Shown: positions 1 to 64,000 of the stretch, in pieces
Numbering within the stretch: position 1 is the stretch's first letter
Layout of the letters: each line of letters starts with the position of its first letter
Origin: Leptonema illini DSM 21528
GTDB lineage: Bacteria > Spirochaetota > Leptospiria > Leptospirales > Leptonemataceae
DNA: 64,000 bases
Direction: 5' to 3'
Assembly: GCF_000243335.1 (NCBI RefSeq)
Contig: NZ_JH597773.1
Location: 3,156,156 to 3,220,155, forward strand
The notes under the pieces: model-generated
The model's input: the letters and a program-made list of their open reading frames with translations, nothing else
Database searches by the model: none
What the model was told of the DNA's origin: nothing
Position numbers and translations under genes: made by a program

Positions 1-889
1 TTCCAAAAGTCTTCTCATCAACTTGAACTACAAAATATTGAAGGCTATTCTTAATATTACTATCCAGTGTATGAAAAAAAATCCCTTCGATCTCAGAAAG
101 CCTTTCTGTATATCTCTTTAAAATAACCTGCCTTTTGCTTCTTTCCTCTTCGATCAAATCCAAGACAATAAGCCCAAGAGCAGCCTGAATTTCATTCATT
201 TTGCCATTAATGCCCGGCATAATAACTTCATCTTCACTTTTTATACCGAAATTTTTGAGCAAATCAATTCTTTGTTTAAAATGATCATCTTCATAAACAA
301 GGGCTCCACCCTCTCCAGTATGAAACAATTTAGTGGGGTGAAAACTAAACATGGTAATATCGCCGAAATTTCCAATTCCCTTTCCATCAATTTCAGTCAT
401 AAAAGCGTGAGCGGCATCATAAACTATTTTTAATCCATACCGATCGGCAATTTCCTGTATTTTGAATACATCGCAGGGCGTTCCAAAAACATGAACGGGT
501 AATATTCCTGTTGTAAGAGGAGTTATCATGGATTCAATTTTATCCACATCAATATTTAAAGTAGTGGGGTCAATGTCGCAAAAAATTGGTTTAATGTTGT
601 TCCAGGTTAGAACATGTGGTGTGGCCGGAAAAGTAAAGGGCGTCGTAATCACCTCCCCTGATAATCGAAGGCTTTGGACTGCTACAATTAATGCTATTGT
701 TCCGTTATTAAAAAGGCTTGCATTCGGTACTTTTAGAACTTTCTTTATAGATTCCTCGAGCTTCTGGTGCTGCCTTCCATTATTTGACAACCATTTTGAA
801 TCCCATATTTCTTCAAGTTTAGTATTGAGCTCTGATAAATCAGGAAATATAGGTCTGGTAACCATTACAGGATTCTCAAAGGGCTGCAT
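1..889 (-). CDS. VioA-like sugar aminotransferase (DegT/DnrJ/EryC1/StrS), 3' end off window
   Basis: Frame opens at ATG 889 and stays open to base 1, so the C-terminus lies outside the window (about 296 residues visible). It is a PLP-dependent nucleotide-sugar aminotransferase. The fold-type I signature SFHPTKLFHTGEGGAL carries the Schiff-base lysine, with the upstream YDAAHAF aspartate and the FNNGTIAL phosphate-binding loop. From memory of the family it looks closest to VioA, which makes dTDP-4-amino-4,6-dideoxyglucose from the RmlB product; that specificity is inferred. It starts 1 base after the stop of an acetyltransferase, the pairing expected for a dTDP-4-acetamido-sugar (VioA/VioB type). 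Base composition is far more AT-rich than the rml genes of the same locus, which suggests a separate origin. Confidence 0.85.
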   Translation of the reverse strand, partial: MQPFENPVMVTRPIFPDLSELNTKLEEIWDSKWLSNNGRQHQKLEESIKKVLKVPNASLFNNGTIALIVAVQSLRLSGEVITTPFTFPATPHVLTWNNIKPIFCDIDPTTLNIDVDKIESMITPLTTGILPVHVFGTPCDVFKIQEIADRYGLKIVYDAAHAFMTEIDGKGIGNFGDITMFSFHPTKLFHTGEGGALVYEDDHFKQRIDLLKNFGIKSEDEVIMPGINGKMNEIQAALGLIVLDLIEEERSKRQVILKRYTERLSEIEGIFFHTLDSNIKNSLQYFVVQVDEKTFG

Positions 890-890
890 T

Positions 891-1472
891 TTATAATCCT
901 CCTTTTTGTTTTTCATTAAATTCTTTTAGAAATCTATTCTCAAGTCTAAGTAAATCTTTTTTCCGTTCTTTAATTCGTTTTATAGGTATTCCAGCGTAAA
1001 TGCCCCAGGGATCAGTGCTTTTATTTATAAAAGAAAAAGCTCCAAAAGAACAACCTTCACCAATTTCGATTCCAGGCAGTACTACAGATGTAGAGCCAAT
1101 CAAGCTATGCTTTTTTATTACTACTTTTCCACTTCGAATTTTTTTATATAAATCAGGTATTGTGGGATTTGTCATAGTTTCTCCAGAAAAATCATCGGTA
1201 ATACTATAGATTGAAATACGCGATGACAAGTTAGCGAAATCTTCTAAAACAATCCCCTTCGCCCCCCACAAACCGCAGAAAGCTGCAATATGGATATGTG
1301 AACCAAGACTGATCTCTCCCGAGAGAATGCAAAAGTCGTCTATTCGAACATTGTTACCAATAATCATTTTCTCGGGACTATACATGCTTGCCTTTCGGCT
1401 TATTAATACATTTTCTCCAAATCTTTTAAAACCTATCCTCTTCAATTCATCCTCTGAATAAAACGAATTCAT
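891..1472 (-). CDS. Left-handed beta-helix acyltransferase (sugar O/N-acetyltransferase)
   Basis: 193 aa. I chose ATG 1472 over an upstream in-frame start at 1496 because AGGAG sits 6 bases before it. Hexapeptide repeats (MIIGNNVRIDDFCILSGEISLG, KHSLIGSTSVVLPGIEIGEG) form a left-handed beta-helix. The loop between coils and the C-terminal GIYAGIPIKRIKERK motif are typical of the CysE/LacA/NodL/WbbJ acyltransferase family, which uses acetyl-CoA. It lies directly upstream of the VioA-like aminotransferase, so the simplest role is acetylation of the 4-amino sugar. O-acetylation of the glycan is the alternative. It is AT-rich like its neighbour. Confidence 0.8.
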   Translation of the reverse strand: MNSFYSEDELKRIGFKRFGENVLISRKASMYSPEKMIIGNNVRIDDFCILSGEISLGSHIHIAAFCGLWGAKGIVLEDFANLSSRISIYSITDDFSGETMTNPTIPDLYKKIRSGKVVIKKHSLIGSTSVVLPGIEIGEGCSFGAFSFINKSTDPWGIYAGIPIKRIKERKKDLLRLENRFLKEFNEKQKGGL

Positions 1473-1492
1473 TTTTTCTCCTGAAGCCAGAG

Positions 1493-1669
1493 TCAATACT
1501 TAAACATTCTTGCCATCTTCTTTAAGATCCTCAATCCTACGTCGGGCAACCAGGTAAAGCAACGACCCTGTCGATAGGCAAGGCTTTGATAGAGCCGAGC
1601 CATGGTTTGGTCTCTCCGAACAATAGCAATAACATTCTGAATCTTTCGTAAAATGCCAGCGCGCTCCAT
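1493..1669 (-). CDS. Small hypothetical ORF, 58 aa
   Basis: A short frame from ATG 1669 to TGA 1493, very basic (many R and K) and ending in KKMARMFKY. No domain is recognised. It fills the gap between the decayed transposase and the acetyltransferase. No convincing ribosome-binding site is visible. It could be the truncated 3' end of an earlier locus gene cut by the IS256-type remnant next to it, or a chance frame. Confidence 0.25.
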   Translation of the reverse strand: MERAGILRKIQNVIAIVRRDQTMARLYQSLAYRQGRCFTWLPDVGLRILKKMARMFKY

Positions 1670-1675
1670 AATATG

Positions 1676-2341
1676 TTAAGCTGCTCTGCGCTTGCTGTCA
1701 ATTTCATTCAGCGGCGACATGTTTAAATAGATGCGTGAATCCCATGTCTTTGAGACTACGTAGCACAGTCCCGCTGCGGCGAGCAGAAGAACGAACTGCC
1801 CATCTGGAAATGGGCCAACGGCTGGCATCCCTCGGCCATTCTCTTTCATCAGCCGTTTGAGGCGATTGTTTGTTCTGATTCGCACTCGATGTTGTGACGG
1901 GAATTCGTACCAAGAAAGGGGTTTTTCAAGCCCGCTCTCGACCATCTTTGTAGCTTCAAAAAGCTTCATAGCTCTGAGACATTCAGCAATAAACGCCGCC
2001 TTCCTGCGAGTAGCGTCTTTGCTTTCCTGAGCATGAATGGCCTTTAACATACAGCCACTCTGCGAATCATTCTCGGCAGCCCTTTCGTAAAGACATTGCG
2101 ATAGAAATGGCCCACGCATCGCCTCCAGATGCATCTCCACAATCGCCTCTTCAACCGAAATCTGCCGAGTTCGATATCGCTCGGTTATGACGCTTTCAAG
2201 CGGCACGTTGATCGCCTCTTCCACGGTCCCTCGAACGAGATTGTCCAATCGGCGTTTGACCTGTTCCTCGTCGATCTGGATGATTTTTCCTTGCCCTGCT
2301 ACAGGATTCCCGATTTGGTCTTCCATGGGTTCTGCTTTCAC
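1676..2341 (-). pseudogene. Decayed IS256-family (Mutator) transposase with internal deletions
   Basis: 221 aa against about 390-420 for an intact IS256 transposase. The N-terminal third has the family pattern VKRRLDNLVRGTVEEAIN. A middle piece has SVEEAIVEMHLEAMRG and MLKAIHAQESKDATRRKA. The C-terminal piece has LRAMKLFEATKMVESG, LSWYEFPSQHRVRIRTNN and VGPFPDGQ. The blocks that should carry the catalytic aspartates are missing. The expected TNN-x-IE motif reads TNNRLKRLMKE, so the acidic residue is replaced as well. The pieces stay in one frame, but the protein cannot be active. No intact terminal repeats were found. It marks an old insertion at the edge of the polysaccharide locus. Confidence 0.8.
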
Positions 2342-2546
2342 TGTTTGCCCAAACCTGATATTAGGTCTGGAGGAGGACCTGCCAGCATTATTTAAAGTTC
2401 GAAAAGCTTAGCATAGTATCGCCATTCTTACGAAATCCCTGCGGCTACCATTCCAGCTTACTCCCATTCAGACCAAACCGATTCATGCAGCCCCAAGCAA
2501 TCCGTTTGATTGCACACAAATACCGTCAAAATATGACTCATAGCAT

Positions 2547-2678
2547 TCACCCCATCAACCTTTTTTTGATGCGCTCTACGAGCGGCCTCTTTTTCTCCAG
2601 CTGAGCAATTCGCTTCTCCAGCTCATCACATAGCCTTTCCGCCTCTTTCAATACTTTCTGCACGGTTATGGGGTCCAT
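2547..2678 (-). CDS. Small coiled-coil ORF, 43 aa
   Basis: The 435-base gap between the transposase remnant and the 556-aa glycosyltransferase holds one plausible small frame (ATG 2678 to TGA 2547). The product is a single charged amphipathic helix (LKEAERLCDELEKRIAQLEK) followed by a basic end. No ribosome-binding site stands out and no family is recognised. I see nothing else in 2342-2775. Confidence 0.3.
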   Translation of the reverse strand: MDPITVQKVLKEAERLCDELEKRIAQLEKKRPLVERIKKRLMG

Positions 2679-2775
2679 AACCAAGATTTCGAAATACAAC
2701 CAGATATGTCAACCAACATAAAGTAAACAATTAATCCATTAATGCACCTATATCAGATACTTGCAGATACTGGAA

Positions 2776-4446
2776 TCAGCGGCCGATCAGGCTACGCCTC
2801 AGAAACCGCAAAAACCGACCAAAGCGAGAATTACCTGTAAGACGCAGATACCGATCCACCGCTGTGCTCAAGCGGCGGAGGACGACATACAAATGCTCCC
2901 GCTCGCTGGATCTTAATGGAGCCCACTCACCTCTGATCTCAACTGCGACAATTACTCCATCAAAATGAAAATAAAACTGCGGGAAAGCAGTCCAGAAGTC
3001 AACCCAGCCATCTTCCGTTCGAGAGGTACCATTATGAGATATTTGATCTACAGGAATACTTCGGACGGCTCCGGAGTCATCGGTCACCGCAACATTCACC
3101 AATTTTACTCTGCATAAAATGCCAGAAACGGGATCCCACCGTAGGAATCGAGTGCCGGCTCCAGGAGTAAAACGGAAAAGAAATCCACCTTTGCCATCCA
3201 GTCTGACAGGCTTCCTTATTGCTCTGTCTTCAGAAAACGTTTGATCTGAGGACCAGTAGAGAATGGAGGTTGTCCTCCCATACCAGGGGTTCACTACAGC
3301 ATCAAGCATCGGAGCGACGGCTTCCAGCGGAATGTGCTCCCACTGCCCCCGTATCTCGACACTGTTTACTTCACCGGATTCATTGATCTCAAACTGAGGA
3401 TCAAGCGTCAGGAACTGAACGTACCCGGTCTCAGCGAGAAGCTTACCGTTATGCAACAAATCTGTCTGATGAAGCATTACTCTCTTACCGGAAGTAAATG
3501 TTATTAGAATAGAGTCGACACGGACCCTGGAAAAAATATTGGAAACCGGGTCCCATCGCAAACGAGCACATTCGATAGGCTGAGAAAAAGAATAAGCAAT
3601 GACGAATGGCTCGCCTGTATTCTCAATTGGTTTGTCAAAATACTGGAAGCCACCCTGTGAATCGAAGCAGAATAAGATTGAAATAGAAGATGGACAGATT
3701 TCGTTAATTCGCTTCTCCTTTAGAAGTGCAGCGGTCTCTTTCGGATGTGATAGAAAGAAGAGTTGGTTTCGTTCATATGTTCTGCCAAAGAGATACCGCA
3801 ACTGAAGAGGAGTCATGCTACGAACCATCGAACCGGTTCGAATACGGTAGAAAAACAGTACCTCATCAATTCGCTTTACCTTGCGCCCCAGGCCGAGGAT
3901 CGACAGCCAGAAATCGTAATCCTCAAGGCCATATTTCATATCGCGCTTAAAACCACCGACAGATTCCCAGTCCACGCGTCGAAAAAAGGAGGTGCAGAAG
4001 ATCACATTATGATCCATCATCTGCTTAATTGAGAATTCTTTTAAAATCCACGGACCTTCGTCTTCGCCGAACTTTTCTGCAAGGCAGTAAACGATTCCCA
4101 GATCCGGGTCCGAATCAAGCAGCTCTACTGCAAGTTCCATATAACGGCGACCAATGCGATCGTCTGCATCGAGCGGCAATATATACCGGCCCGTAGCCTC
4201 ACGTATACCCGTGTTACGAGCCTCTGCCAGTCCCTGGTTTTCCGTATGAATCACGCGCAACTTAGGTCCGGAAAGCTCCTTTAGAATTGCATTTGTTTCC
4301 GGTTCGGTTGATCCATCATTGATCACAATGATTTCGTAATCCGGATAAGTCTGTGACCAGACCGACTCCAGAGCATCGTGAATATAGCTGCCCTGGTTAT
4401 AGCAGGGGATGACTACCGAGACCTCAGGCATCTTTTTATGCTCCAT
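2776..4446 (-). CDS. GT2 glycosyltransferase with a duplicated C-terminal module
   Basis: 556 aa, roughly 250 longer than a minimal GT2. Residues about 7-240 form a GT-A domain: VSVVIPCYNQGSYI, the VINDGS nucleotide-binding strand, the LPLDADDRIG metal-binding DxD and the LEDYDFWL acceptor-side ED motif. Residues about 270-540 contain two similar copies of a roughly 130-residue module. Each copy carries LRWDPVS, then a VxSI/VxVAV strand, a (L/S)HNG turn, and ends in VEIRG(Q/E)W. It probably adds a sugar to the lipid-linked glycan at the inner membrane. The start overlaps the upstream gene by 34 bases. ATG 4431 is an alternative start with its own GGAG. Confidence 0.85.
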   Translation of the reverse strand: MEHKKMPEVSVVIPCYNQGSYIHDALESVWSQTYPDYEIIVINDGSTEPETNAILKELSGPKLRVIHTENQGLAEARNTGIREATGRYILPLDADDRIGRRYMELAVELLDSDPDLGIVYCLAEKFGEDEGPWILKEFSIKQMMDHNVIFCTSFFRRVDWESVGGFKRDMKYGLEDYDFWLSILGLGRKVKRIDEVLFFYRIRTGSMVRSMTPLQLRYLFGRTYERNQLFFLSHPKETAALLKEKRINEICPSSISILFCFDSQGGFQYFDKPIENTGEPFVIAYSFSQPIECARLRWDPVSNIFSRVRVDSILITFTSGKRVMLHQTDLLHNGKLLAETGYVQFLTLDPQFEINESGEVNSVEIRGQWEHIPLEAVAPMLDAVVNPWYGRTTSILYWSSDQTFSEDRAIRKPVRLDGKGGFLFRFTPGAGTRFLRWDPVSGILCRVKLVNVAVTDDSGAVRSIPVDQISHNGTSRTEDGWVDFWTAFPQFYFHFDGVIVAVEIRGEWAPLRSSEREHLYVVLRRLSTAVDRYLRLTGNSRFGRFLRFLRRSLIGR

Positions 4447-5375
4447 TTCAAGATCTTCCAGAATATTGGATACAATATCTGTATCAAGTTCGAATTATCG
4501 ATTCTCGAAAGAAAGTAATCACGATCACATTTGGCATAGGCTCGAAACCATACGGAAAAAAAGCAAAGCCCCAACACCCAGTACGTAAGAAAAATGGCCA
4601 TCGGCACAGCATGCGGATCTGCATTACCTGTTCTTCTTATTACTCGCAAAACACTGCAAGGAACAACCAATCCGAATACATGACGATGCAATTTTCTAAT
4701 AGCGATTTCGGCTGATCTTTCTTGTTCCGACAGAGAAGTCGCCGAAATAGAAAGGTCATGTATCCTGTAGCGGTACAGAACTACAGGCAGATTTGCGAGC
4801 TTATACCCGTTTTCAACAAAGGAAACCCAGAGATGTAAATCCTGCGCTCTACGTACAGACTCATCGTAAAAAAATGGTCTCGATAAATCGGCCGCACATT
4901 TCATCATGATACTTCCATGAATCAATGCGTTTGCAAATAGCATTTCGGTTTGAACCAGGAATGGATCCGTAACGGGTTGGATTAGTATTTCCTCTCCCGT
5001 CGGGGTAAACCCACTTCCCCACGTCCCGCATACCGCGCAATCCGGGTGAGCCTCCATATACTCAATCTGTCTTTCAAAGCGCCGCGGCAAACTGATATCG
5101 TCGGCATCCATCCGAGCTATGTATTTCCCTCTTGCACGACGAAGACCGATGTTAAGAGACTTTGTCAGCCCCAGGTTCGTTTCATTATCGACGAGAACGA
5201 TACGTGGATCTTTGTAAGACAGAATGATATCTCTGCCGCAATCTATACTGCCGTCGTTTACGATGATGAACTCAAAATCCGTGTAGGTCTGTTGCAGAAT
5301 GCTATCGATCGCTTCTTTCAAGTAAGCTTCTGCGTTATATACAGACATAACGACGGATATCATAGGAGAAGTCAT
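4413..5375 (-). CDS. GT2 family glycosyltransferase
   Basis: 320 aa. GT-A fold: ISVVMSVYNAEAYLKEAI, FIIVNDGSID, LGLTKSLNIGL and ARMDADDISLP, the last giving the DxD metal site, then QIEYMEAHPDCAVCGTW. A hydrophobic stretch near residue 255 (IFLTYWVLGLCFFSVW) suggests membrane association. ATG 5375 overlaps the preceding stop as ATGA, so translation is coupled. Sugar specificity cannot be read from sequence. Confidence 0.87.
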   Translation of the reverse strand: MTSPMISVVMSVYNAEAYLKEAIDSILQQTYTDFEFIIVNDGSIDCGRDIILSYKDPRIVLVDNETNLGLTKSLNIGLRRARGKYIARMDADDISLPRRFERQIEYMEAHPDCAVCGTWGSGFTPTGEEILIQPVTDPFLVQTEMLFANALIHGSIMMKCAADLSRPFFYDESVRRAQDLHLWVSFVENGYKLANLPVVLYRYRIHDLSISATSLSEQERSAEIAIRKLHRHVFGLVVPCSVLRVIRRTGNADPHAVPMAIFLTYWVLGLCFFSVWFRAYAKCDRDYFLSRIDNSNLIQILYPIFWKILKWSIKRCLRSR

Positions 5376-6400
5376 ACCTGTTCTCCAAGCAGCACGGATA
5401 TATAGGCGGCCGCCGTTCTCTCGATGGTAAGGTCACGAGAACGGCGACGAGCCTCCCTCAGATAGAAATCATAGTTCTCCAACAATAGCTGGATTTTTTC
5501 CACCAATCTAAGCGAATCAAAGTCTTTATACAGCTGGAGGATGTCATTTGAAACGGGAGCAAGCAAGTCTTTTTGGTACCAGAGCAATTCCGACATGGAC
5601 CCGGAATCGAACCCGACGACGGGAAGCCCGCTGGAGATCGCCTCAATAACGGAATTCGGACACGGAGGATTTAAATGCGAATAGACAAAAGCCTGTACCC
5701 CACGCAACTCGTTCCCGAGCTCTTTAAGAGAAATGCGGGGAACGTGACGAATATAGGGCCGCTTCAGATAAGGGAGAAGGTCTTCCTTGATCACATCGCC
5801 GAACAAGCGGAGTTGAAAAGGAAACTTACCGTACAGCCGATCAAATGCGTGGACCATCGGTTCCAGCATATCGATATTCCGAAAATTTCCAGAAGAGGCG
5901 AAAATCCATCCTTCCTTCGTCGCAGGTGGGCGGGCGACAGGGTGGAAAAGTTCCGTGTCCGCTCCGTTCAGTATAATGACTTCAGACTTCGCACCCGATA
6001 AACCGAGAACCTCCCGGCATTGTAGATAACTGTATCGACTTTGATAGATTACCGCATCAGCCAGCTCGCGGTAGATTAGCTCGAGGTTTCGATTCAATCC
6101 TCTGTATGCCTCGCCGTGCTTCGACGGGTAATAAACACCGTCCAGTCGTTGCACGATGCGAACACCGCGCCTCTTCCATTCTCTGATCCAGTCAAGATCA
6201 TATTCAACAGGAATAAGTGCAGACCGAAGGTTACTGGCTTCCGGGCGAGAAGTGAAGGCAATGCCCTGACGCTGGAACTCCGCTGCAAGATTCTGCACAA
6301 ACGTAGCGGGCCCTCCTGTATAATTCCTGGAATCGGGCAAGAAAACGGCAGATGATTCGCGCCAGAACTTCTTCAACGGGTTCATTACTGCTTTGTCCAT
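5372..6400 (-). CDS. GT4 family glycosyltransferase
   Basis: 342 aa GT-B retaining glycosyltransferase. The N-terminal half starts with a YTGGPATFVQNLA acceptor-side loop. The linker VIILNGADTELFHPV is typical of GT4. The C-terminal half carries PPCPNSVIEAISSGLPVVGFDSG, a version of the E-x7-E donor-binding motif. It overlaps the methyltransferase upstream by 16 bases and the GT2 downstream by 4 bases, and is cytoplasmic or peripheral at the inner membrane. Confidence 0.85.
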   Translation of the reverse strand: MDKAVMNPLKKFWRESSAVFLPDSRNYTGGPATFVQNLAAEFQRQGIAFTSRPEASNLRSALIPVEYDLDWIREWKRRGVRIVQRLDGVYYPSKHGEAYRGLNRNLELIYRELADAVIYQSRYSYLQCREVLGLSGAKSEVIILNGADTELFHPVARPPATKEGWIFASSGNFRNIDMLEPMVHAFDRLYGKFPFQLRLFGDVIKEDLLPYLKRPYIRHVPRISLKELGNELRGVQAFVYSHLNPPCPNSVIEAISSGLPVVGFDSGSMSELLWYQKDLLAPVSNDILQLYKDFDSLRLVEKIQLLLENYDFYLREARRRSRDLTIERTAAAYISVLLGEQV

Positions 6401-7029
6401 GACTCACTGATCATACCGTACTTCGAAGGGCCAGTATAACGAATCAATCCCAATCCGTAGTTGTAAGGTAACACTGAGTATTCAAGGTGTCGATTCCAGC
6501 GACACAGTGATCGCAACGCCTTTCCCACCGAATATCTGTCCACAAAAACGTCATGCACCGCAATGACTGCATTTGTTTTCAAAAGCGCAATGCACTGCTT
6601 TAACTCTGACTTCACAAACTGTGGATCGACCTCTTCTGAGGAAAAATAATCGAGAAAAGCCATATCAATTCCGACTCTATTCAGCGTCTCGTCTGACCAG
6701 ACAAGATTCGAAAAGCCAAGTTTATAATCGGTTACCGATCTCTCTTCGCTCGAAAGCAGATACTGGAAATCGCGATTGTCACAGGTGACGAATCGGCCTT
6801 CGTTCTCGGCAGCCGCACGAGCCAGAACAAACGTAGAGCGGCCAAATCCAACCTCGACAATACTCCTCGCTCTGAGACCACGCGCAACGGAATAAAGAGC
6901 AAGTAAATGTTTCGAGGTGGAGTAGGAGTCGTTATACCAGCGGAACAGTAGTTCGTCTGAGATGAGCCTGTGTCCCTCAAGATCGGTCTCGACATCTTCC
7001 TGCCGATGCATAATTGCTTTTTCATTCAT
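6385..7029 (-). CDS. Class I SAM-dependent methyltransferase (Methyltransf_24-like)
   Basis: 214 aa from ATG 7029, 2 bases after the FkbM-type stop. An upstream TTG at 7041 is possible but has no better signal. SAM-binding motif I is IVEVGFGRSTFVLARA, followed by RFVTCDNRD (motif II acid) and IDMAFLDYFSSEE. Later AVIAVHDVFVDR resembles the metal-site strand of the cephalosporin-hydroxylase/Methyltransf_24 group. It probably methylates a sugar in the glycan; the acceptor is unknown. Confidence 0.75.
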   Translation of the reverse strand: MNEKAIMHRQEDVETDLEGHRLISDELLFRWYNDSYSTSKHLLALYSVARGLRARSIVEVGFGRSTFVLARAAAENEGRFVTCDNRDFQYLLSSEERSVTDYKLGFSNLVWSDETLNRVGIDMAFLDYFSSEEVDPQFVKSELKQCIALLKTNAVIAVHDVFVDRYSVGKALRSLCRWNRHLEYSVLPYNYGLGLIRYTGPSKYGMISESWTKQ

Positions 7030-7031
7030 GG

Positions 7032-7652
7032 TTAGATCCAATCCAGATGAATATTCTTGATTTTTCGTCGCCTGATCTCTTTGCGAATACGATCCGTTCC
7101 CTCTTTCAGCTCAGGGATCTTATGATCGTGCGTTTCGGCAAAGATCCATCGAATCTGTTCATAGGTTCGATCCTCAATAATCCTGTTGAGGACTTCGACC
7201 TCTGCACCTTCAATATCGATTTTCAACACGCCGACAGGCTTTTTCAGCTCTCTTATAAAAGAAATCAGATCAATGATCTCCACTTCTATCGACTTATCCT
7301 CCCTGACGTTCTTCTTAAAAGGCAGGAGAGAAGAACCGGTGGACCATTTCACCTCGTCATCATCGGACCATTCATGGAGATAAAGGTTCATCGTCGATGG
7401 TCTGTCCCAGACTCCTTTTTGAAATAGATGAACACTCTCATGATTGCGGAATCGCCGTTGCAACTCTGCGAAGGCATGGGGATTGGGTTCAAACGCATAG
7501 ACGATCCCACCCGCTTCAACCATCTGAGCCGTAACCAGACCGATATTCGCACCACAATCTATACAAATATCGCCGGGCTGTACATACGATGATACGGATG
7601 CTTGAGCCTCAGGCGGCTTCTTCTTAAATAAATCTATTAAACAAGAAATCAT
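7032..7652 (-). CDS. FkbM-family methyltransferase
   Basis: 206 aa. The FkbM signature is clear: VQPGDICIDCGANIGLVTAQ (SAM motif I), VYAFEPNPHAFAELQRR, and LKIDIEGAEVEVLNRI with the conserved DIEGAE. These enzymes O-methylate sugars or polyketides. Inside an O-antigen locus a sugar O-methyl group is most likely. It lies 8 bases after the GT4 gene upstream and just before another methyltransferase. Confidence 0.88.
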   Translation of the reverse strand: MISCLIDLFKKKPPEAQASVSSYVQPGDICIDCGANIGLVTAQMVEAGGIVYAFEPNPHAFAELQRRFRNHESVHLFQKGVWDRPSTMNLYLHEWSDDDEVKWSTGSSLLPFKKNVREDKSIEVEIIDLISFIRELKKPVGVLKIDIEGAEVEVLNRIIEDRTYEQIRWIFAETHDHKIPELKEGTDRIRKEIRRRKIKNIHLDWI

Positions 7653-7660
7653 AGAGCATC

Positions 7661-8716
7661 CTATACTTTTAAGTAGACCTCATTTACGTACTGGCTTGCA
7701 ATTGTACCCCAATCCAGTGCCCGAACATCAGCTAACGCTGTCTCAACGATTGATCGAACGGAATCTCTATCCGCAGCAATGGCTGCCAGTCTTTCTGCCA
7801 TTTCCATGATATCAGTCGCTTCATAGACAAATCCGTTTTTGCCGTTCTCTATCCAATCTCGCGGCATACCCATCCGGGAAGAAACTAGAGGCACTTGCAT
7901 GGCCCACGACTCGGGAAGACTCAGTGGCCCCCCTTCCACTCGGGAGCAAATCAAGTAAGCATCGAGCGCAGAATAATAGACAGGCATTTCCTGATATCTA
8001 TCGACAAGCCTGTGTATCCAACGTATTCCCCTTGAATCCAGCTCCTTCTTAACGTACCCGCGAGAGGGCCCTGTTAGGAGAACCTTCAGATTTGGGATCT
8101 TTTTATTTAACTCATCGAGAACCTGGACAAGAATATCAGGCCCCTTAACAAACTTGGGTTCCATACCATCTCCCCAACCAGAGCCATCTTTTTGAAAAGA
8201 GCCTACAACAAAATCAGCATCCGAGAACCCAAGATCGCCCCGCGCAATGGGACGGATATTCACTCGCTCAACAGCGTTAAAGAGTTCAAGATCCACTCCC
8301 AGAGGAATAACAACGATCTTCTCTTTGGGAATGCCGGCTTGCACAAGCTCAATCTCAGACTCTCGACAGGAAGTAACGATCATCGCTACATATGGAATGG
8401 ATGCTTTCAATCGTTGAAACAGGTCATGAAACTCTTCAGAGTTATATTGACCATGTAACCAGGTAATGACCGCCCGGAATCGGTTCCCTATCATCACGGG
8501 ATCGTGCTGGAAAAAATCGTAGCGGTTGCCAAAATGCACGATAGACCCAGGGGCCAGCTTATCCAGGGAGGTAGCAATACGGAAGTCAAAGCATCCGTTG
8601 TGGTGAAGGTGTTTGGCAATTCCCTTTGCAACCCATTCAAGAGCCCAGTCAGCCCCATCATGGAGATAAACAATCTTTCTTCGCTTCCTGTTGAATAGTC
8701 TCGAAAAAACAATCAT
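7661..8716 (-). CDS. GT4 family glycosyltransferase
   Basis: 351 aa GT-B. The N-terminal part has KIVYLHDGADWALEWVAKGIA. The interdomain motif is VVIPLGVDLELF. The donor site is ICSRVEGGPLSLPESWAMQV (E-x7-E) followed by VPLVSSRMGMPRDWI. The end VNEVYLKV is typical. It overlaps the preceding 677-aa gene by 4 bases (ATGA), so the two are probably made together. Confidence 0.85.
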   Translation of the reverse strand: MIVFSRLFNRKRRKIVYLHDGADWALEWVAKGIAKHLHHNGCFDFRIATSLDKLAPGSIVHFGNRYDFFQHDPVMIGNRFRAVITWLHGQYNSEEFHDLFQRLKASIPYVAMIVTSCRESEIELVQAGIPKEKIVVIPLGVDLELFNAVERVNIRPIARGDLGFSDADFVVGSFQKDGSGWGDGMEPKFVKGPDILVQVLDELNKKIPNLKVLLTGPSRGYVKKELDSRGIRWIHRLVDRYQEMPVYYSALDAYLICSRVEGGPLSLPESWAMQVPLVSSRMGMPRDWIENGKNGFVYEATDIMEMAERLAAIAADRDSVRSIVETALADVRALDWGTIASQYVNEVYLKV

Positions 8717-10746
8717 GGCTTGAATACCTGCCAGCCCGACGCATCGACATCAAGAATCCGAAAAATCATGGCCAGGGCCCATGTTAATAGCACCGTCCCA
8801 TGGATATCGGCACAATCTTTACCGTCCGTGATGGTAATCCCATAATAAGTCTGCTGTGCTCTACCCCGATAATACGAGAATCCACCCTCATCAGGATGAT
8901 AGTGTTCCATAATCGTTTGAATCATGGAAGAGCAGTATGCCTGAACATCTTTCTTACGGTGATCCGTGAACTGGAGACACCGATATAGGACATAAACCGC
9001 ATCAACGAGATGACACCCTTCAGAAGCTGGTTGACGCGTCAGAACAGTATCGATCAAGCGCTCCGGATAGTGAACTGGAATTTCACACCAATCCATTCCC
9101 GATAGCACCTTCATTGCCCCATTAACAAGCTGCCCGTACTCCGGCCCCCCCCCCCTGTAATATCCACCTGTCGCAGGGTCAGCAAGACTGTCGATCAGGC
9201 TGCCTATTCTCCTCAGCTGCAATTGATTATTAGGCAACAACGAAGCAAAGACCATTTGTGCAGAAAACTGCCCTCCGGCTGCCCATGGAGAACGCCAGTC
9301 AAGCTGGTTGAAGTATTCCGTAAGCGCCTCCGCACTATCAGCACAGCCTCGATAAACAGGAAATGATGTTTCGCCTAAACCATACAGGGTAGCAATCGCT
9401 TGTTTGGTCTCGGCTACAAGTATCTGTTCGCTGCTTGTTATGGGGTATTTCCTGGCGACGCCTTTCAAAAGCATCCAAACACTGCCCGGACGTGCGGCAT
9501 CAATAAAAGCAAACCGGTATAGAGGGTAAAACGAAACGGGCGGCTCAGCGCGGTAACTTAAAATCTTGCCGGCTATTCCAGATTTATCAGATGAGCCCTC
9601 AATCAATCCAACTGTCTGCAGAGTTTTTGCAGCAAAACACTGAAAGCCGAGATTCAAACCAGAATTATTGGCACCGTTGGCCGTTGGGCTAATGGATCCA
9701 TCGCCCTGTCGAAGACTGGACAGAAACACGTCGACGCTTTTCTTCAATCTCTCCGGCAACCCTGTGATATCAGCACGTCCCTTGGCCGCCACCTTTGCCA
9801 GCACTAATCTTTTGAAAAGATTAAAATATTCACTACCAGTCTTCTCACTGGTATGTGGATAGTGCAATACTTTCTCTCGCAGTATCTGGTATCGTGTACG
9901 GATTTCTTCCAGCCGATCGAAAAAATCCGAAGGATCATACATTATCCCATAACCCTCACAGTACTCGGGCATACAGCCAGAATTGATATAAAGGATTGGC
10001 AATCCGCAATTGCCGCCTTCATTCTGATGGTTCCCACCAGGTTCGTGACGCGATGCGGTCAGATAAACATGATGCCTCTTTATTTCCGCTGAAAGATTCA
10101 GACCATATAGGGGAGCAATATGGCGAGTATTCTTAAAGGAAAAGCCATCTGGGATATTACCAATATATGTAAATTCGTATTGCCTTCGAAATGCTGGATC
10201 ACCCAACCTCGCATCCAGTTGTTCGTAAATATCAAACCCCTTCAACCAAGAAGCTCCCCAATGGTGGGTCACAATCCTTAACGGGGCCCTACCGTCCCAG
10301 ATAACTCCACCTTCAGGGTTAAAAATTCGCCGATCAGACCCATTCAATATAACACTACAAGATTTCGGTTCACTCCTCTTTGACTCAAACAAATCCCGCA
10401 GCCAAGAAGCCACATACACCGTATGGTGCGCCACACGATTGGCCTCCATTAAGCGGTCATTCAGCCCGATTGTTCCCTTTCTTTCATCACATTCATTGAT
10501 TCGGTGCACAACAATAGGTGATGCATTGACACGACTAATGTAATCAGCAATATCTGCGTCACTGAAGGCACAACTTCTCATCTCCTTGCGGGGGTCGGTC
10601 AACAGAATTACATCAATATCATCGTCAGTAAGGGCTCGCACCACATTCACACCACGCTTCCGCAAATACAGTTCTAGGGCATCAGCGAACTGATTGCCAC
10701 CGCCCCAAGGTCCTTCTATCTTATTGAAGCCAATCGCTATTTTCAT
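8713..10746 (-). CDS. GT4-like glycosyltransferase fused to an alpha/alpha-toroid domain
   Basis: 677 aa with two halves. Residues 1 to about 320 look GT-B-like: IEGPWGGGNQFADALELYL, VHRINECDERKG, SVILNGSDRRIFNPEGG, and the donor-site region LTASRHEPGGNHQNEGGNCG with LPILYINSGCMPEYCEG. Residues about 335-677 resemble an alpha/alpha-barrel of the prenyltransferase/squalene-cyclase type, with repeated helices and the motifs QGDGSISP, GGYYRGGGPEYGQLV and PDEGGFSYYRG. The second half may bind or trim glycan or lipid carrier; its function is inferred from fold resemblance only. A run of ten G residues lies inside the coding frame (9145-9154). A degenerate copy of the first 80 or so codons lies beyond the IS3 element. 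Confidence 0.7.
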   Translation of the reverse strand: MKIAIGFNKIEGPWGGGNQFADALELYLRKRGVNVVRALTDDDIDVILLTDPRKEMRSCAFSDADIADYISRVNASPIVVHRINECDERKGTIGLNDRLMEANRVAHHTVYVASWLRDLFESKRSEPKSCSVILNGSDRRIFNPEGGVIWDGRAPLRIVTHHWGASWLKGFDIYEQLDARLGDPAFRRQYEFTYIGNIPDGFSFKNTRHIAPLYGLNLSAEIKRHHVYLTASRHEPGGNHQNEGGNCGLPILYINSGCMPEYCEGYGIMYDPSDFFDRLEEIRTRYQILREKVLHYPHTSEKTGSEYFNLFKRLVLAKVAAKGRADITGLPERLKKSVDVFLSSLRQGDGSISPTANGANNSGLNLGFQCFAAKTLQTVGLIEGSSDKSGIAGKILSYRAEPPVSFYPLYRFAFIDAARPGSVWMLLKGVARKYPITSSEQILVAETKQAIATLYGLGETSFPVYRGCADSAEALTEYFNQLDWRSPWAAGGQFSAQMVFASLLPNNQLQLRRIGSLIDSLADPATGGYYRGGGPEYGQLVNGAMKVLSGMDWCEIPVHYPERLIDTVLTRQPASEGCHLVDAVYVLYRCLQFTDHRKKDVQAYCSSMIQTIMEHYHPDEGGFSYYRGRAQQTYYGITITDGKDCADIHGTVLLTWALAMIFRILDVDASGWQVFKP
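9145..9154 (-). repeat. G10 homopolymer inside a coding frame
   Basis: Ten consecutive C on the plus strand, G10 on the coding strand, in the toroid half of the 677-aa glycosyltransferase at the codons for RGGGP. The frame is open as read. A change of one base would truncate the protein before its last C-terminal helices. Tracts of this length slip in many bacteria. Confidence 0.9.
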
Positions 10747-10825
10747 CGTATGTCCCCGCAGATGATAGAATCAAGAAACTCCATATCTCGCAATTTGAAT
10801 CGTACCGGATTTTTCGGACACCCCA

Positions 10826-11770
10826 TCAGGCCACTTTCTTAGTTTCAAATGCCTCCGGTGAGAGATAGCCCAGATAACTGTGGCTCCTCTTCCGGTTATA
10901 AAAGACTTCGATGTAATCGAATATCTCGCACTTCGCTTCCTCTTGATTCGCGAAGACCTTTCTGTCCAGCTCATTCTTCATCTGACCGAAAAATGATTCG
11001 GCGACGGCGTTATCCCAGCAGTTGCCTTTACGACTCATGCTCTGGACGATACCATGCTTCTTCAGCTCTGAACGAAACTCCTGACTGGCATATTGAGAGC
11101 CACGATCCGAATGAAAGACAAGACCCGATGCAGGACGACGCGAGCCGATGGCCATACGTAGTGCAGAGGCTACAAGCGATGATTCCATGTGCCTCTTCAT
11201 CGACCAACCCACGACTTTGCGTGAATAGAGGTCGATGATTGCACAAAGGTATAACCATCCTGTCGCCGTCCTTACATAGGTTATGTCCGATACCCATGCC
11301 TGATTCGGTAATTCCGTCGAGAAATTTCTGTTCAACAGATTCGGACTGATTGGCGAATCATGATCTGAATCCGTCGTTCGCGGAACATATCTTTTACGAC
11401 GTTTTCCGCTTATTTCAAGGATTTTCATGCCACGAATCACCGACAGACGACTGTACTGGAGTCCCTGCACCTTCAGCTCATGACAGATCTTTCTGAGCCC
11501 GAAGCATCGACGGTTCGATCGATGAATTTGCGTGATCATTGATAACAAATCCGATGACACGACTTCTTTCTTCTTGCCTGATCTCTTCATGTAACTGTAG
11601 AAAACGGATTTAGAGACGCCTAACAGGGCTGCCATGCGATTCACTGAAAAGTCCTTTCTCCACGCCTTCATGAAGGCGAACTTCTTCAGTCGTCCCGGGA
11701 AAGCATGGCTGCATACTTTTTTAGTATCGTGTTGCCCATTCGGAGGCTTGCATTCTCTGCTCGGAGGCAC
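10826..11770 (-). CDS. IS3-family transposase OrfB (DDE integrase core)
   Basis: Open frame of 314 codons that joins OrfA by -1 frameshifting, so its own start is probably not used much. It has an HTH_21-like N-terminal region (SVNRMAALLGVSKSVFYSYM) and then the rve integrase core. The catalytic acids are D in WVSDITYV, D in VFHSDRGSQYAS and E in WDNAVAESFFGQMKNE, spaced as in IS3 elements. The C-terminal YNRKRSHSYLGYLSPEAFE is the family signature. It looks intact, so the element may be active. Confidence 0.93.
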   Translation of the reverse strand: MPPSRECKPPNGQHDTKKVCSHAFPGRLKKFAFMKAWRKDFSVNRMAALLGVSKSVFYSYMKRSGKKKEVVSSDLLSMITQIHRSNRRCFGLRKICHELKVQGLQYSRLSVIRGMKILEISGKRRKRYVPRTTDSDHDSPISPNLLNRNFSTELPNQAWVSDITYVRTATGWLYLCAIIDLYSRKVVGWSMKRHMESSLVASALRMAIGSRRPASGLVFHSDRGSQYASQEFRSELKKHGIVQSMSRKGNCWDNAVAESFFGQMKNELDRKVFANQEEAKCEIFDYIEVFYNRKRSHSYLGYLSPEAFETKKVA

Positions 11771-11970
11771 TTCAGTTCTTCCTCGGCACTGCTCTTCTTG
11801 CGAGTTTCCGGTTCACTCTTCTGGGATTCCAGATACTCCCGACGCCAATCCTGAAGGGTCCAGTAGCTGATTCCGAGACCGGCGGCTATGTCCTTGATCG
11901 ATTCGTCGCCGGTCAGGGTCTGTTTTACAGCCTGTTCCCGGAATTCTGGCGAGTGTTTACGTTTCCTCAT
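11686..11970 (-). CDS. IS3-family OrfA (helix-turn-helix)
   Basis: 94 aa. It starts MRKRKHSPEFREQAV and contains the HTH DESIKDIAAGLGISYWTLQDWRRE in pieces typical of transposase_8 proteins. A leucine-rich coiled coil (EEELKCLRAENASLRMGNTIL) then ends at the slippery site. It binds the terminal repeats and, fused with OrfB by frameshift, forms the transposase. ATG 11970 is 59 bases inside the right terminal repeat. Confidence 0.93.
   Translation of the reverse strand: MRKRKHSPEFREQAVKQTLTGDESIKDIAAGLGISYWTLQDWRREYLESQKSEPETRKKSSAEEELKCLRAENASLRMGNTILKKYAAMLSRDD
11716..11722 (-). other. Programmed -1 frameshift site, A6G heptamer
   Basis: On the coding strand AAAAAAG is read CTA AAA AAG in OrfA. 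Slipping back one base gives VCSHAFPGRLKKF, which runs on into OrfB. A6G is the standard slippery heptamer of IS3-family elements, and it lies inside the OrfA/OrfB overlap. Confidence 0.88.
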
Positions 11971-12032
11971 GGTAACCTCATAGTATTAAGTTACCCCTCT
12001 GAGGTGTCTATTTTTTCCGGTACGAGTCAAGA

Positions 12033-12782
12033 TTACTCCACAATTCCTTTAACCGCCACAACTCCGTATCCCGTTGTCGCTCCCTTCACAATACCGTTAT
12101 CATCGAGGAATCCAGAGCCCTCTATCTTCCATAAAGCCCTAAAACCTATATTGACAAGACGACAGGCGATCTTCTTTTTCCAGGGTTTTGAGTCTAACCC
12201 ACGAAAAATTCCAGACAGTAATTTGCAATACATAGCAAGAACACTCCAGAGTCGACCTTGATTTTCAACGTGGACAGAAGTAAACCCAAGCCTACTCAGT
12301 TTAACACGATACCAGCTATCCGTATAACGACCAAAATCATCGGGATCAGCATGTTTGTGAAATAAAAAAGGGGTACAGATCAACAAATTACCGCCCGGCT
12401 TTAAGACACGAAAGGCCTCCGACAGGGCCTTTTCTGGCTGATCCAGATGTTCAAGAACTTCAGAAAGCATGACAGCGTCATACGATTCGGAACCAATCTT
12501 CAAATCATATACACTACAAAGAAAATCCGGATTCGTTTTCTCATCAATATTCACATACTGTACAGCGAGATCAGGCCTAACCTTCTCGATGTGAAAATAG
12601 CCTCTTTTATTGTCCTTCTTACCGCCAAGATCGAGCACACGACATCCATGCCCTACTCGCTGAATAGTTCTGAGCCAGAACAAATCCACATAGTATCGGC
12701 GAACGCTATAGTAGCCATCAGTAAGCAAAGAGCTTTTCAACGATTCCTCAGACAGGCCGCAAGTATTTGCCACAGAATTCAT
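12033..12782 (-). CDS. Class I SAM-dependent methyltransferase
   Basis: 249 aa from ATG 12782, which has GGAG 7 bases upstream. A GTG at 12815 is the longer option. Motif I is CRVLDLGGKKDN, followed by VQYVNIDEKTNPDF (acid after strand 2), YDAVMLSEVLEHLDQP (motif post I, the LEH of Methyltransf_11) and VLKPGGNLLICTPF. The C-terminal region has hydrophobic patches. It is probably a glycan methyltransferase. The IS3 end lies immediately downstream, so what was originally next in the operon is now separated. Confidence 0.82.
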   Translation of the reverse strand: MNSVANTCGLSEESLKSSLLTDGYYSVRRYYVDLFWLRTIQRVGHGCRVLDLGGKKDNKRGYFHIEKVRPDLAVQYVNIDEKTNPDFLCSVYDLKIGSESYDAVMLSEVLEHLDQPEKALSEAFRVLKPGGNLLICTPFLFHKHADPDDFGRYTDSWYRVKLSRLGFTSVHVENQGRLWSVLAMYCKLLSGIFRGLDSKPWKKKIACRLVNIGFRALWKIEGSGFLDDNGIVKGATTGYGVVAVKGIVE

Positions 12783-12849
12783 TCGACTTCTCCAGATTTT
12801 TTCTCGCTGTTGCACTTATCATTCGATTTTAGAACGCCTTGCCCTAAAT

Positions 12850-13091
12850 GCAAGAATAGGCCATACATTGATACGGCCCTTTGTAATCAGCACTGCCTGC
12901 GCCACTGAAAGCACAACGTCTCATCTCCCTGCGGGAACCGGTCGCCAAAATAACATCCATAGCATCTTTTGCAAGATGCTCGCACTACACTCACACAGTG
13001 CTTGAACAAATAACAACTCCATGCCATCATGCGAACTGATGGCCGCCGCCCCAAGGCCTTCTATCTTGCTGAAGCCTATCACTGTTTTCAT
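12850..13091 (-). pseudogene. Degenerate partial copy of the 5' end of the GT4-toroid gene
   Basis: The DNA from about 12850 to 13135 aligns by eye with about 10510 to 10790, the first 80 or so codons and leader of the 677-aa glycosyltransferase. The start reads MKTVIGFSKIEG against MKIAIGFNKIEG in the intact gene. Further on the copy keeps ACFSGA-like, C-terminal to N-terminal matching DNA blocks such as CCTTCTATCTT(G/A)(C/T)TGAAGCC, but with indels that break the frame. It is what remains of a duplication, with the IS3 element and one methyltransferase gene now between the two copies. 13092-13151 holds only the matching leader. Confidence 0.75.
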
Positions 13092-13151
13092 CGTATATCT
13101 CAATGACAATTAAGTCAAGAAACTCCTTATCTTGCGATGGGAAAAAACAGA

Positions 13152-13928
13152 TCACTTTTTCTTTATAATCCATTCCTGATTTGGTTCAATGCCAAAGTTT
13201 CGCTGGATAAAATACTGAACTCGCACCCAGCCATTTGGAAATGAATCAGGATAAGCAGGGTAACGCATAAATGCATCTACCGAAAGTCGACGCACTATCT
13301 TTTTTATCTGCTTGGCGTTCACCATGTTAAGAGTATATAGAAAGCCCGGATTGCGCCCTCGCAAAACCAGAATGAAGCGAATCAGCCACCGGGGAAGAAA
13401 CATCGGTAGATTCATCTTATAATGACCTTCCCACCACTGCCTATAGTCAGGCATGTTAAAGTATAGATACCCCCCCTTCTTGGTCACCCGAACAGCTTCA
13501 TCAATAGATTGTCTTACATCGTTAACGTGTTCCAGCACAGTAAAGCAATAGACTAAATCAAAACTTTGATCTGTAAACGGCAGCTTTTCGGCCCCCCCCT
13601 GTATAATACGTGAAGGGTCAATACCCTGTATCTCAGCTTTTTTTCGAATAATCGAACAGCCTTCGGCTGAAGGCTCAACACCATAACAATCAGCACCAAG
13701 GCGATGAAAATAAATAAATTCTGCTCCCGTACCTGCACCGATCACAAGAATTTTTTTTGAACGTACATCAACGTTGATAAAATTCATAAGATGGTCAATT
13801 ACTGGCTTGGCAAAGATTTCTTCTTCCCTGAGCCGTCTTTCTATTCGTTCCCTGAAATCTGAAAGGCCTAGTATATCCCTATAGTACGCTTGATAATACT
13901 GACTCATGGCATCATCAATCTCGCTCAT
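13152..13928 (-). CDS. Class I SAM-dependent methyltransferase (Methyltransf_11)
   Basis: 258 aa from ATG 13928 (GGAG 8 bases upstream); a GTG at 13934 is the longer option. Motif I is KKILVIGAGTGAEFIYF. Next come YGVEPSAEG, FDLVYCFTVLEHVND (post I) and VTKKGGYLYFNMPDYRQWW. It resembles UbiE/Methyltransf_11 enzymes acting on sugars or lipids. G8 (13592-13599) and G7 (13470-13476) runs on the coding strand lie within the frame, which makes slippage possible. Confidence 0.82.
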   Translation of the reverse strand: MSEIDDAMSQYYQAYYRDILGLSDFRERIERRLREEEIFAKPVIDHLMNFINVDVRSKKILVIGAGTGAEFIYFHRLGADCYGVEPSAEGCSIIRKKAEIQGIDPSRIIQGGAEKLPFTDQSFDLVYCFTVLEHVNDVRQSIDEAVRVTKKGGYLYFNMPDYRQWWEGHYKMNLPMFLPRWLIRFILVLRGRNPGFLYTLNMVNAKQIKKIVRRLSVDAFMRYPAYPDSFPNGWVRVQYFIQRNFGIEPNQEWIIKKK

Positions 13929-13982
13929 CAGCACGGCTCCTTACTCTCACAAAATCGCAGACTCTAAGGCTGGTTCAATACT

Positions 13983-14537
13983 CTAACATCCTCGGACACC
14001 AATTCTCTTGGCTGGGACACCACCAACGATTTCATAAGGCGCAACATCAGCCCGAACAACCGCGCCTGCTGACACAATGGCCCCGTTCCCGATCGTTACT
14101 CCGTCAAGAATGACTGAATTCGCCCCGATCCATACATCATCGCCGATGGTAATTCCCTTCTGACTATGCCCCTGCTGAAAGATCGGAATATCTATTCGCT
14201 GAAAATTATGATTCGAAGGAATGATGACAACATGCGCGGCGATACGTACATTATTACCGATAGTAAGTCCCCCATGACCATACAAAATGGTAAACGGATT
14301 AACAGAACAATTTTCTCCCAGTATTATATGCCCACGATATGTTAGAAGCTGTGCAAAATGGTGAATTCTACAGCCTGCACCTATCTTAATCGATCCACCC
14401 GCAATCAATGACAGAGTCGCCCGTCGAGACAACATTGCCGTCTCGTGAATGAACACATTGCTGATTAACCGTCGGCCAGAATAGAGAAGCCGATTCCGGA
14501 GCAGTGTATACCAAGTAACCCTATCAAAAGCCCTCAT
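13983..14537 (-). CDS. Hexapeptide-repeat acetyltransferase (WcaF/Maa-like)
   Basis: 184 aa. A left-handed beta-helix with repeats such as [44 protein letters not shown]. The catalytic-type loop [18 protein letters not shown] (NHxF) is followed by [19 protein letters not shown] and the end [13 protein letters not shown]. This is the LacA/Maa/WcaF pattern, acetyl-CoA dependent O-acetylation of a sugar. ATG 14537 overlaps the Wzt stop (ATGA). It may decorate the glycan before export. Confidence 0.85.
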
Positions 14538-15745
14538 GCGTCAGCATACCCCCATTCGGTCGTAAAAAAGCACTTACCCAATCCGGCAGTCGATTTCTTG
14601 ACTGTAGCGGGCGAATCAACAAGTATTGTAGCCGCATTATTGACAATATCAATCTTGTAGGCCGCAGCGCTAACAACGACATCCAAGACATAGGTACCTG
14701 CCATCAGTGTGCAAACGGGAACGTCAATCCTGACTTTTTTTCCTCCTGACTTCCATTTTTCTTCAGGCTTAGAAATGATATTTGTCAAATAAGCAATAAC
14801 CGTTCCATACGAATCGACGATCGATACTCCAATATTCGGACACTCAGCAGCTTCCAGAACAACCATCTCGAACTCAATAGACATTGGCCCGTTCGTACTA
14901 ATCGGTTTTCCTTCATTGATAAAAATTCGACGAACTCTAATCTCTCCGGATCCTGGGCGTTTGCCTATGCTATCGGCCACTGGTTGACTCAATTGCCCAC
15001 GCTGAGTTTCTGCAAAGTACTTCTCCAGAACTTGGTCCGTACTACCGGTCATCTTTATTTGCCCGGTATTCATCAATATGGAGCGACTGCACATTCTCTC
15101 AAGGACATAAGGACTATGGCTAACAAGCATTACCGACACGCCGGAATTGATCAACCTGTTCATTCTGTCTATAGCCTTCTTCTGAAAAACATAATCCCCG
15201 ACACTGAGAACCTCATCGACAAGAAGGATATCGGCCCGAATGTTCATGGCCACACCGAAACCCAATCGAGCCAGCATTCCACTGGAGTACGTGCGCACGG
15301 GCATATCAAAGTACTCTCCCAGCTCACAAAACTCTTCCACATCGGGCTCAATCATTCGAATCTGACGTTTTGTGAGCCCCATGACCGCCCCGAGCAGCCG
15401 AACATTCTCTCGCCCCGAAAGATCGAAGTGCATACCGGCATTCAGCTCGATCATGGGAAAGATACGCCCCTTCACTTCCACGCTGCCACGGGTCGGCTTT
15501 GAGACACCGGCAAGGATCTTCAACAGCGTTGATTTTCCGGCGCCGTTTCGACCGATAATGCCGAAAACCTCGCCCCGATTGATTTCAAGGCTGATGTCGC
15601 GCAGGGACCATGGCCCCTGATCGGAATCGGTCCAGAGTGGATTGCGTAGATGCCGCAGATTGGAGAGGATCTGTCGCGGGCCGGCCGTCGGCGGTAATCC
15701 GTAACGTTTCCAGAGCCCGTCAATTTTGATAATCGTATCGCTCAT
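14534..15745 (-). CDS. wzt: O-antigen ABC transporter ATP-binding protein with C-terminal glycan-binding domain (Wzt)
   Basis: 403 aa. The nucleotide-binding domain (residues about 30-250) has Walker [17 protein letters not shown], signature [11 protein letters not shown], Walker [15 protein letters not shown] and the switch histidine in [11 protein letters not shown]. Residues about 265-400 match the Wzt C-terminal beta-sandwich that recognises a modified chain end in ABC-dependent O-antigen export ([42 protein letters not shown]). The long form implies that export is coupled to a terminal modification, perhaps one of the methylations encoded here. The start overlaps wzm by 4 bases. Confidence 0.92.
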
Positions 15746-16563
15746 AGTTCATCCGCAAAAAAGGCCGCTCGCTTCCTGAAAAGAGGCCACGCGATGGCCA
15801 GGGTCGCGAGGATAAAAACAACTCCAGACATCAGATGTATCCAGTCTGGCCCCTGATTCAGAACAACAGAGTTTCTGAATCCCTCGATAAGAGGTACAGT
15901 GGGATTCAAATAATACAGAAAGCGATATTTCGCGGGAACACTCTCAACAGAATAGATGATAGGATTCAGAAACATCCAGATCTGCAGAACATACGTGAAA
16001 GCCATCGTAATATCACTCTTGAAAATGCCGAAGGCTGAAACGAACATACCCACCGCAAAGCCAAGCAAGCCCATCAGAAGAAGATATAAAGGCGCCCAGA
16101 GCAGGTTGAGGCCAATATCAGCCCGATAAAAAAGAAGCATCAGACTGAAGAGCAGGATCATCATCAACATGTCAAAAATCATGTTCAGGACGTTAACGAT
16201 CAAGAAGATCTCCCTGTCGATATTGATCTTTTTGATGATACCGGCGTTATTCATGATCGCAGGCGTACTGCCGTTTATAATGCCCTGAAAGAAATTCCAT
16301 GGAATCATTCCACTGAAAATCAGCAGGGGATACGGAATTTTTGAATCTCGAATACCGAAGAACGAGCGAATCGTTATCCATAGACCGAGAAACATCAGCG
16401 GTTGCAGGATTGCCCACGCATGGCCGAGCATGGAGCGTCGATATCGGCCTCTTAAGTCGCGCAGAAACAGCGAAATGGCAAGGTTGTAGGCGAGATAGAC
16501 ATCGCGAATCCATTCCGTTGCCGCAGCCCTCTGGCGCAAACCCGCATATACATTACGAAACAT
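15742..16563 (-). CDS. wzm: O-antigen/polysaccharide ABC transporter permease (Wzm)
   Basis: 273 aa ABC-2 type permease with about six membrane segments. The cytoplasmic N-terminal part reads AISLFLRDLRGRYRRSMLGHAWAILQPL, a strong Wzm/KpsM signature. NPIIYSVESVP and LNPTVPLIEGFRNSV are also typical of the family. With Wzt it moves undecaprenyl-linked glycan across the inner membrane. So the whole polymer is assembled in the cytoplasm, in line with the absence of wzx and wzy in this window. It overlaps the epimerase gene by 11 bases. Confidence 0.93.
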   Translation of the reverse strand: MFRNVYAGLRQRAAATEWIRDVYLAYNLAISLFLRDLRGRYRRSMLGHAWAILQPLMFLGLWITIRSFFGIRDSKIPYPLLIFSGMIPWNFFQGIINGSTPAIMNNAGIIKKINIDREIFLIVNVLNMIFDMLMMILLFSLMLLFYRADIGLNLLWAPLYLLLMGLLGFAVGMFVSAFGIFKSDITMAFTYVLQIWMFLNPIIYSVESVPAKYRFLYYLNPTVPLIEGFRNSVVLNQGPDWIHLMSGVVFILATLAIAWPLFRKRAAFFADEL

Positions 16564-17575
16564 GATAGTATCCCCTGTACCAGTCGACGAAGGCCTTTAA
16601 TCCGTCTTGAATTGCAGTTGCAGGTCTGTATCCGATTTCAGATTCCAGATCAGACACGTCGGCCCAGGTTCGCTCCACATCGCCCGGCTGAATGGGGAGA
16701 AACTCCTTCGCAGCTTCGCGGCCAAGGGTTTTCTCGAGCACTTCTATCATATCCAGCAACCGCACAGGCGCGTTATTGCCGATGTTGAACAGTCTGTTCT
16801 GCCAGAACGCAGCGTCTTCACGCCCTATCATGCGCTCGATAGCCTTACAGATATCCTCAACATAAGTAAAGTCACGATACATATTACCGTTATTGAAAAC
16901 ACGTATCGGCTGTCCGGAAAGAATGCGGTTCGTGAAGTCGAAGTAGGCCATATCAGGCCTTCCCCACGGACCGTAGACGGTAAAAAATCGCAGTCCGGTT
17001 ACCGGAATCCCGTAGAGATTATGGTAGGTAAAGGCCATCAGCTCATTAGCCCGCTTGGTTGCCGCGTACAGGCTAACTGGCTCATCGACTCGATCAGACG
17101 TTGAGAACGGAATCTTTGCATTCTTCCCATAAACCGACGAACTGGACGCATAGAGCAGTCTGACTCCAGTTTGATGCCTTACGTACTCCAGAACCTGCAA
17201 GAAACCATCCACGTTAGAATGCACGTAAACATCGGGGTTTTCCAGAGAATATCGTACTCCTGCCTGCGCAGCGAGATGGACTACGATATCAATCTTATGA
17301 TCGAGGGCAATACGTTCCCAGACGTTACGATTGCATATATCGGCACGATAGAAAGGGATCTCACCTGGAACGAAGAAAATTTCCGACTCCTCCGTATCGG
17401 GCAGGTGGATCTGCAACTGCGCCAGCCGCGCCACTTTCAATGTAGGATCATAGTAATGATTCAGATCGTCCAACCCGATGACACTATGGCCCGCTGCCTT
17501 CAAAAGCCGCGCGAGATGGAACCCTATAAAACCAGCTATTCCCGTAACCAGAACAGTTTTCGCCTGTCCGCTCAT
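16553..17575 (-). CDS. NAD-dependent UDP-glucuronate 4-epimerase-type SDR
   Basis: 340 aa from ATG 17575, which overlaps the rmlB stop as ATGA and has GGAGAGG 5 bases upstream. An extended SDR with NAD motif VTGIAGFIGFHLARLL, catalytic YAATKRANE (Y-x3-K) and the SSSSVYG serine region. The first helix/loop (LDDLNHYYDPTLKVARLAQL) and ERTWADVSDLESEIGYRP are as in UDP-glucuronate 4-epimerases (LspL/GlaE type), giving UDP-galacturonate. Related 4-epimerase or decarboxylase activities cannot be excluded without key active-site comparison. Confidence 0.82.
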   Translation of the reverse strand: MSGQAKTVLVTGIAGFIGFHLARLLKAAGHSVIGLDDLNHYYDPTLKVARLAQLQIHLPDTEESEIFFVPGEIPFYRADICNRNVWERIALDHKIDIVVHLAAQAGVRYSLENPDVYVHSNVDGFLQVLEYVRHQTGVRLLYASSSSVYGKNAKIPFSTSDRVDEPVSLYAATKRANELMAFTYHNLYGIPVTGLRFFTVYGPWGRPDMAYFDFTNRILSGQPIRVFNNGNMYRDFTYVEDICKAIERMIGREDAAFWQNRLFNIGNNAPVRLLDMIEVLEKTLGREAAKEFLPIQPGDVERTWADVSDLESEIGYRPATAIQDGLKAFVDWYRGYYHVS

Positions 17576-18585
17576 CCAAGCCTCTCCAGATACCACTCTA
17601 CCGTCTTCTCAATTCCGGTCTCAAAATTCTCAACGGCCTTCCAACCCAGCTCTGTCTCAAGCTTCGTCGCGTCAATCGCATATCGGCGGTCATGCCCCGG
17701 CCGATCCGTCACGTAAGTAATTAGAGCCCTGTAACTGCTTCCATCCTGGCGAGGACGTTTGGCGTCGAGAAGCGAGCATATACATTGAACGATGTAGTTG
17801 TTGTCTCTCTCATTACGCCCTCCGATGTTATAGGTTTCGCCCGGTCGTCCTTTTTCAAAGGCAAGATCGATTCCACGGCAGTGATCGAGAACGTAGAGCC
17901 AATCGCGCACGTTCTTACCGTCGCCATAAATCGGGATCGGCTGACCGGCAAGAGCCTTGCGAATGATCGTGGGGATCAGCTTCTCGTCGTGCTGCTTCGG
18001 ACCGTAGTTGTTCGAGCAATTCGTCGTTACCGTGTTCAATCCGTATGTATGATGATAGCTGCGAACGACAAAATCACTGGAAGCCTTGCTGGCGCTGTAA
18101 GGCGAATTCGGTGCATAGGGCGTCGTCTCTTCAAAGAACCCGGTATCGCCGAGACTTCCATAGACCTCGTCCGTTGAAACATGCAGAAAGCGACACTGCT
18201 CATAGCCATGCTTAACGACAAATGGTTTTTCCATCCAGCGGCGATACGCTGCATGCACAAGCTGGAATGTGCCCAGAACGTTAGTCTGCAGAAATACCTC
18301 GGGATTGGCGATAGAGTTATCGACATGACTCTCGGCGGCAAAGTGGATGACTCCACGAATATCATGCTCATCGAAAAGGCGCTGCACAAGAGCGGCGTCT
18401 CGAATGTCTCCCTGAACAAAGAGATGCCGCTCGTTTTTTTCGACCTCAGAGAGGTTTTCACTTCGACCGGCATAGGTCAGCAGATCCAGCGTGACAACGC
18501 TTGTGTCAGGATGACGTTCCAGATAAAAAGGAATAAAATTCGAACCGATAAAACCGGCCCCTCCAGTGATCAGTATACTCTTCAT
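17572..18585 (-). CDS. rmlB: dTDP-glucose 4,6-dehydratase
   Basis: 337 aa from ATG 18585 (ATGA overlap with rmlD, AGAGG 5 bases upstream). NAD-binding ILITGGAGFIGSNFI. The catalytic set FLHVSTDEVYGSLG (T-D-E) and YSASKASSDF (Y-x3-K) matches RmlB. Also present are SNNYGPKQHDEKLIPTIIR, VRDWLYVLDHCRGIDL and DRPGHDRRYAID. It converts dTDP-glucose to the 4-keto-6-deoxy intermediate used by rmlCD and, probably, by the VioA-like aminotransferase at the far end of the locus. Confidence 0.97.
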   Translation of the reverse strand: MKSILITGGAGFIGSNFIPFYLERHPDTSVVTLDLLTYAGRSENLSEVEKNERHLFVQGDIRDAALVQRLFDEHDIRGVIHFAAESHVDNSIANPEVFLQTNVLGTFQLVHAAYRRWMEKPFVVKHGYEQCRFLHVSTDEVYGSLGDTGFFEETTPYAPNSPYSASKASSDFVVRSYHHTYGLNTVTTNCSNNYGPKQHDEKLIPTIIRKALAGQPIPIYGDGKNVRDWLYVLDHCRGIDLAFEKGRPGETYNIGGRNERDNNYIVQCICSLLDAKRPRQDGSSYRALITYVTDRPGHDRRYAIDATKLETELGWKAVENFETGIEKTVEWYLERLG

Positions 18586-19442
18586 AGGTCCTCTTGCTTC
18601 AAGCGTTCTATGCATTTTTGAAGACTGACACGCCAGTACGGTATTGAGATATTCAGGGCGCTGCGAATCTTCCGCTTATTCATGATGCTGTAGGCAGGGC
18701 GCTGTGCAGGCGTCGGGTACTCATGGGTCTCAAGTGGCCGAACGTCACAGGACAACCCCGATAACTCCATGATGGCGATGGCAAAGTCGTACCAGCTTGC
18801 CACGCCTTCATTCGAGTAGTGAAAGATACCTGAAAGATCTGCCGTTACGGCTTGTAGCAAAACGTCGGCAAAATCGGCTGTCCACGTCGGGGTGCCTACC
18901 TGGTCGGCGATGACGCCTATCTCTGAACGCTCCCGACCGAGCCGCAGCATGGTTTTAAGAAAATTGGCTCCATAGGCTGAATATAGCCACGAGGTGCGGA
19001 TGATACACGCATCCGGATGAGCGTCAAGAACGGCACGCTCTCCTTCCCGCTTTGATAGTCCGTAAACGCCGAGAGGCGAAGTCATATCATCTTCAACATA
19101 AGGAGTGCTTTTTTTTCCATCGAAGACGAAATCGGTCGATATATGAATGAATCTGGCGCCGATCCGACGTGCTTCCGCTGCACAGAGTTCGGCGCCAGAA
19201 TGATTTACGCTCATTGCGGCGTCTATATCAGATTCGGCCCGATCCACGGCCGTATACGCAGCGCAGTTTATGACACAGGACGGCCTCTCCCTCTCTACTA
19301 CCTGACGTACCTGAAATGCATCGGCAATATTCAACTCAGAGCGATCCGTGAAAACGAAGGTATGGTCGTGGAATATCTGCGCCTTCAGCCTGAGCTCTCT
19401 CCCGAGCTGGCCGCTTCCGCCGGTGACCAGGACTTTACTCAT
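18582..19442 (-). CDS. rmlD: dTDP-4-dehydrorhamnose reductase
   Basis: 286 aa. NAD(P) motif LVTGGSGQLGRELRL, then VINCAAYTAVDRAESD, ISTDFVFDGKKSTPY with YGLSKREGE (Y-x3-K), and IIRTSWLYSAYGANFLKTM. All are RmlD hallmarks. It performs the last step of dTDP-L-rhamnose synthesis. The start overlaps rmlC by 8 bases and is preceded by GAGGGG. Confidence 0.96.
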   Translation of the reverse strand: MSKVLVTGGSGQLGRELRLKAQIFHDHTFVFTDRSELNIADAFQVRQVVERERPSCVINCAAYTAVDRAESDIDAAMSVNHSGAELCAAEARRIGARFIHISTDFVFDGKKSTPYVEDDMTSPLGVYGLSKREGERAVLDAHPDACIIRTSWLYSAYGANFLKTMLRLGRERSEIGVIADQVGTPTWTADFADVLLQAVTADLSGIFHYSNEGVASWYDFAIAIMELSGLSCDVRPLETHEYPTPAQRPAYSIMNKRKIRSALNISIPYWRVSLQKCIERLKQEDL

Positions 19443-20001
19443 AGAGCTGCCCCTCTGGGAATAACTCAGCCTCAGATATCAGAGAAGCTTTGCGATCTTT
19501 TTCTGAAAGAATCAAATCGCGTTCAGGCACCCTCCAGTCAATGCCGAGGGACGGATCGTTCCAGCGAATCCCACGGTCATGCTCTCGCGAATAGTAGTTA
19601 TCCACTTTGTAAGAAAAAATGGCCGCCTCACTGAGCACGACAAACCCATGAGCAAAACCACGCGGAATGAAGAGCTGCTTCTTATTCTCGGCGGACAGCT
19701 CCACGGCAACATACCTGCCGAATGTCGCAGATCCACTGCGAATATCGACGGCAACATCCAACACGGCTCCCTCGATGACTCTTACGAGCTTGCTCTGAGC
19801 AAAAGGAGGAAGTTGATAATGCAGACCGCGCAATACGCCTGAAGTCGAGCGTGACTCATTGTCCTGTACGAATTGGATGGAGCGGATGTTGCGAGAAAAC
19901 AAATCGTCCCGGTAACTCTCGAGAAAATAACCGCGCCCATCACCGATAACCTTCGGCTCAATCAAGAAAAGACCCGATATTTCAAGTTCTGTAAAAATCA
20001 C
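19435..20001 (-). CDS. rmlC: dTDP-4-dehydrorhamnose 3,5-epimerase
   Basis: 188 aa cupin of the usual RmlC length. Active-site region [10 protein letters not shown] with the catalytic His. Further landmarks are [42 protein letters not shown] and [10 protein letters not shown]. The start overlaps rmlA by 4 bases. Confidence 0.96.
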
Positions 20002-20885
20002 CGGCCCCGCTCCCGATCCACGATACGCATCAGATACTGTCCATATTGGTTTTTCTTCAACGGCTCAGCAAGCCTCTCCAGTTGCTCCAGAGTGATGTAT
20101 TGCTTGTAATATGCTATCTCTTCAAGACAGGCTATCTTGAGCCCCTGTCTGCGCTCTATCACTTCCACGAATTCCGATGCCTCAAGAAGGCTCTCATGTG
20201 TTCCCGTATCCAGCCAGGCGAACCCACGGCTCATAATATCCACATAGAGCTTGCCATCCTCGAGATACTGTTGATTCAGAGTCGTAATCTCGAGTTCTCC
20301 ACGAGGCGAAGGCTTGATCGTCCTCGTGCGCGCAACGACGTCAGACGTATAAAAATAGAGGCCGACTACGGCATAATTACTCTTCGGTTGTTCCGGCTTT
20401 TCTTCGATGCTCAGAGCCTTTCCGTTCCTGTCGAAGTCTACAACGCCATAGCGTTCCGGGTCATCGACATAATATCCAAAAACAACAGATTGCCGATCCT
20501 CTTTAACTCGCCTGACCGAATTGAGCAGCAATTCCGTCAATCCATGGCCGTAAAATATGTTATCACCGAGGATCAAACAGGCGTCAGATCCGTTCAAGAA
20601 TTCTTCACCGAGCAGAAACGCCTGGGCCAGCCCGTCAGGTGAGGGTTGTATTTTGTAGGAAATCTTCAGGCCGAGGTCGGATCCGTCACCAAAAAGCTCC
20701 TCAAAACGTTCCATGTCTTTTGGAGTCGATATGATCAACACTTCGCGAATACCGGCCAGCATCAAAACGGAAAGCGGATAGTATATCATCGGTTTGTCGT
20801 ATACAGGCAGCAGTTGCTTAACGACTCCCTTTGTAACCGGATACAATCGCGTCCCCGAACCACCGGCCAGAATGATACCCTTCAT
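19998..20885 (-). CDS. rmlA: Glucose-1-phosphate thymidylyltransferase
   Basis: 295 aa, the typical length. Nucleotide-binding [16 protein letters not shown], then [29 protein letters not shown] (D for metal), [14 protein letters not shown] and [13 protein letters not shown]. It makes dTDP-glucose from dTTP and glucose-1-phosphate. It is the first enzyme gene after the regulator and overlaps it by 4 bases. Confidence 0.97.
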
Positions 20886-21226
20886 AGGCTACTTCCCCTT
20901 TCATCCAGCTCTTTCTTCAATTCCTCAATCTCTCTCTTGATCTGCTCGTACTCTTCCATTTTGCGCCGCAAGAATCTCACAGCAACCCTGCCCTTTTCTT
21001 CAATACCGGCCGGAGTTAGAAAGTACGCATAGGCTGCCTTATTCCGGCTGTTCTTGAAATTGCGCGCCTTTACAAGACCTTTCTCGATCAGGGCATTCAG
21101 GACATAGTTCGCCTTACCGACGCTAACGCCAAGCTCATCAGCCAGTTCACGCTGCGTCAGCTCGGGCCGACGGTCCAGCAAGCGCAGCACCTGATAATGA
21201 GTCTCATCTGACGCAAAATGCGGCAT
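20882..21226 (-). CDS. MarR_EPS-type winged-helix regulator of the polysaccharide operon
   Basis: 114 aa from ATG 21226, in line with the short family. A GTG at 21298 would add 24 residues. The winged-helix block [19 protein letters not shown] is followed by [38 protein letters not shown] and [14 protein letters not shown]. Then comes a coiled coil ([20 protein letters not shown]). This matches the EPS-associated MarR family found at the head of exopolysaccharide and O-antigen loci. As first gene of about 21 kb of same-strand genes it is the likely regulator, DNA binding or transcript associated. The start codon sits inside a perfect inverted repeat. Confidence 0.85.
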
Positions 21227-21261
21227 CTGTTCAACGAATGAACAGATGCGAGAAATGTCAA
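21224..21261 (-). promoter_or_regulatory. Candidate promoter/operator for the polysaccharide operon
   Basis: Minus-strand TTGACA hexamer (21261-21256), the only consensus-like -35 element I found near the start of the operon, with no good -10 partner. It is followed by a perfect 9-base inverted repeat, CATCTGTTC-N7-GAACAGATG (21248-21224), which overlaps the chosen start codon of the regulator. Reading: an autoregulatory operator or an RNA hairpin masking the start. Confidence 0.4.
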
Positions 21262-21382
21262 GAGAAAACCGAGAAGCTGCCCGCCCTTCCCCTGACACTG
21301 GCCTGTGCAGGCAATGGTAAACTCCTGAAAAGGAAGTGACCGCGGAGCGCCTGAAGAAAGGCTGTTGTCAGGACATAATGCA

Positions 21383-23146
21383 ATGACCGCGAAAAAGGAA
21401 TATCTGATCTGGGGCGGCCTCTTTCTGGCTCTTGCCTCCTTCGCCATCTATAGCAGAATCTGGGTGACAGAAGATGCTTATATTTCCTTTCGCTATATAG
21501 AAAACCTATTCTCAGGCAATGGTCTTGTTTTCAACAGGGGTGACCGCGTTGAGGGATTCACACATCCTCTGTGGCTGTTTCTTCTCATTCTGCTTCGAAC
21601 TGTCGGCATCGATGCTCATCAGGGCGGCATCCTGCTCGGATTCCTGCTGTCTCTGAGTGGTATCGCTCTCGCCATTCGCTGGAAGTCAAAATCCTCCTCC
21701 CCGCTCTTCCTTCTACCGGCCCTGCTGGCATGTCATGATGGATTTCGTGATTTCGCCACATCAGGTCTTGAGTTTCCCCTTACTTTCTTTTTACTGATCG
21801 CGCTGCTCACTCTGACGTTCCAGCAAAAGCTGCACTCTCCGTTCCTGCTCGGAACGATTGTTTCACTGCTCTACCATACGCGACCCGAAATGGGGATGCT
21901 GATTCCCTACTATTTCCTGTGGAGGCTTGCCGAGATCCGCAAGCTGGAATGGAACTGGATACTCAGATATGCCCTGGCCGTCGGCCTTTTTGCCGGCCTT
22001 TACCATCTGTTCCGGTTTGTCTACTTTCACGATATTCTGCCTAACACGTTTTATGCAAAATCAGGCGGCAGCGCGCGCTATGCCGACGGACTGAATTACC
22101 TGATGCATTTTCTGACGTATTCAAAGTTTTTTCTTCTCGCCGTCGCTGCCACCGCAGCCTTCGCGCTATGGCGCTTTTTTGTGAGTAAGCAACAGGCCGA
22201 AACCGGCGAGATTCATCGGGCACCGCTTGTGATGCCCTGGCGAGAGATTGTGCTGATTGTTCTGCTCGGCCATTACATCATCCGGGTAGGCGGAGACTTC
22301 ATGGGTTTTCGGCTTTTGATGCCGACCTTTATTATCGTCTGGTTCGTTCTTGACTATCTTGCCGCCGCTCTTGCAAAAGATCTATCTCCTGTTATCATAC
22401 GATCCCTCAACCTGATTCTGTTTCTTTCTGTGTCTGTCGTTCTGGTGTTCGGGAATAGCTTTCCTGTTCTCAAAAGAGGCATCGTCAACGAGCGCATGGC
22501 CTACATCAACGAGTTCGACGCCGACGGCAGGATCGTTAAGCGTCTGTATTCGGGCCCTGTCGATCTGGCCAGTGGAGTGAAACATCGTTGGTTCGTCAGA
22601 GGGCTGGAATTCAGGAACCTGCAGGCATGCCTGGGCATCTCTGACTTCAGGATAACGAACTCGCTTACGGAAGCGAAGTGTATGGAAGACGGCGTCGGTC
22701 TGGGTTACTTTGGCGTCGCCGCCGGTCCTGACGTAATAATCATCGACGAACTCGGCCTCACCGACCGGGACGTCGCCCGATCGAATAAAAAGTCGGGTCA
22801 TAACAGAGTGGGGCATGAAAGAAGCATCAGCCTCGATCAGGTGATAGAGAAAAAAGCGGCCTTCTGTTCTCTTGAGGATCGCCGATATGATGATTTGATG
22901 CGAACGAAATTCGGCGTACTGCTGCGCATTGAGCCCGAAATGCTACGTAGCCTTGGCAAAACGGAATACGAACGCAGGGTAAAAGGCCTCAAACAACTCA
23001 AGAAAAGCATCCTTGCCGGCAGCTCTGCCGACGATCAAAGACTCCTTTCAAGGATCGAGCATCTGGAAAATATCTGGCAACAGAAGGTGGAAGACCTGCC
23101 GGATACGACAGAAGAACAGACACGAACGGATGGCTGCTGGCTGTAA
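21383..23146 (+). CDS. Polytopic GT-C-type membrane glycosyltransferase (AftB/ArnT-like)
   Basis: 587 aa from ATG 21383, with AGGA 9 bases upstream. A TTG 18 bases earlier is less likely. The N-terminal half has about nine membrane segments. The first periplasmic loop VTEDAYISFRYIENLFSGNG with LVFNRGDRVEGFTHPLW carries the acidic pair expected of GT-C enzymes using polyprenyl-phosphate sugars. The C-terminal part (about 380-587) is soluble and charged. The conserved loop is shared with mycobacterial AftB-like proteins. It is divergent from the big operon and probably adds a sugar on the outer side of the inner membrane. Confidence 0.72.
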   Translation: MTAKKEYLIWGGLFLALASFAIYSRIWVTEDAYISFRYIENLFSGNGLVFNRGDRVEGFTHPLWLFLLILLRTVGIDAHQGGILLGFLLSLSGIALAIRWKSKSSSPLFLLPALLACHDGFRDFATSGLEFPLTFFLLIALLTLTFQQKLHSPFLLGTIVSLLYHTRPEMGMLIPYYFLWRLAEIRKLEWNWILRYALAVGLFAGLYHLFRFVYFHDILPNTFYAKSGGSARYADGLNYLMHFLTYSKFFLLAVAATAAFALWRFFVSKQQAETGEIHRAPLVMPWREIVLIVLLGHYIIRVGGDFMGFRLLMPTFIIVWFVLDYLAAALAKDLSPVIIRSLNLILFLSVSVVLVFGNSFPVLKRGIVNERMAYINEFDADGRIVKRLYSGPVDLASGVKHRWFVRGLEFRNLQACLGISDFRITNSLTEAKCMEDGVGLGYFGVAAGPDVIIIDELGLTDRDVARSNKKSGHNRVGHERSISLDQVIEKKAAFCSLEDRRYDDLMRTKFGVLLRIEPEMLRSLGKTEYERRVKGLKQLKKSILAGSSADDQRLLSRIEHLENIWQQKVEDLPDTTEEQTRTDGCWL

Positions 23147-23167
23147 TGTCTTTTCCGATCTCTCAAC

Positions 23168-24568
23168 TCAAAACTGAAAGTAGATAAACGGAGTCGATTT
23201 TCCGGTAAAGGCCATAACAAGGAATCCGATTACGACGGCGGCTACCGGTAAGATCCATTCCCTCCACTTCCAGATACGCAGAAAGGGACGTGCTCTGTAT
23301 TCATATACATGGAGCACGATTGCCGCGAGAAGAATATACTCCACCCTCAACGGAAATTTGACTCTGCCGGTTCCTTCGCTGCTTATCAAGCCTGCAATTA
23401 CATCAAACGCCCCCTGCATGTCAGGCGCTCTGAAGAATATCCAGGCAAGCAACACAAGATGAAAGACGATGAACCCGCGAAGCAATCTTGACGGCCACCG
23501 TGCATCGGGCTTCGGATACAGGTTAAAGTAGCGCTCCATGACGAGATAGGCTCCGTGCAAGGCCCCCCAGACGATAAAGGTATAGTTCGCTCCATGCCAC
23601 AATCCGCCAAGAACCATCGTGGCAAAGAGATTGAAATAGTTGCGGACTGCCGATACACGATTCCCACCCAGACCAATATAGAGGTAATCGCGCAACCATT
23701 GCGAGAGAGTAATATGCCAGCGACGCCAGAAGTCGCGAAAGCTTAAAGCAAAATAAGGCGCACGAAAGTTATGCGGTATTCTATAACCCAGAGCATATGC
23801 AAGTCCGCGAGCCATATCGGAATACCCAGAGAAGTCCATATATATCTGAATGGCAAACCCGTAAACGGCGGTGAGAACGGCCTCAGAAGAGTAGGCAGAA
23901 GGACTGGCAAAAACGGGATCGATAGCCGGTGATATATTATCGGCGATCAAAACCTTCTTTGCGACACCAATCAGAAAGAGGAAGATGCCTTTATCAAGCC
24001 AGTTGCGACGCAGCGTTACGGGCCTCTTCAAATATGGCAGCAATTCATCGTGCCGCATAATCGGACCGGCGACAAGCTGCGGGAAAAACATAATGAAGAG
24101 CATGAAATCCTTCATGCTCACATGATAGTCGATCGTTCCGCGATAGCGGTCTACATGAAAGGCAAGAATCTGAAAGGTGTAGAAGCTGATACCGAGAGGT
24201 AGTATGATTTCGGGAATCAGACCATCGCCTGGCTTCAAAAATGCCGACACGTCGGCAGGCAGGGCAACCGATGCGGCATCAAGCAAGAAGTAAAAGTATT
24301 TAAAGATGGCAAGATGCAGAAGGTTCAGGGCCAAAAGGAAACGCAACATCAGCTTTCCCGGGCGTTGCACGAAGAAGTACACGGTATAATTGAGCGCGAC
24401 AATACCCGTGAAATGCAACAGGAATGGAACGCTCCACCATCCGTAAAAAACCAGCGAAGCTATGAGTAGAAGATTCTTTCGCCCTTCAATGTCGAGGCGA
24501 GGAATCTTCCAGTACAGGAGATACAGAGCCAGGAAAAAAACCAGGAATGGGATCGAATTGAAAAGCAC
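23168..24568 (-). CDS. MBOAT family O-acyltransferase (AlgI/DltB-like)
   Basis: 466 aa with about ten membrane segments. MBOAT landmarks: LYLLYWKIP at the start, LPLGISFYTFQILAFHVDRYRG, PQLVAGPIMRHDELLP, FWRRWHITLSQWLRDYLYIGLGGNR in pieces, and the catalytic histidine in LGGLWHGANYTFIVWG. It moves an acyl group, usually acetyl, across the inner membrane for transfer to a surface glycan. It is downstream of an SGNH-like protein, the usual partner in AlgI-AlgJ/X-like systems, and ends 22 bases from the convergent GT-C gene. Confidence 0.93.
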   Translation of the reverse strand: MLFNSIPFLVFFLALYLLYWKIPRLDIEGRKNLLLIASLVFYGWWSVPFLLHFTGIVALNYTVYFFVQRPGKLMLRFLLALNLLHLAIFKYFYFLLDAASVALPADVSAFLKPGDGLIPEIILPLGISFYTFQILAFHVDRYRGTIDYHVSMKDFMLFIMFFPQLVAGPIMRHDELLPYLKRPVTLRRNWLDKGIFLFLIGVAKKVLIADNISPAIDPVFASPSAYSSEAVLTAVYGFAIQIYMDFSGYSDMARGLAYALGYRIPHNFRAPYFALSFRDFWRRWHITLSQWLRDYLYIGLGGNRVSAVRNYFNLFATMVLGGLWHGANYTFIVWGALHGAYLVMERYFNLYPKPDARWPSRLLRGFIVFHLVLLAWIFFRAPDMQGAFDVIAGLISSEGTGRVKFPLRVEYILLAAIVLHVYEYRARPFLRIWKWREWILPVAAVVIGFLVMAFTGKSTPFIYFQF

Positions 24569-24600
24569 GCCCGGCGCTCCGAAGGGAGCACTGTGGTCCG

Positions 24601-25665
24601 CTATTTCGAACTGTCAATCAAAATTGCCGCAAGCTCGGTATAACATACATCCGCCAGGTGGCTCTCGTCCGTAAACAGACGGCACTGCATAGAATCAGTG
24701 GAAATCCGAACATATCTCCGATCGCCCTTTCTCAAGCGATTCACTATCGATGTGAACGGCCTTTCTACGCCGGATTCCTGCTCAATCCGGGTGAAATTTT
24801 GATGAACAGGAGGAGTCCAGAGCACGAAGGGGATACCATCTTTTTCAAGCTCCGCAATCAGGTAATCCAGACTGTCGAGAGCCATAGCGTCCGCGGTGTA
24901 ATCACTGAAAAGCCATTCTCCGTACACCCGTTGCAGAAGAGCCCGGTAATTCGAATCAGAGGATAAGTCGGGGAATTCCTCTGCCGACCTGTCTTTCTCC
25001 AGCCTTAGCGTTCGCGCAACAGGGCGATACATAGATGTCCTGGTTACAGCGAGTGGGTTGAAGGCCTTATTCATAAAGCGCGTCGAATCATCCTGAACGG
25101 TCGGCGGAAAAATCGATCCGACAAAGAGCCGTGCGGTGAGCCATTCTTTGAGAAACCGAGGGGGATAACGATCAAGGTGCCGCATGATAAACGCATCAGG
25201 CGATACCTCGCCGATATAGCTTCGACGCAGCGAATAGTTTTCGTTAAACGCAAAGGAAGATACCTCTATCCATACCAGGTCCGGACGATAGCCTTTTTCC
25301 CTTAAGTAAAGATAGTGATGCAGAAAAACGACCGGAATGGATGCGGACAGCGAAAAAGAGTAGATACGGTGACGCTCAAGCTGCTCGCGCTGTTCCTGAT
25401 TGAGTCCGGGGGTTTCCTGAATATCGCGAACTGACGGAGTCCGTCCGAACGGTACGCTTCGCGACGTTCCAAAGACCCAGATCTGCTTCTGATCTTTCCT
25501 CGATAATTCTTCTTCGCCCTCAATTGCATGAACGTCAAAGTCCACTCCGCTGGCCACCGTGAACCGCTCCCGGACAGCCGGGATCAACAGTACCTTCTCC
25601 GCAAAAAGAAAGAGAAGCAGATAAAGAAAAGGTTTGTAGAAAAAGAAGGACTTCATAGCCTCCAT
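24601..25665 (-). CDS. DUF1574-like membrane-anchored SGNH-type protein
   Basis: 354 aa from ATG 25665 (TGATG junction with the gene upstream). One N-terminal membrane anchor (PFLYLLLFLFAEKVLLIP), then a periplasmic domain. Block I is WVFGTSRSVPFGR with the candidate nucleophile Ser. The C-terminal FTDESHLADVCY gives the Asp-x-x-His dyad of SGNH hydrolases/acetyltransferases. Leptospira has many DUF1574 proteins next to MBOATs. Likely role: accepts acyl groups from the MBOAT and transfers them to a surface polysaccharide. Confidence 0.75.
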   Translation of the reverse strand: MEAMKSFFFYKPFLYLLLFLFAEKVLLIPAVRERFTVASGVDFDVHAIEGEEELSRKDQKQIWVFGTSRSVPFGRTPSVRDIQETPGLNQEQREQLERHRIYSFSLSASIPVVFLHHYLYLREKGYRPDLVWIEVSSFAFNENYSLRRSYIGEVSPDAFIMRHLDRYPPRFLKEWLTARLFVGSIFPPTVQDDSTRFMNKAFNPLAVTRTSMYRPVARTLRLEKDRSAEEFPDLSSDSNYRALLQRVYGEWLFSDYTADAMALDSLDYLIAELEKDGIPFVLWTPPVHQNFTRIEQESGVERPFTSIVNRLRKGDRRYVRISTDSMQCRLFTDESHLADVCYTELAAILIDSSK

Positions 25666-27068
25666 CACCGCAACGGCAGCCTGTAGGTCGCCGAGAAGTC
25701 GACGGTCTTAATCATCTCCCGGGCTTTTGTGCGATCGAAGATGTAGTCGCCGAAGATCGCCATCTGAATACGATTCTGAATCACATCATTGAAACTACCG
25801 TTGTACTTGTTGCTTAACTCAAAGCTCACGAATCGGTATTCGTAGATCTCATACTTGAAGCCCGCAGCAAGCGTAAGCCGTTCGTTTACAAGATAGCTTC
25901 CACGCAGGGCTGCGTAGGGCCCTCTTACCGCAATGTCGCCCGTATAACGCATTCCATCAAGTCTGAATTCGCCCACGCTCAGGAGCGCTTTCGATTCTTC
26001 ATCGATGAAGGCATCGCCTCTGCCCGAGTAATAGCCGAGTAACAACGACATGCCTACGTAGGAGCGACCGAATTGAAAAGGCATGAGAAACTCGAAGCCG
26101 CCGATCACTCCTTTCGACGTCGAACCTCCGTCGATCTCTGTCTGTGTCCAGGTAGTAACGGGCAGATTGGCGAAAAGACCGAAACTGCGAAAATCCGTTT
26201 TTGTTTCCATCAGATGCCGCCGACCGCCGACAAACGGTCTCACGCGGAAGTAACCCGCCTCATAGACGTCGGCGCGCAGAGCAAGCTCGATAACAGTGCT
26301 TCGAATTGGATCATGCAGCTCGGCACTCTGATAAGCGAATTCATTGCCCTTATCTGTAAACTGCGCATAGGTACGACCACTGGCCTTCCCTTGCGAAACG
26401 CTGCCATCAAGGTCAAGGAAAAATCGTCCGTAGTTATACCCGATGCCAAGCGCGAGCATGGGCGAGAGATCGGCGCTGCGATCCTTTCTATCGGCAAAGC
26501 CGCCGCGAAACTCCGAGCCGATCATAGTGATCGAATTGCGCAGACCAAGAATACCGGCCCGCACATGCTGAACACCGAGTCCTCCGCGAAAGTTCAGGTC
26601 GTTCTGTCGGTAGGACGGCTTCTGATCTTTGCGCTGCTGATCCTTTTTTTGCTCTTCGGTCTTTTTGAGTTCTTCTGCCTTCTTCAGTTCCTCGGCTTTT
26701 TTCTGCTCTTCAAGCTTCTTACGCTCGGCCTCTTCTTTCAGGCGCTGCTGTTCGATCAGCTTCTGCTGTTCCAATTGCTGGCGTTTCTGCTCTTCAAGCT
26801 TTCGCTGCTCTTCGAGTCGCCTCAATTCCTCTTGCTTACGCAGCTCTTCTTGCTTGTTCCGAGCGCTATCGTATTCGATGCGGCGAATCTGCGCCTTGGA
26901 GATCTTGCGCAACCCCTGTGGCGTTCTGATAAATACGTCGGTGGCGGATTGATTCTCAATCTTACCATCGATATTTGTTCCGTTGGCGAGATAGATCGTA
27001 TCGGCCAGAAGAGGAGCGGCAAGAATAAACACTATGATTATTGTCAGTTTTTGAGCCACGCATCGCAT
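25665..27068 (-). CDS. Exported SH3-like / coiled-coil / beta-barrel outer-membrane protein
   Basis: 467 aa from ATG 27068, with AAGGAG 9 bases upstream. Signal peptide LTIIIVFILAAPLLA before DTIYL. Residues about 25-70 form a small beta domain (NGTNIDGKIENQSATDVFIR, ISKAQIRRIEYD) like those found after signal peptides in spirochaetal proteins. Residues about 70-150 are a K/E/Q/L-rich coiled coil with repeating EEQ and KAEELK units. Residues about 160-467 alternate polar and aromatic residues as in an outer-membrane barrel, ending FSATYRLPLR. The function is unknown; perhaps it bridges peptidoglycan and outer membrane. The start codon of the next gene overlaps its stop. Confidence 0.65.
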   Translation of the reverse strand: MRCVAQKLTIIIVFILAAPLLADTIYLANGTNIDGKIENQSATDVFIRTPQGLRKISKAQIRRIEYDSARNKQEELRKQEELRRLEEQRKLEEQKRQQLEQQKLIEQQRLKEEAERKKLEEQKKAEELKKAEELKKTEEQKKDQQRKDQKPSYRQNDLNFRGGLGVQHVRAGILGLRNSITMIGSEFRGGFADRKDRSADLSPMLALGIGYNYGRFFLDLDGSVSQGKASGRTYAQFTDKGNEFAYQSAELHDPIRSTVIELALRADVYEAGYFRVRPFVGGRRHLMETKTDFRSFGLFANLPVTTWTQTEIDGGSTSKGVIGGFEFLMPFQFGRSYVGMSLLLGYYSGRGDAFIDEESKALLSVGEFRLDGMRYTGDIAVRGPYAALRGSYLVNERLTLAAGFKYEIYEYRFVSFELSNKYNGSFNDVIQNRIQMAIFGDYIFDRTKAREMIKTVDFSATYRLPLR

Positions 27069-27243
27069 TGAGTTCAACTCCTTTGAGTTTCCTTGTTTGC
27101 CGTCGGTTTTATCTATGTTATGAGACGACCATTATATTTGACGGAAAAAAAGACGAATCGCTCACAATTTTGGCGCTGACAAGCCCATTTTCGCGCCGTC
27201 TTAATTCGATTGACTGCATGGCCGTCGACGCAACCTTTCTGCT

Positions 27244-28014
27244 ATGTCTTCTTCGGTCATTCTTGTTGTCGAAGACGAACCCGCCATCGCCGATACGATC
27301 TGCACCGCACTGCGCCTTGATGGCTTCACGGCCGTCTCTGTCGGCACGGCAGCGGCGGCGCTTTCCCGCCTTGCAGATGATGTGAGCCTTGCCATCGTCG
27401 ATATCGGATTGCCTGACCGCAGCGGATTCGACCTCTTACGCGAAATACGTAAAGCCTCCTCTGTACCTGTCATGTTGCTTACGGCGCGATCCGAAGAGAT
27501 CGATCGCGTGCTCGGCCTGGAGCTCGGCGCAGACGATTACGTCGTCAAGCCCTTCTCTCCGCGAGAGCTGGTGGCTCGCGTACGTGCCATTCTGCGACGC
27601 ATCTCCACCACGCCTTCGACGCCGACAGGAGAGTCCGGTTCCACCTCTGTCGATTCGCATACGAACCATCAGAAGATCATCGGCCCCTTTCAGATCGATC
27701 GCGGCCGAAAGGTCATCCACTATGCCGGTCAACGACTGCATCTGAGCGCCTATGAATACGGCACGCTTGAGCTGTTCCTTGATCATCCTGGCCAGGTTTT
27801 CTCGCGAGAACAGATCATGGATCGCGTCTGGGCCGATCCCGAAGAGAGCTTTGATCGCGCCGTCGATACGGTTATCAAGAACATCAGAGCGGCGATTCGA
27901 TCGGCGCAGGCCGATACAACCCTTGATCCCATAGAGACAAGGCGCGGCATGGGATACTGTCTTCGCGAAGAGATCGCCCGATTCGAAAGAGAACGCAAAG
28001 AGGGAAGTCGATGA
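27244..28014 (+). CDS. creB: CreB-type OmpR-family response regulator
   Basis: 256 aa. Receiver domain with LVVEDEPAIADTICTALR, phospho-acceptor Asp in IVDIGLPDRSGFDLLR, LTARSEEIDRVLGLELGADD and the KPFSPREL lysine. Winged helix with SREQIMDRVWADPEESFDRAVDTVIKNI and ETRRGMGYCLRE. These blocks match CreB more closely than PhoB or OmpR. A short linker rich in T, S and P separates the domains. It overlaps creC by 4 bases and is followed by creD. Confidence 0.9.
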   Translation: MSSSVILVVEDEPAIADTICTALRLDGFTAVSVGTAAAALSRLADDVSLAIVDIGLPDRSGFDLLREIRKASSVPVMLLTARSEEIDRVLGLELGADDYVVKPFSPRELVARVRAILRRISTTPSTPTGESGSTSVDSHTNHQKIIGPFQIDRGRKVIHYAGQRLHLSAYEYGTLELFLDHPGQVFSREQIMDRVWADPEESFDRAVDTVIKNIRAAIRSAQADTTLDPIETRRGMGYCLREEIARFERERKEGSR

Positions 28015-29440
28015 ACATAAAAAACGGCATGAGCATTCGCCTTCGGTTGAGCATCGGTTTTTTTTTGTCCTTGTCGGCGCCTTTTACTTTCTGATCGATT
28101 CCATCCTCAAAGACATTCGGCCGCGTTATCTTGAAGCGGTTGAAGAAAGCCTGAACGACACGGCGCATCTGCTTGCCTCGCAGATTGAATTGCAGCTTCG
28201 TGACGGACGCATTGATCCGACGCTACTACAGTTAACCTTTCAGCGCATGCAGGAGCGCGAATTCACGGCGAAGATATACGGGCTCGTAAAAACCCGCACT
28301 TCTCTTGACGTCTATATCACCGACGCTCGCGGCATCGTCATCTTCGATTCGACGGGCAAATCCGTCGGCGAAGACTTCTCGCGCTGGAACGACGTAGCCC
28401 GCACCCTGCGCGGAGACTACGGTGCGCGGTCTTCGCGTTCCGACGCCGATGATCCCGCGTCGGGAGCGCTTTTCGTTTCGGCGCCGATCCGGCATGGCGA
28501 TGCGGTGATCGGCGTCTTGACCGTCGTCAAATCCAAAGATAGCGTCACGCCGTTCATCGATCTGGCACGCCGTAAGTTCATCCTTGCCGGATGGATGGCA
28601 GCCGGAGGCATCATTCTCTTCTCCATTTTGATTACGATCTGGATCACCTCGCCCATCAAGCGTCTGCGAACGTATGTGGAGTCGTTACAGAGCGATCATC
28701 CGCTGCCTGTGCCGCGAAGCAGCGGCGAGGTGGGCGAGCTTGCCCGTGCCTTTGAGGCGATGCGGCGAGAACTGGAAGGCCGCCAGTACGTCGAGCGTTA
28801 TGTGCAGACGCTGACGCATGAGATCAAGAGTCCGCTTGCCGCCATCCGCGGATCGGCCGAGATCTTGCAGAGCGATTTAACCGAAGAGGATCGAAAGCGA
28901 ATGCTGCGCCACATCGAAACGGAAAGCGGTCGTATCAACGAGATCATCCAGCGTATGCTCGATCTGTCTACGCTTGAGAATCGCTCACAGCTGCGCGACA
29001 TCGAAGAAATCGCCGTCGCCGACCTTCTTGCCGATATCGCAGTGTCGCTTGAACCGATCGCCCGGCAGCGGCAGATCAAGCTCGACATCAAGGCCGATCA
29101 AATGATCGTAAGGGGGGAACGTTTCTTGATCCGCAAGGCCGTCGAGAATCTCATCCACAACGCCATTGATTTTGCTCCGACATCGTCGACGGTGCGCATC
29201 GCATGCGAACGCCGCCGTGGAACGATCGCCCTGCTCGTCAGTGACGATGGTCCGGGTATTCCCGATTACGCGATAGACCGCATCTTCGAGCGCTTCTATT
29301 CGTTGCCGCGTCCCGAAACGGGACGCAAGAGCACCGGCCTCGGCCTGCCGTTCGTCAAAGAGGTGATGGAGCTTCACGGCGGACGCTGCGAGGTGACCAC
29401 GAACGGACAGACGACGGCTACGCTTCTCTTTCCGGATTGA
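28011..29440 (+). pseudogene. creC: CreC-type sensor histidine kinase, frame broken in a T9 run
   Basis: ATG 28011 overlaps the creB stop (ATGA). The frame MNIKNGMSIRLRLSIGFF hits a stop about 70 bases on. One extra T in the T9 run at 28058-28066 would restore a CreC-like protein of about 476 aa: IGFF, then a membrane helix VLVGAFYFLIDS and DIRPRYLEAVEESLNDTAHLL. The rest is intact: periplasmic sensor to about 155, second membrane helix, HAMP (TSPIKRLRTYVESL), H-box LTHEIKSPLAAIRGSAEIL, N-box NLIHNAIDFAP, G-boxes DDGPGIPDYAIDRIFERFY and KSTGLGLPF. A restart at TTG 28190 would lack the first membrane helix. It is a pseudogene, a phase-variable gene or a sequencing error. Confidence 0.85.
28058..28066 (+). 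repeat. creC: T9 homopolymer at the creC frameshift
   Basis: Nine T within the first membrane helix codons of creC. Ten T would give an uninterrupted reading frame from the ATGA-coupled start to 29440. Confidence 0.9.
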
Positions 29441-29454
29441 GTTCGATAAGAATA

Positions 29455-29470
29455 CTCACAAAAAGCTCAC
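29455..29470 (+). promoter_or_regulatory. Candidate CreB box upstream of creD
   Basis: CTCAC-AAAAAG-CTCAC: two direct pentamers 11 bases apart, 109 bases before the creD start. The E. coli cre tag is TTCAC-N6-TTCAC, with the same spacing and 4 of 5 bases per half. The location before creD fits the known control of creD by CreBC. Confidence 0.55.
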
Positions 29471-29578
29471 AATCCGCCCATCACTTTTTCGAATCCGCTC
29501 AAACTGCGCTCAACGCAGTGCTCGAAATTCTGTGCATATAACGCTGCAGCCAGAGCGCTGCACGCAAGGAGAAACTGT

Positions 29579-30931
29579 ATGACAGATTTTCAAAGCCGCA
29601 TCGGCTTTTCCCCCATGTGGAAGATCTTTTCTATCGGCGTGTTGATTCTCATTCTGCTCATCCCGCTTATGATGGTGCGCTCTCTGATCGACGAACGCAG
29701 CATCCGTTACGATGAGGCGGTGGCCGAGATCAGCTCGCGCTGGGGCAACGAACAATCGTTCTCGGGGCCCATGATCGTAGTTCCCTATACGGAAGTAGTT
29801 AGCCGAGATAAAAACGGTCCAGTGTATGCCTATCGCTCGGCCTATTTTCTGCCCGAAGATCTGAAGATTGAGGGGGCGCTGGAAGCGGAGAAGCGCAAGA
29901 TCTCGATCTATGAGGCCGTCCTGTATTCGGTCAATCTAAAGGTCCAGGGAGTATTCCGTCTGCCTACGGAGGCGTCGCTCAGGGCCGCTTCAGGAGGAGA
30001 AATCACGAAGATACACTGGGATCGCGCCTTCGCCGTCATCGGCATCAGCGATACGCGCGGCATCAAGCAGGATCTTGCGTTTGAATGGGATGGAGCAAGG
30101 CGGTCCTTTCTTCCCGGCACAAATCGCTCGCAGCTTTTCGCCACAGGCCTTCACAGCGCCATCCATCTCGACGGAAAAGGCGGAACGGCTCCCTTTAAGT
30201 TCAATCTGCAACTGCTTGGAAGTCGGTCCCTTTCGTTTACGCCGATCGGTAAATCGACGAACGTGAAGCTTGAAGGCGGATGGGGCGATCCGGGTTTTAC
30301 GGGAGCGCTGCTTCCCGAACCGCGTACGATAACGGATAACCATTTTACCGCCGAATGGAACGCTTCCTATTACGGTCGCAGCTACGGACAGATACTGATC
30401 GATCCCGAGGCCGATGCATCGGGAGCCATAAGCGCCTCTTCTTTCGGCTTCCAGCTCATTCAAACCGTCGATCACTATCAGAAATCCGAACGTGCGGCGA
30501 AATACGGTATCCTGTTTCTTCTGTTAACGTTTACGGCCTTCTTTCTTTTTGAGATCTATACGGGATTGCGGCTGCATCCGCTTCAGTATTTGATGGTCGG
30601 CTCGGCGATGGTCGTCTTCTACCTGCTCTTCGTTTCGCTCTCTGAGCATGTCGTCTTCGTCGTCGCCTACCTGATCGCCGCACTTGCAACGACGGGGCTG
30701 ATCAGCGCCTACGCCGCCGTGATTCTACGGAGTCGCAAACGTGCGGGCATTCTTGCCGGCTTGCTGGCCGCGCTCTACTCGTATCTGTATGTCGTCATGA
30801 CATCTGAAGACAGCGCCCTGCTTCTCGGTTCGATCGCCCTGTTCGGCTTCCTCTCGCTTGTGATGTATCTGACCCGCAAGATCGACTGGTATGCGATGGG
30901 AAAAGCGGCTCCGGCAGGCGCTTTAAAATAA
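29579..30931 (+). CDS. creD: CreD inner-membrane protein
   Basis: 450 aa. One N-terminal membrane helix (FSIGVLILILLIPLMMVRSLIDER), then the CreD start signature RYDEAVAEISSRWG and SFSGPMIVVPY. A periplasmic beta-rich domain follows to about residue 300, including the FSFTPIG-like LSFTPIGKSTNVKLEGGW. The last 140 residues contain about six membrane helices (YGILFLLLTFTAFFLFEIY, LHPLQYLMVGSAMVVFYLL). CreD is linked to envelope integrity and beta-lactam response in other bacteria. AAGGAG precedes the ATG. Confidence 0.92.
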   Translation: MTDFQSRIGFSPMWKIFSIGVLILILLIPLMMVRSLIDERSIRYDEAVAEISSRWGNEQSFSGPMIVVPYTEVVSRDKNGPVYAYRSAYFLPEDLKIEGALEAEKRKISIYEAVLYSVNLKVQGVFRLPTEASLRAASGGEITKIHWDRAFAVIGISDTRGIKQDLAFEWDGARRSFLPGTNRSQLFATGLHSAIHLDGKGGTAPFKFNLQLLGSRSLSFTPIGKSTNVKLEGGWGDPGFTGALLPEPRTITDNHFTAEWNASYYGRSYGQILIDPEADASGAISASSFGFQLIQTVDHYQKSERAAKYGILFLLLTFTAFFLFEIYTGLRLHPLQYLMVGSAMVVFYLLFVSLSEHVVFVVAYLIAALATTGLISAYAAVILRSRKRAGILAGLLAALYSYLYVVMTSEDSALLLGSIALFGFLSLVMYLTRKIDWYAMGKAAPAGALK

Positions 30932-31000
30932 TCCCGTTCATTTAATAAGGGCCATCGAGGCAAGGAGAGGCAGGGTTCCTGATAGCTAACCTCGGACGAC

Positions 31001-31046
31001 GACCGCCGAAAAAGGCCGCACGGTTTTTTTCAGCGGTCTTTTTTTT
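31001..31046 (+). terminator. Rho-independent terminator after creD
   Basis: GACCGC pairs with GCGGTC, extended by AAAAA/TTTTT inside the stem, and is followed by eight T. It separates the creBCD unit from the chemotaxis receptor gene. Confidence 0.75.
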
Positions 31047-31089
31047 AATTGCCTTCTGAATCAAAAGAACGGCGTCCTATACGACGTCT

Positions 31090-33081
31090 ATGGAGCGCTT
31101 TTTTCGCAGAACCGGCATTCGGGTAAAGCTGCTGATTATCCTCGGCCTTTTATCATTGCCGTATCCGGTTTTGATGGGCCTTTTGATACGGCAGCAGAAC
31201 GTTGCCATTCGATTTGCCGAAAAAGAGCTGCTGGGGGCAGAGTTTAACCGGTCTCTTTTTCAACTGTTCTCCAGAGCCGAATCGCAGGGCTTCGTCGAAG
31301 CGGGCGAGCTCAAAGATGTGGACGCACTGAATCGGGAGATGAGCGAGGCGCTGAAGTCCGGCGAACTATGGCAGGCCCTTCGCCCCCTGCTGCTGGCTGC
31401 CGGAGCAGACGAGCGACGACAGCGTTTCCTCGAACTGAATACGCGCGTCGGCGATACGTCCAATCTCATCCTTGACCCTGACCTTGATAGCTACTACGTG
31501 ATGGATATTACGACGATTCGCCTTCCTCTGCTTCTCAAGCGTCTGGGCGAGATCAGCGAACGAAGCGATGAGCTGCTTGCACGCGGAAGCATCACCGATT
31601 CGGAGCGCGAGCAGCTGCTTCTCCAGGAAAGCCTTCTCGAAGAACAGCTACAGGGCATCCTGCATTCGCAACAGACGATCTTCGAGTATAACCCCGAGCT
31701 GCGACCGGCGATGATAGCCGCCCACGGAAAATTCAGCACTCGTATGGACGCCTTCCGGAACCGGCTGGAATTTCTTCTGTTAGAAGAGAAGGCCGATAGG
31801 GCGGGAAGGGCGGCCTTTGAGAAAGCGCGGCGTGAGGCGATCACCGGCATCGTCGATTTTTACATTACAACGTCGCAGCTTCTGGTCATCTTATTGAACA
31901 AACGCATCGACGGGTTCGTCATGCAGCGAAACGTAACGACCGGAATCGTCGCCGTTCTCATCGTTACGAGCGTCGCCCTGACCTTTCTGCTCATCGGTTC
32001 CATTATACGACCGTTGCGCGAGATCGGAAGCCGCATGAACGAAATCGCCGACGGACAGGGCGATCTCACATCAAGGCTCACAGAGGATTTGCCCGATCGC
32101 GATCTATCGGTGCTTGCCGCCGCCTTCAATCGCTTTGTCGGGCGCATTCGCGATATCGTTCTTGAGGCGCGACGCCTCGCCGGCCGACAGGCATCGTCGG
32201 CAGGCGACCTGAAAAGTTCCTCGGAGCATTTCGGCCGTGATATGCAGGCCGAAGCGGCCACTATGGAAGAGATCTCGGCTACGATGGAAGAGATATCTGC
32301 CTCGGCCGATCAGGTCGCTTTTTCAGTCGAGGGAACGGTGCAGGCGACGCACGATCTGATGAAGAGCATGGACCGACTCTCGTCTATTCTCGGTCAGGTG
32401 ACTTCGCTCATAAACCGAACATCGTCGTTAACCGATCAAACGACGGAACAGGCGAATGAAGGCCGACAGGGCATGCAGAGCATCCTTGAAACGATCTCAA
32501 ACATCCAGCAGAGCTCGGCCCTGGTCGACGACATCATCATGATCATTGAAGAAATCGCCGAGCGAATCAACCTGCTTTCGCTGAACGCCGCCATCGAGGC
32601 GGCAAGAGCCGGCGAAGCAGGCCGGGGATTTGCCGTCGTCGCCCAGGAGGTCAGCCGTCTGGCCGACCAGACGAACAGCAGCATCAACGATATCGGCAAT
32701 CTGATCAAAGAAAATGGAGAGAGAATCGAACGCGGTTCGGCGACGATCCGCACGACGGTGCAGACCATCAACGATGTCATCGAAAGCGTCGGCAACATCT
32801 CGCGAAGCGTGCTCGAGATCTCCGCTCTGATTCCAGAAGAAGATCGAATCAAAGATATGGTGAACGCAAGCGCCGGCGATCTGCTGAAACGAGCGACGGG
32901 CATCGAGCAATCTTCAATCGAACAGAAGTCGGCCATCCTCGAAATCACAAAGGCCATCGCCAGTATTAACGACGCAGTACAGCGCAGCGCCCGTCACTCC
33001 ACGCATGTGCTGGAGCGCGCCGTCGATGTCGACTCCGACGCCGGCGAGATGACGAAGCTCGTCGAGAAGTTCCGCACCTGA
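31090..33081 (+). CDS. Methyl-accepting chemotaxis protein
   Basis: 663 aa. Membrane helix 1 at about 10-35 ([21 protein letters not shown]). A long alpha-helical periplasmic domain to about 275 of the NIT-like type, with the [18 protein letters not shown] motif seen in such sensors. Membrane helix 2 at about 278-300, HAMP ([21 protein letters not shown]), then the signalling coiled coil. The hairpin tip is [41 protein letters not shown] in pieces, typical of MCPs that contact CheA/CheW. No C-terminal CheR-docking pentapeptide is seen. Confidence 0.92.
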
Positions 33082-33114
33082 CAGCGCAAGAGCCGCGGGT
33101 GCGGTATTGGTGGT

Positions 33115-34437
33115 TCACGCAGTTCGTTGCAGTTCCTCCCGAGACAGTATTCCGTGATTGGTGAGTTGAGTGCTGACCATGAGCGGCGATACCCCAAAAT
33201 GATCAGCCTCCCTCTGTATGGCTTCGTCTGAATAATCACCGTCAAGATTACCGATCATCTCATGATAAGGGCACAAAAGCTCGGCGGCGAAAGCACGCTG
33301 TAGCTTCTGACGATATGTATAGGCCTGCGTCGCCGGATGCAACCAATCTGATGGGTAGGCAAGGCGATCACAGAGTAATCGAGCTGCCTCAAACCTCTTA
33401 CTCGTGCGATATGGCGATCGAAAAACAATACGGCCTGCCGAACTATTCTCTATCAAAGCAAAACTCATACCGGTATTCCTGTCTGAGAGCGAGGGGCCGT
33501 TTCCAAAAACAGAGGCCGAAGCGCCGACCAGATCACCCAACTCATTGTCCGATATGACGGATGATACCGAGAGCTGCGACCTGAGTTGCGTAGCCAGCCT
33601 CTCTCCTTTCTGGTATGCTTCCATACTCCCAGTATCCAGACCAACTGACTCTACCGTGGCAAGCGGATTGCATTCCGCACCGATCCGACGGCTTTTCTCT
33701 TTGAGTTCCTCAAAGAATTCAATTCGCCTGCAGTAGGCTTGATTCGCTACGACTTCTTCAAACGCGGCAGGGCCCTCCGCGTTTACTTCTGCTTGCCATA
33801 GAATCCATTGCTCATCGCCAAGCTCATCGGGGTCCAGACCGCTCAATGCCTCCAGTTTACGTCGTAAGGAAAGGCTCGGTTCTTCACGCTCATTCTTTAA
33901 TTCATGCCACATTGCACGGAGATTCGTCTGCTTATGGCCGGCCTCTCGCAAACGAGTAAGCACCACCTCGATAAAGTGGTCTATCGAATGCTCAAACGTT
34001 CCCCCTTCAATGGCACGTGAGACATCATTCAGATAACGAAAGACAGGGTTCAAAGGCGTAGATTTCGCCACAATGCTGACATATTTGCCGTCGGAATAGA
34101 GCGTAATATCGGGCCAGATATAGCCACCGCCAATATTCCTCATTGAATGAGCCATATTCCAGCCTGTGAAGTCCGCAGAGTTGCCGCTCAGATCTTTCCA
34201 TCTTGGCTCATAACGGATTCGCCACCAGTTCCAGGCCAACCATTCGGCGAGGTGATACGCCGAAAGTAGCGGGGCCTGCCGTGAAGCGCCCGTAAGGACA
34301 TCAAGGCCCTCCGTGCAATTGCGCCCATCCAGAATGATTTTCACGGCAGCGCTGGCGATCCGCTCTTCAGGTTCGCCAGCGTCCACGGCAACCCAATCCG
34401 GCTCAATATCGAAACTCACTGACATCTCCTTCTCCAT
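33115..34437 (-). CDS. ImmA/IrrE-like protein with the HExxH motif replaced
   Basis: 440 aa. The last 130 residues follow the ImmA/IrrE layout (RFEAARLLCDRL, QKLQRAFAAELLCP, DEAIQREADHFGVSPLMVST, NHGIL). At the HExxH position it reads ARLLCDRL, with no zinc-binding histidines, so it is probably not a peptidase. The N-terminal 230 residues form a separate conserved-looking region (LLSAYHLAEWLAWNWWRIRY, GWNMAHSMRNIGGGYIWPDI). The start overlaps the preceding small gene by 22 bases, so the two form one unit. I recall similar proteins annotated only as hypothetical or ImmA/IrrE. Function unknown; a toxin, sensor or defence role is speculation. Confidence 0.65.
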   Translation of the reverse strand: MEKEMSVSFDIEPDWVAVDAGEPEERIASAAVKIILDGRNCTEGLDVLTGASRQAPLLSAYHLAEWLAWNWWRIRYEPRWKDLSGNSADFTGWNMAHSMRNIGGGYIWPDITLYSDGKYVSIVAKSTPLNPVFRYLNDVSRAIEGGTFEHSIDHFIEVVLTRLREAGHKQTNLRAMWHELKNEREEPSLSLRRKLEALSGLDPDELGDEQWILWQAEVNAEGPAAFEEVVANQAYCRRIEFFEELKEKSRRIGAECNPLATVESVGLDTGSMEAYQKGERLATQLRSQLSVSSVISDNELGDLVGASASVFGNGPSLSDRNTGMSFALIENSSAGRIVFRSPYRTSKRFEAARLLCDRLAYPSDWLHPATQAYTYRQKLQRAFAAELLCPYHEMIGNLDGDYSDEAIQREADHFGVSPLMVSTQLTNHGILSREELQRTA

Positions 34438-34841
34438 TCGGCCTGGACAACAATGCTCATTTCATCTTCGCTGTCGAGCGGATACCCATGGTAGCACCCC
34501 GAACCATTTCTATCGGTTTTCGCTTCGAAAACTTCCCCTTCATTATTAACGGCCCAGATGAACTTTGGAAAGCCCGTGCCATCGGGTTCGCTCATCATAC
34601 ACATCTGGATTCCGGCTTTCAACAGGCTGGCCGCTTCACGAGGCGCGAGTCTTCTGTTTACATCACAGATTGATTTTTCAGGCCGCGGCTCCATGCGAGA
34701 GAAACCGTACTCGACAGGGTTCTTTTTATGGTGAGCGCTGCCCGTGTAGCGAACACGTTCCGCCAGCCCGTTCAGATAATCAGCTCCGTAGTTACTCTGA
34801 TCACAGAGCCTGCGCCGGGGATTACTGCTCTGTCTGCGCAC
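34416..34841 (-). CDS. Conserved small protein paired with the ImmA-like gene
   Basis: 141 aa if it starts at GTG 34841, which has GGAG 10 bases upstream. The frame is open to TTG 34892. Recognisable blocks are YTGSAHHKKNPVEYGF, a cysteine in EKSICDVNRRLAPREAASLL, FPKFIWAVNNEGEVFEAKTD and GCYHGYPLDSEDEM. The HHK and YHGYPL blocks look like active or binding sites. I know of no assigned function. The tight overlap with the ImmA-like gene means they are probably made together. Confidence 0.6.
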   Translation of the reverse strand: MRRQSSNPRRRLCDQSNYGADYLNGLAERVRYTGSAHHKKNPVEYGFSRMEPRPEKSICDVNRRLAPREAASLLKAGIQMCMMSEPDGTGFPKFIWAVNNEGEVFEAKTDRNGSGCYHGYPLDSEDEMSIVVQAEWRRRCQ

Positions 34842-34970
34842 CGTTGACGGTCTCCATAGCCATACAATGCCAGTCAGCCCGAAACGAGTCAAGTCGAATC
34901 ATCATGTACGCCCTCCCCGACCAATTTGCGATTGCAGGCCCGGGCACTCTCTACGAACTGCCACTTCAGA

Positions 34971-35282
34971 ATGGAACATTTTGATAACGTTCGCCTTGTT
35001 CCGAAGGCGAATATCTATGACGGCGGCAAGTGCGTCAGCCACACCTTCTACTCAGAAGACTGGAAGAAAAAGACGGCCGGGGTGATGTTCCCGGCGACGC
35101 ATCATTTCAATACCGAAGAACCCGAACGCATGGACGTCATCGAAGGCCAGTGCCGCGTGCGCCTTGCCGGCGAGACGGACTGGAAGGAATACCAGAAGGG
35201 CGAGTTCTTTGACGTGCCGGGACACAGCTCTTTCGATATCGAGATTATCGAGACGATGCATTACATCTGCCACTTCGGCTGA
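34971..35282 (+). CDS. ppnP: Pyrimidine/purine nucleoside phosphorylase PpnP (DUF1255)
   Basis: 103 aa from ATG 34971, the usual PpnP length. A single cupin: AGVMFPATHHFNTEEPERMD, VIEGQCRVRLAGETDWKEY, GEFFDVPGHSSFDIEI. These match YaiE/PpnP block by block. It splits nucleosides with phosphate to a base and ribose-1-phosphate. It stands alone between two minus-strand units. Confidence 0.9.
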   Translation: MEHFDNVRLVPKANIYDGGKCVSHTFYSEDWKKKTAGVMFPATHHFNTEEPERMDVIEGQCRVRLAGETDWKEYQKGEFFDVPGHSSFDIEIIETMHYICHFG

Positions 35283-35353
35283 TGTCTCTGCCGCGATTTA
35301 CTGTCGCACTGGCGGTGACTATCGGACGCCAGGTGGAAGATTTCGGCCTTTCA

Positions 35354-35378
35354 GGCGCCTTCATTCTAAGAGGGCGCC
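35354..35378 (-). terminator. Hairpin at the 3' end of the PAS-GGDEF-EAL gene
   Basis: GGCGCC-N13-GGCGCC, extended by TTTC/GAAA outside. It overlaps the stop at 35361-35363. It lacks a T-run on either side, so it may slow or protect the convergent transcripts rather than end them. Confidence 0.3.
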
Positions 35379-38114
35379 GAAAAGGGCCTCGGCAGGCTGC
35401 GGCATGCCGAACAGGTAACCCTGCACCTCCTCGCAGCCAAGTTCGAGAAGCAGATCAAGCTCTTCGCGCCGCTCCACGCCTTCGGCGACCACGGATAAAT
35501 CAAGGGCCTTCGCGATCATAATCATGGCCTGAACGAGATGCCTCTTGCGCGGCGAATCGGCGAGGCCCGTTACAAACGATCGATCGATCTTGATCGTATC
35601 GACGGGAAGGCGCTCCAGATAGGTAAGCGATGAATAACCCGTTCCGAAGTCATCCAGAGCGATGCGAAAACCTTCTCTGCGTAAATCATGCAGGACGGTT
35701 AACGTTTTCTGATCAAGATTCATAACGGTCGATTCCGTGATCTCAAGCTCGAAGCTGCGCGCTTGCAGACCGGCCTGATGCACCGTATCTCGCAGCTTCT
35801 CAAGCAATCCAACCTGATAAAATTGCTTCGCTGAAAGATTCACCGAGAATACGAAACCTTCGGGGAAGACGTGCTTCCACTGACTGTAAGACCGCACGGC
35901 ATCGCGAAACACGCCCTCGCCGAGCCCATAGATGAGGCCCGTTTCTTCGGCGATGGGAATAAAGGCATCGGGAAAAAGAACTCCGTGCACCGGATGCATC
36001 CATCTAATGAGAGCTTCGACCGCTATCATGCGACCGCTATGCGCATGCACGCGCGGCTGAAAATACGGAACAAACTGCCATTCGCGAACGGCCTGACGTA
36101 TCTGTCCCTCTTTCTCGAAACGATCTCTGCTCTGTTTCAACTGCGCTGCATTGTAGAAGACATATCTTCCTCGCCCTTCTTCTTTCGCCCTGTAAAGCGC
36201 CATGTCGGCCAGTCTTAAAAGATCGTCGGGCTCGCTTGCATCGTCCGGATACAGGGCGATGCCGATGCTTGCTCCGATCGTCAGCTCCGTATCATTGACG
36301 GCAAAGGGCGCTTCAAACGAAGCGAGCACCTTTTCGGCTACGGATGCGGCGTGATCGTTCTTGCCGAGTCCCGGCAGAAGCACCATAAATTCGTCGCCGC
36401 CCTGACGGCTCACCGTATCGTCAGGACGCAATGCGCTCTGAATGCGCCGGGCCGCGGCCACAAGTATCAGGTCGCCGTGAGCATGACCGAACGTATCGTT
36501 CACAAATTTGAATCGATCGATATCGACGAAGAGTACGGCTACCTTCTCGTTCAACCGGTTCGCACGCAGCAAGGCCTGTCGCAGACGGTCCGAAAAGAGG
36601 CTGCGATTCGGAAGATCGGTCAGCGTATCATGCATCGCCTGATGAACGAGCGCCTCTTCGGCCTGCTTGCGATCGCTGACATCAAACATGATCCACGCCG
36701 CTCCGCGAGCCTTTCCCGTTTCATCCTGAAGCGGCATGAGCGTCGAATCGAACCATTTTTGAGGTCCGCTTGCCGCTTTCAGCGGAATCTCTTCGCGAAA
36801 GATTTCCTTGCGACGGTATTCGCTCAAAGCCCGCAGAAAGATGCGAGCGCTGCGTTTCTCGGTAACAAGCCTGTAGACGGGCTTCCCGATCAGGTCGGAT
36901 TTTTCGCGACCGAAGAACTCACAGAAGGCGTCGTTCACGCGCAGCAGAGTACCGTCGTTTTCCATCATGGCAAAGAGAGAGACGCGTTCGAGAGCGTTTC
37001 GCAGATCTTCCAGCTCGCTGTAGGCGCGCGACAACGCCTCTTCGGCCTGTACCCGTTCGGTTATATCTTCGATAATACCGAGCTTCATGAACGGTCGCCG
37101 CATCTCATCACGCACGACGGCGACGACGGTTCGTGCCCAGAAATCGCTGCCGTCTTTGCGCACATATCTCTTGCGCAGCTCATAACCCGGCAAAGGCTCC
37201 TCGCGCACAAGCTCGATAATACGCTCGTTCTCGGCGACGTCGTCGGCAAATGTGATTTCTTTCAGGTGTCGTCCGCGAAGCTCATTGATGTTCATTCCAA
37301 GCATGCGAAGAAATTCCGAGTTGGCGTCGGTGATGTGCCCCGGGTTATCGGTTACGGCGATGCCAAGCGGCGAGCGTTCGAAAATCGTGCGGAATTTCGT
37401 TTCGCTTTCCATCAGGCGTCGCTGCGTTAACCGCTCTTCGGTGACGTCTCTGTCCGTCGAAACGAAATGACTGATCCGTCCGTTTTCGTCGAAAATGGGC
37501 GTGATCACCTTTTCGACATTATAGATGGTACCGTCTTTACGGCGATTCTGCATCTCGCCGCGATAGGCGTGCCCCGAAAGCAGCCTGTTCCACATCTCGC
37601 CGTAAAACGAATCAGAATGCGTACCCGATTTCAGAATCGAAGGGGATTGACCGACGATCTGCTCGGCCTTCCATCCTGACTGCAATTCAAAGGCGGCATT
37701 CACATAGAGAATGCGACCGCCGGCGTCGGTGATCAATATGCCTTCTTGAATCTGATCGACGGCGGGCAGCACAAGCGAGGCGCTTTCAGAAAGACGGCGC
37801 ATACTCTCCACGTCATGAAAGACGCAGAGCATCCCCTGCGCCGTCGGAGTTCCGTGAACGGTTACGGAGCGATGACTGCCGCAAAGGTCGGTGAATCCAT
37901 GAACTATTGTCGGGTTTCCCCCGCGAATCGCCTCGAGCAACGTAGAGCCGTCATCCCACTTTACCGCTTCCACAATCGAAACACCGGCTTGCGTGAAGGC
38001 AAAGAAGGACTGAAAGGCGCCGTTAACGCATGTGATCACGCTCTTTTCGTCAAGCAAGCAGGCCGGACGAGGAAGAGCAGAAAGGCACGGACATTCTTCT
38101 GAGGAAGGTATCAT
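35361..38114 (-). CDS. Multi-PAS GGDEF-EAL cyclic-di-GMP protein
   Basis: 917 aa, no membrane segment, so cytoplasmic. Four PAS-like units: about 10-110, 122-235 (IQEGILITDAGGRILYVNAA), 245-360 (GIAVTDNPGHITDANSEFL) and 372-485 (MENDGTLLRVNDAFCEFFG). GGDEF domain 500-655 with intact RQGGDEFMVLL and an I-site RPDD five residues before it. EAL domain 665-910 with AVEALIRW, NLSAKQF, ELEITES, DDFGTGYSSL, IKIDRSFV and VVAEGVE all intact. Both synthesis and breakdown of c-di-GMP are possible; the PAS domains set which dominates. It is followed by convergent ppnP. Confidence 0.95.
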   Translation of the reverse strand: MIPSSEECPCLSALPRPACLLDEKSVITCVNGAFQSFFAFTQAGVSIVEAVKWDDGSTLLEAIRGGNPTIVHGFTDLCGSHRSVTVHGTPTAQGMLCVFHDVESMRRLSESASLVLPAVDQIQEGILITDAGGRILYVNAAFELQSGWKAEQIVGQSPSILKSGTHSDSFYGEMWNRLLSGHAYRGEMQNRRKDGTIYNVEKVITPIFDENGRISHFVSTDRDVTEERLTQRRLMESETKFRTIFERSPLGIAVTDNPGHITDANSEFLRMLGMNINELRGRHLKEITFADDVAENERIIELVREEPLPGYELRKRYVRKDGSDFWARTVVAVVRDEMRRPFMKLGIIEDITERVQAEEALSRAYSELEDLRNALERVSLFAMMENDGTLLRVNDAFCEFFGREKSDLIGKPVYRLVTEKRSARIFLRALSEYRRKEIFREEIPLKAASGPQKWFDSTLMPLQDETGKARGAAWIMFDVSDRKQAEEALVHQAMHDTLTDLPNRSLFSDRLRQALLRANRLNEKVAVLFVDIDRFKFVNDTFGHAHGDLILVAAARRIQSALRPDDTVSRQGGDEFMVLLPGLGKNDHAASVAEKVLASFEAPFAVNDTELTIGASIGIALYPDDASEPDDLLRLADMALYRAKEEGRGRYVFYNAAQLKQSRDRFEKEGQIRQAVREWQFVPYFQPRVHAHSGRMIAVEALIRWMHPVHGVLFPDAFIPIAEETGLIYGLGEGVFRDAVRSYSQWKHVFPEGFVFSVNLSAKQFYQVGLLEKLRDTVHQAGLQARSFELEITESTVMNLDQKTLTVLHDLRREGFRIALDDFGTGYSSLTYLERLPVDTIKIDRSFVTGLADSPRKRHLVQAMIMIAKALDLSVVAEGVERREELDLLLELGCEEVQGYLFGMPQPAEALFGALLE

Positions 38115-38192
38115 GAATTACTCGGTGGAACCTGCTCAGCGGTTATAGCCAATGGGACGTGATCTGGAAAGGAAAAAAAGGAAAATCCAGAC

Positions 38193-38216
38193 AAAAAACA
38201 TCCGTAATCTCGGATG
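38193..38216 (-). terminator. Rho-independent terminator after the VWA gene
   Basis: On the minus strand CATCCG-N6-CGGATG is followed by six T. It ends the histidine-kinase/MoxR/VWA block and separates it from the PAS-GGDEF-EAL gene. Confidence 0.65.
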
Positions 38217-38250
38217 CCCATTTACTTAGAATAGTCGAAGTTTCTGTCGA

Positions 38251-39480
38251 TCAACGACCGATCGCAGTCAGCGAATGAACAGCGCGACGTAATCCATCAA
38301 GCGTGAGTGGAAACATCGGCATCAGATCGGCGATGGCCTGCACAGTTTCATGGTGCCAGGTGTGCGGAGGATCAGGGTTCAGCCATGCCGTACGCGGAAA
38401 GCGGGCCAGCAAGTATTTCAATCTTTCGTAACCGTTCAGTACGTTTTGCTGCTTCTGTCGCAACGTCTCTTCATCCGTCTGACCGGCTCGATAATAATAT
38501 TCAAAGAAGGCATGACGTTTATCAAAGAGCTCATACGGGCTCATACAGGCGTCGCCGACATAAAGCAGCCGCGTCTCGTCGTCGTATTTGCGACAGAACT
38601 CATCGATCGTGATCATCTTTGAAAAGCCTGCGTCTTCAAAGAGGTAATCATACACGACGTTATGAAAATAATAATGCTTGAAGTGTCCGAAGTGGTTCGT
38701 CTTAGAAGCGGCTGAAAACAGCCGGCTCACAAGTGCGGCATGCGGCGACATACTTCCGCCCACATCCATAAGAAGCAGAAGGCGTAATCGGTTCTTTCTC
38801 GACTTTACGAATACGGCTTCGGGATCTCCGGCGTTATCGGCCGTACGTCTGACGCTCTCGGGAATCGAGAACTGTGGCCTTCCTTCGCGACGAAGATCTC
38901 GCAGACGACGCAATGCGATCTGAAACTGCCGCACGCTTAACCTTTCATCATCGCGATATTCACGGTAACGCCGCTCTCCGAGCGAATCGATGGCGCTACG
39001 ATTGCCCGGCTGTCTTTCATCGCCGCCGATACGCACTCCGGCCGGATTCACTCCTGAATGGCCGAAGGGAGATTTGCCTTTTGTTCCGATCCATTTAGTA
39101 CCGCCGTCATGCCTCTCTTTCTGTCCTTTGAGCCTCTCTTCAAGCTGTTTCCACAGCTCATCCGGTGAAAAATGAGGGGCTTCACCGGGACGTTCGGTTA
39201 ACTCAGCAGCCCTCTGCAGCCATTGTTCGATGGCCTGCCGAAAAGGGTCATCGCCGGCGCCGATCTGCCCCGAGAACATACGGGCAAACACAAGATCAAA
39301 GGCGTCATAGAAGCGCACGTCTTTGACGAGAGTCGCTCGCGAAATCAGATAAAAACGCTCGGGCGTAACGGACATATCCCGCCGGGCGTATCCGCGCAGG
39401 GCCTGCATCAGGTCAAGGTACTCGCCCGTGCTGACCGGAATGCGGTGCTTACGCAGCTCATAAAAGAAATCGAAGAACAT
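38251..39480 (-). CDS. CoxE-like von Willebrand factor A protein
   Basis: 409 aa. The N-terminal part (FFYELRKHRIPVSTGEYLDL) and the middle R/D-rich region are typical of CoxE/VWA_CoxE proteins. The VWA domain begins at about residue 232 with LRLLLLMDVGGSMSPH, a MIDAS DxGxS; LLYVGDACMSPYEL supplies the later aspartate. MoxR AAA ATPase plus VWA pairs act as chaperones or metal-insertion factors. It lies 18 bases after the MoxR gene. Confidence 0.88.
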   Translation of the reverse strand: MFFDFFYELRKHRIPVSTGEYLDLMQALRGYARRDMSVTPERFYLISRATLVKDVRFYDAFDLVFARMFSGQIGAGDDPFRQAIEQWLQRAAELTERPGEAPHFSPDELWKQLEERLKGQKERHDGGTKWIGTKGKSPFGHSGVNPAGVRIGGDERQPGNRSAIDSLGERRYREYRDDERLSVRQFQIALRRLRDLRREGRPQFSIPESVRRTADNAGDPEAVFVKSRKNRLRLLLLMDVGGSMSPHAALVSRLFSAASKTNHFGHFKHYYFHNVVYDYLFEDAGFSKMITIDEFCRKYDDETRLLYVGDACMSPYELFDKRHAFFEYYYRAGQTDEETLRQKQQNVLNGYERLKYLLARFPRTAWLNPDPPHTWHHETVQAIADLMPMFPLTLDGLRRAVHSLTAIGR

Positions 39481-39498
39481 AGCTTCCCGTGCGATTCT

Positions 39499-40314
39499 CT
39501 ATCGTCCCTGAAGGCGGCGAAGATCCTCTTCGTTTTTAATCAGCGCCCCTATATATGGTACGACGCCTCCGGAACCGGTCCCCTGCCCCGCACCGAGGCC
39601 GCCCTGATGAAGCAGAATCTGAATCCAGTCGATAAGCTCTGAAGTGGACGGCTTCTTTCGTAAGTCTCGCGTATCGCGCAGCCGATAGAAGGCAGTTAAC
39701 GCTCCGTCCATCAGTTCTTTCTCAATATCAGGAAAGTGGGAGCGCAGAATGACGCGCATGAAATCGGGAGATGGGAAGTCGATATAATGAAAGATGCAGC
39801 GTCGCAGGAAGGCGTCGGGCAATTCCTTTTCGTTATTCGACGTGATGATCGTCAGCGGTCGCCTTTTCGCAACGACACGACGCCCCGTCTCGACGATAAG
39901 GAATTCCATCTGGTCGAGTTCGAGCAGAAGATCGTTCGGAAATTCCGGATCGGCCTTATCAATCTCATCGATCAACACGATGGACGGACCCTCGTTTTCA
40001 AAGGCCTCGCCGAGAGCACCCATGCGAATATAGTTCTCGATATTGCGCACACGTTCTATGTTCTCATCGAAGCGCGAGTCGTTCAATCGCGATACGGCAT
40101 CATAGTCATAGAGGCCCTCTTTTGCCTGGGTCGTCGATTTTACATGCCAGGAGTAAATCGGCCACTTTCGACGATCGGCGATGGCTCTTGCAAGAAGTGT
40201 TTTCCCTGTTCCTGGCTCACCTTTTAATAGAAGCGGACGACCGGTGATCTCGGCGACCATTACGGCCTCTTCCAGCTCCGGAGGCACTACATAGGTATCC
40301 TGAATAACTGACAC
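39499..40314 (-). CDS. MoxR-type AAA ATPase
   Basis: 271 aa. Walker A LLLKGEPGTGKTLLARAIA, Walker B SIVLIDEIDKADPEF, sensor 1 LTIITSNNEKELPDAFLRR with arginine finger region, and the C-terminal lid. Together with the VWA protein it probably remodels or activates a client protein; the client is not visible nearby. Confidence 0.93.
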   Translation of the reverse strand: MSVIQDTYVVPPELEEAVMVAEITGRPLLLKGEPGTGKTLLARAIADRRKWPIYSWHVKSTTQAKEGLYDYDAVSRLNDSRFDENIERVRNIENYIRMGALGEAFENEGPSIVLIDEIDKADPEFPNDLLLELDQMEFLIVETGRRVVAKRRPLTIITSNNEKELPDAFLRRCIFHYIDFPSPDFMRVILRSHFPDIEKELMDGALTAFYRLRDTRDLRKKPSTSELIDWIQILLHQGGLGAGQGTGSGGVVPYIGALIKNEEDLRRLQGR

Positions 40315-40355
40315 AGGCTGAAGAAAGCGTATTCCAGACGAGGGTCAAGGCGAAA

Positions 40356-41708
40356 TCATCGCCGCTTCTTCGCCGTTACCGTCAACGGCAAACCGATCGT
40401 CACGCGAAAGCGCGTCGCATCCCGTTCGATGGTGAGCGTGGCTCCGAGGGCGTCGGCGGCCGCCTTCGCCTGCGCAAGACCGAGCCCGTAACCGGGAACG
40501 TCGGAGGCGCGATGAAAAGGCTTCATCAGCTCTTCGGGCGTCGACTCATCGCCTTCTTTACGGACGTATCCGTTCTCTATCGTGATCTGCGTACCGTAAA
40601 GCCAGACCTTCACCTGCGAAGAATCCGGAGCGAATCGCGCCGCGTTATCCAGAAGGACTCCGAGCAGCGTTCGCAGGGCCTGTCGGCGCACGGGCAGACG
40701 CGTTCCCGATTCGGGGGCGGCGACTTCCAGTTCGATATTTTTCTCGCGAAACAGAGGGTCCTGACGTTTCAACATCAGATGCAGCTCTTCGGCAAGGTCA
40801 AGTGTTTCGACGGGCTGCTCGCGCAGCATTCCCGCTCGCGAGAAATCGAGGATGGCGCCGATGAGGCGATCCATATCTTCGATCTCAAGCTGCATGGAGT
40901 TTGCACGTGCCGGCGTCTGCGGCGAATTCGGTTCATCCTCGATCATACCGGCAAGAATGCGTATACGCGCCAGAGGCGATCGAAGCTCATGCGATACATG
41001 AGCAAGCAGATGACGTGACGCCATGACCATCGCCTGCACGCGCTCCGCCATCCGGTTAAAGTCTTTTGCCAGCGCTCCGATCTCGTCGTGCGATCGCACA
41101 TCGGCCCTGCTCGACAGATCGCCTTCGGCGATATGATGCGCCGACTCGCGCAATTCTTTCAGCGGAGAGGTGAGCTTGCGGCTGAGCGGAATGGCCATCA
41201 GGGCGAGTATGGCGCCGGTGATCAACATCGCCGTTAAGAAACGCTGCAGCGGGCCCGCTCCTTCGTCGGTGCGGTCGATGACAAGCTGTATATGCGAACC
41301 GGTAAGCGGAGGCTTCATGATGGGAATCGTTAGCATGAGGATGCTGCGACGCCAGTCATGCTTGATACGAAAGTTACCCAGATCCTTCTCGCTTCCCTGA
41401 CAGGATTCGTCTGATCCGTTAGACGAAGAGGCGAGTATCGTGCCGTCAGGCCCGATCAGGCGCAAACGCGCATCCAGCGCCTTTGCCATGCCTTCAAGAA
41501 ACGGATTGAGCGTCGCCGGACCTCCCTGAATCCATTTGTCGACGACGACCTCAGACAGGATAAAGGCATGGGCCCGGCCGAGCTTTTCAAAACGATCGGG
41601 CACATCGGTTAACTGCATCAACCGGAATACGATGCTTGCCGAAAGCGTCGTCGTGAGTACGGCGACGACGAGGGCGATCAGAACCTTCGCGTACAGGCCG
41701 CCTTTCAC
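40356..41708 (-). CDS. HAMP sensor histidine kinase (CpxA-like)
   Basis: 450 aa, GTG start overlapping the regulator stop. Membrane helices at about 5-28 and 165-190 frame a periplasmic domain of about 135 residues. HAMP follows (PLSRKLTSPLKELRESAHHIAEGD), then H-box LLAHVSHELRSPLARIRIL and N-box LLGVLLDNAARFAPDS. The G1 box is unusual (ENGYVRKEGDESTPEEL in place of DxGxG), then PFHRASDVPGYGLGLAQAKAAA. Gene order and partner suggest a CpxA-like envelope-stress sensor. The divergent G1 box may affect ATP handling. Confidence 0.85.
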   Translation of the reverse strand: MKGGLYAKVLIALVVAVLTTTLSASIVFRLMQLTDVPDRFEKLGRAHAFILSEVVVDKWIQGGPATLNPFLEGMAKALDARLRLIGPDGTILASSSNGSDESCQGSEKDLGNFRIKHDWRRSILMLTIPIMKPPLTGSHIQLVIDRTDEGAGPLQRFLTAMLITGAILALMAIPLSRKLTSPLKELRESAHHIAEGDLSSRADVRSHDEIGALAKDFNRMAERVQAMVMASRHLLAHVSHELRSPLARIRILAGMIEDEPNSPQTPARANSMQLEIEDMDRLIGAILDFSRAGMLREQPVETLDLAEELHLMLKRQDPLFREKNIELEVAAPESGTRLPVRRQALRTLLGVLLDNAARFAPDSSQVKVWLYGTQITIENGYVRKEGDESTPEELMKPFHRASDVPGYGLGLAQAKAAADALGATLTIERDATRFRVTIGLPLTVTAKKRR

Positions 41709-42400
41709 TTCTCGGCCTCGACGGTGAACAGATAGCCCGCCCCCCAGACGGTGCGGATTTCTCCCGTAAAGGCGCCGCTTTCGCGCAGCTTCTTACGAAT
41801 CGAGCTGATATGCACGTCGATGCTGCGATCAAAGGCCAGATGATCGCGCCCGCGCGAGAGGTTCATCAGTTCGTCGCGGCCGAGTACGCGGCCGGCGTTT
41901 TCCATAAGAGCGCGTAGAATTCCAAACTCCGCCCCCGAAAGACCGAGGTCCTGATTGCCGGCGACGACGCGGTAGCTCTCGGGCATGAGGCGCAGGCCGG
42001 CAAGCTCGATCGTTTTCGTCTTTGCCGTCATATCTCCATTTGTGCGTCTGAGGATGGCGCGTATGCGAGCAAGCAGCTCCCGCGGATGAAAGGGCTTCGC
42101 CAGATAATCGTCGGCGCCGAGCTCCAGACCGACGATACGGTCCTCTTCTTCGCCGCGGGCCGTCAGCACAAGTACGGGCACGCTTTTCGTCGTACGGATC
42201 TCTCGCAGAATATCAAGGCCGCTCTCGCCTGGAAGCATGACGTCAAGAACGAGCAGATCGGGAATAAAGGATTCCAGCAATCGACGGCCTTCTTTACCGT
42301 CGAGGGCGACGCGGATTTCGAAGTCGTATCCGCTCAGGTATTCGCTTACCAGCTCGCCCAGCTTTCGGTCGTCATCGATTACGAGAATTTTCTTCGACAT
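41705..42400 (-). CDS. OmpR-family response regulator (CpxR-like)
   Basis: 231 aa from ATG 42400, the usual MSKKILVIDDD start; an ATG at 42424 is also in frame. Receiver with IDDDRKLGELV, phospho-Asp in LLVLDVMLPGESGLDIL, TARGEEEDRIVGLELGADD and KPFHPREL. Winged helix with LGRDELMNLSRGRDHLAFDRSIDVHIS and VWGAGYLFT. The helix sequence and locus (kinase behind, CpxP-like lipoprotein divergent) point to CpxR. Confidence 0.88.
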   Translation of the reverse strand: MSKKILVIDDDRKLGELVSEYLSGYDFEIRVALDGKEGRRLLESFIPDLLVLDVMLPGESGLDILREIRTTKSVPVLVLTARGEEEDRIVGLELGADDYLAKPFHPRELLARIRAILRRTNGDMTAKTKTIELAGLRLMPESYRVVAGNQDLGLSGAEFGILRALMENAGRVLGRDELMNLSRGRDHLAFDRSIDVHISSIRKKLRESGAFTGEIRTVWGAGYLFTVEAEK

Positions 42401-42475
42401 GATCAGGCAAAGAACGCAGGACATTTTCTGGCCGTATACCGTTTTTTCAGGCGGCTTCGCCTTTGAATCCGACGT

Positions 42476-42490
42476 TTAACGTATTTTTAC
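42476..42490 (-). promoter_or_regulatory. Candidate CpxR box between regulator and CpxP-like gene
   Basis: Minus strand GTAAA-AATAC-GTTAA. It agrees with the CpxR site GTAAA-N5-GTAAA at 9 of 10 specified bases except one inner change. It lies in the 251-base divergent region, as in the cpxRA/cpxP arrangement of enterobacteria. Confidence 0.5.
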
Positions 42491-42651
42491 TTATTCACGA
42501 TATTCGCTCATACATCGAACATACTTCGTGAACTCTTTTTCGCTACTCTTGCCTTATTCGAAGTTTGCCGATTCGAACACCTGATACTGATGAAAAGCTG
42601 AGTCTTCTTTCTCGAAGGACGAAGATCAATCGTAAATCATGGGAGGACCCG

Positions 42652-43098
42652 ATGATAAAGAGTCACATAAAAAAGGCCGCGCTGATTGCCGGCACGGTAT
42701 TCATTCTTGTAGGCCTGATCGCCTGCGGACGTCCGTTTGCGGGCAAAGATCGCTCGGACTATTTCTTGAAAGGCATGGATAGAAAGGTCGCTTCACTCGA
42801 CCTGAACGCCGAGCAACAGGCCTACTACGATCGCATGCGCGCCGAGATGAAGGCCGATCTGGAGGCCTTGAAAAAAGAGCGCAAAGAAACGGCCGGCAAG
42901 ATCAAGGCCGAACTGAGCGCCGCCGCACCCGACATGAAAAAGGTATCGGCTTTCGCGAAAGAAGGAATGCAGAAGCATCCGAAGCTTTTCGAAAAGCAGA
43001 TCGACCGTCTCACCGAATTCTACTCGCAGCTGAACGCCGAACAGCAGAAGGAGGTGCGAGAATTCATTGATAAGCGACTCTCCCGTTTCGACTCATGA
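42652..43098 (+). CDS. CpxP/Spy-like periplasmic lipoprotein
   Basis: 148 aa from ATG 42652, with GGGAGG 5 bases upstream. Signal ALIAGTVFILVGLIAC gives a lipobox with Cys at residue 23. The mature part is alpha-helical and charged, with two related LNAEQQ blocks (SLDLNAEQQAYYDRMRAEM, SQLNAEQQKEVREFIDKRL) in place of the LTxxQ motifs of Spy/CpxP. It probably binds misfolded envelope proteins and tunes the divergent two-component system. Confidence 0.75.
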   Translation: MIKSHIKKAALIAGTVFILVGLIACGRPFAGKDRSDYFLKGMDRKVASLDLNAEQQAYYDRMRAEMKADLEALKKERKETAGKIKAELSAAAPDMKKVSAFAKEGMQKHPKLFEKQIDRLTEFYSQLNAEQQKEVREFIDKRLSRFDS

Positions 43099-43144
43099 GG
43101 TTGTCCGCTCCACCGGCGGACAGGCTTTAGATCCTGTGACCTGT

Positions 43145-43176
43145 GGCGTCCGGTTAGCCGGACGCCTCTTTTTTTT
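43145..43176 (+). terminator. Strong rho-independent terminator after the CpxP-like gene
   Basis: GGCGTCCGG-TTAG-CCGGACGCC, a perfect 9-bp stem with a 4-base loop, then TCTTTTTTTT. Overlaps the 3' end of the convergent DUF3095 gene. Confidence 0.85.
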
Positions 43177-44314
43177 CGAGCAGCTGCTTCTTGAGGGCGA
43201 TGGCTGCAAGCGTATAACCGCCATCCGCTCCGTCGACGAAATGCACGTCGCGCCCGCTGCCCGAATGCAGAAGGCAGGTCATGATGGCCCGATCTGATAC
43301 GTGGGCTCCGTATTGGATGCGACCCGAGCGATACAGATCATCAAGATAACCAAGCAGGGCGGTTCGGGAGTCGGACGTTCCCGATAGCACGATCTTCAAC
43401 GTACCGTCATACTTCTTATAATCCGAGGAGATTACCTGGTACTCTTTCAATCGGGCCAGATCATAGTGAAAGGCGCGCAACGGAATACGGAACCTCATCG
43501 CCAGTCCCGTAATGAACATCTCCATGGCAATTTTCAGGCGAGTCAGGCCGCCTGTCTGGCCTCTGCCTGCGACGATGGCCTCTTTCGCCACGTTTGCTCC
43601 CGTATCATCAAGCGAAAGCAGCTCCTCGCGAACGGGCCGATGACTGGATTCGGGTCCGTAGGTTTTTTCTATCGCAGCAAGCACATCGCTGATCGCCGCG
43701 CTGTCGCCTCGAACGATCAGCGTCAGCACCTCTCCGGCCGGTGAAGGGATATCCTGCCAGCGACAGGTGAATCCCGTAAAATCGGCTTTGCCGGTTAACC
43801 CTTCGTCCCCCAGCCTGTAGCGATCGTCATGCTTCAACAGCCGATCGATCTCGTCGAGCGCATCCCCTTCGAGTATGGCCTGCGTATAGTACGGCGAGAT
43901 CACCTGACGGGCCATGCGAAACGCAAAGCCTTCATTATATAGAGCCTGCACCGGAATGAGGGCGGCGCGCAGATCCAGGGCAAACCATTCGCGCACCGAG
44001 GCGACCGTATCGGCAAGCACATCACGCATCGTATCAACAGCATCAGGCGGAATGAGAAAGAGCACGCCGTCCCCTCCGAACAAAAACGGAAATTCGAAGT
44101 CGTTTAGAGCGTTTGCAGCGGCCACGAGGGCAAGCCCGCCGGCGACGTTGACGTCTTTGTACCGACCGGCTGCAATCGCCGCCGTGGAATTCTGCACATC
44201 GGTGGCGGCCACCCACCAGGTATGCGGAACGGGAATTCCACCGCTTCGAAAGTAGGCATCAAGGCTTGCATGCGAAGGAAGTTGCTTGTAAAGCGTCAGC
44301 GCTGATTCTGGCAT
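43154..44314 (-). CDS. DUF3095 family protein
   Basis: 386 aa, no signal peptide. The typical DUF3095 start is present: WWVAATDVQNSTAAIAAGRYKDVNVAGGLALVA, then FPFLFGGDGVLFLIPP. The layout TDVQ-S-T plus FGGDG resembles a class III nucleotide-cyclase fold (metal Asp followed by GGDG), which would make it a cyclase-like protein. No catalytic activity is known to me. The remaining residues include DEGLTGKADFTGFTCRW, as in the family. Confidence 0.82.
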   Translation of the reverse strand: MPESALTLYKQLPSHASLDAYFRSGGIPVPHTWWVAATDVQNSTAAIAAGRYKDVNVAGGLALVAAANALNDFEFPFLFGGDGVLFLIPPDAVDTMRDVLADTVASVREWFALDLRAALIPVQALYNEGFAFRMARQVISPYYTQAILEGDALDEIDRLLKHDDRYRLGDEGLTGKADFTGFTCRWQDIPSPAGEVLTLIVRGDSAAISDVLAAIEKTYGPESSHRPVREELLSLDDTGANVAKEAIVAGRGQTGGLTRLKIAMEMFITGLAMRFRIPLRAFHYDLARLKEYQVISSDYKKYDGTLKIVLSGTSDSRTALLGYLDDLYRSGRIQYGAHVSDRAIMTCLLHSGSGRDVHFVDGADGGYTLAAIALKKQLLEKKEASG

Positions 44315-44438
44315 AGGCCTGTCTAAAAAAGGCGAGGTGCTGCGAGCAGGCGTGCTTATTTTGAAAAAGGGAAAACCGACAGTTGTCTGATTTCGTCAAA
44401 GGACTATTCCTGCTTCGCGGGCAGACTCAGAGTAATTT

Positions 44439-46091
44439 ATGCGCACCTTTTCTATTGCGATACTGGCACTTTTAAGCGCGGCAAGCTGTCTTCCCTCGCT
44501 CGATAGCGCTCCGGATTCCTCAATCTTCAGCCTGTTCAGCTTCTCGCAGGCTGCGGAAGTCCCGCCCGCGGCTCCGGCCATAACGTCGATCACACCGGCT
44601 CCAGAGGCGCTGCTCAGCAGCCAGACGATTACGATTCGTTTAATCGCAGCATGAACCAGGCGACATGTACTTTTCTCGGAACGGTCGGCGCACCGACCGT
44701 AAGCTGGAGTAGCAGCAGTCTTACCGATGATACCGTGACGCTGACAGGCCCGTGGTCCGCGGGCACAGGCCGCACGCTTCTCGTTATGAACTGCGAAACC
44801 ACAGACGGCACCGTCGTTACGACGACAAGCCGCCTCTGGGATGTCTTTGACCCGTCCACCGTGCGTTACGTTCGCGCAGGAGCGTCGGGCCTGAACGACG
44901 GACTCACGGCCGCAACGCCCATGCCCGATCTACAGAATGCCATCGATCAACTGGATGCTCTGCCCTGCGCAACATCGTGCGCCGTGCTTGTCACAAACGG
45001 AACCTACTCGCAGGCCGCCGCCTACAGATTGCGAGCAAACGTATCGCTCTATGGAAGTTACTCCACCGATTTCTCGACGAGGAATCCGGGCAGCTTCGGC
45101 TCGGTGCTGACACGTTCGGGCTGCGCGGCGGTTAACCCTGCCACATGCTCCACCGTTACGGCCGATGCCACAATAACGGGGACGACGCGCATCAGCGGCT
45201 TTGATATCGTCGCCGGCACAGGATCAGATTCTTCAGCCGCGATGCAGACGCTGGGATGTCCGGTGATTCTGGCAAACCGTCTGCGCGGCGGATCGGGCGA
45301 CAACGACAGTCAGGGCCTGCTCATCGCAGGCGCCCCGTGCCTGATCAACATCTATGCGAACGTAATAGAAGGCGGTTCCTCGCCCAACAACTCCGTCGGG
45401 CTCTATCTTACGGCCGACGCCGCCGTCAACGTCGAGAACAACGTCATCGTCGGCGGTTCAAACGCCCTTGCCACAGGCACGGCCGTTTTTCTCTTCGGAG
45501 TAACGGGCTCGAAGTTCATCGCCAACAATATCATTCTTGGCGGAGCAGTTAACGAGGCAGGCGGCATCCAGCTGGCAGGCACGGGAAGTACGACGGGCAT
45601 CTTTCATAATACGATTGTAGCGGGGACGGCCGCTTCAAGCTCTTCGCATGGCATCATCGTTACGCCCGCCGATACGCTTGTGAAGATCCGGTCGAATCAT
45701 ATCGAGGCACGCGGTGCAGCCAGCTCCTGCATGACGGAGTCGGGCGGCGTGCCGACCCTTCAGCTGGACCTCCATCCGCAACAACTTCCACGGCTGCTCC
45801 ACGCTGTACTTCGATTCCGTAGTGGGGGCTATCACCGACGTCCCGACGCTGAACACCCATGACCTCGTCGATCCGGGCGGAGCCTTCGACGGAAACGTAA
45901 GTCTGACTCCGAATTTTGTTAATCCTGCCGCCCTGAACTATCGCTACGGCACGACTTCACCCTGCGGGCTCACACAGGGAGCGGCGCTACCGCCCGATAC
46001 GCCCGTCGACATTACGGCAGCGGGCAGGCCGGGTGCGGACGGCTTTGCAAGTATCGGCGCCTTTGAATACGACGGCGTTTGCGCTCCCTGA
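44439..46091 (+). pseudogene. Beta-helix lipoprotein gene with two frameshifts
   Basis: Three consecutive frames make one protein of about 550 aa. Frame 1 (44439-44654) gives a lipoprotein signal (FSIAILALLSAASC) and a Pro/Ala-rich linker leading to SQTITIR. A missing base near 44637 breaks it; the other frame continues FNRSMNQATCTFLGTVGAP, like a Big_5-type Ig domain. Frame 2 (to 45862) carries YVRAGASGLNDGLTAATPM and a right-handed parallel beta-helix with repeated NNVIVGGSNAL/NNIILGGAV turns (DUF1565-like). A second shift near 45760 moves the end to frame 3 (45822-46091), ending GADGFASIGAFEYDGVCAP. It is probably a decayed surface lipoprotein. Confidence 0.75.
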
Positions 46092-46135
46092 CGGGCGTTC
46101 AATGGGCGTTCGCTCAGTTACCCGGAGCGACGCAT

Positions 46136-46400
46136 CTAACCATGAACGCCTGCGACGGAGGCAAGTTGCGCGAGGCGATTCTCGGACGCTATCAAGAAAC
46201 TCCAGCGCCATTCAAACAGATGAGGCGTTATCAGCTCGGCTAACGTTGCGATCAGAGCAAAACCAAGCGAGCGAGAAAGTCCGGCATACAGACGCAGCAG
46301 CAGGGCAAAGCCCGTAACGGCCAGAGAGGCACGGGGCAAACTGCGTCATCGCCTCGATCATCCAGAGCGTTTTACGATCAGGTATAATTCGCTTTATCAT
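46136..46400 (-). pseudogene. Small membrane protein with a +1 frameshift
   Basis: ATG 46400 with AGGGG just upstream starts MIKRIIPDRKTLWMIEAMTQF. One extra base near 46335 breaks it. The next frame continues PRASLAVTGFALLLRLYAGL and LGFALIATLAELITPHLFEWR, ending at 46136. It would have been about 87 aa with two membrane helices. No family recognised. Confidence 0.5.
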
Positions 46401-46546
46401 CCCCTGCCCTCCTCTGTAAACGCAACGCCTTGCCTGCACTTTGCTTCATAACTTCTCTTTCAATACTCATGCGCGCCAATATCAATTTTCCGCAGACTCT
46501 TGACATCTCAACATTAAGAATCCAGAACTGAAATCTTCATCTTCCA

Positions 46547-46898
46547 TCAGAGGGATTCGAACGAAGGCGAAAATTCATCCGAACCAACCCAGCCATCCGC
46601 ACAACTCATAGCGGCCGCCATGTGAGAAAGCCCGCCCCTCTCTGAAGCCGTACAGGAACTCGCCGTATTCCCGGGCAAGGTTAAACATTCTTCATGAATT
46701 GCGTCAATGATCGGCTCGGTAACTGATATGCAAACCCAAAAAGCGGCCTGCCACTCTCTACGATCCCTTGCTTTTTCGCCACTCGCCACATAACGAGCGT
46801 GCGCAGGATCTGAGAGATCGTTCGGCAGGATCTCGCGCACGTCGCATCTTGAGAGGAGTAAGGCCGCAAGAGCGCCGCACATCAGGTAGATTGGAAAT
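46547..46898 (-). pseudogene. Small lipoprotein paralogue A, 5' end split off by the IS256-type element
   Basis: The visible frame (ATG 46882) ends in the same fold as two neighbours: CDVREILPNDLSDPAHARYVASGEKARDRREW. Removing the IS and one copy of the 8-bp duplication restores a start at 48292-48290 (MQRFPIYLMCGALAALLLSRC), with GAGG 8 bases upstream and 8 bases after the stop of paralogue B. So the element entered after codon 3. The lipobox is LLSRC. The truncated gene may still be read from the internal ATG, but without its native ribosome-binding site. Confidence 0.85.
46891..46898. repeat. Target-site duplication, left copy
   Basis: TTGGAAAT, identical to 48277-48284 on the other side of the element. 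Confidence 0.92.
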
Positions 46899-48276
46899 GA
46901 TTATGTCCCGAATTTAGTTAGAGTTTGAAAAGGCGGAACCCTGGCCCAAAATGGGCCAAACACCACATTCCCTTACGGAGGGTTCCATATGAAGAAGAAC
47001 GAACGGGCAGAAACCAGTCAAACACAAAGCCTTACGGCCGAAGGTTTTCGGGATTATATTCGAACCAGCCTCGATGCTCGAGTGCGCGAATTTGCACTCG
47101 GTTACGTAGGAGCTTTGATTCTCGAAGAAATCGAAACGTTATGCGGCAAGACAGGGGAGCATAAGAGAGGCCGTGGATTTGCTCATCGAGGCGGCAGCCA
47201 GCGAGGTTCCATTGTGCTCGATGGAGAAAGGGTGGCCATCCAGAGGCCCAGAGCTCGACGTAACGGCAAGGAGGTGAAGCTGGAGCGATATGAGATCCTT
47301 CAGGATCGCTCTGATCTTCGCGAGCATGTTGAGCGCCTGATGCTGGCGGGCATCAGCACCCGGAACTATGAAAAGACGCTGAGAAAGACAGAAGCCTCTC
47401 TCGGCCTTTCGCGGAGTGCGGTTTCGCGGGAGTTTGTGAAGTCCAGCCGTGAGTCGCTCAATCATTTGAATTCGCGCAGGTTTCCCGATCAGACATTCTG
47501 GTGTATTGTTCTTGATGGCATCGTATTCGGCGGCTCTGTCGTAATCGTTGCGCTCGGAGTCGATACGGCCGGAAACAAGCACTTTCTGGGCATTTCTGAG
47601 GGGTCTACGGAGAATGCTGATAGCGCACTCAGCGTTCTTCAATCGATTGAGAGCCGTGATATCCGCTTCACAGATCGTGTGCTTGTCGTCATGGATGGAT
47701 CAAAGGCTCTCGAAAAAGCGGCCAGAGAATTCTTCGGTAGCAGAGCTGAAATTCAACTCTGCTACCTTCATAAACAGAGGAATGTCCTTGCAAAACTCCC
47801 ACGGAAGTATCATGCAGAATTCTGCAAGAGATACAAGCAGGCATTCAGTGCGAACAGTTACGAAGATGTCGCAAGCGAAATGCGGTCCGTGCTATCATGG
47901 CTCGAATCCATCAGCTACAGCGCCTCTCAGAGCCTTCAGGAGGGCTTTGAAGCATTGTTAACGCTGCATCGCATCAACATGCCGCCGAAGTTGAGAACAT
48001 CCTTCTACACAACCAATCTGATCGATTCGGCATTCTCGAATCCCAGGTCTCAGCTCAACCGGGTTAAACGATCAAGGCCTCAGACAGACCAGGTGCTCCG
48101 ATGGGTCGGCAGTCTCCTGCTATCACAGGAGGAACAATTCCGTAAGGTGCGGGCCTACACTCATATCCATGAGTTCTTAAACACCTTCCTGGATAAAAAG
48201 ATTGACGAGCGGATCTCGGCATAGGATGCATTCAGTGGGTCCCGCCTCAAAGTCTAACTATCACTGGGACATAGTC
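46899..48276 (+). mobile_element. IS256-family insertion sequence, 1378 bp, intact ends
   Basis: Terminal inverted repeats begin GA(T/C)TATGTCCC and share TAGTTAGA-x-TTTGA and GGCGG-x-ACCC (left 46899-46941, right 48237-48276). A perfect 8-bp direct duplication TTGGAAAT flanks it, the size typical for IS256. One long transposase gene inside. The perfect duplication and open frame suggest a recent insertion. Confidence 0.93.
46989..48224 (+). CDS. IS256-family (Mutator-type) transposase
   Basis: 411 aa. An N-terminal region with RGFAHRGGSQRGSIVLDGE, then RSAVSREFVKSS. DDE-type catalytic acids: D in FWCIVLDGIVFGG and D in RVLVVMDGSKALEKA; the C-x2-H block is IQLCYLHKQRN. The third acidic residue should lie in the TTNxIES motif; here it reads TTNLIDSAFSN, Asp instead of Glu. 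ATG 46989 follows the left repeat, with a GGAGGG ribosome-binding site. It is more distant from the decayed 1.7-kb transposase than a simple copy. Confidence 0.92.
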   Translation: MKKNERAETSQTQSLTAEGFRDYIRTSLDARVREFALGYVGALILEEIETLCGKTGEHKRGRGFAHRGGSQRGSIVLDGERVAIQRPRARRNGKEVKLERYEILQDRSDLREHVERLMLAGISTRNYEKTLRKTEASLGLSRSAVSREFVKSSRESLNHLNSRRFPDQTFWCIVLDGIVFGGSVVIVALGVDTAGNKHFLGISEGSTENADSALSVLQSIESRDIRFTDRVLVVMDGSKALEKAAREFFGSRAEIQLCYLHKQRNVLAKLPRKYHAEFCKRYKQAFSANSYEDVASEMRSVLSWLESISYSASQSLQEGFEALLTLHRINMPPKLRTSFYTTNLIDSAFSNPRSQLNRVKRSRPQTDQVLRWVGSLLLSQEEQFRKVRAYTHIHEFLNTFLDKKIDERISA

Positions 48277-48284
48277 TTGGAAAT
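48277..48284. repeat. Target-site duplication, right copy
   Basis: TTGGAAAT, identical to 46891-46898. Confidence 0.92.
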
Positions 48285-48300
48285 CTCTGCATTGCTTACC

Positions 48301-48645
48301 TCAATAGGACTCGGAATTATTAAACTCATCACTACGAGCACCGGGATGATAATCCACAAGGGCAGCCGCGCAGGCTACAATGCCCATAAATCTTCCTTGA
48401 GAATTTGCACAGACAGACTGTGAACTCTTTAGTATACACTCAGCATAGTTTGCATCAAAATACGGCTGTAGCAGATCATTACAGATGATGATATACGCAT
48501 GAAACTGCCGCCGATCCTTCGCCTTATCTCCACTCGCCACATAACGAGCATGCGCCGGATTTAACAGGTCATTGGGCAGAAAATCGCAGCTTGAGGAAAA
48601 AAGCATCAACAGAGACAATGCAATGAGGTGGGTATATCGTTTCAT
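48301..48645 (-). CDS. Small lipoprotein paralogue B
   Basis: 114 aa. Signal THLIALSLLMLFSSSC, Cys 20 as lipobox. The mature part shares DFLPNDLLNPAHARYVASGD, KAKDRRQF and CNDLLQPYFDANYAEC with paralogues A and C, and ends VDYHPGARSDEF. Several conserved cysteines could form disulfides. Its stop TGA overlaps the GAGG site of the original start of paralogue A. Function unknown; probably surface or periplasmic. Confidence 0.78.
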   Translation of the reverse strand: MKRYTHLIALSLLMLFSSSCDFLPNDLLNPAHARYVASGDKAKDRRQFHAYIIICNDLLQPYFDANYAECILKSSQSVCANSQGRFMGIVACAAALVDYHPGARSDEFNNSESY

Positions 48646-48742
48646 TCAATTCTCCTATACGGGCTGCACAGCGCCATGGCTCCTTACCACCAGCACCGAT
48701 TCCAGAGTGCATGCTTCAGATCGGTGGCATGCATCTGGTAGC
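48633..48742 (-). repeat. Duplicated leader of the lipoprotein family, copy 1
   Basis: About 110 bases around the start and upstream region of paralogue B match 49096-49204 at paralogue C by eye at well over 80%. Shared blocks include TTCATTCAATTCTCCT and CAGCACCGATTCCAGAG. Confidence 0.85.
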
Positions 48743-48748
48743 TTTTTC

Positions 48749-49108
48749 TTAGAGAGAATCCCAATCATTGAACTCATAGGGTCTTGCTCCAGGGTGATAG
48801 TCCACAAGCCCCGATGCACAGTTCACGACAGTACCGAAATCAAATACCGCCGTATTGCAACTGCTCGGCGTTTCTTCCGGATCAAGAAGACAACGGGCGT
48901 ATTTGTCTTCAAAATACGGCTGTAAGAGATCGTTGCAGATGAAGATATACGCCTCAAACTGCCGCCGATCCTTATCCTTATCTCCACTCGCCACATAGCG
49001 AGCATGCTCCGGATCTGAGAGATCGTTCGGCAGGATCTCGCGCACATCACAGCTTGAGAGGTGGAGGATCAACAGTGGAGCTACCATCCGGAGCATATAT
49101 CGCTTCAT
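48749..49108 (-). CDS. Small lipoprotein paralogue C
   Basis: 119 aa. Signal MLRMVAPLLILHLSSC with Cys 20. Mature part CDVREILPNDLSDPEHARYV, ASGDKDKDRRQFEAYIFICN and VDYHPGARPYEFNDW. First gene of the lipoprotein array. Function unknown. Confidence 0.78.
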   Translation of the reverse strand: MKRYMLRMVAPLLILHLSSCDVREILPNDLSDPEHARYVASGDKDKDRRQFEAYIFICNDLLQPYFEDKYARCLLDPEETPSSCNTAVFDFGTVVNCASGLVDYHPGARPYEFNDWDSL

Positions 49109-49204
49109 TCAATTCTCCTCTACTGGCTGCACAACGCCATAGCCTCTCACCCCAGCACCGATTCCAGAGCGCATGCTTCAGATCGGTGGCATGTAGCTGG
49201 TAGC
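49096..49204 (-). repeat. Duplicated leader of the lipoprotein family, copy 2
   Basis: Matches 48633-48742. It covers the start codon, ribosome-binding region and about 90 upstream bases, so each gene carries its own copy of the control region. 49205-49349 holds nothing recognisable. Confidence 0.85.
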
Positions 49205-49349
49205 CTTAATTGCTCAGCAGAACGGACAGCCGCCGCGCATAGTCCTACCATGCAGGGCCTCTTTTAAACTGTCAATCCAGTTTTACCAGTGCAGGACGCA
49301 ATGGCTTACGGTGCAAGCTATAACCGTAGACGAGGATGGTCGGTATTCG

Positions 49350-50441
49350 TTAGATCGACATGCCCTGGAAGACCTCGACTCCGGACTCTTCAAACGTGCG
49401 GTGATGCTTCATGCGGGCGAAAAGCACGTCCCCCGGAACGACGCGAAGCTCGCGAAACGACTCGATCGTCATCTCTGCCTCGAAGCGTTCCTGCGAATCG
49501 CGCTTGTGTAGTTCAAGAGCGATCTGCGATCCCATGAAATGAATATGTTCGACGCGAGCCTCGGCGAAGGAGTCGGCCCTTCTCTCTCTGGTTAACTCGA
49601 TCTCGTGCGGACGTACGAAAAGCGTGATCGTATCGGCATTGCTTTCAAAAGGCTGCCCGTTTGCAGATGCTTCGGCTTTCGATTCAGAGGATGAGGCTTT
49701 TCGCTGCACCGAGAAGCGGTTCACATTACCGAGAAAGTCCAGCACAAAGGCCGAGCGCGGTCTCTCGTAAACCTCTGCCGGCGAGCCTTCCTGCTCGATG
49801 CGCCCTCCGTTCATGACGACGATACGATCCGAGACCTCAAGCGCTTCCTGCTGATCGTGTGTTACAAAGAGCGACGTTACGTGAAGCTCGTCGTGCAACC
49901 GACGCAACCAGCGACGCAGTTCCCGGCGCACACGAGCATCGAGAGCGCCGAAGGGCTCGTCAAGCAGCAGATACTTCGGTTCGACGGCAAGGGCCCGGGC
50001 CAAAGCGACGCGCTGACGCTGGCCGCCTGAGAGCTGCGTCGGCATGTGCTTCGCATACCCTTCAAGCTGCACGAGGCGCAAGAGCTCGGTCACCTTCTCT
50101 CGTATAACCCCCTCAGAGGGACGGATCTTTTTCTTTTTCACGCGCAGACCGAAGGCGATGTTATCGAAGACGTTCATGTGCCGAAAGAGGGCGTAATGCT
50201 GAAAGACGAATCCGACGCCCCTCTCGTGCAGGGCCTGGCGATGCGTATTCTCCCCTCCGAAGAGGATCTCGCCCGTATCGGGCGTTTCCAGACCGGCGAT
50301 AATACGGAGCAGAGTCGTCTTGCCCGAGCCCGAAGGTCCGAGCAGGGCGACTAACTCTCCCTCTGGCAACGACAGATTGACGTCGTTCAGAGCGACGAAA
50401 CCGCCCCAGCGCTTCGTTACGTTTCGGATCTCGATACTCAT
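49350..50441 (-). CDS. cysA: Sulfate/thiosulfate ABC importer ATPase
   Basis: 363 aa. Walker [17 protein letters not shown]-loop [21 protein letters not shown] as in CysA, signature [15 protein letters not shown], Walker [17 protein letters not shown] and switch [14 protein letters not shown]-like C-terminal domain follows about residue 240. Last gene of sbp-cysT-cysW-cysA, overlapping cysW by 4 bases. Confidence 0.95.
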
Positions 50442-51319
50442 ATGAACTTCTCCTCTTTCAGACGACCCACTGTGCTCGGTTCTTCCTGCAAGCGTCCTGC
50501 TTTCAATCGACTCTCTTTTAATCGTCCTTCTATAACGACTCGCAGAACGAGCGTGAGCACCGACAGCAGCATCAGCGCCGAGGCGACGGCGAAGGCGCCG
50601 GTATACTCGTACTCGTTATACAGGATCTCAACATGAAGCGGCACCGTATTCGTCATCCCGCGGATGTGCCCCGATACGACCGAGACGGCTCCGAATTCGC
50701 CGAGGGCGCGCGCCGTGCTTAAAACGATACCGTAAAAAAGGCCCCAGCGAATGGACGGAATCGTGATGCGAAAGAACGTCGTCCACGGACCGGCGCCAAG
50801 CAGACGGGCGGCCTCTTCTTCGTCTCTGCCCTGATCTTCAAGCACGGGGATGAGCTCGCGAGCGACAAAGGGAAACGTGATAAAGACCGTCGCCAGGATA
50901 ATGCCCGGCGGAGCAAAGAGGATCTGTATGCCCTGTGTTCGCAGAAAATGACCGAACCAGCCGTGCGCTCCGAAAAGCAGCACAAACAGCAGGCCCGATA
51001 CGACAGGCGAAACCGAAAAAGGCAGATCGATGAGCGTGATCAGAAGGGCGCGACCGCGAAAGCGAAAGCGTGCGATGGCCCATGAGGCGGCCACTCCGAA
51101 TACGACGTTCAACGGCACCGAGACAAGAACGACAAGCGATGACAGATACACCGCATGCAGGGTCATCGGATCGGCAAGCATCTGAAAATAATAGACGACG
51201 CCCTTCTCAAAGGCGCTTGCAAGCACAAGCACGACGGGAAGCAAAAGAAAGAAGCCGAGGAATGCCGCCACGGAGCCGATGAGCACAATCTTTAACCAGA
51301 GCGGATCGCGTATCGTCAT
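50438..51319 (-). CDS. cysW: Sulfate ABC importer permease CysW
   Basis: 293 aa with six membrane helices. [20 protein letters not shown] and [20 protein letters not shown] are CysW blocks; [21 protein letters not shown] is the EAA loop that contacts CysA. The C-terminal tail is a degenerate repeat of LKExRLK units ([18 protein letters not shown]), unusual for the family. Overlaps cysT and cysA by 4 bases each. Confidence 0.94.
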
Positions 51320-52188
51320 GACTCGCCTCCCGATTCTTTAAGATTCATGCGTCGCGCCGCCCACATCTGCAACAGGTTGATCAGCCCCATCAAACAGAAA
51401 GAAAGAAGCAGCATAACGATACCGATCAAAGCGGCCGCTTCGTAGTCGTATTGTTCGAGCTTCTTCACGATCATAAGCGGAACGATCTCGGTCTTGAAGG
51501 GCAGGTTACCCGAAATAAAGACGACGGAGCCGTACTCGCCGAGCGAGCGCGCAAACGAAAGCACAAAGCCCGTCAGGGCGGCCGGCAGAATAGCCGGCAG
51601 AATAATGCGCACGATCACATACAGACGACCGGCGCCGAGCAGGGCGGCCGCCTCCTCTTCTTCGCGCGGCAGCTCTTCGAGAACGGGCTGCACCGATCGC
51701 ACGACAAAAGGAACGCCGATAAAGATCAGGGCGACGATGATGCCGGCCTGCGAATACGCTACCTGCACTCCGAGCGGTTCAAGCACTGAGCCGATCCAGC
51801 CGTCTTTCGCGTATAACGCCGTCAGACTGATACCGGCGACGGCCGTCGGCAGGGCGAAGGGAAGATCCATCGCCGCGTCGACGATGCGCCGACCCAAAAA
51901 ATCATAACGACAGAGCACGTAGGCGGCCATCGTGCCGAAGATAAGGTTAACGAAGGCGGCGACGCCGGCCGAAAGAAAGCTCACCCGGAACGACGCAATC
52001 ACCGCACGATCAGTGAGGATCTCGATCGCCCTGTCCACCGGTACGCCCGCACCCTTCACAAAAAGAGCGACCAGAGGAATCAGGACGATCACGCTCAGAT
52101 AAAAGACCGTATAACCCAGGCTGAGCCGGAATCCGGGAATGACGGATCGTTTGCGGACTCCGGCGGTATGCATCGGCAAGGCTATCAT
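51316..52188 (-). CDS. cysT: Sulfate ABC importer permease CysT
   Basis: 290 aa, six membrane helices. Blocks include [41 protein letters not shown] and the EAA loop [41 protein letters not shown] is typical of CysT. It forms the membrane channel with CysW. ATG 52188 overlaps the sbp stop. Confidence 0.94.
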
Positions 52189-53201
52189 TTCGATTCTGTC
52201 GGTTTTGAGTAAACGGTATCGAAAACGCCGCCATCATCGAAGTGTCTCTTCTGAACATCGCTCCAGCTTCCGAATTTTTCTTCGATCGTAAAGAGCCGCA
52301 GTTTCGGGAACTGCTTCTCGTACTTTGCGGCCACCTCGGCATTCCGCGGACGATAGAAATGTTTCGCGGCAAGCTCCTGGGCCTCAGGCGAATAAAGGAA
52401 TTGTAGATATTCTTCTGCAACGGCTGACGTTCCGCGACGCTCCGCATTTGTATCGACGACGGCCACAGGAGGCTCAGCCAGGATGCTTACAGAAGGAACA
52501 ATGATCTCAAACCCATCGCCGCCGGACTCCTTCAATGAAAGAAAAGCCTCGTTCTCCCACGCCAGCAGTACATCGCCCACACCGCGCTGCGCGAATGTAT
52601 TCGTCGAACCGCGAGCCCCGGTATCGAGCACAGGAACGTTTGCATAAAGTTTCTTAAGATACGCTAATGCCTCGGTCTCGTTCCCGCCCGATTGTTCAAG
52701 GGCGTATCCGAGAGCGGCCAGGTAATTCCATCGCGCCCCGCCCGACGTTTTCGGGTTTGGCGTAATCACCTGCACATCGGGCCGGATCAGATCCTTCCAG
52801 TCATGGATGCGCTTCGGATTTCCTTTTCGAACAAGAAAGACAATCGTCGACGTATATGGAGCGCTGTTTTCAGGCAGTCGCTTCTGCCAGTCCTTTGCAA
52901 GCAGTCCTTTCCTGGCAATGACATCGATATCGTAAGCGAGAGCCAGCGTAACGACATCGGCTTCGAGCCCATCGATAACGGCACGGGCCTGCTTGCCCGA
53001 ACCGCCGTGGCTCTGCTGAATGGAAATCTCATTTCCCGTCTTTTCTTTCCAGTGCTTTGCAAAAAGCTGATTATAATCGTGATACAGCTCCCGGGTCGGA
53101 TCATAGGAGACGTTGAGCAGCTCCCCGGCCTGGGAGCGGTTGCAAGCCGATAGTCCGGCCAGAATGACTGAGAGAATGAGCGAAGCAAGTATTCGATTCA
53201 T
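52185..53201 (-). CDS. sbp: Sulfate-binding lipoprotein of the ABC importer (Sbp/CysP)
   Basis: 338 aa from ATG 53201; upstream in-frame starts would place residues before the signal peptide. The signal [16 protein letters not shown] gives a lipoprotein, Cys at about 20, instead of the free periplasmic protein of enterobacteria. Sbp landmarks are [47 protein letters not shown] and [14 protein letters not shown]. First gene of the operon. A perfect 7-bp inverted repeat lies 16-34 bases upstream of the start. Confidence 0.93.
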
Positions 53202-53216
53202 AGAGCAGGCCCCTTT

Positions 53217-53235
53217 TTCGATATTTCCTATCGAA
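53217..53235 (-). promoter_or_regulatory. Inverted repeat upstream of the sulfate importer operon
   Basis: TTCGATA-N5-TATCGAA, perfect 7-base arms, centred 25 bases before the sbp start. Position suits an operator for sulfur-responsive control. The regulator is not identified. Confidence 0.5.
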
Positions 53236-53388
53236 TTAGTATGATTTAACAGGATAAAGATGCCCTGCGAGGCCGGCAACACTTTTTTCTGTCGGCAATG
53301 CAGGAAGGCGAGAATTGGAGCGGGCTGAGGCTTTTCCCTGTAGCCGGACTGAAAACACTATTGACTGAAGCGAGGAGAATTAAACATC

Positions 53389-54069
53389 ATGGATAGCTAC
53401 GATGCATCGGTCGGTAAGGGAGTGAACAGGCACACCGCAATTAGCTCGGGACGCCTTGCCCTGCTCTGTCTGCCTCTGCTTCTGTCATTGCAGTGCATGG
53501 CCTTTGCGAGTGTGCAGGTATCGAAGCAGATTGATCACAGGCGAAACAGAATCACCTATGAGTGTGAGCCCGATTACTCGCATATCGGGTGTACGGAACG
53601 ATCACCCACCGCCACCTATGTGGTCCTGCCGGCGCTGACAGCGGACATCTACATCCTCTACGCGGCATCGGTCGCCAATCCCTACTACGGATTCGGATAT
53701 TTCGGATTGAGTTATATGGGCCTCGGCATGCTCAGCAAACATCCAATCGGTTACGACAGAGTCCTGCGTTACGAGGAATGGCATGGTCACCCGAATGAGC
53801 CGCTGTCAGAGTCTGAAGATACCTTTTACACGATCCTACACAGACCGGCACGCTCAGACGATCAGGCCTTATACTGTTCAGAATTAATAAACGAAGTCAA
53901 CCGGAAAGCCATCACCCTCAAAGCATTCAAGGCAAAGGGAATTACACTGAATGAAGACAGACTCAAAGATATTACACAGAACAGCGAGATGATACTCCTG
54001 GCTGAAGATATTGACGGCTACGAGAAGACTGTCTGCCTGTTTGCTTATCAGGCCAGGGAAGAGCGGTAA
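53389..54069 (+). CDS. Hypothetical exported protein, 226 aa
   Basis: AGGAG 11 bases before the ATG. After a 20-residue N-terminal extension the signal LALLCLPLLLSLQC could be a lipobox. The body has YVVLPALTADIYILYAASVANPYYGFGYFG, a hydrophobic Gly/Tyr-rich stretch, and a charged C-terminal half. No domain recognised. The 117 bases just downstream encode, in another frame, what looks like the last half of an ankyrin repeat, so the original protein may have been longer. Confidence 0.55.
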   Translation: MDSYDASVGKGVNRHTAISSGRLALLCLPLLLSLQCMAFASVQVSKQIDHRRNRITYECEPDYSHIGCTERSPTATYVVLPALTADIYILYAASVANPYYGFGYFGLSYMGLGMLSKHPIGYDRVLRYEEWHGHPNEPLSESEDTFYTILHRPARSDDQALYCSELINEVNRKAITLKAFKAKGITLNEDRLKDITQNSEMILLAEDIDGYEKTVCLFAYQAREER

Positions 54070-54070
54070 A

Positions 54071-54187
54071 GGTGCTGAGATCAACGTCAGGAATAAGAAG
54101 GGTGAAGGGGCAATTTCGCTTTCGAGAAAGACGAACGCCGACGATAACCAGGTGGAATTATTAAAGCGATACGGTGCCAGGGAATAA
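54071..54187 (+). pseudogene. Ankyrin-repeat C-terminal remnant
   Basis: Open for 39 codons in a frame shifted from the preceding gene: GAEINVRNKKGEGAISLSRK followed by NADDNQVELLKRYGARE and a stop. GAEIN and VELLKRYGA are standard ankyrin-repeat ends. No start or ribosome-binding site, so it is probably the detached C-terminus of the preceding or a lost gene. Confidence 0.45.
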
Positions 54188-54254
54188 AACCCCCGATCGA
54201 AACCATTAGACCAACTCCGACAACCGGCTGTGACGCACTTTATTCTTGCCCCCC

Positions 54255-54965
54255 TTACAGCGGAAGCCTTGCCCCCTCGTTCTTAAGCCATTTTTCCGCA
54301 AGTCGGAACTCCGACATCCATTCGGCGACCTGGGCCCAGAACGCAGGGGAGTGGTTGGGATGCCTCAGATGTGCCATCTCGTGCACGGCCAGATAGCGCT
54401 GTACGAAATCGGGTACCATGGCGAGTCTGTAGCTGAAGTTGAGGCTACTCCGGGAAGAGCATGATCCCCAGCGGCGACGGGCCATCGTCACTCCGACCTT
54501 GCTGACGTGCAGCCCCGTCTGGCGTCGCAGTTCTGACACGTGGGCGTTCATGCGCTCGAGGGTGGTCTTCTTATAGAAGAGAAGCAGAGCCGACTCGATC
54601 TTCTCGGGCGAAGCATGTAGACGCCTCGCCACGATGAGAGCGTCATCGCGAGCGACGACGGTAGCCCGGCCCGTGTTGCCAAACTGTAGCGGCAGCCACT
54701 GGCCGTTTACGGGAAAGGTCTCGCCTTCGGCAAAGGTTACGGGTGCCGGCCGTCGTGATGCCTGCTCGGCCTTCTTGCGCCTGATCCAGCCGTCATGTTT
54801 TGCAAGCATCTGTCGGATCTGCTCCTGCGTCGCTCGCATCGGTGCGCGCACCTGAAGCTCTCCGTCTGACGTCACGACGAGAGCCAGGGTGCGGCGACGA
54901 CTGCGAATCAACCGGTACTCATGCGAAAGGGATTGCGATGACACTTTATCAGAACGCGCAGACAT
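54255..54965 (-). CDS. YgjP-like (DUF45) metallopeptidase
   Basis: 236 aa, no signal. N-terminal RLIRSRRRTLALVVTSDGEL and APMRATQEQIRQMLAKHDGWI, then RRWGSCSSRSSLNFSYRLAM. Zinc motif VHEMAHLRHPNHSPAFWAQV (HExxH with the third His). This is the YgjP/M48-like layout. Substrate unknown. A stand-alone gene. Confidence 0.87.
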   Translation of the reverse strand: MSARSDKVSSQSLSHEYRLIRSRRRTLALVVTSDGELQVRAPMRATQEQIRQMLAKHDGWIRRKKAEQASRRPAPVTFAEGETFPVNGQWLPLQFGNTGRATVVARDDALIVARRLHASPEKIESALLLFYKKTTLERMNAHVSELRRQTGLHVSKVGVTMARRRWGSCSSRSSLNFSYRLAMVPDFVQRYLAVHEMAHLRHPNHSPAFWAQVAEWMSEFRLAEKWLKNEGARLPL

Positions 54966-55135
54966 ATGCTACAGGGTATCAAAACGACCGAAATACGGCC
55001 ATTCAGATGAGATATTGCTCCCGATAAGAATCCCCGCTATGGCGGCCTCTCTGTCAACCAGAATCGACATGACATCTGCCGCAGTCATTTCCAAACTTTT
55101 TTAACGATCGGGCTGATTTCGGTTGAATATGATAT

Positions 55136-55513
55136 ATGGCCACTGTAACCTGGTCGTATATCATGCCGAAGATGCTCTTTCATCTTCCGTTGCATCGATA
55201 CCGCTCTCTGGCCATCCTGCTTCTTCTGGCCACACTTTCAAGCGGACTTACAGGGTTAACCAACCGGCCTGAGACTGATTCTAACTCTGCGATCTGTTCG
55301 AACCGTCCCGCCTGGTCCGGGCCCGTCTCAATTTCACAAGAGAGCCCATCGCAGTCGCCGATCGTCGCAAACAATCAACCGGCGATCGAGGCAAAGCCTG
55401 AAAGCACTTATGCTCCCGTACAGTTAACCTCGGCGGCCGCATTTGAAAGGGAACAGGAACCCCGAACGGCGCAGAGGCCGCCTTTTTCGGCCCGGGCTCC
55501 TCCCCTCGGTTAG
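55136..55513 (+). CDS. Hypothetical exported small protein, 125 aa
   Basis: A hydrophobic stretch SLAILLLLATLSSGLTG near residue 25 looks like a signal or anchor. The rest is Ser/Pro/Ala-rich and low in order (SISQESPSQSPIVANNQPA). No ribosome-binding site is obvious and no family is recognised. It might be a real exported peptide before the oxidase operon or a chance frame. Confidence 0.35.
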   Translation: MATVTWSYIMPKMLFHLPLHRYRSLAILLLLATLSSGLTGLTNRPETDSNSAICSNRPAWSGPVSISQESPSQSPIVANNQPAIEAKPESTYAPVQLTSAAAFEREQEPRTAQRPPFSARAPPLG

Positions 55514-55598
55514 TCAGCGCATTTCACAAACCGTCTATCAGCGCTCTGCGATGCAGAGATGCCATATCTATGCCCTGATAACACAGGAGGTTTACCCT

Positions 55599-57020
55599 AT
55601 GTTTGATTATCCTGTTTTCGAAGTACCGATCATCGGCCAGAGGTTGCTCATGGCCATCGACGCCGTCACGCACGTTTTCGTTTCGCATGGCGGAGCGGTC
55701 GGCGGATCGGTCGTACTCGCCCTCGCCGCATGGTGGGCCAACAAAAAGAACGACCTTGCTCTTTACGAACTCGTGCGAAAGATTCTCATGGTTTTCTTTA
55801 TCGTCACGACGAGCGTCGGAGCTCTCACCGGCATCGGGATCTGGATCCATGCCAACATCATCACGCCGAACGGAATCGGAAGCCTGATTCGCGTCTTCTT
55901 CTGGAAATGGTTCATCGAATGGATCGTCTTCAATATCGAAGTGATCATGCTGATGATCTGGTTCATGACCTGGGAGAAGAACGCAAAAACCGAGGCCGGT
56001 CGCAAGAAATCCATCATGATCGGAGGCGTGTATGCGGTGTCGTCCTGGGTGACGATGCTCATCATCACGGCCATCCTCGGATTCATGCTCACGCCTAACT
56101 TTGAAGGTCAGCCGTGGATCGATCCCGAGGTATTCCCGGGCAAGGTGGATTACAATAACGCCCTGTTTAATCCGACATGGTTCCCCGGTCTGGCGATGCG
56201 CACGTTCTCGGCCATCGCATTCGGAGCGGCGCTTGCCATTCTCTGGACATGGCTTCTGACGGCCTTTTTCGGACCGAACGACGACGAGGCGAAAGAGCTT
56301 CGCGGAAAGGCGATCCGCTTCTTCGCGACAATCATGGTCGTCGCCGTTCCGATCGGCGCCGTCTTCGGCTTCATCTATCTGCGCTCCATTCCCGAAAGCG
56401 CCATGCAGATGATTCCGACGGCGATGATGACGCGGGCCTTTGCCGATCGCTTCGATCTCATCTATACGATCGTAGCGGCCATCGGCGTGACCGTCGTCGT
56501 CACAACGCTGCTGGCCTTCTTTCTGCCGAAGCGCATGCCCTATGTCGCCGCCGTGGCGATGGTGCTGGCCTTCGCCTCTTTCTGGGGATACGAGGAGCGC
56601 GTGCGCGAATTCGTCCGCAAGCCGTTCATTATCAACAACTACATGTTCGCGAACGGCATCCGACTTACCGACATCCCCTATCTGAACAGAGTGGGCGTGC
56701 TCAAGCATGCGGTCTTCTTTCCCGAAGAAGAGCGCGTTCTGAAGGCCGATCGTTCAAACATCGTCGACGTCGGACGCAGCGTCTACCGCATCGAATGTAA
56801 AACCTGCCATACGACGCATGGCCTCAATTCGCTTTCTGCTCTGACTCAGGGCTGGACGCGCGAAGCGATCCACAACCGCGTCTCGACGCTGCGCTCGGGT
56901 ACGACGCTTTTCATGCCCGACTTTGTCGGTACCGAAGCCGAGAAAGAGGCTCTTGTGGAGTTCATCCTCTCTCTTAACGCTCCGGGCCGCTACGGGCTCA
57001 CCGCCGGAGGTGCACAATGA
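55599..57020 (+). CDS. CydA-like quinol/cytochrome oxidase subunit with C-terminal cytochrome c domain
   Basis: 473 aa. ATG 55599 has a perfect AGGAGG 8 bases upstream. About nine membrane helices. Cytochrome-bd-like landmarks: AVTHVFVSHGGAVGG (heme-ligand-type His), GALTGIGIWIHANIITPNGI, and LIRVFFWKWFIEWIVFNIEVIMLM. The C-terminal 80 residues after about 390 form a cytochrome c domain with CKTCH and a later methionine (LFMPDF) as probable sixth ligand. I link it to the CydA-like OR-C type clade of bd-superfamily proteins by memory of that layout. It is probably a respiratory oxidoreductase at the inner membrane. Confidence 0.72.
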   Translation: MFDYPVFEVPIIGQRLLMAIDAVTHVFVSHGGAVGGSVVLALAAWWANKKNDLALYELVRKILMVFFIVTTSVGALTGIGIWIHANIITPNGIGSLIRVFFWKWFIEWIVFNIEVIMLMIWFMTWEKNAKTEAGRKKSIMIGGVYAVSSWVTMLIITAILGFMLTPNFEGQPWIDPEVFPGKVDYNNALFNPTWFPGLAMRTFSAIAFGAALAILWTWLLTAFFGPNDDEAKELRGKAIRFFATIMVVAVPIGAVFGFIYLRSIPESAMQMIPTAMMTRAFADRFDLIYTIVAAIGVTVVVTTLLAFFLPKRMPYVAAVAMVLAFASFWGYEERVREFVRKPFIINNYMFANGIRLTDIPYLNRVGVLKHAVFFPEEERVLKADRSNIVDVGRSVYRIECKTCHTTHGLNSLSALTQGWTREAIHNRVSTLRSGTTLFMPDFVGTEAEKEALVEFILSLNAPGRYGLTAGGAQ

Positions 57021-58342
57021 AATGGGAATTGCCTCTTGATATTCCCCTGGTCACGCCGACCCTGGGATTGCCGATCTGGTTATACGACGCCTTGCTGGTC
57101 ATCGTATTCGTCGTGCACATCACGTTTATCTACACGCTTCTTGGCGCATCGTTCGCTTCGGTGCTCTACAATATAACGGGGGTGTGGAAGAAGTCGAAGG
57201 TCGACGACGATCTGGCTTACCGACTAACGAACTTTACGACGGTATCTGAGAACATGGGAGCTCTGTGGGGCGTGGCGCCGTTATTGATCATCGGCGTGCT
57301 TTACACGGGCTTCTTTTATACGGCGATCATTAAGATCTCGCCGCATATTCTCCATATCATCTACGGAAACATCCTGGCCTTCCTTCTCTCCTATGCCTAT
57401 AAGTTTTCCTGGAAGAAGATGCAGGAGCATAAGGGGTTTCACATCCTGATAGGATCGGCCATGCTGATTCTCTTTTTCTCGTTGCCCTTCGTCTTCATGT
57501 CGATGACGAACCTCTACATGCAGCCTGAGCTTTTCGGGCAGGTGAAGGATATCTGGGATGTGATGCTGACGCCGCTGACGGGGTTGCGTCTGCTCAATTT
57601 CTTCCTGACGACGTTCACCTTCTTCGGCGCGGTAATGATCTTCTTCGCCACAAGATGGAACGATCCTGAAGACGCGGAGATCCGAAAGCTGGCCATAGAC
57701 CAAGGAAAGAAATGGATCCTGTTCAGCGCTCCGTTGAACGTCGCCATCCTGCCTCTGGTCCTCTTCGCCTTTTCGCCGCGCATCGGCGAAGGACTGATGA
57801 AAACGTGGTTTATCGCACTGCCCTTCCTCGCCGCGCTGATTCTTTTCTGGATGGTCGTGTATCTGATCAAACAGTTTACGGCCGGTGATTTCAGCCGCAA
57901 AGAAGGCACCGCGCTCTTCTCGGCCATGCTCGTAACCGTACTTCTCATGGCGACAGGTCGACAGGGATTGAGAGTCGTCTCTTTTGAAGAGCCCGTAAAG
58001 GTTCAGGCAGAGGCCACGCAGGCGTATATGAATAATATGCTTGTGGCCTATCACGAAGAACGGGCACGCGAAAAAGACAGACCGGAGCCGGCAGGCGACG
58101 AACGGCAACAGTTAGCCGAGAAGAAGGGATGCCTGGCCTGTCACAGCGTCGAGATCCGACTTGTCGGGCCGGCATATAAACAGGTGGCGGCGAAGTACCG
58201 ATCACCCGACGAGATCATAACCTCTATCCTGAAAGGCTCGAAAGGAAAGTGGCCAGAGCTGAACGGCGTAGCCATGCCGCCGAATCAGGTGACCGAAGCC
58301 GAGGCGCGAAAACTCGCCGAATGGATTCTTGAGCAGAAGTAA
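57017..58342 (+). CDS. Second CydA-like subunit (CydA'-type) with cytochrome c domain
   Basis: 441 aa, ATGA overlap with the preceding gene and GGAGG upstream. About nine membrane helices: LYDALLVIVFVVHITFIYTL, FTTVSENMGALWGVAPLLI, ILAFLLSYAYKFSWKKM. The last 75 residues carry cytochrome c motif KKGCLACHSVEIRLVGP and MPPNQVTEAEARKLAEWIL, with Met as likely axial ligand. The topology parallels the first subunit, as expected for a duplicated CydA/CydA' pair. No CydB or CydX is nearby. A terminator follows. Confidence 0.7.
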   Translation: MKWELPLDIPLVTPTLGLPIWLYDALLVIVFVVHITFIYTLLGASFASVLYNITGVWKKSKVDDDLAYRLTNFTTVSENMGALWGVAPLLIIGVLYTGFFYTAIIKISPHILHIIYGNILAFLLSYAYKFSWKKMQEHKGFHILIGSAMLILFFSLPFVFMSMTNLYMQPELFGQVKDIWDVMLTPLTGLRLLNFFLTTFTFFGAVMIFFATRWNDPEDAEIRKLAIDQGKKWILFSAPLNVAILPLVLFAFSPRIGEGLMKTWFIALPFLAALILFWMVVYLIKQFTAGDFSRKEGTALFSAMLVTVLLMATGRQGLRVVSFEEPVKVQAEATQAYMNNMLVAYHEERAREKDRPEPAGDERQQLAEKKGCLACHSVEIRLVGPAYKQVAAKYRSPDEIITSILKGSKGKWPELNGVAMPPNQVTEAEARKLAEWILEQK

Positions 58343-58404
58343 TGCAAAATCCGGGAATCAGATCGGTTCCCGGAACCGTATAACTCTTTCCGAGTGATTC
58401 CTGC

Positions 58405-58430
58405 GCCGGCCGCACTGGCCGGCTTTTTTT
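58405..58430 (+). terminator. Rho-independent terminator after the CydA-like pair
   Basis: GCCGGCC-GCACT-GGCCGGC followed by seven T. Confidence 0.85.
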
Positions 58431-58583
58431 CTACTATCTATCTCAAAATGGCTTTTATAGCGCAAGGATGCTGCGAGTCAGCTTTTTCTTCATGCCTGTA
58501 TCCCCTCATCACCGTCACGATTGAACTTTGATGTGTGATAAGGCCTGTGCCGCAATACCGTCCAGCTTTTTTAGCAGAAATTT

Positions 58584-59357
58584 CTATTTATGGTCCCTGT
58601 AATACTCATGCAGCTTTCTGAAGATATCTCGACTCTGCACGACCGTTCCGTGTCCGCTGATAACCTTATCAAAAGGCAGCTTCTCGACGGCGTTCAGCGC
58701 ACGCAGAGCCTTGATGGCATCGACCTTAGCGGTAAAAAGAGGCGGATAGGCGACAAGGCTTCCTCCGTAGAGCATGCGCTCCTCTTTGAAGAGCACGACA
58801 AGATTGTCGTCGGACCATCCCTCGCCGGGAAAGATGACCTTGATGTTGCCCTTTTCAAGCTCGAACTCTTTATCGATGGCGCCGCGCAGCTTCGGAAGCG
58901 GTGTGCGATCCCAGTGCAAGAAGGATTGTGACAGCCATTGATTCGCCTGAATCCAATCCTCTTCGAAGCGAGCGGCTGCGTTGCGCTGGATCAGAACAGG
59001 AATGCCTTCATCAACAAAGGCCTGGGCGCCGCCCGCATGATGCTGGTGTCGCGACGTGAGGATTAGTCCGCGAAACTCCGCATGTGTGAGCGTCATCGCC
59101 TTCCAGAGCAGCGCCTCTGCCGAGCGCGGCTGATAGGTCGCATCGAAGAAATAAACGCCGTTCTCGCCGATCCAGAAGACGCTGTTGGTCTTCCAGAAAT
59201 TCCCGTCCTCGACCGAGTAGATGCCGCCGCTCACATGCTTGATACGTAACGGCAGATCGGCGCGATCGGCCGGCACAAGCGGATCACGGCGGCTGACCGG
59301 ATGGCAGCCGGCAAAGACGGTCAGAGAGAAGGCGATGAGGGATGCAAGCCGGCCCAT
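58584..59357 (-). CDS. B1-type metallo-beta-lactamase-fold lipoprotein with altered zinc ligands
   Basis: 257 aa from ATG 59357; a GTG at 59381 is also possible. Signal LIAFSLTVFAGC with lipobox Cys. The fold follows class B1 enzymes: IYSVEDGNFWKTNSVFWIGENG, then TSRHQHHAGG where THxHxDRxGG is expected, GEGWSDDNLVV where GxGHxxDN is expected, LYGGSLV where GGC is expected, and VISGHG with the last His kept. So His116, Asp120, His196 and Cys221 equivalents read Ser, His, Trp and Ser. Either it has a different metal site or it is inactive. Not a predicted resistance enzyme. Confidence 0.8.
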   Translation of the reverse strand: MGRLASLIAFSLTVFAGCHPVSRRDPLVPADRADLPLRIKHVSGGIYSVEDGNFWKTNSVFWIGENGVYFFDATYQPRSAEALLWKAMTLTHAEFRGLILTSRHQHHAGGAQAFVDEGIPVLIQRNAAARFEEDWIQANQWLSQSFLHWDRTPLPKLRGAIDKEFELEKGNIKVIFPGEGWSDDNLVVLFKEERMLYGGSLVAYPPLFTAKVDAIKALRALNAVEKLPFDKVISGHGTVVQSRDIFRKLHEYYRDHK

Positions 59358-59411
59358 AATCCAGTGAACGGGCCGCCGCACTCTGATTCAAGGCCTTTTC
59401 GCTGATGGCAG

Positions 59412-59529
59412 GGCGGAGTTCCGACGTATGGCCCGGATTCTCATCCCGTCGGAGTTCCGACCTGGCCGCTGATTCGCCTCGTCGGAGTTCCGACCTATGG
59501 CCTGATTCTCATCCCGTCGGAGTTCCGAC
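59412..59529. repeat. Four spaced palindromes GTCGGA-GT-TCCGAC
   Basis: Copies at 59412-59425 (first base pair changed), 59448-59461, 59481-59494 and 59516-59529. Each is a 6-bp inverted repeat around GT, 33-36 bases apart, with the intervening CTATGGCCTGATTCTCATCC partly repeated too. It lies between the MBL-fold gene and the next plus-strand genes. It could be a regulator-binding array or a dispersed palindromic repeat of this genome. Confidence 0.85.
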
Positions 59530-59619
59530 CTACTGAAATCTGCGAAAAAGCGCCCCGGCACGCCAGAATTACGCTGACAGGCGGTCAAGAATACGGCAAA
59601 TCCGACCGATACAGGACGT

Positions 59620-59850
59620 ATGAGGGTAGAAGCGACACAGAACGTCTCCCGCATCGATGGAGTCTACGTTTATCCCGTACGTCGTTATCAGACCGATCCG
59701 GTTCCGCCCGTTGATCCGGTCCGTGAGCGCAGCTCCGCCCTCAGCGGCTCGCAGATTCGCGAGCAGAACTACCTCGAACTCTACTCGCCGTCGGGAATGC
59801 GTCGCATGAACACGTCGCCGGCTGCCTCGTTCATCGACCGTCGGGCCTGA
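59620..59850 (+). CDS. Conserved-looking small protein, 76 aa
   Basis: Starts MRVEATQNVSRIDGVYVYPV with AGGA just before. The middle is proline-rich (TDPVPPVDPV) and the end SGMRRMNTSPAASFIDRRA is basic. No signal, no domain. Coding composition fits its neighbours, and the frame ends 2 bases before the next gene. Function unknown. Confidence 0.5.
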   Translation: MRVEATQNVSRIDGVYVYPVRRYQTDPVPPVDPVRERSSALSGSQIREQNYLELYSPSGMRRMNTSPAASFIDRRA

Positions 59851-59852
59851 TC

Positions 59853-60113
59853 GTGTCTTTTCGCTCCGTCTTTCTTGTCGCCCTGGCCGCCTCTCAGCTC
59901 GGCTCCTGCTCGTATCTTGAAAAGCTATTTCATGGCGAGAAAGAGCAGTTTGATCCCTGTGATCCCTCCTACAATTATTACGACGAAGACGGACAGCATT
60001 ACATCAGAGACGAACTTGTTCGCGACGACGGTACCATCGACTATGAGCGCATCCTGAAAGGACTCGACCCGTCGCATTCACGCTGCGATCCCCTGAACAA
60101 AGAGCAGAAGTGA
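59853..60113 (+). CDS. Small lipoprotein, 86 aa
   Basis: GTG start 2 bases after the preceding stop. Signal VFLVALAASQLGSC gives a spirochaetal-type lipobox. The mature part is acidic and has Asp/Tyr clusters (DPCDPSYNYYDEDGQHYIRD) and two more cysteines. No family recognised. Probably outer-membrane anchored. Confidence 0.6.
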   Translation: MSFRSVFLVALAASQLGSCSYLEKLFHGEKEQFDPCDPSYNYYDEDGQHYIRDELVRDDGTIDYERILKGLDPSHSRCDPLNKEQK

Positions 60114-60249
60114 GAAGCAGCACGGCTGTGAAGAAGCCCCGCTAACAGGTCGAGTCCATACATCTGACAGGAAAGGCTTGACAGCTAAGGCCCGCGGGCA
60201 TTCTTCCTCGTGCCGGCCTCCTGCCGGTTCCTTTATTCACGAGGTTTCT

Positions 60250-60864
60250 ATGTCTTTGCGCCGTACTCTGCAATTCCATTCCCTTGACGATGTTCTCGTT
60301 GAGCTTTCCGCTCTTGACAGGGCGCAGATAACGACGACGGGTACATGGTCGTTTTATCAGATCCTGAGCCACCTTGCTGAAAACATAGAGAGCAGCATCT
60401 CACAGTATCCGCGCAGCATGCCCTTTGTGATTCGCCGGACGATCGGCCCGATGGCGCTGCGTCATCTCTTGAAAACGCAGGAGATGAAAAGCGGAGCGCC
60501 GAATCCGACGGCTCCGAAGCAGCGCGAAGAAGGCGACGAGAAGGCGGCCATGCTTCGACTACGCACAGCGATTGCCTCGTTCCGCGCCTATGAAGGTCCG
60601 ATGGCCGAGCATCCGTTCTTCGGCCCGATCAATAAGGAAGACTTCGAAGCATTGCATGCTCATCATGCGGCGCTGCACCTGAGCTTTGCGCATCCTGAAA
60701 CCGCGCAGACGAGGCCTTCGAAAGAACGCGCTGCACCATCCGAGAAAAAGGCTGCAAAGAAGGCGCCCGAAAAAACAGCAAAGAAAGCCACCAAAAAGGC
60801 CTCTAAGAAATCGGCGAAAAAAGCAGCAAAGAAATCTGCAACGAAAAAGTCCGCTTCGAAGTGA
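60250..60864 (+). CDS. DUF1569 (DinB-like) protein with a lysine/alanine-rich H1-like tail
   Basis: 204 aa from ATG 60250 with GAGG 6 bases upstream. The first 145 residues are DUF1569: LAENIESSISQYPRSMPF, GPMAEHPFFGPINKEDFEAL, and HAHHAALHLSFAHP, the last with histidines of the DinB-type four-helix bundle. The last 55 residues are a repetitive KKAAKK/KKATKKASKK tail like histone H1 or bacterial H1-like proteins. The tail is probably disordered and binds DNA or another polyanion. I do not know this fusion from elsewhere. Confidence 0.8.
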   Translation: MSLRRTLQFHSLDDVLVELSALDRAQITTTGTWSFYQILSHLAENIESSISQYPRSMPFVIRRTIGPMALRHLLKTQEMKSGAPNPTAPKQREEGDEKAAMLRLRTAIASFRAYEGPMAEHPFFGPINKEDFEALHAHHAALHLSFAHPETAQTRPSKERAAPSEKKAAKKAPEKTAKKATKKASKKSAKKAAKKSATKKSASK

Positions 60865-60940
60865 GAGCCTGAGGCAGCTCAGCTTCTCAGTGTGAATTGT
60901 TTTCGCTTGCTTTTCTTTGTTTGTCGGTCAAGCCTGTAAT

Positions 60941-61336
60941 ATGCGTGCCCGATGGCAAAACTGGCTGATTCAGGCTGAAGCCGATTTGCAATGGGCCGAG
61001 GATTCCTTTGCAGACGGTCACTATGCGGGGGTATGCTTTCTCTGCCAGCAAATCGGCGAAAAGGCCGTGAAAGCGCTCGCATACTTTCGTGGTGCAGATC
61101 TTGTAAGAGGCCACAGCATTCTTTCCATTTGTGAGGAACTCGAATTGAACGGCCCCGTTCGTGAGGCTGCAGCGCGACTTGACCTTTACTATATCAGTAC
61201 CAGATATCCTGACGCGCTGCCATCTGGCGCTCCTGCCGAGCAGTTTGTCTCGTCTCAGGCCAGTGAAGCTTTACAACTTTCGCGCTTAATTATAGCCCGA
61301 GTCAAAGAAGAGACAACCTCGGGGACTGAATCATGA
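60941..61336 (+). CDS. HEPN domain protein of a HEPN/MNT pair
   Basis: 131 aa from ATG 60941. HEPN landmarks: RWQNWLIQAEADLQWAEDSF, GVCFLCQQIGEKAVKALAYF, LVRGHSILSICEEL and LDLYYISTRYPDALPSGAP. An R-x4-6-H ribonuclease motif is not clear; the RGH of the GHS block is the nearest. It overlaps the MNT gene by 4 bases. The pair is usual for HEPN/MNT toxin-antitoxin modules, in which the HEPN member is the toxin. Confidence 0.85.
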   Translation: MRARWQNWLIQAEADLQWAEDSFADGHYAGVCFLCQQIGEKAVKALAYFRGADLVRGHSILSICEELELNGPVREAAARLDLYYISTRYPDALPSGAPAEQFVSSQASEALQLSRLIIARVKEETTSGTES

Positions 61337-61680
61337 CCAATGTCATCTTTCACCCCCCGAGGCATCCTGCCGACATGGCCTATCGCGAGGGAATCGTCAA
61401 GCAGCTTCAACTACTCCTGAAAGACCGAGTGGACCAGGCCTATATTTTCGGCAGCTTTACCACAGAGGGATTTCACGGAGATAGCGATCTTGATCTCATT
61501 TTGATCTGCCGCACTGAAGAGCCTTTCGTGGAAAGAGGACGGTCCTTTTTTGATCTTTTCGACCTTGGGATTGCCATCGACTTGCTCGTTTATACCCCAG
61601 AAGAATGGGAGCAAATCAAGAGAGAAAAACCCGTCGGATTCTGGAAATCTGCCGTTGCTACGCTGAGGCAGATCCTGTAG
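61333..61680 (+). CDS. MNT nucleotidyltransferase of the HEPN/MNT pair
   Basis: 115 aa. Pol-beta superfamily motif AYIFGSFTTEGFHGDSDLDL (GSx-Dx-D) with the third Asp in IDLLVY. In known pairs the MNT antitoxin adds AMP or other nucleotides to the HEPN toxin. ATG overlaps the HEPN stop. No terminator before valS, 52 bases on. Confidence 0.87.
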   Translation: MTNVIFHPPRHPADMAYREGIVKQLQLLLKDRVDQAYIFGSFTTEGFHGDSDLDLILICRTEEPFVERGRSFFDLFDLGIAIDLLVYTPEEWEQIKREKPVGFWKSAVATLRQIL

Positions 61681-61732
61681 CTCCGCTGCTGAAAATGGTT
61701 TTCAGGGCGCCCCGAAGCGGCAAACTGGGCCA

Positions 61733-64000
61733 ATGACAGCGGAACTGCCTTCACGATACAGCCATACAGAGACCGAGGCGCGATGGCAGGAGCTCTGGGA
61801 GAGGTTCGGCGCCTTCTCTCCCGAGTTCGCCGAGAAGGCCGGACTTCCGCAAACGGGCGATCCATACTGTATCGTTATCCCTCCGCCGAACGTCACCGGA
61901 CAGCTGCACGTCGGCCATGCGCTGAACAACACCATACAGGATGTGCTCATCCGCACGGCACGCAAGATGGGACGACCGACGCTGTGGGTGCCGGGCGTCG
62001 ACCATGCAGGCATCGCCACGCAGGCTCGCGTCGAGAAAGACCTCAAAGAAAAAGAAGGCGTTTCGAAACACGAACTCGGTCGCGAAGAGTTCTTAAAACG
62101 CGTCTGGGAATGGAAGCATCACTTTGGCGGCGTCATCACGAAGCAGATCCGCCGTCTCGGATTCTCGGTCGATTGGAACCGCGAGCGCTTCACGATGGAC
62201 GAAGGACTTTCGCGCGCCGTTCGCAAGGTATTCGTCGATCTCTATAAAGAAGGCCTGATCTATCGCGACACTCGCATGGTGAACTGGGATCCCGAGGCCC
62301 GCACCGTGCTATCTGATCTTGAGGTCGATTATGAAGAAGGCTTCAAGGGAGAGCTCTGGTCTTTTGCATATCCGTTAACCGATGGCAGCGGGGAGATCGT
62401 CGTCGCCACGACCCGTCCTGAAACGATGCTGGGCGATACGGCCATCGCCGTTCATCCCGACGATGCGCGCTACAAGCATCTGATCGGCAAAACGTGCAAG
62501 CTGCCTTTCGTTAACCGTGAAGTGCCGATCATCGCCGACGGCATTCTCGTCGATCCGGAATTCGGAACGGGCGCCGTAAAAGTAACGCCGGCGCATGATC
62601 CGAACGACTTCGAGGTCGGTAAGCGTCATGATCTGGAATTCATTACCATCTTCGATCTCTCGGCCCGCGTAAACGAAAACGGCGGAGAATTCGCCGGCAT
62701 GGATCGTTACGAGGCCCGCAAGGCCATCAAGGCAAAGATCGCCGACCTGGGCCTTGAGCGCGGATCAAAAGAGAACATCATGAGTCTCGGTCGCTCGCAG
62801 CGATCGGGCGCCGTCGTCGAGCCGATGATCTCGACGCAGTGGTTCGTCAAAGTCGGACCGTTAGCCGAAGAGGCCATAGCGGCCGTCGAGACGGGCAAGA
62901 TCCGCTTTGTGCCCGACCAGTGGAAAAATCTGTTCTATGCCTGGATGCGCGACATTCGCGACTGGTGCATCTCCCGTCAGCTCTGGTGGGGACATCAGAT
63001 TCCGGCATGGCATTGCGCCGACTGCGGGCACACGACCGTGTCGATGGAAGACGTCACGTCCTGCGAACACTGTCAGTCCGACAACGTCACGCAGGATGAA
63101 GACGTGCTCGATACCTGGTTCTCGTCGGGCCTGTGGCCGTTCTCGACGCTCGGATGGCCCGAGCCGACGCACGATCTTCGCACGTGGTACCCTAATACGG
63201 TGCTCGTCACCGCCTATGACATCATCTTCTTCTGGGTCGCCCGCATGATCATGCTCGGGCTGCATTTCATGAAAGACGTGCCGTTCGGCGACGTCTATAT
63301 TCACGGCCTGATGCGCGACGAGAAAGGACGCAAGATCTCGAAGTCGCTCGGCAACAACATTGATCCGATCGACGTCGTAAACGATTTCGGCGCCGACGCC
63401 TATCGCTTCTTCTTAATCGCCACCCTGACCGAGGGCAAGGACTCGACCTACTCCGAGGGACGACTCAAGGGTTATCAGAATTTTGCCAATAAGGTCTGGA
63501 ACTCGTCCCGCTTCGTCTTCATGAACCTGCCCGCAGACTTCAAGCCCGTCGCCGACACGAAGGCGTTAACCTCCCTGGCCCTTGAGACAGAAGACCTGTG
63601 GATATTAAAGCAGCTCAATCATCTGCTTGAGACGCTGAACCGCACCATCGGCAACTATAAGTTTCACATCGCCACCGAAGAGCTCTATGCCTTTATCTGG
63701 AATCAGTTCTGCGACTGGTATGTGGAGCTGATCAAGTCCCGTCTCTATGAAAAGGAGATGACGCCGTCGAAAGAGGCCGCTCTGCAAACGGCCTTCTATG
63801 TTCTGCGAAGCATCCTGAACGTGCTGCATCCGTTTATGCCTCATATCACCGAAGAGATCTTCGCGATTCAGAAGCAGTATCTGGATAACGACGGGCAGAA
63901 CGGCAAGGCAGGCCCGTCAGGCGAAGCCAGCGACGCCGGGCCGCGATTTCTCATGTGGGAGCCCTGGCCCGTCGCCGCTCCGCTTTCGCAGGCGCAACTC
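61733..64000 (+). CDS. valS: Valyl-tRNA synthetase, 3' end off window
   Basis: 756 codons visible, open at the right edge; a full ValRS is about 880-950 aa. Class Ia motifs: PPPNVTGQLHVGHALNNTIQ (HIGH as HVGH), the editing domain with ATTRPETMLGDTAIAVHP, the DWCISRQLWWG-like IRDWCISRQLWWGHQIP, and GRKISKSLGNNIDPID (KMSKS as KISKS). ATG 61733 chosen; its ribosome-binding site is weak. It charges tRNA-Val. This is a housekeeping gene beside a toxin-antitoxin pair. Confidence 0.97.
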   Translation, partial: MTAELPSRYSHTETEARWQELWERFGAFSPEFAEKAGLPQTGDPYCIVIPPPNVTGQLHVGHALNNTIQDVLIRTARKMGRPTLWVPGVDHAGIATQARVEKDLKEKEGVSKHELGREEFLKRVWEWKHHFGGVITKQIRRLGFSVDWNRERFTMDEGLSRAVRKVFVDLYKEGLIYRDTRMVNWDPEARTVLSDLEVDYEEGFKGELWSFAYPLTDGSGEIVVATTRPETMLGDTAIAVHPDDARYKHLIGKTCKLPFVNREVPIIADGILVDPEFGTGAVKVTPAHDPNDFEVGKRHDLEFITIFDLSARVNENGGEFAGMDRYEARKAIKAKIADLGLERGSKENIMSLGRSQRSGAVVEPMISTQWFVKVGPLAEEAIAAVETGKIRFVPDQWKNLFYAWMRDIRDWCISRQLWWGHQIPAWHCADCGHTTVSMEDVTSCEHCQSDNVTQDEDVLDTWFSSGLWPFSTLGWPEPTHDLRTWYPNTVLVTAYDIIFFWVARMIMLGLHFMKDVPFGDVYIHGLMRDEKGRKISKSLGNNIDPIDVVNDFGADAYRFFLIATLTEGKDSTYSEGRLKGYQNFANKVWNSSRFVFMNLPADFKPVADTKALTSLALETEDLWILKQLNHLLETLNRTIGNYKFHIATEELYAFIWNQFCDWYVELIKSRLYEKEMTPSKEAALQTAFYVLRSILNVLHPFMPHITEEIFAIQKQYLDNDGQNGKAGPSGEASDAGPRFLMWEPWPVAAPLSQAQL

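Follow-up and report, generated by a model that had tools for sequence, protein, structure and literature searches.

Two tandem CydA-like genes with heme c domains in Leptonema illini are predicted to encode a cytochrome c:O2 oxidoreductase of the bd superfamily

Within a 64,000-nucleotide stretch of DNA from the Leptonema illini type strain 3055T (hereafter the window), two adjacent genes on the + strand that overlap by 4 bp encode proteins whose membrane parts both belong, as judged by sequence comparison, to the cytochrome bd superfamily. Gene 1 (55599..57020, + strand) encodes a CydA-like subunit of 473 amino acids that we predict to be catalytic and that is co-conserved with the product of gene 2 (57017..58342, + strand), a CydA'-like paralogue of 441 amino acids; each protein contains eight predicted transmembrane (TM) helices followed by a C-terminal heme c domain. 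We think it reasonably likely that the pair is a two-subunit member of the bd superfamily that passes electrons from cytochrome c to O2, of the type predicted as OR-C, with a heme content, an electron donor and an electron acceptor that we infer from the features described below.

Gene 1 and gene 2 form a closed two-gene operon, given their 4 bp overlap, an AGGAGG ribosome-binding site directly 5' of the gene 1 ATG at 55599, and a strong intrinsic terminator (58405..58430, + strand; an 8-bp GC stem followed by seven T residues) at the 3' end. No cydB is present within this operon, in agreement with the original prediction of a bd-like pair without CydB, and no consensus promoter stood out on inspection upstream of gene 1. 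Elsewhere in the window, an ABC transporter operon on the - strand (49350-53282) encodes two permeases and a binding protein of the SBP_bac_11 type and looks by eye to be of the sulfate/thiosulfate type. A metallo-beta-lactamase-fold protein with a lipoprotein-like N-terminus is encoded convergently with the two-gene operon (58584-59381, - strand; Lactamase_B 19 bits, below the cut-off).

The kinship of gene 1 to CydA is apparent from several kinds of comparison. A search of the gene 1 product against Geobacillus CydA (5doq_A) gave E-values of 4.3e-10 with a single sequence (phmmer) and 4.2e-12 with a family profile. A membrane-only profile of gene 1, from which the cytochrome domain was left out, matched the CydA profile at 94.7% and the CydB profile at 7%, and the best PDB matches of an AlphaFold2 model of the protein were the CydA chains of bd oxidases (probability 1.00), the structure models of both proteins being of moderate quality (pLDDT 69-71) because the alignments are shallow. 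The Pfam model Cyt_bd_oxida_I (PF01654) found no match anywhere in the L. illini genome, including the products of gene 1 (P0001) and gene 2 (P0002); a Zoogloea homologue of gene 1 scores 43.1 bits, above the cut-off of this model. Taken together, these comparisons indicate that gene 1 encodes a true CydA homologue, with a kinship beyond chance.

Among 28 diverse homologues of gene 1, which span three deep subtypes, the alignment points to retention of equivalents of all four active-site residues of E. coli CydA, each invariant (28/28). His25 of gene 1 (55671..55673, + strand; H27 in P0001, whose numbers exceed the protein numbering used here by 2) aligns by HHalign with His19, an active-site heme ligand. 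Glu107 (55917..55919, + strand; P0001 E109) corresponds to Glu99, as judged by its distances from the following Glu and from the Trp that closes TM3, which match those in Geobacillus CydA, and Glu114 (55938..55940, + strand; P0001 E116) aligns with Glu107 of the proton path. The weakest of the four assignments is that of Glu337 at the end of TM8 (56607..56609, + strand; P0001 E339) to the heme ligand Glu445, which is based on position and a short motif (ExxRKP[FYW] as against ExxGRQPW in CydA) and has a local HHalign probability of only 10%. An extra His on TM1, His30 (55686..55688, + strand; P0001 H32), is likewise present in 28/28 homologues, and this position is not His in canonical CydA or in the OR-N-like sequences that we inspected. 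Placement in another membrane family devoid of bd-type heme ligands, the outcome that would have refuted the original prediction, is not what we found.

The quinol site, in contrast to the active site, appears to have been lost from gene 1. The loop between TM6 and TM7, which takes the place of the Q-loop of CydA, spans only about 22 residues; both the Q-loop and the quinol-site residues are missing. The position of the heme b558 ligand His186 is occupied by Met or Phe and is not conserved, and inspection of gene 1 revealed no conserved Met as a counterpart of the other b558 ligand, Met393, TM7 not aligning to CydA. The reduced Q-loop and the unconserved His186 position fit an electron donor other than quinol.

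The eight predicted TM helices of gene 1, instead of nine, would place its C-terminus in the periplasm, the side on which the c heme is attached, and the charges of its loops fit an N-outside/C-outside arrangement under the positive-inside rule. The C-terminal domain is of the Cytochrome_CBB3 type (56766..56966, + strand; PF13442, 34.5 bits, above the cut-off) and contains a CKTCH motif (residues 400-404; 56796-56810, + strand) and a candidate heme c ligand, Met439 (56913-56915, + strand), neither of which varies among the close relatives that were aligned; a CxxCH motif and the Met occur in 28/28 homologues of gene 1.

Gene 2 is, by tree and by profile, a paralogue of gene 1 that is clearly closer to CydA than to CydB, by a distance that is not overwhelming (87% versus 38% at the nearest). 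Specifically, the membrane-only profile of gene 2 matched gene 1 at 98%, CydA at 82-87% and CydB at 18-38%; its profile match to CydA (E = 0.005) is weaker than that of gene 1 but consistent with it, and a Foldseek search returned a CydA chain as the best match (5.3e-5). We considered whether gene 2 might be a CydB and rejected this assignment, CydA and gene 1 being the better profile matches. Like gene 1, gene 2 has eight predicted TM helices with loops that fit an N-outside/C-outside arrangement under the positive-inside rule. Among the active-site residues it keeps only the equivalent of His19 (His34; 57116..57118, + strand; invariant in 29/29), and since equivalents of Glu107 and Glu445 have been lost it is probably a non-catalytic, CydA'-like partner. 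His113 (57353..57355, + strand), which lies near the position of Glu99 and is invariant only in the subtype to which the window belongs, could together with His34 form a putative bis-His heme b site.

The heme c domain of gene 2 (58106..58339, + strand) differs in kind from that of gene 1, being of the cytochrome c551 type rather than the CBB3 type (PDB c551 matches with E about 1e-17; Cytochrom_C PF00034, 30.1 bits, above the cut-off). Its CLACH motif (residues 372-376; 58130-58144, + strand) and its candidate heme c ligand Met420 (58274-58276, + strand) occur without exception in the close relatives that were aligned. Much of what had originally been proposed is retained: two CydA-like genes lie in tandem at 55599-58342, their kinship supported by profile, fold and TM-only profile searches, and their products share a predicted membrane topology and end in CxxCH domains with a candidate Met. 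The proposed CydA/CydA' layout stands insofar as gene 2 is CydA'-like and not CydB, and needs amending insofar as the two proteins are not equivalent. Nor is the heme c of gene 2 general to the family, since it is confined to the subtype of the window and one diheme relative.

Gene 1 is directly followed by gene 2 in 17/17 relatives with complete loci (from Sulfuricurvum, Arcobacteraceae, Zoogloea, Thiothrix and Methylophilaceae), one of which (L018) has a gene 2 split by a frame interruption. The distribution of the family is patchy: the pair was found in 0/60 near relatives within the Spirochaetota, and class-wide samples contained the family in 6/229 genomes of the Methylophilus class and in 24/249 genomes of the Sulfuricurvum class, three of these 24 carrying the subtype of the window. 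In the tree, the Leptonema copy is located among Campylobacterota (98% SH-aLRT for gene 1), and this placement, together with the patchy distribution, suggests that L. illini probably acquired the pair by transfer from Campylobacterota. The GC and GC3 values of the pair look native, so that composition does not support transfer.

Three subtypes can be distinguished. In subtype (a), that of the window, heme c is present on both proteins. In subtype (b), from Campylobacterota and Proteobacteria, gene 1 has one heme c and gene 2 has none or, in one case, two. In subtype (c), from other Spirochaetota, gene 2 comes first and is without heme c, and the gene 1 that follows bears seven CxxCH motifs in addition to its own heme c, the added part including an MtrC/MtrF-like multiheme domain (PF22113); this suggests electron entry through a multiheme wire (loci L068:1498-4158, L070:1498-4137, L072 and L073). 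The Spirochaetota open reading frames of 880-950 amino acids are not fusions of gene 1 to gene 2, a reading we rejected; they consist of gene 1 and the multiheme tail, with a separate gene 2 upstream. Four clades in the tree correspond to gene 1, gene 2, canonical CydA and the OR-N-like proteins, respectively, indicating that the split between gene 1 and gene 2 predates the subtypes. The gene 2 sequences are monophyletic and sister to those of gene 1, and the three subtypes branch in the same way in both, which indicates that the pair travels as a unit.

The genes that adjoin the pair vary among relatives. In two Methylophilus-class relatives of subtype (b) (L074 and L075), the pair is followed by genes for a flavocytochrome c sulfide dehydrogenase (PF21706, PF09242) and a diheme cytochrome c; these neighbours point to a cytochrome c electron source and agree with a cytochrome c donor. 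A diheme cytochrome c gene also adjoins the pair at another locus of this subtype (L079). The RegB/RegA-type redox two-component system that adjoins the pair in Methylophilaceae relatives agrees with a cytochrome c-to-O2 reading. In Campylobacterota (L001:10775-12144 and L006:10717-12038), thioredoxin-like and CcoG/NapH-like 4Fe-4S membrane proteins, possibly assembly factors, are encoded after the pair; neither gene adjoins the pair in L. illini.

According to a 2021 review, the two bd families that lack the quinol site use cytochrome c or another non-quinol donor; the bd enzymes characterised biochemically up to that time were without exception quinol oxidases, an enzyme with another donor still to be obtained (PMC8509429). 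The OR-C family, in the accounts of Murali, Gennis and Hemp (2021) relayed by PMC13189123, PMC11707229 and PMC8509429, has a CydA core, no quinol site and a heme c. The pair resembles it, on a match made by description, in its CydA-type core with active-site ligands, its lack of a quinol site and its C-terminal heme c, gene 1 having such a heme c motif on a CydA-type subunit without a quinol site. For the OR-N bd-like oxidase, a CydA/CydA' arrangement that accepts electrons from cytochrome c has been proposed (PMC10839748, PMC12342949). Although OR-N proteins (of the Nitrospira NIDE0901/Nitrospina type, CydAA') share with our pair membership of the bd superfamily without a Q-loop, they have about 14 helices in one chain, compared to eight in each protein here, and the Thiothrix representative falls in a separate clade and has no His at the His30 position; by these sequence features, the pair is not OR-N-like. 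This Thiothrix protein, a 653-residue OR-N/NIDE0901-like bd-type protein, is encoded just downstream of a small cytochrome c gene (L030:1159-3120), in a genome that also carries a window-type pair. With canonical CydAB of E. coli and Geobacillus, gene 1 shares the fold and the active-site residues His19, Glu99, Glu107 and Glu445, whereas the pair lacks the Q-loop and the b558 ligand His186, has eight helices instead of nine, has CydA' in place of CydB within its operon, and has gained heme c. The Q-loop and heme b558 ligand positions set the pair apart from the canonical CydAB quinol oxidases. The archaeal CydAA' of Caldivirga also consists of two CydA paralogues without CydB but, unlike the pair, is a quinol oxidase without heme c domains.

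We propose that the pair would work like a copper-free cytochrome c oxidase, in which a periplasmic cytochrome c delivers electrons to the fused hemes c, and these pass them directly to two active-site hemes and on to O2. The two periplasmic C-terminal heme c domains would serve as the point of electron entry, in place of the quinol site and heme b558. Gene 1 would be the catalytic subunit, its first four helices and the Glu337 motif holding the two active-site hemes (at the b595 and d positions), and O2 would be reduced at this site with protons delivered through the region of Glu107 and Glu114. Gene 2, an ancient paralogue, would stand in for CydB structurally, and its His34, together with His113, may bind one additional heme b. 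Set against this explanation, L. illini already has genes for caa3- and cbb3-type oxidases, and why it would need yet another O2 reductase is not obvious. We note that the genome, which contains caa3, two cbb3-like and a NorB-like gene, also encodes a very divergent heme-copper oxidase subunit I of 468 amino acids (L025; G000:C1:1929265-1930419; 48 bits to COX1), in a neighbourhood of CcoO-like and other c-type proteins. CydDC is required by E. coli for bd assembly. No host genome had an above-cut-off match to CydDC, the model of which exceeded the cut-off in only five control genomes.

The main rival to an O2-reducing enzyme is an enzyme on a bd scaffold that uses cytochrome c to reduce or detoxify nitric oxide. 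Several hosts belong to genera that include denitrifiers and bd enzymes are known to handle NO, but gene 1 retains every acidic and His residue of the O2-reducing bd site, norCB-like genes are already present in L. illini, and none of norD, nirS and nirK was found next to the pair at the loci that were inspected; we therefore regard this reading as unlikely. A NorQ/CbbQ-like ATPase gene near one gene 1 locus might be taken as a further hint of NO reduction, but we rejected it as such because the wider locus contains RuBisCO-like genes (small subunit at L074:10751-11107) and the ATPase is, by inspection, CbbQ rather than NorQ.

Redundancy with the other oxidases of L. illini, the catalase or peroxidase side activity of some bd oxidases, and the extra invariant His30 would each be compatible with a peroxidase or an O2-scavenging or sensing membrane heme protein that is not an energy-conserving oxidase. 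We give this reading only a slim chance, as the invariance of the Glu107 and Glu114 proton-path positions fits a proton-consuming, electrogenic reaction. A cytochrome c:quinone oxidoreductase working in reverse, without O2 reduction, has been proposed for the Nitrospina bd-like proteins, related proteins without a Q-loop (PMC3578206), and c-type hemes could feed electrons into such an enzyme; for the L. illini pair it is highly improbable, because the quinone-site residues and b558 ligands are gone from gene 1 and L. illini, an aerobic chemoorganotroph, has little apparent need for reverse electron flow. That the proteins belong to a membrane family unrelated to bd oxidases, with cytochrome c domains fused to it, and resemble CydA by fold-level coincidence, as the lack of a Pfam bd match for P0001 and P0002 might suggest, is already contradicted by the profile E-value of 4e-12 to CydA, the CydA best fold matches of both proteins and the aligned His19, Glu99 and Glu107, and we consider it very unlikely.

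Beyond the cytochrome c:O2 oxidoreductase reading, we tentatively raise the possibility that the family represents a bd oxidase that works without quinone and is built from modules, its electron inlets being interchangeable. In such an enzyme, one heme c would be a constant feature of gene 1, the CydA' partner would have acquired a c551-type domain, a diheme domain or none, and in other spirochetes gene 1 would be extended by seven more c-heme motifs, an MtrC-like domain among them. If so, the two unlike heme c domains of the L. illini enzyme would each provide a docking site for a cytochrome, and its partner subunit would hold a bis-His heme b.

Genome annotation probably overlooks such oxidases, since curated domain models find the bd part in 1/13 close relatives of gene 1 and, weakly, in 1/12 close relatives of gene 2. 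This kind of enzyme has already been predicted from genomes, and the pair is a further case, one that is testable in a cultured organism. L. illini is represented by a cultured, aerobic type strain (PMC3746420), and its compact two-gene operon offers a practical target for showing a bd-type, copper-free cytochrome c oxidase.
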